Below, piece after piece: positions 1 to 27,815 of a DNA stretch of 27,815 nt; the first letter of the stretch is position 1, and each line of letters opens with the position of its first letter. Origin of the DNA: a virus; IMG/VR virus record IMGVR_UViG_3300007960_000135, positions 1-27,815 of that record; one strand, given 5' to 3'. The notes beneath the pieces are model-generated. The model searched no databases and was not told the DNA's origin. It saw nothing but the letters and a program-made list of their open reading frames with translations. The translations under genes and the position numbers were made by a program.

Positions 1-2887
1 CGAAGTTGGCCCACTGCTTCGGCGTCTTGAAGATGTCGGGCAGCGGATTCACCCCCTCCATCTTTGGATTGAGCCAAGCCTTCTCATCGAACATCGGACC
101 TTCGATGTAGTCCCGGTCGAAGTTGATGGTCTTCGTAGTGTCGTTATAAAACGCAGGGATGTAGCGGTTATTGCGCATCTTGCCGACCGGAGTGCCATCC
201 TCGTTTTGCTCAATGACAGTCAGGCGCTTGCCGTCGATCTCAGGAATGAAGATTGAGTCAGCCCAGTTGTCAGTGTTAGCCATGTAAAGACCGTCAGTGT
301 TCTTCTCCCAAGGCGCTCTCGCAATGACACGAGCAAACTCTTCGTCAATCCCATGCCGCGCCAGCCAAGTGCGTGATTGATCGTCCAGCTTTCCTTGGCT
401 CAGTTTGATCGAATAGTCGATAATCGTATGCGCATCAACGATACCGGCCAACTGCTTTGCCAGCGTAGTTAGGGGGGCAAGGCCGTTCACAATATAGAAG
501 GCATTACGGGCTGAGCTTAGCAGACCATTGGCCTGCATGTTGTTGCCTAAATCTTCAGTGATCCGCATGTGAGCGCTGTTCAGGAATATGTCGAGCGCAG
601 ACCCAGCATAACGCACTTCGTTGGTGGCAAGGTTAACTTGCTCCTTGTCGAGCATGGCTCGAACACCCTTGAACACGCTGTCCAGCTCGTGCTGCATTAC
701 AATCCGGCCAAAGTCAGGGATCGAAGCAAGACCAGCACCACCCATGTAGGCAAAGCCTGCTGCTTCTCTTAGGAAGAACGCAACCTTCTGGCTCAAGGCA
801 TCTGGATTGCGGATTACTGCACCAGCAATCTGCTCATAAAGACCAACGAAGTCTCGGCGCATTGCGTTGATCTCAGCCCGGCTGGACCCAGCCTCAATCA
901 TGTCCAACTCCATGTCGAACAGAGCGCCACGGAAGTCCTTACCAAACTCCTTCTGGAAGTGGTAACGAGGCTCAATTCGAGCGGCATACGTCTTCATTGC
1001 AGCCAAGGGATCAGTGACAATGAAGTCAGTCACCAATCCGTTGGGGATGTCCAGCTTGCGATGACGGAAGTGCTTGGACCGGCCATAGCCCACGCCAATG
1101 TTATCGATGTTGGTCGGATCGCTTTCACCAAGAATGCTATCAATGGTTTGCTCGGCTCGCTTTCTCAAATCCTTTGGATCGGTGGACAGCTTGACCCGAG
1201 TAAACTTGCCGCCCTGAACGTCATTTACAAACGGGTTCTTGCCATACCAATCAACAAGAATGTCAGAAAGCTGACGGCGATTAGCGCGAATTGCTGCGTG
1301 ATCCCAGAAGCGAGGATAGAAAGACTCGGGGTTGGCAATGTCACTTGCAGCGGCCAAAGCTTCGCTATCAACCTTTACCTGCGCCTCAAGGTCATTGATT
1401 CGAGCGGAAATCAAGGAGGACGCAGCAGGCTTTTTCGTTGCTGCCAGCTTTGCTTTCAGGTCTTCGATCTCAGCGTTCATTGCTTCGACCCGCGCAGTCA
1501 GGCCCCTCTGACTGCGAATAAGACCGACATTCTCAAGAAGGCGACCCTTGGCCTCAAAGTATTCGTTGATGCGCTTTACCGCCGAAAGCTCTGAGTCAGT
1601 TAGGTTTCCATCTTTCTTCAGGCGCTTGGTGTTTACCTGATTGAGCCAGCTTTCAAACGTGTTGTTCTGACGAGTGATTGTTCTCGCAGTATTCGACAGG
1701 TTCATGTCAAGAATGGATGCTTGAGAAGCATTGGTCTCATTGGCCCAGAGCTTGATCAGGTCATCGTTGATTCGAGCCAACTCGCCAAGAGATACAGCCG
1801 TGCGCTGATACACAGAAGGCGGCGCAGCGCGCCCAACAGCGTTCAGAGCCAAGGCAACACCAGCGTCATTCGCCAGTCGCACGAAGCGCTCCTTAACCTG
1901 CGTAGGATACTTTGATTGCAGCGCCCGCTTCATTGGGGTGCTGATCATCTTGTAAAGAAAGCTATCAGTGAACTTGTTTGCCATGATGGCATACGGATCA
2001 TCACCAAACTTGCGCAGCGTCTCAAGGTAACGATAGCCCAGCTCTTTGCGCAAAGGCTGAACCTCAGCCCTCACCTGATCTGCTCGATCCCTTAAATCTC
2101 GATCAACTTCAAAACGAGTAGCCTGCTGATCCAAGTCATTGGCCTGCGCTTCAAGCTGAGCAATCTGATTATTAATCTCAGCCTCATCCATCTCTCGGAA
2201 GGGGCGATTGTCCGGAATAGACTCAATCTCTTCGCGCGTCAGCGGTGCAAGCTTTTCAGTATCCCGAATTGTATTGAAGAACTGCTGGATTGATTCGTTG
2301 GTTCTTTCAAATGCCTGAGCGCGACGGATGCCCCCAATGTTTGCCGCCATGCCGATAGCGCCGCCAAAGATACCAGCCACAGCCACGTTGAGCGCACCCT
2401 CTTGGTAGGTGGCAAGAGGATCAAAGGGCTGACGCAAAAAGACTTCAGCGCCTGCCTCCACACTGGCAACAGATGCGCCACCTCGAAGAAAGGCAGAGCC
2501 AATGGTTTTCGCAGGAAGTCCAATTGGAACGGCAACAAGGTTGATCGGGTTGAAAAACTCTGCGGCAAATTGATAGAGCGGCGCAGACTCAGCAAGCAAA
2601 GCCCTGCGCTGATAACTATTGTCGATGGTCTTCTTCATTGCGGCAGTCATAGCCGCGCTCTGAGAAAGCGACAGGTAAGCCGCGTGATCCTCATAGCCCT
2701 TGATGTCATTCTGCCAGCGATAGTTGGGATCAACCTTACCGCCGTGAAGAAGATAGGTCTCAAGGGTTTCATAGGCTGGGCCAAACGTATAGCCAATCGT
2801 GGCCTCGATGGTTTCGCCAAAACCCGGACGCCGACCTACAGCCTCACCAGCAGAAACATCAGGGCGATACTCATTAAGATCGTTCAT
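1..2887 (-). CDS. Internal virion protein, gp16-like (partial, C-terminus off the window)
   Basis: An open frame of 962 codons starts at the ATG at 2887 and runs off position 1, so the protein is larger than what is seen. It is the last of three large proteins following tail tubular protein B, the place of the T7 gp14-gp15-gp16 ejection proteins, which leave the capsid and form the channel for DNA entry. The N-terminus begins MNDLNEYRPDVSAGEAVGRR; around residues 165-190 there is an Ala/Gly-rich hydrophobic stretch (VAVAGIFGGAIGMAA), and a helical, charged region follows at about 240-560. No lysozyme or transglycosylase motif is recognisable in the visible part. The start overlaps the stop of the upstream gene (ATGA), implying translational coupling. 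The role is inferred from position and size; sequence similarity to T7 gp16 was not tested. Confidence 0.8.
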   Translation of the reverse strand, partial: MNDLNEYRPDVSAGEAVGRRPGFGETIEATIGYTFGPAYETLETYLLHGGKVDPNYRWQNDIKGYEDHAAYLSLSQSAAMTAAMKKTIDNSYQRRALLAESAPLYQFAAEFFNPINLVAVPIGLPAKTIGSAFLRGGASVASVEAGAEVFLRQPFDPLATYQEGALNVAVAGIFGGAIGMAANIGGIRRAQAFERTNESIQQFFNTIRDTEKLAPLTREEIESIPDNRPFREMDEAEINNQIAQLEAQANDLDQQATRFEVDRDLRDRADQVRAEVQPLRKELGYRYLETLRKFGDDPYAIMANKFTDSFLYKMISTPMKRALQSKYPTQVKERFVRLANDAGVALALNAVGRAAPPSVYQRTAVSLGELARINDDLIKLWANETNASQASILDMNLSNTARTITRQNNTFESWLNQVNTKRLKKDGNLTDSELSAVKRINEYFEAKGRLLENVGLIRSQRGLTARVEAMNAEIEDLKAKLAATKKPAASSLISARINDLEAQVKVDSEALAAASDIANPESFYPRFWDHAAIRANRRQLSDILVDWYGKNPFVNDVQGGKFTRVKLSTDPKDLRKRAEQTIDSILGESDPTNIDNIGVGYGRSKHFRHRKLDIPNGLVTDFIVTDPLAAMKTYAARIEPRYHFQKEFGKDFRGALFDMELDMIEAGSSRAEINAMRRDFVGLYEQIAGAVIRNPDALSQKVAFFLREAAGFAYMGGAGLASIPDFGRIVMQHELDSVFKGVRAMLDKEQVNLATNEVRYAGSALDIFLNSAHMRITEDLGNNMQANGLLSSARNAFYIVNGLAPLTTLAKQLAGIVDAHTIIDYSIKLSQGKLDDQSRTWLARHGIDEEFARVIARAPWEKNTDGLYMANTDNWADSIFIPEIDGKRLTVIEQNEDGTPVGKMRNNRYIPAFYNDTTKTINFDRDYIEGPMFDEKAWLNPKMEGVNPLPDIFKTPKQWANF

Positions 2888-5800
2888 TGCCCAGCACCTG
2901 TTGAAAGCCCAATCATTTCAAACAGGCGAAGCCTGCCTTCAGCTTTATCAATGCTGTTGGAGTGAGACTCCTCAGCCTTGGACCTGACCACAGAAACAAA
3001 CGAAGGATCATTGGTTGAGATAACGAAGGGAATCATCATGTCATTTACCTTCCGAAGCACCGGCTCACGCCCAAGCGGATTATCCGGGTTAAAGCGCGTA
3101 ACGCGATACTGAGTGTTTTCTCGGTTGGCAGGGCCAATTGGCTGAAGGAACAAAGTGTTCATGCCCTTCAGTTCAGCCCCACGCCCAGAAGTAATCATCT
3201 CCTCTCTGAACTTATCCGCCTCCACTTTGTTCATGGCAAAGACAGAGAGGCCAAGCGACTGACCTGACTCGGTTACACCCTGATCATTCACAAGCCCTTG
3301 AGCATAGGAAATGAAGTCCTTCTCATTGCCGGGGACAATTCGAGAAAGAGATGCTGGAGAGCGACGGCCCATTGCTGCGGAATAAACATAACCGTCACCA
3401 TCCGGATAGGTCACGTCAATCTGACGCTCAAGACGATCTTGGATATCTTTCTGGCTGTAGTTCAGAGATGAAGACAAAGCTGCATAGCGAATTGCAGCAG
3501 CGCGAAAACCTTCATAAGCCGATGGAGGTGCATCTGACAGACCGTCAATACCTTGCAGAAAGGAGTCCACGCCATCATCGTAGAAAGTATCAATAGTCTC
3601 ACGGTATCCCTTCTCTGCGTTATATCGACGAAGGGGAGCAAGGGCTTCCGCAATGGTTTCTGGATCGTCTCCATATACGCGCCCATACTCAGAGAGAGCA
3701 TCGAGCGTGGCAACCTTTTCTGCGCCAAGGCTCTCAACGGCTGGCGACAACATCTCGTTGCCACTCATGGTTACTCGTGTTCTCAAATTGCGCCAGTGGC
3801 TCAGAAGAATTGGACTTGAGTTAACCATCAAGCTCCCGGAAGCAAACGAAGAAAAAGCCTGATGAAGCTCATCGGGCATCACGTTGATACGCTTAATCTC
3901 GCTTAGAATCTGGACAGAATCCTCCCCACCGCCAAGAAGGACTTGGCTCAAGGGTCGCCCTTGAAGAATGGAATCAAACCGAGTGCTAAGGTATTCCGAT
4001 GCAAGCTCTCGATCACTGGCATTAGCCGGGTTTCCAAGACCAGCGCCAAGATTGAAAATGCGTTCAGACTTTACCCGCTGAGTCTCGGCCTCGCTAATTT
4101 GCTCAAGGCGAGCAGATGTGCGCGCATTCATATAGGTTCGAAGCTCAGAGAGTCTGCCTGAGCTGTCAGTGTAACCTCGGACCTTACCAAGGATTTGCTG
4201 CTGAACGGGCGTCAGGTCTCCAATATCGCCAGTCTGGATGTAAGCCATCGCGGCATCCATCTGCGCTTCAGTCGGGTTGGTTTGATAAAACGTAGACGCA
4301 GCACTTAGGGACGCGCGGTGATACGCTTCCTTCTTGTAAGAACTGGCGACAGCCTCATCGAGACCATTGACCCCATCCACATTTGCAATCGAGTTGGCAA
4401 TAGCCTGATCGAGATCGCTGAAGGGGGTGATCGCAATGTTGTTGATTTGCGGAGCGATGTTTTCCTCGGCAAACGCAGCGGCATTGACCTTCAGCTCAAG
4501 TTCTGCCGCGCGCGCAGGCCCCTCCTTGTAAGAGCGAACCTCCGAAGAAAATTGATCGAGGATGTCAGGGGTAGTTGAATTAGCCAGCTTCAGAACAGCA
4601 GCAACAGATTCCTGAGAAGACTGCGGAGCAAGACTGGGGTTCCCGTTGAAGACAGCAGCCTCAACCTGATTTGCCTGTTCCGGTGTCAGCCCGCGCAACG
4701 CACGGACAACAAGACCTTCGACAGTTGCGCCAAGAATATCATCGCGGGCCTCAAGGATTGCCTTCGACTCATCCTCATTGCCAGCCAGCAAAGCTTGTTG
4801 CGATTGAAGGGTAAGGCCCTGATACTCACTCGCTGCGTTAAGACTAATTCCCACAGTGGGAACATCTTGATTGGCAGCGACAGTGCGAGACGCAGATGCG
4901 TTCAGCGGCGAAGACTGGTTGATGTCAAAGACGCGCGCAGCCTGAGCCGCTTTGGCTTCCGCTGCCGCTTCTTCTTCATAGACAGAAACAAGCTGAACCC
5001 GATCCGCCAAAACGCCATCAGAGAACTTCTCGATCTTGGAAAAGCTGGAGGGGGTTTCAGCAATAAGAGACAGCGTCTCACGCAGAAATCCATACTGTTC
5101 TGGAATGGCGCTCAAGTCCTGTGTGCCAATGGCATACTGGATTTTCTTAAGCTCGCCTGAGTCGGTGACATTCTGAGATATGTAGCGGATTGCACCACGC
5201 GCCACAGCAAAGCGCTGATCCATGCTCATTGCCGCAACTTCAGGAGACGACAGAAGACCAGCCTCAGCGCCATCAGCAATCGCAGCATTGGCTGACTCAG
5301 CAACAAACTCAGCCTCACTCAGCTCTTCGCCGCCAAAAGAACTAGGCCCATTGATTGCAACGAATGCTTCAATGGCATCATTGGCCTGAGACGCAGCCTG
5401 AATGCTGGCCCGTCGCGCAGCAGCGCGCTCACGTCGAATTTGGGAAATGGCAAGACTGGCCCGCGTAGCGTTTAGATAGCTGGTGCCAACGTCCTTGATA
5501 TAGCCAGAGAACTCACCCGTGGCATTGTTAGCCATCGAAGCAATGTAATCAGACATCGCAGTCTCATAGAGACCAACCGCATTGGGGCTTTGCTCAAACT
5601 GAACAGCCAATTCATTGGCCTTCAGCTTGATCTCTTCTTCGATTGATTGCTGAAACCGAGAGCGGATTACGCGCTGGTAAGCGTCGGAAGCAATACCGCC
5701 AAAACCGGGAGGTGGAGAAAAGGCTTCAGGCTGACCCGTCTTGGGATCAATCGAAATAATCGCAGCACGATCCTGAGATGCAGCAGCCTCAAGGCCAGCC

Positions 5801-5955
5801 TCCTCTGCCTGCTTGGCCCCGGCTTTGAAGAGCATCCCGGCAATGTCATTGGCCGCAGACGAGATAGCCTGACCAACAATCTGTCCACCTTGCGATACGC
5901 GGGCAACACCGATAGGGCCAATCTTGAACTGCTGGGTTTCGCGAATAACCGCCAT
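2884..5955 (-). CDS. Internal virion protein, gp15-like
   Basis: A 1023-residue protein, long, Ala/Ser/Glu-rich and mostly helical in appearance, with no signal peptide or enzymatic motif that I recognise. It sits between the small gp14-like protein and the giant gp16-like protein, the position of T7 gp15, a component of the ejected periplasmic tunnel. It is longer than T7 gp15 (about 750 residues). The N-terminus (MAVIRETQQFKIGPIGVARV) is typical of ejection proteins in marine podoviruses as I remember them. The start lies 3 nt after the stop of the upstream gene and its stop overlaps the next start. Function rests on gene order and size. Confidence 0.75.
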   Translation of the reverse strand: MAVIRETQQFKIGPIGVARVSQGGQIVGQAISSAANDIAGMLFKAGAKQAEEAGLEAAASQDRAAIISIDPKTGQPEAFSPPPGFGGIASDAYQRVIRSRFQQSIEEEIKLKANELAVQFEQSPNAVGLYETAMSDYIASMANNATGEFSGYIKDVGTSYLNATRASLAISQIRRERAAARRASIQAASQANDAIEAFVAINGPSSFGGEELSEAEFVAESANAAIADGAEAGLLSSPEVAAMSMDQRFAVARGAIRYISQNVTDSGELKKIQYAIGTQDLSAIPEQYGFLRETLSLIAETPSSFSKIEKFSDGVLADRVQLVSVYEEEAAAEAKAAQAARVFDINQSSPLNASASRTVAANQDVPTVGISLNAASEYQGLTLQSQQALLAGNEDESKAILEARDDILGATVEGLVVRALRGLTPEQANQVEAAVFNGNPSLAPQSSQESVAAVLKLANSTTPDILDQFSSEVRSYKEGPARAAELELKVNAAAFAEENIAPQINNIAITPFSDLDQAIANSIANVDGVNGLDEAVASSYKKEAYHRASLSAASTFYQTNPTEAQMDAAMAYIQTGDIGDLTPVQQQILGKVRGYTDSSGRLSELRTYMNARTSARLEQISEAETQRVKSERIFNLGAGLGNPANASDRELASEYLSTRFDSILQGRPLSQVLLGGGEDSVQILSEIKRINVMPDELHQAFSSFASGSLMVNSSPILLSHWRNLRTRVTMSGNEMLSPAVESLGAEKVATLDALSEYGRVYGDDPETIAEALAPLRRYNAEKGYRETIDTFYDDGVDSFLQGIDGLSDAPPSAYEGFRAAAIRYAALSSSLNYSQKDIQDRLERQIDVTYPDGDGYVYSAAMGRRSPASLSRIVPGNEKDFISYAQGLVNDQGVTESGQSLGLSVFAMNKVEADKFREEMITSGRGAELKGMNTLFLQPIGPANRENTQYRVTRFNPDNPLGREPVLRKVNDMMIPFVISTNDPSFVSVVRSKAEESHSNSIDKAEGRLRLFEMIGLSTGAGQ

Positions 5956-5958
5956 TGA

Positions 5959-6498
5959 TTACCCTCCCGTGGGTCGCGCTCTTGGGCGCAAGCTTGTTGT
6001 AGGAGCAAAACTACTAAGTGAAGAGGTGGAGCCACCAGACCCACCAGACCCAATCCTGATTTGATTGTAGTCATAGAGGCCACCGGCAATTGTAGTAAAT
6101 GCCCCAATTGCGCCAGAGACTGCACGAGCCTTGCCCTCTCTGCGGGTCGCTGCTGCTTCAGCCCGCAGCCTTGCCGACTCCTGCTCTGACATAAACTCCG
6201 ACCGGGCAACGTCAGTAAAGGCAATCTCTCGTTGCTTGTCTAAGAACGCCTTTACCGAGCGATCCATCCCCCCGATATCGCGCCCAGCGGCAGCAAAGCT
6301 GGCAATGTTTGCCGATAGATTGGCGCGATACTCCTCCATCCGCTGATTGCTTCTAGCGCGGGCCTCAGCCTCACCAAGAATGCGCTGCGTCTCAATGTTG
6401 TAAGCAGCAAGTTCAGCAGACTTCTTTGCTCCGATCCCGCCAAGAAGAGACCCGCCAGCGCTAATCAGACTGGATGCAAGAAACAGTTGGGGGATCAT
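5959..6498 (-). CDS. Internal virion protein, gp14-like
   Basis: A 179-residue protein with a Gly/Ala-rich hydrophobic N-terminus (SSLISAGGSLLGGIGAKK, about residues 10-27), a long central helical region rich in Glu, Arg and Ala (about 30-125), a second hydrophobic patch (AVSGAIGAFTTIAGGLYD, about 126-143) and a Gly/Ser/Pro-rich tail. This matches T7 gp14-type proteins, which insert in the host outer membrane during DNA ejection. The start overlaps the stop of tail tubular protein B by 4 nt, and the next ejection protein follows after 3 nt. The call rests on the hydrophobic-helical-hydrophobic layout plus position. Confidence 0.8.
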   Translation of the reverse strand: MIPQLFLASSLISAGGSLLGGIGAKKSAELAAYNIETQRILGEAEARARSNQRMEEYRANLSANIASFAAAGRDIGGMDRSVKAFLDKQREIAFTDVARSEFMSEQESARLRAEAAATRREGKARAVSGAIGAFTTIAGGLYDYNQIRIGSGGSGGSTSSLSSFAPTTSLRPRARPTGG

Positions 6499-8732
6499 AG
6501 GATCAGCTCCGCAATCAAGCCGTTCACCTGAAGTGACAGCGGTTCATTTTGAGTGATAGTAATCTGGGGATCGCGGTTGTAGCCCAGAATTCTGAACTCC
6601 TTCTTCCCATTAAACGCGGACTCAGTCACCAAAGCACTGGTGTTGACTCGCAAAGAACGGGTGTCGCGGATATCGAGGATTGCAGAAGAGATGCCGCGCG
6701 GATGCCCGGTCACAGGGCCATTGCTTACCGAAGCATCAATCGGATTAGTCACCACCTGCACATCAAAGCTGTAGCCAATATACGCCTCAGTGTAGGTCGG
6801 GTTATAGGCGCTCAGATCAATAGCGCCAGCCGTGACAGTGTGCGTCCCAAGGTAGTCCTGTCGGTCGCCCTCAATGGCAATGACATGCACCACCGTGCCA
6901 TTGTCAAAGTCAGCAGAGACCGTCGCCACATTTGATGTCAGGGTGTAGAGCTTGGCATTATCAAGCTGGTAATCGGAATCAAACTCAACAAGCCGAAGGT
7001 CGGTATCGTCAAACCAGACTGTGGCGAACAGCCGATCATCGATTGGAACCACCGAATCAAAGCTGCCCTGAGTGGTAAACCGCATCCACCCGGCCCGACG
7101 CTCTGCTCGATTTGAACTAAAGACTGCACACTCCCCATTTGTCTTGGGGAAAACAGCATAGCTTTCAGACAGACCGACGAAGCCATTGACCACCGCAATG
7201 TCCTTTAGGTTCCCAAGCAGATGAGATGCAATCGTAGAGACAGCCGTCGAGGTGTAGGCATCTTCATCGTCAGTGTAGAGATACTCACGCGCCACGTTTC
7301 CACCAGTCTGGATAAAGATCGTTGCGCCATCAATCGACACTGGCTCAATAAACTCGCAGCCGTAAGGGGTCTGCTTTCTGATCTGAGCATTGGCTGGTGT
7401 AATCGACTGGTTTAGAAAGGTTGGCACATACAGCTCAGCAGATGCAGTAAAAACCTGAAGGTCACGGTTTGACACCAAATACCTGATCTCGTTTACATCA
7501 CCAGTCGCAGCAACAAGATTGATTGAGTCATCGTCAGCGGCATCGCCCACATCAAAGTTGAAGAACCGACCAATGCGGCTCATCCACAGGCTGTCCGGTT
7601 CGGCAATCGTGCCGCCAAAGCACAGACGGTTTTCGTGGAACTCTATCGCAGCAGGGTATCCTCGCACCGCTGAGAAGGATTGCTCAGTCCACTGATGCGT
7701 CGGAGCGTGGGTAACAATCTTTACAAAGCCGCCGCCGTCTTCACTGGTGTTTGCTGTAGCGCCAGCAGTAAAGGTGTAAGTGTTGTTATCGATGATTGAA
7801 GCAATGGTGCGAACACCATTGATATTGGCCTCGTTGATTCCGCCGACCGCAGTTGCATCTACCACGGTAATCGATTCACCGCCCTGAAAGCCGTGATTGA
7901 TCTGAGTAACCTCAATTATATTACTGTTATCATTTGTGCGCAAAGGATTGGCAACAGACAGCGCAATCTGCAACGTCCCGATGATATCGCCCGTGGCCTG
8001 AGTAGCTGACTGCACACTTGTAATTTCGATTTCAGTCTGATCGTAGCGAAGAAACACGCCAACATGGAGCGAGTCAGGATAGTTACCAGACCCATCAATC
8101 GATCCAGTAGTGTCAAAGTAATCTTCCGACACAGTCAGTGTTACACCAGTCCCCGTCGAGGCAGATGGGTCCAGCGTCACATTCGTTGCGTGGAACACCG
8201 AGTAAGGCTGATAGATTTGGTTGCCATCTGCCCGCTGGTCAAAAGCAAACGGGGTAATCTCAAAGCTGGTCAAGCTAGTTCGAGTAATCATTCTCGGCAT
8301 GAACAATGGATGCGCAACAAACAGAACATCACCATACTGAGCGTGGGTATATTCGTAGATATAGTTGTGATCGAAGGGCAGGGGATTTCCGTTAGTGTCC
8401 TGCGTTAGCGTAGAGACCAAGTCGATTGTGCCGTTGACCACCCGGAAGCAGCGCACCTTTTGATGCTCAATAGCAATAATGTATCGCTCATCATCCGAGA
8501 AAACAAACGGCACCAGATCGCATTGAAGCGTCTTCGTGGTGTCCCGAGTAATCCCAAAGTCGTAGATATTCCGAAGGCCGGGGCGCTTTTTCACCCCGCC
8601 CTCAGCGCGCACCAGCACGTTCTCAAGCCTCTGTGCGGAGGCCTGATAAATCGGGGAGTCTACCCGATGAATGACTGAATCGCTGATCTCGCCATACTGG
8701 AAGCTGTTGATCGGAACCCTGACTTTCTGCAT
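6495..8732 (-). CDS. Tail tubular protein B (gp12-like nozzle)
   Basis: A 745-residue protein of the tail tubular B family, which forms the tail nozzle below the gatekeeper ring. The N-terminus (QKVRVPINSFQYGEISDSVI, then RVEGGVKKRPGL-like text at about residues 42-53) is the family hallmark: an early motif describing a sample placed on the tail with a conserved RPG. Beta-rich text follows throughout, with the expected EFHENRLCFGG motif in the middle. Length fits T7 gp12 (794 residues). Its ATG overlaps the stop of tail tubular protein A by one base (TGATG), and its stop overlaps the gp14-like start. Confidence is high. Confidence 0.93.
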   Translation of the reverse strand: MQKVRVPINSFQYGEISDSVIHRVDSPIYQASAQRLENVLVRAEGGVKKRPGLRNIYDFGITRDTTKTLQCDLVPFVFSDDERYIIAIEHQKVRCFRVVNGTIDLVSTLTQDTNGNPLPFDHNYIYEYTHAQYGDVLFVAHPLFMPRMITRTSLTSFEITPFAFDQRADGNQIYQPYSVFHATNVTLDPSASTGTGVTLTVSEDYFDTTGSIDGSGNYPDSLHVGVFLRYDQTEIEITSVQSATQATGDIIGTLQIALSVANPLRTNDNSNIIEVTQINHGFQGGESITVVDATAVGGINEANINGVRTIASIIDNNTYTFTAGATANTSEDGGGFVKIVTHAPTHQWTEQSFSAVRGYPAAIEFHENRLCFGGTIAEPDSLWMSRIGRFFNFDVGDAADDDSINLVAATGDVNEIRYLVSNRDLQVFTASAELYVPTFLNQSITPANAQIRKQTPYGCEFIEPVSIDGATIFIQTGGNVAREYLYTDDEDAYTSTAVSTIASHLLGNLKDIAVVNGFVGLSESYAVFPKTNGECAVFSSNRAERRAGWMRFTTQGSFDSVVPIDDRLFATVWFDDTDLRLVEFDSDYQLDNAKLYTLTSNVATVSADFDNGTVVHVIAIEGDRQDYLGTHTVTAGAIDLSAYNPTYTEAYIGYSFDVQVVTNPIDASVSNGPVTGHPRGISSAILDIRDTRSLRVNTSALVTESAFNGKKEFRILGYNRDPQITITQNEPLSLQVNGLIAELIL

Positions 8733-9313
8733 CAGCTTCGCCTTTGAGCAATAAACCTCGACGTGTTCAGCTTCCGCGTGGTCTGCTGTTGGGAATGCAG
8801 CCTGCGGGCTTGGGCCATCTGGAACGCGGCCTTCTGCTCCATCAGTTGAGAAAGCTGATTGTCGCGGGCAATCGAAGTCGCCAGCACACCAGCCATCATA
8901 TACTCAACGGCAACGACAAAGTAAGGAGGCCAGTCCCCTTCATCCGCACGATAGATGTAGTCAGCTATCAAGACATCAGTTGCCGCAGCGTCGGTGTAAA
9001 CCTTGTCGCCGTAGAGGTCATACTTGATTGGGTGATCATTGACCGTCACAGCATTCAGCATCAGCATATCGCCGGGAAGCTGATAGGCCGCATCGAAGCG
9101 GCCAGTGGGCGCGGCGCTTATCCGATTGAGAACCATTTGGTTCGTAGCGAACCGCCAACGAGAGTTGGTAAGAGCAGCGCGCGCAATGTCCTCATACATT
9201 GCATCACACACAATCGATTCAGAAGTCCCATCAGTGAATGAAGAAATAGGCTCCCCGCCAATCAGCAGAGAAGCCCGCGAACAAATCTTGATCGGTGTGT
9301 TTGCAATGCTCAT
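8732..9313 (-). CDS. Tail tubular protein A (gp11-like gatekeeper)
   Basis: A 193-residue protein of the T7 gp11 family, which forms the ring between portal and nozzle. The N-terminus has the usual form: several residues, then ICSRASLLIGGEPISSF, followed by an aromatic and arginine-rich middle. The frame stays open up to 9340, but I chose the ATG at 9313 because the upstream codons lie inside a GC-rich UUCG hairpin (9321-9340), while the protein from MSIANTPIKICSRA matches the family start. No good Shine-Dalgarno sequence precedes this ATG. Position directly before tail tubular protein B agrees. Confidence 0.92.
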   Translation of the reverse strand: MSIANTPIKICSRASLLIGGEPISSFTDGTSESIVCDAMYEDIARAALTNSRWRFATNQMVLNRISAAPTGRFDAAYQLPGDMLMLNAVTVNDHPIKYDLYGDKVYTDAAATDVLIADYIYRADEGDWPPYFVVAVEYMMAGVLATSIARDNQLSQLMEQKAAFQMAQARRLHSQQQTTRKLNTSRFIAQRRS

Positions 9314-9320
9314 GGAAAGT

Positions 9321-9340
9321 GTGGGGGCCGAAGCCCCCAC
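9321..9340 (-). terminator. UUCG-capped hairpin between the 87-aa head gene and tail tubular A
   Basis: A perfect 8-bp stem, read on the minus strand as GTGGGGGC-TTCG-GCCCCCAC, lies between the stop of the 87-aa gene (9349) and the start of tail tubular protein A (9313). UUCG tetraloops on GC stems are typical of bacterial terminators, but only ACTTTCC follows, so termination is probably partial. It would lower tail relative to capsid transcription. Confidence 0.6.
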
Positions 9341-9348
9341 CCCCTGTC

Positions 9349-9612
9349 TTAGTCGCCGTCAGTTTCCGCGATGGCAGTGCCATCCGAAACATCAACGACG
9401 CCACCCGAGTTCGACAGAACGCTGACGAAGTTGGTCGTCGGCGTGTTCGTGTCAGCAACGATGATCACATCGCGCACCGACAGCATGTTCGAAGCCGAGT
9501 TGAAGTAACCGGCAGTGTTGACCGTCGCGATAGGATCGGTGGTCGTGTAGAACCACAGATCGCCATTCGACGCGCCACCAATGCGGGTCAGTCCTGCTGC
9601 ACTATAAGCCAT
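9349..9612 (-). CDS. Small head protein, possible decoration protein
   Basis: An 87-residue protein rich in Thr, Ser, Val, Ala and Asp, beta-like in appearance, ending in an acidic tail (AIAETDGD). It lies 14 nt after the major capsid gene. Proteins starting MAYSA.GLTRIGGASNGD are familiar to me as conserved small proteins just after the capsid gene in alphaproteobacterial podoviruses, but without a proven role. Capsid decoration or stabilisation is inferred from position, size and composition. A strong hairpin follows. Confidence 0.7.
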   Translation of the reverse strand: MAYSAAGLTRIGGASNGDLWFYTTTDPIATVNTAGYFNSASNMLSVRDVIIVADTNTPTTNFVSVLSNSGGVVDVSDGTAIAETDGD

Positions 9613-9626
9613 GTCAGCGACTCCTC

Positions 9627-10436
9627 TTAGTTGTTGTCGAGGACTTCGTAGACACCATTGTCATCAATGACAGTGGCACCCATCGACATCATCGAGGTTG
9701 CGAGGTGCGAGACCTTCTCGGCGACGTAGTTGATTTCAGTCTGAACGTCAGCGTTCATACCGAGACCAACCGCCGTAGTGTGGTAGGCAAAGTTCTTGCC
9801 GCCAGCCACAGCCGAAGTCGAGAAAATCTTGAAGCCAAGGAATTCCTTCATGGTCATGCCGCCTGCGAAGGGCAGGTTCTGCGGGCCAACATAGTCCGAC
9901 GAAGCAAACTCATTGATGGCAAACAGGTCGGCAAAACCAGAAGGCGACATGGCAAGGTAGCGCTGTCCGTCTTCCGGGATGTCCGCTTCACCGAAGGTCT
10001 GGAACAGGGTCAGAAGGTCTGCCTTTTCCAGTGCCGAGCTGGTGTCATGGATTTGGGTGGCGTTGGCACCCGCGTCCATTGCGGTGGTGATCAACTCATC
10101 GGTCTTGCGACCCAGAGCAGCGGCAGCAGATTGAGCCACAGCCTGACGCTCGTTGATGTTGATCTTCATCTCGTCGAGCTTGTCGATGTATTCCGGTGCA
10201 TACCAATCTTGCATCGTAACTTCGACGTAGGTGTGTGCCAGCTCCATTGGAGTGACGTTGCCATTGCGCGACTTGGTGGTGGCAGAGCCAGAGCCAATCT
10301 TTTGGAATCGAGCAGTCGAACCCGTCACATTGGTCGTGCGAATGGTGTTCCGGAACTTGGAACCCATGCGCTGATACGCCATGTGAACTTCGGTTTCGAA
10401 CTGCTTGATAAAGGCTTGATCGATAGTGTTAGCCAT
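9627..10436 (-). CDS. Major capsid protein
   Basis: A 269-residue protein between the scaffold and tail tubular genes, beginning MANTIDQAFIKQFETEVHMA. Late text such as DVQTEINYVAEKVSHLATSM followed by MGATVIDDNGVYEV is typical of HK97-fold coat proteins of the SIO1-like marine podovirus kind; it is clearly shorter than T7 gp10A (about 345 residues). GAGGA lies 8 nt before the ATG. The 76-nt upstream gap contains GGACACCC twice and a GGAAGT/ACTTCC inverted repeat, possibly a processing or translation-boosting leader. No slippery sequence producing a minor longer form was seen. Confidence 0.9.
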   Translation of the reverse strand: MANTIDQAFIKQFETEVHMAYQRMGSKFRNTIRTTNVTGSTARFQKIGSGSATTKSRNGNVTPMELAHTYVEVTMQDWYAPEYIDKLDEMKININERQAVAQSAAAALGRKTDELITTAMDAGANATQIHDTSSALEKADLLTLFQTFGEADIPEDGQRYLAMSPSGFADLFAINEFASSDYVGPQNLPFAGGMTMKEFLGFKIFSTSAVAGGKNFAYHTTAVGLGMNADVQTEINYVAEKVSHLATSMMSMGATVIDDNGVYEVLDNN

Positions 10437-10512
10437 TTTGCAGTCCTCATTGGAAGTTTCTCTCGACGGGTGTCCGATCTCTCACTTCCACGAGGGTGTC
10501 CTTGCGGGCCTC

Positions 10513-11016
10513 TCAGTGAATCACGGGCCGTGATGGGAAATTCAGAACACGAGGCGTTTCGTAATGGCAACGCACAAAACGCACAAACTCATGCCCGCTA
10601 TCTGAATCAAGCTGCGCCACTGGCTCAAAGCCAAGGTGCGCCAGCCACTGAGCAATCATTCCATTGCGCGCCCAGATATCGCAAACCAACTCCGGCTCAA
10701 AGCCGTGATAGTAGCTGATCAAGGCAGGAGATGCTTTGACAAAGCGATACCAGTTACGGCGGAGGCCATTGCCAAATAGCGCCCACATAAAGCCCTTATC
10801 CAACCCAGTCACTGCAAGCGGATGACCATTGCGAATTACTGCGTAAACCATCTTATGCTCAAGGGCCATGAACAGGGCGTCGAGAGGCTCAATCCCATAA
10901 GCAACCCGAAGCTCTCTTTTTGACTCCAAACTCATGTCACTGAAGAAGGGCATTACATGGTCGCGCTCAAACGGAACCAGTTGAAGCCCACACTTTTCAA
11001 GGATTGGCTTAGCCAT
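10513..11016 (-). CDS. gp13-like (DUF2833-type) virion protein
   Basis: A 167-residue protein between scaffold and major capsid genes. The text resembles phage GNAT-like proteins of the T7 gp13/DUF2833 group: an N-terminal residue string describing handling of acidic and aromatic positions (ERDHVMPFF), AYAVIRNGHPLAVTGL-like beta strands in the middle, WALFGNG, and a C-terminal HEFVRFVR. I chose the ATG at 11016 because it overlaps the scaffold stop, as most neighbours do; the longer form from 11034 adds only six codons. In T7 gp13 is needed for virion assembly. No acetyltransferase activity is claimed. Confidence 0.78.
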   Translation of the reverse strand: MAKPILEKCGLQLVPFERDHVMPFFSDMSLESKRELRVAYGIEPLDALFMALEHKMVYAVIRNGHPLAVTGLDKGFMWALFGNGLRRNWYRFVKASPALISYYHGFEPELVCDIWARNGMIAQWLAHLGFEPVAQLDSDSGHEFVRFVRCHYETPRVLNFPSRPVIH

Positions 11017-11737
11017 AGAGTTTGCGGAATCCATCTTCGACCTGCTTGATGAAATGCGGATCGCGCTTCACCGGGTTATGATATCGCTCGTCCAGCATCA
11101 TCTCACGAAGCTTCTGTTCATTTACCGCTTCTGCCCGCTGAGCCTCGCCAGAGAATGAACCGTCCTTCATTGCCGACATGATATGCTCAAGAGCAATGAT
11201 GCCCTCGTGGCTTTCGCACATCCGCTCGATGGCGGGTAGAGCAGACTCGGGAAAGAACTTCACAGCAAAGGCCGACGCCGCTTCGATGCGCGTATTGGCA
11301 TTGTCACCCAGCTTCTTTGTCTCAGCCTCAAGATCAGGCTCAGAACTCATGACAGCCTGAGCATACATCTCAATGCCCTGCTCAAATTCCTCCTGAGAAT
11401 ATCCATTCTCATAGGCATGTTCAGACCACCACTTCAGAAGACCGCTGTCTACAGAAGCCTCCTCGTCAATGATGTCAGGAAGCTTGTAATCGCCAGCAGA
11501 TTCAGGCCGATCCTTGTAGGCTTCAGCCTGAAGCTCTTCCAAGATTTTGTTGCGATAATCCTCTTCTTTGGCACCCATCTTCGACTCAAGGGATTTGTAT
11601 GCCTCGGCCAAGTCATCGACGGACTTATACTTTCCAAGAAGAAGCTCTTGGGTTTCCGCTGCGGGTGCTTCCTGAGTTTCGGCTGGCGGGGCGGCTTCAG
11701 CTTCGGTGGCTTCACCGCTAATCAGGCTCTCGGTCAT
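11009..11737 (-). CDS. Capsid assembly scaffold protein
   Basis: A 242-residue, very acidic, Glu/Ala-rich protein, with an N-terminal Ala/Pro/Glu low-complexity part (residues 8-32), a GKYKSVDDLAEAYKSLESKM motif at about 35-54, a helical middle and a basic C-terminus (HFIKQVEDGFRKLYG). The GKYKSVDDL..AY..LE motif and disposition between portal and capsid match the T7 gp9-like scaffold family. It directs prohead formation and is absent from mature virions. The start overlaps the stop of the preceding 63-aa gene (ATGA). Confidence 0.88.
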   Translation of the reverse strand: MTESLISGEATEAEAAPPAETQEAPAAETQELLLGKYKSVDDLAEAYKSLESKMGAKEEDYRNKILEELQAEAYKDRPESAGDYKLPDIIDEEASVDSGLLKWWSEHAYENGYSQEEFEQGIEMYAQAVMSSEPDLEAETKKLGDNANTRIEAASAFAVKFFPESALPAIERMCESHEGIIALEHIMSAMKDGSFSGEAQRAEAVNEQKLREMMLDERYHNPVKRDPHFIKQVEDGFRKLYG

Positions 11738-11925
11738 TTCTGCTTTTTCCTGTGCGCGTGGGCAATACGTTGCTCAAGAAGGCCAACGATATACCGCTGC
11801 CCCTCCATATGTCTTAGCTCTTCTGTGCTGACGTTAGGTCCGTTAACCATCTCAATGGTAATCGACCGCAGATAGGAAAGAACTGCCGCTCCAGCAGGGG
11901 CAGAGAAAACCTCTGCAACATTCAT
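11734..11925 (-). CDS. Small conserved protein between portal and scaffold
   Basis: A 63-residue protein, if started at the ATG at 11925; an in-frame upstream extension to 12021 overlaps the portal C-terminus. The text AAVLSYLRSITIEMVNGP, then ELRHMEGQRYIVGLLEQRI, is familiar to me as a small conserved protein next to the portal gene in marine podoviruses. No activity is known to me. There is no clear ribosome binding site, so reinitiation after the portal stop (11978) is possible. The basic C-terminus is HAHRKKQK. Confidence 0.65.
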   Translation of the reverse strand: MNVAEVFSAPAGAAVLSYLRSITIEMVNGPNVSTEELRHMEGQRYIVGLLEQRIAHAHRKKQK

Positions 11926-11977
11926 ACTGATCTGCAAGTCTGACTCAGCCGGTCGCTGAATCCCGTCAATTCCAATG

Positions 11978-13510
11978 TTAACCCGCTGGGGCAACCATCT
12001 GTCCTTGCTGTTGCTGCGCAAGTTGCTGCGCTATTGCAGCTATTTCTTTACGCTGTTCCTCATCGCGAATCAAGCTTTCAGGAACCCCGAACTTCTTGGC
12101 AAGGTGAACGGCAGTCTGCTCACTGTCGATCAAAATCTGAAGCATCTCAGGGCCAAAGGCTCCACCAACCAGCTCAAGAAAACGTGCAATCGAAGAGATG
12201 TCCTGATTGGCTTGAGCCTGAGCAAGCGGAGAAACAGAACGAATCTTGACCTCACGGCCATTGATCGTTGGCAGCTCAATGCGCCCCTGCTTCTTCAGAA
12301 TGTAAACCACACGCTGAAGCACAGGCTGCACAAGCTCGGCCTGAAGGCGACCAAAAGCAGACCCAATGCGACGAGATAGGTCAGCCATACGCTCAGCAAT
12401 CTCAGTCGCAGTAGCGGGCGTCTTGTTGGGATCGCCCAGCATTTCATTGTAGAGTGCGCGCTTGATGTTCAGGCGCATGTCATTCAGCACCAATTGGGCC
12501 ACATCGAAGCGACCGGCAGCATTGATTGGCTGAAGACCAGAACTGCCCATCGCCTTTGGAATAATCGTCCCCGGCACCAATTGAATGGTATCAGGGTTGA
12601 TCACACCATCGTCTTCCATTTGGTAAATGCCGGAGATCGACATCTGCGCGTTCTCAAGAATAAGTTCGACCGTGAGGTTGGTTGTCTTGATTGCAGCCAG
12701 CGCATTGATCAAAGGGCCGCGACCATAAATCTCACCGGCGCACTTGGCCCAGCGAAAACAAATGAACGGGTTGGCCCCAACACCGGACATCTCCTTCGAG
12801 TGAAGGAGCGTATGTGTTCTCATGCAAATTGCATAGTGATAGTAGGCTTCTTCGTTAGGCCGTTCGTAGTTGCGGCAGACCACCTCAAGCACGTCCGTCT
12901 TGTTGTCGCCGTTGCGCAGATTCATTACCTCGGGCGAAAAGTTTCCGCGCGGATACATCAGTTCAAGCTGGTCGATCTGAACATTGGCTCGTTTGCGAAA
13001 CACATGATCGATGCGGTCATCCGGGCCAGTATCCAACACCACATGCGGCAGCGGAATCGCAGTGAAGTTTACCGGGTTGATTGAGTCACCCTCTTCTACG
13101 CAAAGAACGCCGGTTCCCACTGCAAGGTCGATGAAGGACTCATGCACTTCTTGACTGAAGTTGGAGTTCTGAATGACTTCGAACACATAGTCCGTAACCT
13201 CATCCAGCTCATTGTCTACATTATCACGCTGCTCAGGCGGAACCTCGCTGCCAGCAATGAAGTCAGCCCAACGCGCAAAGTTGGGAACAATGCCAGACTG
13301 CAAGCGACTGGCAAACTCCTGAACACCAACCACCGCCGTCTCATCGAATATCTTGTCGTCGCGGCGCTGCCCCGGCTCCTCATAGTAAAACGACTCCCGC
13401 TGAGGAATGGCATACTCATAGCATTCTTCAAACAGCGGAACCCAGTTTTCCCGAAGCGCTTTGGCCCGGTTATACTTCTTGAGATACTTCTCGGCGATGG
13501 GGTCATTCAT
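11978..13510 (-). CDS. Portal (head-tail connector) protein
   Basis: A 510-residue protein of the T7 gp8 head-tail connector family (Pfam Head-tail_con), the dodecameric ring through which DNA is packaged and ejected. Recognisable blocks are the N-terminal LRENWVPLFEECYEYAIPQR, then DDKIFDETAVVGVQEFASRL, LINALAAIKTTNLTVELILE in the middle, and PATATEIAERMADLSRRIG near the C-terminus. The C-terminus is Gln-rich. The length is normal for the family. The start overlaps the upstream stop by one base (TGATG). Confidence 0.95.
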   Translation of the reverse strand: MNDPIAEKYLKKYNRAKALRENWVPLFEECYEYAIPQRESFYYEEPGQRRDDKIFDETAVVGVQEFASRLQSGIVPNFARWADFIAGSEVPPEQRDNVDNELDEVTDYVFEVIQNSNFSQEVHESFIDLAVGTGVLCVEEGDSINPVNFTAIPLPHVVLDTGPDDRIDHVFRKRANVQIDQLELMYPRGNFSPEVMNLRNGDNKTDVLEVVCRNYERPNEEAYYHYAICMRTHTLLHSKEMSGVGANPFICFRWAKCAGEIYGRGPLINALAAIKTTNLTVELILENAQMSISGIYQMEDDGVINPDTIQLVPGTIIPKAMGSSGLQPINAAGRFDVAQLVLNDMRLNIKRALYNEMLGDPNKTPATATEIAERMADLSRRIGSAFGRLQAELVQPVLQRVVYILKKQGRIELPTINGREVKIRSVSPLAQAQANQDISSIARFLELVGGAFGPEMLQILIDSEQTAVHLAKKFGVPESLIRDEEQRKEIAAIAQQLAQQQQGQMVAPAG

Positions 13511-13740
13511 CAGTTAAACCTGCCAATAAACCCGGCACTACCGCTCGGTCCGGAAAAAAGAGAGCGACGACCAGTGCCGCCGCTACCGCGCCGAGAAGTG
13601 GCTCGGGCCTCAACCGCCTCGGAAATATCTTCCCGCTTTTGGCGTGACCGCTCTTCGATCTCACGACGCTTCTGTTCTTGAGCTGCTTGCTGCTGTAGCG
13701 CTGCGGCCTGTTTTTCCGCACGACTTGGTCCAAAGCACAT
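13510..13740 (-). CDS. 76-aa MCFG-type small virion-block protein
   Basis: A 76-residue protein with a Cys at position 2 (MCFGPSRAEKQ), a central Gln/Glu/Arg-rich coiled-coil-like part (about 9-48) and a Gly/Ser/Arg/Phe tail (RSLFSGPSGSAGFIGRFN). AAGGAG precedes the ATG. It sits between terL and portal. A second tiny protein beginning MCFG lies at 16315-16488 between terS and terL. I do not know the function; the short N-terminal Cys motif occurs in other small phage head-block proteins, but this is a memory-based remark. Confidence 0.75.
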   Translation of the reverse strand: MCFGPSRAEKQAAALQQQAAQEQKRREIEERSRQKREDISEAVEARATSRRGSGGTGRRSLFSGPSGSAGFIGRFN

Positions 13741-13808
13741 GGCATGTCTCCTTTTTTTCGCCCTACGCCATAACAGGGTTGGCGCTCAATGCACAAAAAG
13801 CGGAAGCG

Positions 13809-15332
13809 TTACATCCGCGCCCAAAGTCCCTGCCGCCTAGCCTTGGGTTTGCCCTTGGCAAAAACATCAAAGTTTCTTTTGGCAACAACAGGCTGAGCAG
13901 GTTTCTGGTTGTTGATCAAGGCACGTCCCTCGCCAGCGCCAAGAAGAAGATACTGCAAGGCGTCATGGACGTGGCTAAACATTCCTTTGTCCGGCTTGTC
14001 CGCATACCGCTCCCCGCTGACCTCAAGCCGCTTGTAGGCATAAGCACCCTCAAAGCCCTTGATCAGCGTAGAGCAGCGCCGGTCTACAAGAAACCCAGCC
14101 TTGCCCTCAACCATCTTCATAAGCTGAGAAGAGACAGCCTCAAGGCGTAGGTCCACCGAGTTGGTATGCGTTGGGAAAGCCCGAAGGCCAGCGCCGCGCA
14201 AAATCTGGAACGGAGTAGATTCATCCGTCTGCGCCCTGAAATCACCAGCCGGATCGCCGTAGATATACACCTCAGAGCAGGCAGAAAAGCGAGACGCCAG
14301 TTCATTGCGCAGCACCTCGGCAAACCTGACAACCCCCATGTCAATTGCCACAATCTCGGATTGGATCAGCCATCGGCTGCGCACCTTCTGCCCAATGGCG
14401 GCAGCAGGCGTCAAACCAAAGTCCACCCCAACATAAACCGGAACCCCAGCGGCAACAGGCAGCTCTTCCTTGGCAATGTGAACGTCAGGCGCAAACATGG
14501 GATACACCGGCTTTCCATCCTGAATCATGCCCAAGCGATTCATTACATAGACATCAATCCAGCTCTTGGTCTTACCTTGAATCAAGTTTGGATAGTAAGA
14601 CTCCAGCATGTTCTTCTGATTCTCAGCCGCCGGGTTTGGCTTGTATTCCTCAATCTCACCCTCTTCACTCTTCTCCTCGATCATCCCGGAGGGCTGAGTG
14701 TAGAACCGCCAGTTGGTTGGCGTGACCAGCATCTTGGCTTGCTCTCGCGGGATATGATCCGGAATCGGAACCTCGCCCGCCATGATTGGCCACCAGTGAT
14801 CCTCCTCGGGCGCGTTGGTATCGGCAATAACTCCGGTCCAAGTCGGGCCTCCCTCTCTCATAGAAGGATAGCGACCCACGCGCATGGTGCAGGCGTCCAC
14901 AATAGACTTGGGAATCTCTCTGGCCTCGTTGATCCAGATGCCGGTCAGTTCCAATGACAGCAGCTTCTTAACGTCTTCAGGCCGGTCCAGCGCAAGGAAG
15001 ATAACCTCAAGGTCCAAGTCCCCCTTCTTGATGTGGTGGGTGTAAGGCACTGACCAATGGAACTTGCCCCAGTCATTCTCAGGAAACCAATCCAACCAAG
15101 TCTTGATCGTGGTGGTTCTAAGCTGCGGGTTGGTGTTCCGAATGATTGCCCACCGGCTCTTCCGCTTCCCGTCCTCACCCTTCTCCTGCATCAAGGCGCG
15201 ACGAAAGACCTCGACGCAGCAAGCCACCGACTTGCCGCTACCAACCGGACCCCTGATGCCACGAAAAAAAATATCGTCCTTCATGAACGCCTTCAGGACT
15301 TCACCATCCGGCTTATACTTGAAGTCGATCAT
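13809..15332 (-). CDS. terL: Terminase large subunit
   Basis: A 507-residue terminase, the motor and nuclease of DNA packaging. Walker A is GPVGSGKS (residues 28-35); the Walker B-like block is GIWINEARE (131-139) with catalytic Glu136. The C-terminal RNase-H-like nuclease shows GVDFGLTPAA, then YGDPAGD, and the closing HDALQYLLLG with the metal-binding Asp residues. The start overlaps the upstream 64-aa gene by 4 nt. A 68-nt gap without terminator separates it from the 76-aa gene. The terL plus terS arrangement is complete. Confidence 0.96.
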   Translation of the reverse strand: MIDFKYKPDGEVLKAFMKDDIFFRGIRGPVGSGKSVACCVEVFRRALMQEKGEDGKRKSRWAIIRNTNPQLRTTTIKTWLDWFPENDWGKFHWSVPYTHHIKKGDLDLEVIFLALDRPEDVKKLLSLELTGIWINEAREIPKSIVDACTMRVGRYPSMREGGPTWTGVIADTNAPEEDHWWPIMAGEVPIPDHIPREQAKMLVTPTNWRFYTQPSGMIEEKSEEGEIEEYKPNPAAENQKNMLESYYPNLIQGKTKSWIDVYVMNRLGMIQDGKPVYPMFAPDVHIAKEELPVAAGVPVYVGVDFGLTPAAAIGQKVRSRWLIQSEIVAIDMGVVRFAEVLRNELASRFSACSEVYIYGDPAGDFRAQTDESTPFQILRGAGLRAFPTHTNSVDLRLEAVSSQLMKMVEGKAGFLVDRRCSTLIKGFEGAYAYKRLEVSGERYADKPDKGMFSHVHDALQYLLLGAGEGRALINNQKPAQPVVAKRNFDVFAKGKPKARRQGLWARM

Positions 15333-15523
15333 CTAAGCCCCTTGTCCACTCCGAAGCGGATCATCCGCTCAGCAATCTCCGGACCCAAGCTGTCAATCAG
15401 CTTGTCGCACTCATAATCCGTTACAAAGCTCTTTCCATGCTTGGCCTCGACATGCGCAAAGTGAACCTTCCTCACTATGCCCCGAAGAAGCTCCCGATCC
15501 TGCTGAGTAAGCGGAAAGCTCAT
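15329..15523 (-). CDS. Hypothetical 64-aa protein before terL
   Basis: A 64-residue protein (start MSFPLTQQDRELLRGIVRKV) that is not basic like its upstream neighbours. It overlaps both the upstream 83-aa gene (ATG within its last codons) and the terL start, so it belongs to the same translationally coupled chain. The text VHFAHVEAKHGK and ECDKLIDSLGPEIAERMIRF looks helical. I recognise similar small proteins before terL in alphaproteobacterial podoviruses but know no function. Confidence 0.75.
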   Translation of the reverse strand: MSFPLTQQDRELLRGIVRKVHFAHVEAKHGKSFVTDYECDKLIDSLGPEIAERMIRFGVDKGLR

Positions 15524-15771
15524 AGCCTCCCACCCGAAGGCAACTTGTTCGAGTTCTTTAGAAGCGACTCCTCACGCTTTGCAATCTTGCGACGGAGGGC
15601 CTTCACTCGATCTGACTGAGGCTTAGAAGAGGTAACGCCAGTGGTGTAATCCCTCAGCAGGGTCTTTATCTTCTGAAGCGTTCCCCTGCTCGTTGTCTCC
15701 CTGACCTGCTTCTCCAGCAGCGACAAACGCTGAAGAGATCGATCCCTCGGCGTGACATTACCCCTTGGCAT
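15520..15771 (-). CDS. Basic 83-aa protein
   Basis: An 83-residue, Arg/Lys-rich protein with a predicted helical middle (RDRSLQRLSLLEKQVRETTS) and a basic helix near the C-terminus (RVKALRRKIAKREESLLKN). The open frame extends to 15876, but the ATG at 15771 was chosen because it overlaps the end of the upstream 57-aa gene, and the upstream extension is that gene read in another frame. Nucleic-acid binding is possible given the charge, not shown. Confidence 0.65.
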   Translation of the reverse strand: MPRGNVTPRDRSLQRLSLLEKQVRETTSRGTLQKIKTLLRDYTTGVTSSKPQSDRVKALRRKIAKREESLLKNSNKLPSGGRL

Positions 15772-15931
15772 TCTTTCGCCCCCTCGCTGCCAGCTCCTGA
15801 AACCTCTTGGCCCCATACTTCTTGCGACCAATGCTAGCCGCCAAAGCCTTCGGGTCTTTCGCCCCCTTGGCTGCAAGCTCTTTTGTCAAACGACGAAAGC
15901 GGCCACCGCCGCCAACCTTCATGTTCTTCAT
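15758..15931 (-). CDS. Very basic 57-aa protein (VGGGGRF family)
   Basis: A 57-residue protein read directly from the minus strand: MKNMKVGGGGRFRRL, then KGAKDPKALAASIGRKKYG and RFQELAARGRKN. It has 18 Lys/Arg against 3 Asp/Glu. The P.ALAA.IGRKKYG text is one I associate with a widely conserved small phage protein near terminase genes, of unknown function. The ATG at 15931 follows AGGAAG by about 8 nt; a second in-frame ATG is at 15922. It overlaps both neighbours by a few bases (start within the end of the upstream gene, stop inside the next start). Confidence 0.72.
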   Translation of the reverse strand: MKNMKVGGGGRFRRLTKELAAKGAKDPKALAASIGRKKYGAKRFQELAARGRKNAKG

Positions 15932-16164
15932 GTTCGATACTTCCTTACCTTTCGGGCAATGGCTTTAGGCTGAGAAACAAACTGTTTGCCCTGCCGTGTT
16001 CCCTCACGCTTGGCTTTGGTCGTCGCAGCATACTCAGAAGAAGACAGCGACTTGATCGCCGCCTCGGGCAAATACCGCTCACCAGTGTCCTGAGAGCGCT
16101 TCCCACTCTTGGTGCGCCACTTCTGCTTGGTCCAACTTACCAAAGAACGCTGAGGTGCCTTCAA
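15928..16164 (-). CDS. Basic 78-aa protein (WTKQKWRTKSG type, DUF5872-like)
   Basis: A 78-residue protein with the distinctive text SWTKQKWRTKSGKRS, TGERYLPEAAIKSLSSSEYA and a Lys/Arg/Gln C-terminus; about 21 basic and 5 acidic residues. I associate this motif set with a small phage protein family (DUF5872 from memory, name not checked). The start is a TTG at 16164 whose bases overlap the stop of the upstream 56-aa gene (AGTTGA), with GGGGG about 8 nt before. Function unknown; a DNA-binding role would be inference from charge. Confidence 0.72.
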   Translation of the reverse strand: MKAPQRSLVSWTKQKWRTKSGKRSQDTGERYLPEAAIKSLSSSEYAATTKAKREGTRQGKQFVSQPKAIARKVRKYRT

Positions 16165-16331
16165 CTCGTATACCCCCCGCCCCTAGCCTTATACTGCTTA
16201 GCCAGCATCTGCGCCTTCCGCGCCGACCACTGACCCGGCTTGCCGCCCTTGCCACCAGACTTGATCCGCTGGAACAAACTCTTCCGCATCCCCGGCTTCG
16301 TATAGTTCCCAGCCTCATTGACCCGAGACAT
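16161..16331 (-). CDS. Basic 56-aa protein (NEAGNYTKPGMRK type)
   Basis: A 56-residue protein read directly from the minus strand: MSRVNEAGNYTKPGMRKSLF, then IKSGGKGGKPGQWSARKAQM and LAKQYKARGGGYTS. It has 13 basic residues and one acidic. The NEAGNYTKP and KGGKPGQWSARKAQ.LAK.YK motifs are conserved in small phage proteins of unknown role, from memory. The ATG at 16331 lies inside the end of the upstream 57-aa gene (17-nt overlap); the stop overlaps the TTG of the next gene. Confidence 0.72.
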   Translation of the reverse strand: MSRVNEAGNYTKPGMRKSLFQRIKSGGKGGKPGQWSARKAQMLAKQYKARGGGYTS

Positions 16332-16488
16332 TCAACATCCCCATGTTCAACAAAGAAGGACGACGCTTTGCTACAGGGCGATCCAAGTAACGAGGATCAC
16401 GCCGCTCCTCAGCAGTCGCCAATCGAGTCGAAGCCAAGTCAGGCTCCTCCATCTTTACCGGAGCAGGCGCTCCACGACCAAAGCACAT
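16315..16488 (-). CDS. 57-aa MCFG-type small protein
   Basis: A 57-residue protein read directly: MCFGRGAPAPVKMEEPDLAS, then TAEERRDPRYLDRPVAKRRP and LLNMGMLNVSGQ. It shares only the N-terminal MCFG with the 76-aa protein at 13510-13740; beyond that a Pro/Arg-rich middle and a Met/Leu-rich tail. It overlaps the next gene by 17 nt and follows the DUF6321-type gene by 3 nt. Weak but plausible GGGTTGAG precedes the ATG. Function unknown. Confidence 0.7.
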   Translation of the reverse strand: MCFGRGAPAPVKMEEPDLASTRLATAEERRDPRYLDRPVAKRRPSLLNMGMLNVSGQ

Positions 16489-16491
16489 AGC

Positions 16492-16794
16492 TCAACCCTT
16501 CGCTTTATTCCGCCTACTGATCGCCCGAGCCTTCGCTCTGGCATCAGCCTTGCTGCTGGCACCCCAAGCCTTCAAGCTAAGAAGAAGACGCGTCGGCCTC
16601 CCCTTCTCATCACGCTCAGGACCAGCCATGTTCCCCATCCGAGCCAAGAAACTCGCCCGCCTCGGATTGTCACCAGACTCAACCGGAGCCTTCAAGTTCA
16701 TACCCTGACGACGCGCAGAAGCACGACCAACAGCATTCAATCCACCAGAAGGATTCTTCCCAGCCTTCCGCTGCCATGCAGGTGTCTTAGACAT
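16492..16794 (-). CDS. DUF6321-like basic 100-aa protein
   Basis: A 100-residue basic protein with text PAWQRKAGKNPSGGLNAVGR, NPRRASFLARMGNMAGP, GRPTRLLLSLKAWGASSKAD and an Ala/Lys/Arg C-terminus. The WQRKEGK.P.GGLN and PRR.SFLARM motifs match the DUF6321 family as I remember it, found in phages and a few plant-like and bacterial genomes. No biochemical role is known to me. It lies in the chain of small genes after terS, overlapping the stop of the preceding 54-aa gene by 8 nt. Confidence 0.8.
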   Translation of the reverse strand: MSKTPAWQRKAGKNPSGGLNAVGRASARRQGMNLKAPVESGDNPRRASFLARMGNMAGPERDEKGRPTRLLLSLKAWGASSKADARAKARAISRRNKAKG

Positions 16795-16951
16795 CTTTCT
16801 TCACACGCCTCTTACGCTTCGGAGAAGCTCGCTTCTTCACAGCCTCCTCCAACTTCCCCTTCGCTACATCAGTCGCCTTCGCCCCACCACGCACAACACG
16901 CTCCGGGGCAACACGACCAAACCTAGAACCTACCATAACTCCTACACGCAT
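16787..16951 (-). CDS. Basic 54-aa protein
   Basis: A 54-residue protein read directly: MRVGVMVGSRFGRVAPERVV, then RGGAKATDVAKGKLEEAVKK and a Lys/Arg-rich tail (RASPKRKRRVKKDV). It has 18 basic and 5 acidic residues. AAAGG stands 8 nt before the ATG at 16951; an in-frame ATG at codon 6 is the alternative. It is the first small gene after terS, from which it is separated by about 100 nt without any terminator I can see. Function unknown. Confidence 0.62.
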   Translation of the reverse strand: MRVGVMVGSRFGRVAPERVVRGGAKATDVAKGKLEEAVKKRASPKRKRRVKKDV

Positions 16952-17053
16952 GATCGAACCTTTCTGGCTAAAAATGTCAGGGTGGGACTATTACCACTGT
17001 AACTACCGGCAACTTTCCCCCCTACCCCCTACATCACACTCACCAAGAGTGAA

Positions 17054-17431
17054 TCACCCTAGATCTATGGACACTCGTATATCACCAGCTATCTGCACCT
17101 GTGATCTATCCACCGGCTTGAACCCGGCACGGTCTAGAATATCCTTGGCCGCTTCGAGCTGAACATACTCTGATTTCGCGCCCCGAGCGAGCTTCATGAC
17201 TTGAGCTGCAGCAGCAGTAGCGTTCATCCCAATCGTCTCGCTAATCCTCTGCATCATATACTGCTGCACATGGGGCAACCTTAGCGTTCGGTGTGCTGAG
17301 ACGTATCCGCTCTTTCCCTCTGCGTATCCTGCTTTGACTGCGGCTTCGCTTGTCTTGAGGCCTTCTGCTACCATGACATCAACTAGAGCCATTTGTCTCT
17401 TGGTCAGCTTCTGTTGTGCTACTTGGCCCAT
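17054..17431 (-). CDS. terS: Terminase small subunit (DNA recognition)
   Basis: A 125-residue protein, first gene of the late block. The ATG at 17431 was chosen because AAGGAG stands 7 nt upstream; an in-frame extension to 17530 would cross the late promoter. The N-terminal helix-turn-helix text (KLTKRQMALVDVMVAEGLKT, SEAAVKAGYAEG) and the following SGYVSAHRTLRLPHVQQYM match Terminase_2/TerS proteins that recognise the packaging site and recruit TerL. The C-terminus (about 65-105) is helical, with DILDRAGFKPVDRSQ near the end, also typical for the family. Length fits. Confidence 0.85.
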   Translation of the reverse strand: MGQVAQQKLTKRQMALVDVMVAEGLKTSEAAVKAGYAEGKSGYVSAHRTLRLPHVQQYMMQRISETIGMNATAAAAQVMKLARGAKSEYVQLEAAKDILDRAGFKPVDRSQVQIAGDIRVSIDLG

Positions 17432-17471
17432 TTGTGTCTCCTTGTTGCCCCCCTCTCCCTCTCTCCCCCCG

Positions 17472-17502
17472 TTGATAGCATTGCTTGCAACCCTTGTGTC
17501 AA
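17472..17502 (-). promoter_or_regulatory. Late promoter, sigma70-like
   Basis: Read on the minus strand, a perfect -35 (TTGACA, 17502-17497) is followed by a -10-like TATCAA (17477-17472) at 19 bp, or TGCTAT at 16 bp. The start would be about 35 nt before the terS ATG. The -10 is weak, so an activator or the longer spacing may make it a controlled late promoter. This points to use of the host RNA polymerase. Confidence 0.5.
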
Positions 17503-17667
17503 CGCACAAACTCGGTGCATTGGCTTCCATGCTATAAGTTTCTGCATACTATAGGCTCTCTCTTGCCGAGCGCGTTGCTCGTGGCGGCGTTCTGTCATGC
17601 TCTTCGGCTCGCCTTTGGGTCTCTGCGGCCACCTCGCATGGATGCTGGCGTGGCATCAGTCCCCAAA

Positions 17668-17770
17668 CAGTTCGCAAGGAGAATCCTCGCTTCCCTTGTT
17701 GGCCGGGTGTTTGTTGAGATGTTGTTCTCTGTTCTTCCTGCGCCTGTATGGGGATTCACCTTGCGAACTG
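17668..17770 (+). repeat. 19-bp imperfect inverted repeat in the early leader
   Basis: The arm at 17668-17686 (CAGTTCGCAAGGaGAATCC) is the reverse complement of that at 17752-17770 except for one central mismatch, and three more G-U or G-C pairs extend the inner end. The 59-65-nt loop is U-rich. In the early transcript this would be a long stem upstream of the first gene. As DNA, it could also be a two-site protein target. Confidence 0.75.
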
Positions 17771-17815
17771 CAGGCCTCTCTTCGTTCGGTTTGGGGCTGT
17801 GCCACTGGCATCTCA

Positions 17816-17836
17816 TCGCGAGGGTGGTCCTCGCGA
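17816..17836 (+). promoter_or_regulatory. Hairpin with GUGGU loop before the first early gene
   Basis: A perfect 8-bp stem (TCGCGAGG/CCTCGCGA) with loop GTGGT ends 21 nt before the ATG at 17858, just ahead of AAAGGAGAA. The same loop occurs in the hairpin at 18361-18379 ahead of the second gene. A translational or processing signal is inferred. Confidence 0.6.
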
Positions 17837-17857
17837 CACACAAAGGAGAACCTAGAG

Positions 17858-18271
17858 ATGACCAAGAAGAACACCGCCTCGATCAACACGCTCGTCAAGC
17901 TCAAGCTGGAAGTTATCAAATTCCACAAAGCCAATGAATACACCGAGATGAGCATCGCACGGGATGCCTGCTACACCAGCTTCAACAGTCTTCAATTCAA
18001 GAAGACGGGCAACGGCCAAATGGCTGACGTTGCCGCAGAGATCAAAGACCTGCTCCCAGAGCGCGGCTCCGAGATCGCTGACGTGAAGCTGGCACGGCTG
18101 CTCGACCGTTACGAAGCGATGGAAGAGGAGCTTGAAGTCCTGACGCAGCGCCATGCGGCAGACTGCGAAGTTCACAAGCAGATCACCGGCGAGACATGGA
18201 CACCCCGCCCGAAGCGCACCCACGTCTCCACCGGCCTTGGCCTTGATGACCGGCTGAAGAAGTTCGCATGA
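17858..18271 (+). CDS. First early protein, unknown, 137 aa
   Basis: A 137-residue protein (start MTKKNTASINTLVKLKLEVI) with Lys/Glu-rich helices throughout and a likely coiled-coil part (KLARLLDRYEAMEEELEVLT, about residues 80-99). The C-terminal RTHVSTGLGLDDRLKKF is basic. I chose the ATG at 17858 because AAAGGAGAA precedes it; the open frame extends upstream, but the extension is Cys/Leu/Ser-rich and unlike protein. First position in the early block, strong ribosome binding site and flanking hairpins suggest a highly expressed takeover or regulatory protein. I do not recognise the family. Confidence 0.8.
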   Translation: MTKKNTASINTLVKLKLEVIKFHKANEYTEMSIARDACYTSFNSLQFKKTGNGQMADVAAEIKDLLPERGSEIADVKLARLLDRYEAMEEELEVLTQRHAADCEVHKQITGETWTPRPKRTHVSTGLGLDDRLKKFA

Positions 18272-18280
18272 CGCACCACT

Positions 18281-18302
18281 GGGGCGGGCTACGGTCCGCC
18301 CC
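18281..18302 (+). terminator. Terminator-like hairpin 1 after the first early gene
   Basis: A 7-bp GC stem (GGGGCGG/CCGCCCC) with an 8-nt loop begins 9 nt after the first early gene and is followed by TTCTCT. It looks like a weak intrinsic terminator or mRNA 3-prime stabiliser. Confidence 0.6.
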
Positions 18303-18308
18303 TTCTCT

Positions 18309-18346
18309 CATGCCTCTCTGTCCTTTGGCAAGGGACGGAGGGGCAT
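18309..18346 (+). terminator. Terminator-like hairpin 2 (15-bp stem)
   Basis: Arms 18309-18323 and 18332-18346 pair over 15 positions including two G-U pairs, closing an 8-nt loop, and are followed by TTTACTT. In tandem with the previous hairpin it should cut transcription strongly, so genes beyond need read-through, antitermination or their own promoter, which I do not see. Confidence 0.6.
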
Positions 18347-18360
18347 GTTTACTTAGGGCC

Positions 18361-18379
18361 GGGTCGAGTGGTTCGACCC
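18361..18379 (+). promoter_or_regulatory. Second hairpin with GUGGU loop
   Basis: A perfect 7-bp stem (GGGTCGA/TCGACCC) with loop GTGGT ends 38 nt before the ATG at 18418. No U-run follows, so it is not a terminator. Its loop is identical to that at 17816-17836, which suggests a shared binding partner. Confidence 0.55.
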
Positions 18380-18417
18380 AGCTTTGAATGACCCAACTTC
18401 ATTTCAGGGAGAATGGA

Positions 18418-18642
18418 ATGGACTACCACTACGCAGAAACCAGCGAAATCAAGGTCAGCATCGGCATGACCACAAGTGAGATCAGGCAAACGATAGACTT
18501 TCTGCATGACCTCAACGGTGTGATTGAAGAAGGTTTCAACAAGCAGGTTCTTATGACCCGCATCATGGAATTCCAGAACGTCTATGAACAGGCGATGGGA
18601 ATGATCGAAGACTACGCGAAAGGACAACAGACCAATGTTTGA
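18418..18642 (+). CDS. Hypothetical 74-aa early protein
   Basis: A 74-residue acidic, helical protein (start MDYHYAETSEIKVSIGMTTS) with FLHDLNGVIEEGFNKQVLM in the middle. The ATG at 18418 has AGGGAGA nearby; an in-frame ATG at 18388 lies close to a hairpin and lacks one. The stop lies 8 nt inside the following DUF932 gene, so the two are probably coupled. No family recognised. Confidence 0.7.
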   Translation: MDYHYAETSEIKVSIGMTTSEIRQTIDFLHDLNGVIEEGFNKQVLMTRIMEFQNVYEQAMGMIEDYAKGQQTNV

Positions 18643-19483
18643 TTTCCCCAATGACAAGTGGGCCTTCCCCGTGGAGGCCCAACCCATCTTTGACCGCAAC
18701 GGCGCAGAGATTCCCGGCAATCAGGCCGTTGTTCGCACCGACACCAACGAGGTGCTTGGTGTGCACGGCTCTCGCTATCACATCGTCAAGCATGACGACG
18801 TGGTCAACAGCATCATGGATGCAGTGAAGGAAGCTGATCTTAGCCACGACTACACGGTCGATGTTCGTATAGCTGACGGCGGTCGCAAGATGCGCGGCGA
18901 GATTCTGTTCAACAACCTTGTTGTTCAGCCTGCGGTCGGTGACATCGTCAAGTTCCGGGTATCATTCTTCAACAGCTATGACGGAAGCTGGTCATTTAGT
19001 CAGTCGGCTGATGGCCTGCGCTTGTGGTGTCTCAATGGCTGCACCACACCAATGGGAACAGCTCGTTCCAACTTCAAGCACACCCAGTCGATCAACGTCG
19101 AAGGCAGCGCAAACAAGATCGCCGTTGGCCTCGATACCTTCATGAACAATCGAGAGCTTTGGCAAAGCTGGATGACAGTGCCGGTTACTGATCACATGGC
19201 AGAGGTATTCTTCAAGGCAACAATTGCCAAGTCAGCGTCACGCCAGAAGCTGGTAACCAAAGCCAACGAGCGCCAGCTTGAGAAGCTGTTGGGTATCTGG
19301 GCCAGTGAGCATCGAGAGTTGGGGCGCAACAAGTGGGCGCTGTATAACTGCATGACCTACTGGGCCAGCCATACCAGTGACCTCAAGAACCCGGAGGTTG
19401 CTCGTCGCAATCGCGAGGATGCCATTGCCAAGGCAATGAACCATCGTCGCTGGGATGAACTCGAATACGAGGGAGTAGTATGA
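18635..19483 (+). CDS. DUF932 family protein
   Basis: A 282-residue protein with the layout of the DUF932 phage/plasmid family: NQAVVRTDTNEVLGVHGSRY at about residues 28-47, HDDVVNSIMDAV next, GRKMRGEILF in the middle, and DGLRLWCLNGCTTP near 126-139. The length is normal. The family is common in phages and plasmids; its exact role is unresolved, though proximity to recombination and replication genes is often noted. Its stop overlaps the next ATG (ATGA). Confidence 0.85.
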   Translation: MFDFPNDKWAFPVEAQPIFDRNGAEIPGNQAVVRTDTNEVLGVHGSRYHIVKHDDVVNSIMDAVKEADLSHDYTVDVRIADGGRKMRGEILFNNLVVQPAVGDIVKFRVSFFNSYDGSWSFSQSADGLRLWCLNGCTTPMGTARSNFKHTQSINVEGSANKIAVGLDTFMNNRELWQSWMTVPVTDHMAEVFFKATIAKSASRQKLVTKANERQLEKLLGIWASEHRELGRNKWALYNCMTYWASHTSDLKNPEVARRNREDAIAKAMNHRRWDELEYEGVV

Positions 19484-19689
19484 TACCGAAAATGAGCAGA
19501 GCGCACTATAACTTCATCGCTGATGTGATTGGGCCACAGGTTTCGTGGCCCTCTCACCTTCACAGCATCGCCGATGAACTAGAGAAAACGAATCCCAGAT
19601 TCAACAGGAAGAAGTTTCTTGAGCGGGCGACAGCAGCATGGGAAGCCAATCATCAGGTCGCTGAGTTTGAGGACGAAGTTCCATATTGA
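19480..19689 (+). CDS. Hypothetical 69-aa protein
   Basis: A 69-residue protein (MIPKMSRAHYNFIADVIGPQ) with conserved-looking PRFNRKKFLERATAAWEANH and an acidic tail. Coupled to the DUF932 gene by the ATGA overlap. An internal 7-bp perfect inverted repeat (19531-19537 with 19545-19551) lies in the coding sequence. I recall similar small proteins after DUF932-type genes in alphaproteobacterial phages; no function known. Confidence 0.75.
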   Translation: MIPKMSRAHYNFIADVIGPQVSWPSHLHSIADELEKTNPRFNRKKFLERATAAWEANHQVAEFEDEVPY

Positions 19690-19712
19690 ATCCGTTGCGA
19701 TTGACTTGAGCA

Positions 19713-19735
19713 GATAATTGCTGCACCAATGCAGC
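19713..19735 (+). promoter_or_regulatory. Operator CTGCA-N4-TGCAG at the start of the small HTH gene
   Basis: GATAAT (19713-19718), five of six matches to a -10 box, is followed at once by a perfect 6-bp inverted repeat GCTGCA-CCAA-TGCAGC (19720-19735) that abuts the ATG at 19736. No good -35 is seen. The repeat would cover the transcription start, as expected for autoregulation. The same core occurs in the promoter at 21978-22006. Confidence 0.6.
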
Positions 19736-20020
19736 ATGAAGTCATACTTGCAACTGATCAAGGACCGGGCTGAGGAATGTAATGTTCCTCTGCTCCGGGC
19801 ATTCCAGAAGGCGGATATCCCAACTTCTACTTACTATCGGACTATCCATGAGAAGACCGAGCTGCGGTATGACACAGCAGTGAAAGTGATGCAGGCTATT
19901 GAAGACCTTTACGCACTTCACCAAGCCCGTGAGTATACCCAAAGACTACGAGCTTCTGGTGAGCAACCTAATCGCCGCTCGATCCGAGCGCAATATAAGC
20001 CAAGAAGAGTTGGCGCATAG
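19736..20020 (+). CDS. Small helix-turn-helix regulator (Cro/CI-like)
   Basis: A 94-residue protein; the N-terminal two thirds (LIKDRAEECNVPLLRAFQKA, then DIPTSTYYRTIHEKTELRYD and TAVKVMQAIEDL) read as a small XRE-type DNA-binding domain with recognition helix near STYYRTI. The C-terminus is Arg-rich and is encoded in the overlap with the next gene. The ATG at 19736 begins right at the end of an inverted repeat, and no Shine-Dalgarno sequence is visible, so the message may be almost leaderless. It probably represses its own promoter and that at 21978. Confidence 0.72.
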   Translation: MKSYLQLIKDRAEECNVPLLRAFQKADIPTSTYYRTIHEKTELRYDTAVKVMQAIEDLYALHQAREYTQRLRASGEQPNRRSIRAQYKPRRVGA

Positions 20021-20153
20021 GATCGGCTGCACTGTATCGTTGATTCACAAGTGGGAGACGCACAAGCGTATCCCGTCTGGGTTTATGCTCATCTGCTGGC
20101 TGGATTCTCTTGGCTACGAGATCGAAGTTAAAAAAAGGGACGGCGCTGTGTGA
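19929..20153 (+). CDS. XRE-family helix-turn-helix protein
   Basis: A 74-residue protein with a clear XRE domain: NLIAARSERNISQEELAHRI (residues 12-31), then GCTVSLIHKWETHKRIPSG, then CWLDSLGYEIEVKK. Start is taken as GTG at 19929; TTG at 19899 is the alternative. It overlaps the previous HTH gene by 92 nt in another frame. Its last codons run through an A7 tract (20130-20136), after which a different frame encodes a zinc ribbon. It is likely a transcription regulator of the early/middle block. Confidence 0.75.
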   Translation: MSIPKDYELLVSNLIAARSERNISQEELAHRIGCTVSLIHKWETHKRIPSGFMLICWLDSLGYEIEVKKRDGAV

Positions 20154-20424
20154 TGCGTGTGGTATAACCACCCGCTGGTTTGTTGCTATCCTTAAGAACA
20201 ATCACAAGAGAACCAATGCCAAGCACTGGTTCATCTGCCTTGATTGCTATGAGGGCGAGAGATGGCAAATAAAAATAAGCAAAAAGGAAGCTATCATGAG
20301 CGGCGGATTGTCGAGTGGCTCAAGAAAGTCGGCATCAAAGCCAAGCGACAGCCTCTCTCGGGAAGCTTGGGAGGAGAGTATAGCGGCGACATCAAGCTCG
20401 AACTCGGAGGACACGAGCTGGTAG
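20110..20424 (+). CDS. Zinc-ribbon ORF, start uncertain (possible frameshift extension of the HTH gene)
   Basis: The frame shows CDACG and CLDCY spaced by about 30 residues, with aromatic and basic residues between (RWFVAILKNNHKRTNAKHWF), the look of a zinc ribbon, in the gap between the HTH and resolvase genes. The only upstream start is TTG at 20110, without a ribosome binding site. If one A were missing from the A7 tract at 20130-20136, it would be the C-terminal half of the HTH protein. The part after about 20262 is Ser-rich and overlaps the resolvase gene, so the true end may be earlier in function. Confidence 0.45.
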   Translation: MATRSKLKKGTALCDACGITTRWFVAILKNNHKRTNAKHWFICLDCYEGERWQIKISKKEAIMSGGLSSGSRKSASKPSDSLSREAWEESIAATSSSNSEDTSW

Positions 20425-20594
20425 CTGAAGTCAAGTATCGGGACACCTCTGGTTTCCCCAGCCCCTTCACTGTCTTGGAAGGCAGAGACCTAGCAATATA
20501 CAAAAGACGGAGAGGAACTCCGCAGACCATAGTCATCCTGCCGGGTGACGTGTTTGAAAAACTAATGGAGAAGATCAATGTCTCAGAACCATGA
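20262..20594 (+). CDS. PD-(D/E)xK resolvase-like nuclease
   Basis: A 110-residue protein with the layout of Hjc-like Holliday junction resolvases: Glu13 in KGSYHERRIVEWLKK, Asp43 in GGEYSGDIKL, and Glu56-Val-Lys58 in LVAEVKYRD form the PD-(D/E)xK site. Length is normal. It would cut branched recombination or replication intermediates before packaging. The ATG at 20262 lies within the zinc-ribbon ORF, and the gene overlaps the next one by 17 nt. T7-type phages use the unrelated gp3 endonuclease, so this is a different solution. Confidence 0.78.
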   Translation: MANKNKQKGSYHERRIVEWLKKVGIKAKRQPLSGSLGGEYSGDIKLELGGHELVAEVKYRDTSGFPSPFTVLEGRDLAIYKRRRGTPQTIVILPGDVFEKLMEKINVSEP

Positions 20595-20799
20595 CATCTT
20601 GCGCTGGCTTAAGCGCGGCGAAACACTGACTCCGCTTGATGCGCTTGAACACTTTGGGTGCTTCAGATTGTCGGCCCGCATCTATGAGCTGAGAGAGCAA
20701 GGCTGGCCCATCGAATGTGAACGTCGCATGACTTGTGGCGGGAATGTGGTCGGCCACTACACCTTGGTCAAGAACAAAGATCAGTGGCCCGGACACTGA
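20578..20799 (+). CDS. HTH_39-type small DNA-binding protein
   Basis: A 73-residue protein (MSQNHDILRWLKRGETLTPL) with the text LTPLDALEHFGCFRLSARIY followed by ELREQGWPIE, the mark of the HTH_39 helix-turn-helix family common next to phage replication genes. The remainder is a short beta-rich wing (NVVGHYTLVK). It overlaps the resolvase gene by 17 nt. A strong hairpin (20817-20850) follows before the initiator gene. Confidence 0.82.
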   Translation: MSQNHDILRWLKRGETLTPLDALEHFGCFRLSARIYELREQGWPIECERRMTCGGNVVGHYTLVKNKDQWPGH

Positions 20800-20816
20800 C
20801 TCTCTGCTAGTAAGGT

Positions 20817-20850
20817 GGGACAGGCGAGGACTCCCATACTCGCCTGTCCC
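20817..20850 (+). repeat. Perfect 12-bp inverted repeat ahead of the initiator gene
   Basis: GGGACAGGCGAG at 20817-20828 and CTCGCCTGTCCC at 20839-20850 are perfect reverse complements with a 10-nt loop. No U-run follows in either direction, so it is not a standard terminator. It lies 29 nt before the ATG of the replication-initiator-like gene, with AAGGAG between, and could be a leader control or a single-strand assembly structure. Confidence 0.75.
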
Positions 20851-20879
20851 GAAGATCAATGCGTTGAAGGAGCATACGC

Positions 20880-21539
20880 ATGACCATCTATGACCTTCTA
20901 GCAGACATTGCGTTAACGCGCATCCAAAATCCTACAGCGAAAATCGTTTTGTTATCACTGGCATCCTACTGCAACAGCGCAGGAGAATGCTGGCCGTCAA
21001 AGGAAACGATTGCGCGAGATACATGTGCTTCACTGAGGTCTGTTGTGCGCGCGATCCAGTGGCTCGAAGAGCATGGATACATACGCATCGAGCGTCGGTC
21101 TGGATCATCCAACTTCTACATCATCACCTGCATGGAGGAAGAAATGTCAGAGGATACCCGTGCCAATTTGGCACACGAAGTAGATAGTAATATTACTCAG
21201 TTAGATATCTCCAAGAAAAGAGATACTACTTCCCGTGCCAATTTGGCACACCCCAAGGATACACCGCTCTTCCTTGCATTCTGGCAAGCCTATCCCCGGC
21301 GGGTAGGAAAGGGGGCGGCGCGCATTGCCTTCGATAAAGCAACGCGCTCAGCCGATCCGAATGAGATTGTCCAAGCTGCCATCGCCTACTCCAAACACTG
21401 CGAAGAGACCGGAATCGAGATGAAGTTCCGCCCTCACCCGGCGACATGGTTGAACGGTGAGCGCTGGGAGGACGACCTCGAAGCTGAGAAACAGGAGGTG
21501 ACACAGGTGAAGAACCATGACTGGCTCAATGAATTATGA
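20880..21539 (+). CDS. Replication initiator-like protein (HTH_36 N-terminus)
   Basis: A 219-residue protein with a winged-helix HTH_36-type domain at about residues 10-85 (NPTAKIVLLSLASYCN, CWPSKETIARDTCASLRSVV, WLEEHGYIRIERR) and a conserved C-terminal part (FLAFWQAYPRRVGKGAARIA, then RPHPATWLNGERWEDDL) usual in phage replication initiators of the O/DnaT-like kind. Between them a linker (about 92-125) contains RANLAH twice, coded by identical palindromic DNA (see candidate origin). AAGGAG precedes the ATG. It probably binds an origin within its own gene and recruits the host helicase. Family role is inference. Confidence 0.8.
   Translation: MTIYDLLADIALTRIQNPTAKIVLLSLASYCNSAGECWPSKETIARDTCASLRSVVRAIQWLEEHGYIRIERRSGSSNFYIITCMEEEMSEDTRANLAHEVDSNITQLDISKKRDTTSRANLAHPKDTPLFLAFWQAYPRRVGKGAARIAFDKATRSADPNEIVQAAIAYSKHCEETGIEMKFRPHPATWLNGERWEDDLEAEKQEVTQVKNHDWLNEL
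21157..21251. other. Candidate replication origin within the initiator gene
   Basis: Two identical 20-bp direct repeats, CCCGTGCCAATTTGGCACAC, lie at 21157-21176 and 21232-21251; each contains the 15-nt palindrome GTGCCAATTTGGCAC. The 55-nt spacer is A+T-rich and itself contains palindromes AGTAATATTACT (21186-21197) and AGATATCT (21203-21210). The arrangement lies in the linker codons of the initiator-like gene, like the lambda iterons inside gene O. Origin activity is inferred. Confidence 0.6.
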
Positions 21540-21981
21540 TCAACGCATCAGCTACCTGAAGAACTGGCTTCGTAATGATATCCTGAGCCGGTTCAACATG
21601 CCTCGCGATCTGGATCAGAAGATCATTGCAATGGATACCATCGAGGCAGTGAACAACAACATCCCGAGCAACATCGACTCGGAACGATTGGGCCAGCTCG
21701 TCGCCTCCATCACGAAAGAGCTGGCCCAATCAGCAACCTCACGCACCCTCCCCAGCATCAAGCTATTCATCGACGCAACCCGCTCTGCATCGAAGAAGCT
21801 CGGAGAGGGCCGCACAGCGGCGGCTCGCTCTCCAGAAGGGTTGGACACCCTGAAGATCACCGAAGCCCGTATACGGGCAGGAGAATCGATCTCAGACACA
21901 TTCCTGCGTGGGACCATGCGTGAGATGCTGATCGCCAAGACCTCGATCACCGATGCCGACCTTGAGGCATACGAGCGTTGA
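21517..21981 (+). CDS. Hypothetical 154-aa protein in the replication block
   Basis: A 154-residue, mainly helical protein (start MTGSMNYDQRISYLKNWLRN) with SERLGQLVASITKELAQSAT and a central TLPSIKLFIDATRSASKK. No Walker motif or nuclease motif is visible. It overlaps the initiator gene by 23 nt. Its place just after the initiator is that of the lambda P-type helicase loader, but nothing in the text proves such a role. The stop overlaps the -35 box of the next promoter. Confidence 0.75.
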   Translation: MTGSMNYDQRISYLKNWLRNDILSRFNMPRDLDQKIIAMDTIEAVNNNIPSNIDSERLGQLVASITKELAQSATSRTLPSIKLFIDATRSASKKLGEGRTAAARSPEGLDTLKITEARIRAGESISDTFLRGTMREMLIAKTSITDADLEAYER

Positions 21982-22006
21982 CCACACTGCACATATGCAG
22001 TAATAT
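21978..22006 (+). promoter_or_regulatory. Promoter of the recombination module with internal operator
   Basis: TTGACC (21978-21983), 17 bp, TAATAT (22001-22006): a near-consensus sigma70 promoter. The spacer contains the inverted repeat CTGCA-CATA-TGCAG (21987-22000), the same core as at 19720-19735. Start would be near 22013, 15 nt before the exonuclease ATG, with AAAGGAGAAG between. Confidence 0.78.
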
Positions 22007-22027
22007 GTTGATACAAAGGAGAAGAAG

Positions 22028-22792
22028 ATGAACAGAGTTGGATTCATAGGTGGTTCGGACACCATCAAGATCATGTCCGGAGAGTGGCTTGAGCTATGGC
22101 AGGTAAAGACTGGCAAGCGAGAGCCTGAAGACCTTAGCGATAACATCGCAGTGCAGCTTGGCATTCACACTGAGAGCTTCAACCTTGGCTGGTTCGAGAA
22201 GGTGTATGAAGCAATCGTTGAAGACAGGCAGCATTCTTTTCATGAAGAGATTGGTATCGTGCCTGCTCTCGGTACCATCGATGGCATGTGGGACAACTGC
22301 ATCATCGAGGCCAAGCACACCAACAACTTCAGCACTATGGACGACATGATCGCCAGATACATGCCGCAGCTTCAGACATACATGCGCCTGTCCAATGCAA
22401 ACGGCGCTTACCTGTCAGTAATCTTTGGCAACAACAAATGGGAGGCAGCGCACATTGCCCGAAGCGAAGAGTATTTCAATTCAATGTGGGCAGTGGTGTC
22501 GGACTTCTGGGGTTACGTTCTTCGCAATGAAGAACCTGTTGCTGTCGATACGCCGTCACTCAGCATCGAAAAAATCCCGGTGGACCACATGGTCATACGA
22601 GATGCCAGCACAGACAACGCCTTCATCGATGCCGCCCACACCTACGTCGAGAACGAAGATGCGGCTCGTTCATTCGAGTCAGCCAAGAAGTCCCTGAAGG
22701 ACATGGTCGGACCCAACGAGCGGGAAGTCTACTGCGACCTGCTCACCATCAAGCGCAGCAAGAATGGCGCACTCCGCTTCACAGTGAGGTAA
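22028..22792 (+). CDS. YqaJ-type recombination exonuclease
   Basis: A 254-residue protein of the YqaJ/lambda-exonuclease-like PD-(D/E)xK fold. It shows the N-terminal FIGGSDTIKIMSGEWLELW, Glu49 in GIHTESFN, Asp85 in TIDGMWDN and Glu94-Ala-Lys96 in IIEAKHT. Such enzymes resect double-stranded ends to give 3-prime single strands for an annealing protein, here two genes downstream. AAAGGAGAAG precedes the ATG, and a strong promoter lies directly upstream. Confidence 0.87.
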   Translation: MNRVGFIGGSDTIKIMSGEWLELWQVKTGKREPEDLSDNIAVQLGIHTESFNLGWFEKVYEAIVEDRQHSFHEEIGIVPALGTIDGMWDNCIIEAKHTNNFSTMDDMIARYMPQLQTYMRLSNANGAYLSVIFGNNKWEAAHIARSEEYFNSMWAVVSDFWGYVLRNEEPVAVDTPSLSIEKIPVDHMVIRDASTDNAFIDAAHTYVENEDAARSFESAKKSLKDMVGPNEREVYCDLLTIKRSKNGALRFTVR

Positions 22793-22794
22793 TC

Positions 22795-23115
22795 ATGCAG
22801 CCACCCAAGCTAACCCGAGTGCGCTGGCAAATCATGCAGATCATCAAGGCCAATCGCAGATTTCAGGAGCGAGAGTTTCTTTCTGCCGAGATCGGCAACG
22901 AGTTGCTCAAGCAAAGCAAGCGCAACAAACCAGACAACTGCGGCGCAACCATGGTCAGTCTAGAGAAGGCAGGCTGGCTTGAGCGCGTCGAAACTTACGC
23001 ACCAACGACGGGAGCCTTTCGGCTTTCGTCCAACCTCAGAGCATGGCGGCTGACAGAAAAGGGAAAAGAAGTCCTCGATCTGCTGCCAGATACACCACCC
23101 TCACGCTACGCATAG
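22795..23115 (+). CDS. Winged-helix-like 106-aa protein
   Basis: A 106-residue basic protein (MQPPKLTRVRWQIMQIIKAN) with the order helix, FLSAEIGNELLKQSKRN, MVSLEKAGWLERVE and a final WRLTEKGKEVLDLL, which reads as a winged helix-turn-helix with its wing near RVETYAPTTGAFRL. It lies between exonuclease and annealing protein, 2 nt after the former, suggesting a recombination accessory role or a regulator. No named family assigned. Confidence 0.75.
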   Translation: MQPPKLTRVRWQIMQIIKANRRFQEREFLSAEIGNELLKQSKRNKPDNCGATMVSLEKAGWLERVETYAPTTGAFRLSSNLRAWRLTEKGKEVLDLLPDTPPSRYA

Positions 23116-23126
23116 GAAGGAAGAGC

Positions 23127-23573
23127 ATGAGCAATCTCAAGATTTGGGACGCAGTCAGCAAGTCTGACAAGAAGTATCTGAAGCCGGTCAGCTTCGGACC
23201 GCGCACCTTCACTGCCATCGACCCGATGTATCAGGTCAAGTCAGCCACTGCACAGTTCGGCCCGGTTGGTGAAGGCTGGGGGTGGTCGGCGGAAAACAGG
23301 TTCGTCAACCTGTCCAATGGCGACACGGCTGTGATCTCTGACGTGACCATCTGGCACGGCACTCCCGGCAATCAGTTCGGTCCCTTCCCCGGTTGCCGCA
23401 AGTTCTTTGACGCAGCCAAGAACAGACTGGCAGAAGATGCCCCCAAGATGGCAGTCACTGATGGCCTGACCAAAGGGCTGTCCCATCTCGGGTTCAATGC
23501 CGATGTGTTTCTTGGTGAACATGACGGCAACAAATACGTTGCTGATTCCGGCAACAAATCACAGGGCTGGTAA
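23127..23573 (+). CDS. Rad52/Erf-like single-strand annealing protein
   Basis: A 148-residue protein starting at the ATG at 23127 (GGAAG upstream). It has FGPVGEGWGW at residues 44-53 and the C-terminal APKMAVTDGLTKGLSHLGF, a pattern I associate with phage recombinases of the Rad52/Erf superfamily. With the YqaJ exonuclease and SSB-like protein it makes a Red-like set for end repair and concatemer formation. It is shorter than Erf or Sak proteins (about 200), so it may be a minimal form. Confidence 0.68.
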   Translation: MSNLKIWDAVSKSDKKYLKPVSFGPRTFTAIDPMYQVKSATAQFGPVGEGWGWSAENRFVNLSNGDTAVISDVTIWHGTPGNQFGPFPGCRKFFDAAKNRLAEDAPKMAVTDGLTKGLSHLGFNADVFLGEHDGNKYVADSGNKSQGW

Positions 23574-23597
23574 GCCCGCAACACAGGAGCCAGAAGC

Positions 23598-23966
23598 ATG
23601 GCGGAAAACTACGACAACACTGATCGAGGCGCAGCCTTCAAGCCCTTCGATACACAGAAGCTGATCCTTCAGGGCAAGCTGAACGATACCGGCAAAGACA
23701 TGAAGATCGTCATGATTAAAGACGAGACCCGAGGCGGCAAGAACATCATCGAGGTCTTCGAAAAGATCGGCGTTCTGTTTGAGAACGACAAGAAGGGCAA
23801 CGAAAATGCGCCAGACTACACCGGCCCAATCAATGAGTTTCGTCGCCTCGCTGCATGGCGCAAGTCCAAGGACGGTCAGGCCTACATGACCATGTCAGTG
23901 TCGGATGCCAAGCAAGGCAATAACGATAGCAGCAATGCTGTTACGGACGACAAGATTCCTTTCTGA
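23598..23966 (+). CDS. SSB-like single-stranded DNA-binding protein
   Basis: A 122-residue protein with beta-rich text (KLILQGKLNDTG, KIVMIKDET, AYMTMSVSDA) and an acidic tail ending exactly in DDKIPF, the form of the SSB C-terminal tip that recruits host repair and replication proteins. CAGGAG precedes the ATG. It follows the annealing protein directly and precedes a strong hairpin. The fold is not a clear canonical SSB by eye; the AAWRKSKDGQAYM text also resembles the DUF736-like group. Confidence 0.7.
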   Translation: MAENYDNTDRGAAFKPFDTQKLILQGKLNDTGKDMKIVMIKDETRGGKNIIEVFEKIGVLFENDKKGNENAPDYTGPINEFRRLAAWRKSKDGQAYMTMSVSDAKQGNNDSSNAVTDDKIPF

Positions 23967-23974
23967 GTCAGTTG

Positions 23975-23995
23975 GGGGCCGGTAATCCCGGCCCC
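23975..23995 (+). terminator. Terminator-like hairpin after the recombination genes
   Basis: GGGGCCGG/CCGGCCCC forms a perfect 8-bp stem with loop TAATC, 9 nt after the SSB-like gene, followed by TCCTT. It probably causes partial termination or protects the 3-prime end of the recombination message. Confidence 0.6.
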
Positions 23996-24013
23996 TCCTT
24001 GCCAGAGGTCAAC

Positions 24014-24157
24014 ATGAAATACGTCATCATCAAACGACTGATAAGAAAGTCGGAGCTAATCAAGTCCGATGCAAAACAAAAAAACAACCTGAGCTTGGTT
24101 CAGGACATGGAAGAGTTCATCGCCCTTCTGGAAATGTTGGAGAAGACCAATGACTAA
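24014..24157 (+). CDS. Hypothetical 47-aa protein
   Basis: A 47-residue protein (MKYVIIKRLIRKSELIKSDA, then LVQDMEEFIALLEMLEKTND) with a basic N-terminal and acidic C-terminal half, probably a helical hairpin. AGAGG stands 6 nt before the ATG. It overlaps the start of the DnaA-domain gene by 8 nt, so it may serve partly for translational coupling. No family recognised. Confidence 0.6.
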   Translation: MKYVIIKRLIRKSELIKSDAKQKNNLSLVQDMEEFIALLEMLEKTND

Positions 24158-24464
24158 TCCTTTCGCAGCTATCACCAACGACAAAACGCACAAGCTGATC
24201 GAGGCTACAGCAGAGCTTTCCGGTTTAGATATGGAGGTGCTTTGCACCAATCGGGAAGCTCCGGTGTTTCTGGCCCGAGCCACTGCAATGTGGATTATGC
24301 GCAATCATCTTGGCATGTCCCTTGGAGAAATTGGACGCGCCTTTGGCAGAGACCACTCGACCGTGATCAATGCCCTTCGTCGCGCAGACGGCATGATAGA
24401 ATCTTATTCCATGGTGAGAGATTTGAAAGATCAGCTCGTCAAACAAATAGATGAAGCCGCATGA
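24150..24464 (+). CDS. Stand-alone DnaA domain IV protein
   Basis: A 104-residue protein whose residues 20-82 match the DNA-binding domain IV of the bacterial initiator DnaA: ARATAMWIMRNHLGMSLGE, IGRAFG and the signature GRDHSTVINA (residues 66-75). It has no AAA+ or N-terminal domains. It could bind DnaA boxes in host or phage DNA, acting as a competitor of host initiation or a helper at the phage origin. It is coupled to the next gene by ATGA. Confidence 0.85.
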   Translation: MTNPFAAITNDKTHKLIEATAELSGLDMEVLCTNREAPVFLARATAMWIMRNHLGMSLGEIGRAFGRDHSTVINALRRADGMIESYSMVRDLKDQLVKQIDEAA

Positions 24465-24742
24465 CCAGCCCACGCATAGCCTGCCTTGAGGAAGCAGCAA
24501 ACCTGACAGGCAAAGACAGAAACAAGGCATACGGCGATCCCGTCACAAACCATCAGCACATCGCCAACATCTTCAATGCTATTACCGGACGCAACATCTC
24601 AGCACGAGAAGTAGCGATCATGCACCAAGCCACCAAGATTGCGCGCCGGTTTCACAACCCAACTCACAAAGACAGCTATGTTGACGGCATGGCATACACC
24701 GGCATCGAATATGAATGCGCCCTTAAGGAGAAAAACAAATGA
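24461..24742 (+). CDS. DUF6378 family protein
   Basis: A 93-residue protein (RNKAYGDPVTNHQHIANIFN, then ISAREVAIMHQATKIARRFH, NPTHKDSYVDGMAYTGIEYE) matching the DUF6378 family, thought to be small helical proteins related to MazG-like nucleotide pyrophosphohydrolases; acidic and His residues in the shared pattern are present. It may act on nucleotide pools; substrate is unknown. Starts with ATGA overlap. Confidence 0.82.
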   Translation: MTSPRIACLEEAANLTGKDRNKAYGDPVTNHQHIANIFNAITGRNISAREVAIMHQATKIARRFHNPTHKDSYVDGMAYTGIEYECALKEKNK

Positions 24743-24951
24743 CCGACTACAATGAAGCCCTTCATGAATTGAATGACGTAATCTATCGCGTCATTCGTGC
24801 CGCTAACAGCGAAGACGGTGCGCCAGTGGCAGCACTGAAAGAGATCGCCGCTGACATTGACAGCATCATTGACCACGGCATGACACGCCGTGCGTTTGAA
24901 GATGCCAAGGCACTCTACGAGGGTGCAAAACTGGCGGGGTTGACGGGATGA
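24739..24951 (+). CDS. Hypothetical 70-aa protein
   Basis: A 70-residue acidic, helical protein (MTDYNEALHELNDVIYRVIR, IAADIDSIIDHGMTRRAFED) with AAGGAG 10 nt before the ATG. Start overlaps the DUF6378 stop, and its stop overlaps the next start. No family recognised. Confidence 0.72.
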   Translation: MTDYNEALHELNDVIYRVIRAANSEDGAPVAALKEIAADIDSIIDHGMTRRAFEDAKALYEGAKLAGLTG

Positions 24952-25211
24952 CTGACGATCTGGTGAAGCGGCTGCGCGACCACATAGCTGTGTCCTTTGA
25001 CGACAGAGGGCATGTATTTGAGGATGAGGTGCTTTGCGACGACGCAGCCGACCGCATCGAGGAACTGGAGGCCAAGCTGGCGAAGGCGGTGAAGGCTTTG
25101 AAGGCGTTAGTGCTTGTCGTTGAAGACAGCGACAGTTGGGTCGCTGATACACTGGCGCAATCCGAGGCCGTAGTCACCCTCGCAGAACTGAAAGGGGAGA
25201 CCAATGACTAA
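24948..25211 (+). CDS. Coiled-coil 87-aa protein, paralog A
   Basis: An 87-residue protein with the common phage layout: MTDDLVKRLRDH..., CDDAADRIEELEAKLAKAVK coiled coil (about residues 35-54) and a TLAELKG end. The DNA at 25062-25091 is identical to that at 25549-25578 in the next similar gene, indicating recent duplication. Function unknown. It overlaps the following small membrane protein gene by 8 nt. Confidence 0.72.
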   Translation: MTDDLVKRLRDHIAVSFDDRGHVFEDEVLCDDAADRIEELEAKLAKAVKALKALVLVVEDSDSWVADTLAQSEAVVTLAELKGETND

Positions 25212-25332
25212 TCCAGTCACCATCGTAAAAAAAGGTCATGCAAATTGGGTCGTTTTGTCGGCTTTCTTTTTGGGCACTTGGGTAGGAGCTATTGTAGCGC
25301 TTGCTGCGATTGTTCTTCGTTCGCAGAACTGA
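25204..25332 (+). CDS. Small membrane protein, 42 aa
   Basis: A 42-residue protein read directly: MTNPVTIVKKGHANW, then a hydrophobic segment (VVLSAFFLGTWVGAIVALAA, about residues 16-35) ending IVLRSQN. One transmembrane helix. It lies between the two coiled-coil paralogs and overlaps the first by 8 nt. Role unknown; too short to be called a holin on sequence alone. Confidence 0.6.
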   Translation: MTNPVTIVKKGHANWVVLSAFFLGTWVGAIVALAAIVLRSQN

Positions 25333-25344
25333 AAGGAGAGAGTG

Positions 25345-25692
25345 ATGAGTGAAGCACCTGAATGGATTTATCTTGATGGTGATGTTGAGGCGGGCGACGG
25401 CATGTTCCCAAGATGCTTTGAGAACCCTAAGTATGCAAGCGAACCGCAGGTTGAATACGTCCGAGTCGATCTGGCGGAGGCTGCGGAACAACAAGGCTAC
25501 GCCAGCGCAATGGAAGATGCGCGTAAGCTACACGAGGCCCGCATCGAAGAACTGGAGGCCAAGCTGGCGAAGGCGGTGGAGGCCCTAACAAAGGCTGCTG
25601 AATACCACGAAGATGAGCGGACGTGGTGGGATATTGACCGTAGCAAGGATATACGCGCCACCCTCGCAGAACTCGGGGAGGGTGAAGGATGA
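25345..25692 (+). CDS. Coiled-coil 115-aa protein, paralog B
   Basis: A 115-residue acidic protein beginning MSEAPEWIYLDGDVEAGDGM, with RIEELEAKLAKAVEALTKAA coiled coil (about 69-88) and TLAELGEGEG at the end. ATG at 25345 is preferred to GTG at 25342 because AGGAG lies 6 nt upstream. The N-terminus is unlike paralog A, so only the coil and tail are shared: a mosaic of modules. Confidence 0.72.
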   Translation: MSEAPEWIYLDGDVEAGDGMFPRCFENPKYASEPQVEYVRVDLAEAAEQQGYASAMEDARKLHEARIEELEAKLAKAVEALTKAAEYHEDERTWWDIDRSKDIRATLAELGEGEG

Positions 25693-25916
25693 AGCTGACC
25701 TCGCAACCCGACATAATGGGCGGGCTGGTATGCTTTGCCGGAACTCGCATCCCCGTTGAAACCGTCTGGGCCTATGCCGCAGAAGGCTTTGGCGTGGAGT
25801 ACATCCTGTTAGAATACCCAGCACTAGACCGGCGCGATGTTGAAGCCGCGCTGGCGCTGGTAGAGTGGTCCGATTTTGAACTAGAAGCGCAGCGCACGCG
25901 AAAGAGAATGAGATGA
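25689..25916 (+). CDS. DUF433 antitoxin-like protein
   Basis: A 75-residue protein with the DUF433 pattern: TSQPDIMGGLVCFAGTRIPV, ETVWAYAAEGFGVEYILLEY and LDRRDVEAALAL. DUF433 proteins are winged-helix antitoxin-like partners of PIN-type (VapC/DUF5615) toxins. No toxin gene is adjacent, so it may neutralise a host toxin or act as a regulator. Coupled by ATGA on both sides. Confidence 0.82.
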   Translation: MKLTSQPDIMGGLVCFAGTRIPVETVWAYAAEGFGVEYILLEYPALDRRDVEAALALVEWSDFELEAQRTRKRMR

Positions 25917-26098
25917 GCCACGGCAGCGAACTCAAAGGAAGATCGGCAGAAGCTCTGAGGCAAGCAGGCTTTCTACCCCTGCCCCGTCTGTGGGTAACAC
26001 CAGACCAGATGGAAGTGATCGTTCGAATTGCCGAAGGCAACAAGGACGTGGTCAACGAAATACGGGCGCAGGCAAGAAAACAATGCCAAGATGATTAG
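25913..26098 (+). CDS. Hypothetical 61-aa protein, last of the early block
   Basis: A 61-residue protein (MSHGSELKGRSAEALRQAGF, then LPRLWVTPDQMEVIVRIAEG) starting with ATGA overlap. The text LP.LWVT..Q.E.I..IA reads as a small regulator-like protein but I assign no family. It precedes a folded RNA candidate. Confidence 0.65.
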   Translation: MSHGSELKGRSAEALRQAGFLPLPRLWVTPDQMEVIVRIAEGNKDVVNEIRAQARKQCQDD

Positions 26099-26138
26099 TC
26101 TCTTGAGGCAAGACAAGGCGCGAACTACAATACGAACA

Positions 26139-26227
26139 AGCGCGGGCCACAGTATTCATCTTGCGAAGAGCCAACCAGCGCGGAGATGGATGCGCTACCG
26201 AATGCGCCACATTCACCGGCCCGCGCT
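26139..26227 (+). ncRNA. Three-way-junction RNA candidate at the end of the early block
   Basis: A perfect 10-bp closing stem P1 (AGCGCGGGCC at 26139-26148 with GGCCCGCGCT at 26218-26227) encloses P2, a 14-bp stem with one bulged G83-type base (26152-26165 with 26179-26182 and 26184-26193, 13-nt loop), and P3 (GAATG 26200-26204 with CATTC 26210-26214). P2 uses G-U pairs on the plus strand only; on the minus strand these become A-C mismatches. An alternative P3 is GCGC at 26192-26195 with GCGC at 26204-26207. Not a canonical tRNA. Whether it is expressed is unknown. Confidence 0.5.
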
Positions 26228-26234
26228 CAATCCA

Positions 26235-26264
26235 CAAAAAGAAACCCCGCCGCAAGGACGGGGT
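26235..26264 (-). terminator. Rho-independent terminator of the lysis transcript
   Basis: On the minus strand, an ACCCCG/CGGGGT stem with two inner C-G pairs, one bulge and a TTGC loop is followed by TTTCTTTTT. It lies 67 nt after the o-spanin stop and ends the late transcript before it runs into the early block. No U-run exists on the plus strand. Confidence 0.85.
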
Positions 26265-26330
26265 AGTTCAGGGAGGAAGATGACCCAATACAGAGAAGTA
26301 TGATCAGGTTAGATGTCAACGCAGCTTGAG

Positions 26331-26528
26331 TCAATCACACAAAGCTGCCCACGTTTCATTCGCAATGATGATATTCCGCAGCAGATCGTCGTCATTTTCC
26401 GAAAGCCAGATCACAGTGCTGCTGTCATCGAAATACAGCGGCGAAGCTATATCGCAATAACTATTCGTTGTTGTTACGCACCCAACGTTGAGCGCGAGCG
26501 GCAAGATCATTATCACCTTCCACATCAT
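26331..26528 (-). CDS. o-spanin, outer-membrane lipoprotein (Rz1-like)
   Basis: A 65-residue protein starting at one of two tandem ATGs (26528, 26525) inside the i-spanin gene. It has a short signal (MMWKVIMILPLALNVGC) with lipobox LNVGC, so the mature lipoprotein begins at Cys17, then CDIASPLYFDDSSTV, LLRNIIIANETWAAL and a final Cys-Asp. The PLYF and N..W text is typical of small lysis lipoproteins in alphaproteobacterial phages. With the i-spanin it fuses inner and outer membrane in lysis. It starts within the i-spanin frame and runs beyond it. Confidence 0.78.
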   Translation of the reverse strand: MMWKVIMILPLALNVGCVTTTNSYCDIASPLYFDDSSTVIWLSENDDDLLRNIIIANETWAALCD

Positions 26529-26685
26529 CCCGCACATCCTTTGCTGTCTGCATGGCCTCGATTCGGCGACGCACATGCCGGTCACGCTCTGCATCGGCCC
26601 CGTCTGACCTTCCGCGCCAGTAAATGCCAAGCAGGCCCAGAACAAAAGCAGCGCCAGCGGCGAGGTATATCTTTATCCGCGCCAC
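26461..26685 (-). CDS. i-spanin, inner-membrane (Rz-like)
   Basis: A 74-residue protein with an N-terminal transmembrane segment (IYLAAGAAFVLGLLGIYWRG, about residues 6-25) followed by a charged, helical periplasmic part (DGADAERDRHVRRRIEAMQT). Start is GTG at 26685, 4 nt after the endolysin stop. The C-terminal third overlaps the o-spanin gene in another frame, the normal Rz/Rz1 design. Small for Rz but in range for phages of this type. Confidence 0.78.
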   Translation of the reverse strand: MARIKIYLAAGAAFVLGLLGIYWRGRSDGADAERDRHVRRRIEAMQTAKDVRDDVEGDNDLAARAQRWVRNNNE

Positions 26686-26688
26686 GCT

Positions 26689-27306
26689 TCACCGCCACCC
26701 GGAAGCCCAAGCCATGAGCCGTTCGCGTAGGATGAACATTGCCAGACCAATGATGATCAGACAGCCTCCGATGGCCACGATCTGAGCATTTCCGTCGAGC
26801 GCCTGAAAGGCCGCTACAGCGCCACCAACAGCCGAGGCACCCTGCACCACCGAAGCCTGCACAGTGCGGCTCTGCGCGGCGCTACGGCGTGGCTCCGGCG
26901 CAGGCTGGCCGGTTGTCCAGTCGCTTGCCGGATAGACTTTACGCTTCAGTTCAAAGTGCGGGCCGTCTCGAAACTTCGACCAGCGCCCGCCCCATGTGAT
27001 CTCTACGCCTTCAGCTTTAGCAGCAGCCTCCACAGCGGGGCCAAGTTTATGATAGAGAGGCCATGCAAACTCGGGACCGTTGGAGCCAATGGGCAGAAGA
27101 TCAACGGCGTGGCCTGTGATGTGACGGCTGTTCATCGTCTTGGACGCACCCGATGCAACCAGTTCAGCCTGTCGTTTCTTGCTGCGGACACCCTCGATGA
27201 CGATGAAATCTAGCGGGCTTTCCTGCAAGGCGCGGTCAATCACCCGCCGAAGATCAGGATGAATGCCCTTCAGGCTGGCAAGACTGCGCGCACTGTATCG
27301 TCTCAT
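26689..27306 (-). CDS. Endolysin, M15 (VanY-like) peptidase with C-terminal membrane segment
   Basis: A 205-residue protein. Residues 14-125 are an M15 L-Ala-D-Glu/VanY-type peptidase: SRHITGHAVD (60-69) follows the SxHxxGxAxD motif with ligands His62 and Asp69, Trp105-Gly-Gly and PHFEL give the third ligand His117. A Pro/Arg/Gln linker (135-150) leads to a hydrophobic C-terminus, with one clear transmembrane segment (IVAIGGCLIIIGLAMFIL, about 176-193) and an Ala/Gly-rich stretch before it. Endolysins of the M15 group normally end after the enzyme domain. Start overlaps the holin candidate stop (ATGA). Confidence 0.88.
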   Translation of the reverse strand: MRRYSARSLASLKGIHPDLRRVIDRALQESPLDFIVIEGVRSKKRQAELVASGASKTMNSRHITGHAVDLLPIGSNGPEFAWPLYHKLGPAVEAAAKAEGVEITWGGRWSKFRDGPHFELKRKVYPASDWTTGQPAPEPRRSAAQSRTVQASVVQGASAVGGAVAAFQALDGNAQIVAIGGCLIIIGLAMFILRERLMAWASGWR

Positions 27307-27533
27307 TTGCCCACCTTGGCAATCAAAGCTTTGATGTCGTCGCGTATCTCAGCCAGCATGGCGTTGGTGTCTTCGCGCGCCTGTTTCGATATCTCCATAT
27401 CCTCTCTCCGTTGGTTCCAGAGCCGCTTAATTTCCTTGGTGTTCTCGACTGAGCGGGCCTCAAGCCGAATGAGCCACACAAGAAAGCCAACAAAGCCAAT
27501 GGCTACTGGCCAGAATTTCAATACCACGTCCAT
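27303..27533 (-). CDS. Holin candidate, one transmembrane segment plus coiled coil
   Basis: A 76-residue protein with an N-terminal transmembrane helix (FWPVAIGFVGFLVWLIRL, about residues 7-24) and a charged coiled-coil C-terminus (RREDMEISKQAREDTNAMLA). It lies just before the endolysin with an ATGA overlap, so a holin or holin-associated role is probable from position. The topology also resembles small phage proteins with hemolysin XhlA-like layout. No second transmembrane segment is seen. Confidence 0.65.
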   Translation of the reverse strand: MDVVLKFWPVAIGFVGFLVWLIRLEARSVENTKEIKRLWNQRREDMEISKQAREDTNAMLAEIRDDIKALIAKVGK

Positions 27534-27674
27534 GTCACGCTCGTCTCTGTCGATTGCACTCCACCCAGATGTAACTCGCTCCCGGAAAAACCTGTAACTT
27601 GCCGCAGCCCGTCAGCGTGAGAGTGGTATTCTGTGCTATGTTGGTCCCCGTTCATTTCGGTTGAGGTGAGTGTA

Positions 27675-27815
27675 TTACGGTTCAGTCGGCCAAACAACGC
27701 GGCTGACGCCAGTCTGAAGTTGAGGCGCGAGAGCGTTTACAGAAACATTTGCGGCAGGAACAGATACAGTTACGCCGGTAAGGATTTCCGGTGCAATTTT
27801 TGAAACGGCTGTATC
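27675..27815 (-). CDS. C-terminus of a late protein, probably tail/virion (partial)
   Basis: The last 46 codons of a frame entering from the right edge: DTAVSKIAPEILTGVTVSVP, then AANVSVNALAPQLQTGVSRV and VWPTEP with stop TAA at 27675. The Val/Ala/Pro/Ser repeats are typical of C-termini of phage proteins just before lysis genes. Identity cannot be given. About 140 nt without a convincing gene follow before the holin candidate. Confidence 0.75.
   Translation of the reverse strand, partial: DTAVSKIAPEILTGVTVSVPAANVSVNALAPQLQTGVSRVVWPTEP

Follow-up and report, generated by a model that had tools for sequence, protein, structure and literature searches.

RESULTS

The initiator gene and its surroundings

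The window, meaning the whole 27,815-base stretch of DNA analyzed here (positions 1 to 27,815 of the IMG/VR virus record IMGVR_UViG_3300007960_000135), represents a podovirus-like phage, with genes for terminase, head-tail connector, capsid, nozzle and endolysin. A gene on the plus strand at 20880..21539 encodes a 219-aa replication initiator composed of an HTH_36 winged helix, a disordered linker and a helical C-terminal domain. Profile searches assign the product to Pfam HTH_36 (3.8e-16, above the family cutoff) and to the replication initiation proteins of phrog_270 (1.2e-43, residues 17-207), placing it by domain content among the HTH_36/phrog_270 initiators, with a further O-like match to phrog_391 (1.2e-20). 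The Pfam search gave no match of the protein to PF04492 (Phage_rep_O), a family that lambda O itself matches at 5.7e-36. In the AF2 model the winged helix occupies residues 1-85 and is followed by a linker (residues 88-123) that is disordered by its pLDDT below 50, and then by the helical C-terminal domain. Helix 52-64 of the model is the recognition helix, encoded on the plus strand at 21033..21071, and it includes the two residues whose identity covaries with the iteron bases described below, Arg53 (codon 21036-21038) and Arg57 (codon 21048-21050). The linker codons (21141..21248, plus strand) house the candidate origin.

Genes for a RecE-like exonuclease, a resolvase and an SSB-like protein lie near the initiator gene, and no polymerase gene was found in the 27,815-base record. 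Immediately downstream, in the position of lambda P, a 154-aa candidate helicase loader gene (21517..21981, plus strand) overlaps the end of the initiator gene, stop included, by 23 bp; a downstream gene with a short overlap was present in 17/17 loci examined. Its product has no convincing Pfam or PHROG match and no close relatives in the phage collection. The top structural match of its model was the lambda P loader (9oa1_Z; Z 8.5, 88 aligned, rmsd 3.5, 15% identity), a score also attained by common helical folds, and on this modeled likeness the product may be a helicase loader of a candidate new family.

Other features of the region were noted as well. A perfect 14-bp inverted repeat with an 18-nt loop (GATTGGGCCAGCTC / GAGCTGGCCCAATC, 21686-21731) lies within the downstream gene, and a perfect 12-bp inverted repeat with a 10-nt loop (GGGACAGGCGAG / CTCGCCTGTCCC, 20817-20850) lies just upstream of the initiator start, where it could be a terminator-like hairpin or an attenuator ahead of the replication genes. 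At 24150-24464 is a gene for a small protein consisting mostly of DnaA domain IV (Bac_DnaA_C, 7.9e-16), which may act either on host oriC or together with the phage origin. The DnaA box TTWTNCACA has 0 matches in the whole record, and DnaA boxes beside the iterons were dismissed on this ground.

Two identical iterons frame the A+T maximum of the record

Two copies of the 20-bp sequence CCCGTGCCAATTTGGCACAC, 100% identical, are found on the plus strand at 21157..21176 (iteron 1) and 21232..21251 (iteron 2), exactly as an earlier note on this DNA had described. Each contains the 15-nt palindrome GTGCCAA-T-TTGGCAC with one central base, at 21160-21174 and 21235-21249. The iterons lie about 280 and 355 bp into the initiator coding sequence, in the codons of residues 93-98 and 118-123, inside the disordered stretch 88-123. 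Just two TGCCAANTTGGCA sites exist in the 27,815-base record, both within the initiator gene, and a whole-record search found no copy of the palindrome upstream of this gene or elsewhere.

The 55-bp spacer between the iterons (21177..21231) is a candidate DNA-unwinding element. With 71% A+T, compared with 49% in the initiator gene and 47% in the record, it is the record maximum among 55-bp stretches, so that the A+T-rich spacer pointed out earlier proved to be the extreme of the whole sequence. Spacers of the close homologs are likewise 68-80% A+T in genes of 49-58%. The window thus shares with lambda-type origins a site within initiator linker codons and, by composition, an adjacent A+T-rich tract. 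The two spacer palindromes of the earlier note are indeed present, one of 12 bp (AGTAATATTACT, 21186..21197) and one of 8 bp (AGATATCT, 21203..21210), but they are not strictly conserved. The 12-mer is partly conserved only, broken by a synonymous ATT>ATA in five homologs (L002, L015-L018) and lost in L008-L013; the 8-bp palindrome is not conserved among homologs and is probably incidental. Both were therefore rejected as strictly conserved elements on the codon alignment of homologs.

The switch in cumulative GC skew that the earlier note had suggested checking was not seen at 21.2 kb, and the minimum lies near 18 kb (17.5-18.5 kb), at a switch of gene direction. GC skew is uninformative as an origin marker here because it is confounded by gene orientation.

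Selection acts on the DNA of the iterons

The earlier note had argued that the peptide RANLAH, encoded twice, does not account for repeats that are identical at the DNA level. We estimated chance by shuffling synonymous codons while the initiator protein was kept fixed. Two perfect 15-nt palindromes arose in 42/20,000 shuffles, while neither the 20-nt exact repeat (0/3,000) nor the joint repeat-plus-dyad score as observed (0/3,000) was reproduced. Across 67 homologous genes, the repeat-dyad score exceeded all 300 synonymous shuffles in 31 and reached p < 0.05 in 49, being not significant in the other 18/67; repeat or dyad elements in linker codons, as found in the window, are in this sense a property of 49/67 of the family.

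The iterons were also compared in a codon alignment with 20 IMG/VR sequences of close homologs. Copy 1 of the palindrome keeps 5-7 of its 7 pairs in all 21 close sequences, while the peptide encoded there varies (RANLAH, RAKLAH, TAKLAH, RANSAH, QAKSAA, EEKFSS). The arms change together, usually in both copies, giving TGCC..GGCA, GTGCA..TGCAC, GGCA..TGCC or GGAA..TTCC. Pair 5 is always C:G or A:T and unbroken in both copies, and pair 3 is invariably G:C. Conservation of the palindromes in homologs was borne out for copy 1 but only in part for copy 2, which has eroded to 3-4 of 7 pairs in six close homologs (L003, L020, L015-L018). Homologs that keep RANLAH with different codons would speak for the peptide; wherever RANLAH is encoded, copy 1 always reads CGT GCC AAT TTG GCA CAC, and copy 2 has the same codons except for TTG>CTG, which affects the innermost pair, and a single GCA>ACA.

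Elsewhere the DNA word of the palindrome is translated in other frames as well. When viral contigs were scanned for paired copies of GTGCCAANTTGGCAC, 17 loci came up, 16 of them in the gene family of the window; the remaining locus (L043) is a different HTH_36 initiator in which the word is read in two frames. Looser scans added more distant HTH_36 genes with the palindrome, among which each of the three frames is used (ANLA, CQxGT, VPxWH), with CQNGTGVVPNWHGDSANLAH in L079 and CQLGTTPVPTWHHTSANLAP in L097 as examples of alternative-frame reading, and more than one frame is used within the single genes L079, L097 and L043. The synonymous shuffles, two-arm compensation and use of three reading frames, all read from sequence, indicate that it is the DNA, not the RANLAH peptide, that is under selection, in line with the earlier argument.

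The recognition helix covaries with the iteron

Across the superfamily, the sequence of the half-site follows that of the encoded recognition helix. After redundancy reduction, Arg57 is encoded by 51/51 genes whose half-site has C as base 5 (GTGCC, GTGTC) and by 0/54 of those with A (GTGCA, GGAA), a difference with a Fisher value of 3e-31 that ignores the relatedness of the genes. Among genes retrieved by protein rather than by palindrome, the corresponding counts are 21/21 and 0/13, a set that is not fully independent because a few of its genes helped suggest the rule. The background frequency of Arg57 is 22/46. Residue 53 is Arg where base 4 is C or A and Ser in 21/30 genes with T. The window agrees with this pattern (GTGCC half-site, Arg53 and Arg57), and among its close relatives a change from GTGCC to GTGCA coincides with a change of Arg57 to Thr. 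On a tree built with the helix masked, the two traits change in step at least 20 times, although this tree is short and weakly supported and well-supported branches hold one independent contrast only. Two finer predictions were less successful: Asp52 for GGAA sites held in 2/5 genes only, and Ser53 for GTGTC sites in 18/27 only.

Predictions set from the first homologs were followed by scans in which viral DNA was searched for the palindrome sequences only. HTH_36-like ORFs contained the palindrome pair at 99/120 loci for GTGTC, at 93/120 for GTGCA and at 5/12 for GGAAAA; such ORFs account for about 8% of all fetched bases. A double-palindrome scan of bacterial genomes placed 7/72 sites inside HTH_36 genes and most outside them, so the motif alone is no initiator marker outside phages.

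The scans also brought up, outside HTH_36 genes, recurrent pairs of TGCCAANTTGGCA that span exactly 59 nt (L082, L087, L088, L093, L096, L100, L101, L103, L104). The contigs concerned belong to Anaerolineae, Rhodobacteraceae and Rhodoplanes, and midway between the two copies there is often a third, weaker one (period about 23). This is a different element sharing the same palindrome. Separately, a 7.2 kb viral contig region (L068) contains eight TGCCAANTTGGCA palindromes, and a single ORF with no recognised HTH_36 domain accounts for four of these.

The covariation strongly supports binding of the initiator to the iterons in its own gene, as far as sequence comparison can speak to it. It lends weight to the proposal of the earlier note that the initiator carries its own target, an origin activity at that target being the further step that this proposal would imply. 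We consider it reasonably likely that HTH_36 initiators follow a general code, in which Arg at residue 57 goes with C at base 5 and a non-Arg residue with A, Arg at residue 53 with C or A at base 4 and mostly Ser with T, and base 3 is nearly always G. Origin and specificity would thus be readable from sequence in very many uncultured phages, co-evolving within one gene as a self-targeting unit. In the open-access literature, from which the classical reviews of phage replication modules fall outside, we found no description of a helix-iteron code for HTH_36 initiators and no paper on the GTGCC..GGCAC palindrome, which is weak evidence in both cases.

DISCUSSION

Overall these results make it very probable that the window contains a lambda-ori-like origin, in which iterons within the linker codons of the initiator flank an unwinding element. 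The argument is built from sequence: the iteron sites, their framing of the A+T maximum, selection at the DNA level and helix-iteron covariation. From it we infer dimer binding, the exact contacts, strand opening, helicase loading and use as an origin. The N-terminal winged-helix domain would bind each palindrome, presumably as a dimer that places a recognition helix on each half-site, and Arg53 and Arg57 probably read the G's opposite C4 and C5 of GTGCC. The two bound iterons would flank the 55-bp A+T-rich segment, which would then open, and the C-terminal domain, possibly via the product of the overlapping downstream gene, would recruit the host replicative helicase. The phage would in this way rely on the host replisome, and recruitment of the host helicase would explain why the record has no polymerase gene.

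The alternative that survives best, though we regard it as unlikely, is that the palindromes are an intragenic operator by which the initiator regulates itself or road-blocks its own transcription, with replication starting elsewhere. Covariation speaks to binding and not to replication, many winged-helix proteins with palindromic sites act as repressors, and regulators and plasmid segregation proteins predominate among the structural neighbours of the initiator model. An operator accords poorly, however, with the confinement of the palindrome to sites deep in the coding sequence, none being upstream of the gene, and with the way these sites frame the A+T maximum. The protein families moreover name the product a replication initiator, and the initiators of lambda and SPP1 house an origin at the corresponding place. 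We give still less credit to the idea that the sites serve another protein, such as a phage repressor, a host protein or the DnaA-domain-IV protein of 24150-24464. The window does encode further HTH proteins besides this Bac_DnaA_C protein, but the iteron sequence tracks initiator residues 53 and 57 in over 100 non-redundant genes, and the palindrome is unlike the DnaA box that the record lacks. That RANLAH is a functional peptide, its DNA identity reflecting recent duplication or codon bias, is scarcely credible: the linker does carry the peptide twice in one frame, both in the window and in its close homologs, but the shuffles, the compensation and the three frames refute a protein-level repeat as the sole explanation. 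Equally implausible is an RNA element in the initiator mRNA (a hairpin, terminator or regulatory stem), as inverted repeats can form RNA stems but a single central base would force a hairpin loop to break inner pairs, and an RNA stem does not predict covariation with the encoded DNA-binding helix.

A lambda-ori-like origin in the window has clear counterparts in known systems. In lambda, iterons with hyphenated symmetry within gene O are bound by O dimers, the A+T-rich tract next to them opens and DnaB is delivered by P (PMC5043065, PMC6022878); the minimal unwinding unit, as cited in a further paper, is two iterons plus the adjacent A+T-rich tract (PMC7466680). The annotated lambda ori has a matching architecture, as the earlier note had supposed from its placement. 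Both initiators have an N-terminal DNA-binding domain, a flexible linker and a C-terminal partner-binding domain, and in both phages the origin, a probable one in the window, lies in the middle of the initiator gene, with hyphenated dyad iterons adjoining an A+T-rich tract and an overlapping downstream gene (P in lambda). The two differ in that lambda O belongs to PF04492, whereas the window protein is an HTH_36 protein without a PF04492 match. In lambda, four iterons of 18-19 bp lie to one side of an A+T tract of ~40 bp, whereas the window has two perfect 15-nt palindromes flanking a tract of 55 bp, and the iteron sequences themselves are different (TCCCTC.. in lambda and GTGCC.. in the window). 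By analogy, the best reading is that the window origin would work like lambda ori, while its initiator lies outside the lambda O family as judged by PF04492.

SPP1 gp38 offers a similar arrangement, as oriL lies in gene 38 with repeats and an A+T-rich unwinding element, and the phage encodes a helicase loader (PMC6316719). Compared by description, the window shares a probable origin with repeats and an A+T-rich element inside the initiator gene, while SPP1 differs in being a Gram-positive system with a second origin (oriR) elsewhere, its own DnaB-type helicase and repeats described as direct and not as the palindrome of the window. Similar in domain layout are the PHROG 270/HTH_36 phage initiators (such as Arthrobacter RedFox gp46, Pontimonas phiPsal1 RepO, Pseudomonas vB_Pae_CF183a), most of which have dyad-symmetric or direct repeats in the linker codons, as the window does. 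Their iterons vary by clade in sequence and number, many forming tandem arrays of 15-24 bp, in contrast to the two far-spaced copies flanking A+T-rich DNA in the clade of the window. An origin within an initiator gene is thus already known from lambda O, Stx phages and SPP1 gp38, and what is new is the paired flanking layout in HTH_36 phages together with an apparent helix-iteron code.

The probable replication origin of an uncultured phage, one without replisome genes of its own in the record, has been located from its DNA letters alone. The single stretch of DNA would serve both as codons and as a binding site, and it is a clear case of such double use, given that the palindrome is read in all three frames. 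The findings also suggest a testable specificity code for a widespread family of phage initiators. If the code is true, it would help in predicting origins from viral metagenomes and in explaining why related phages are incompatible, and would make phage-derived replicons easier to build in laboratory strains.
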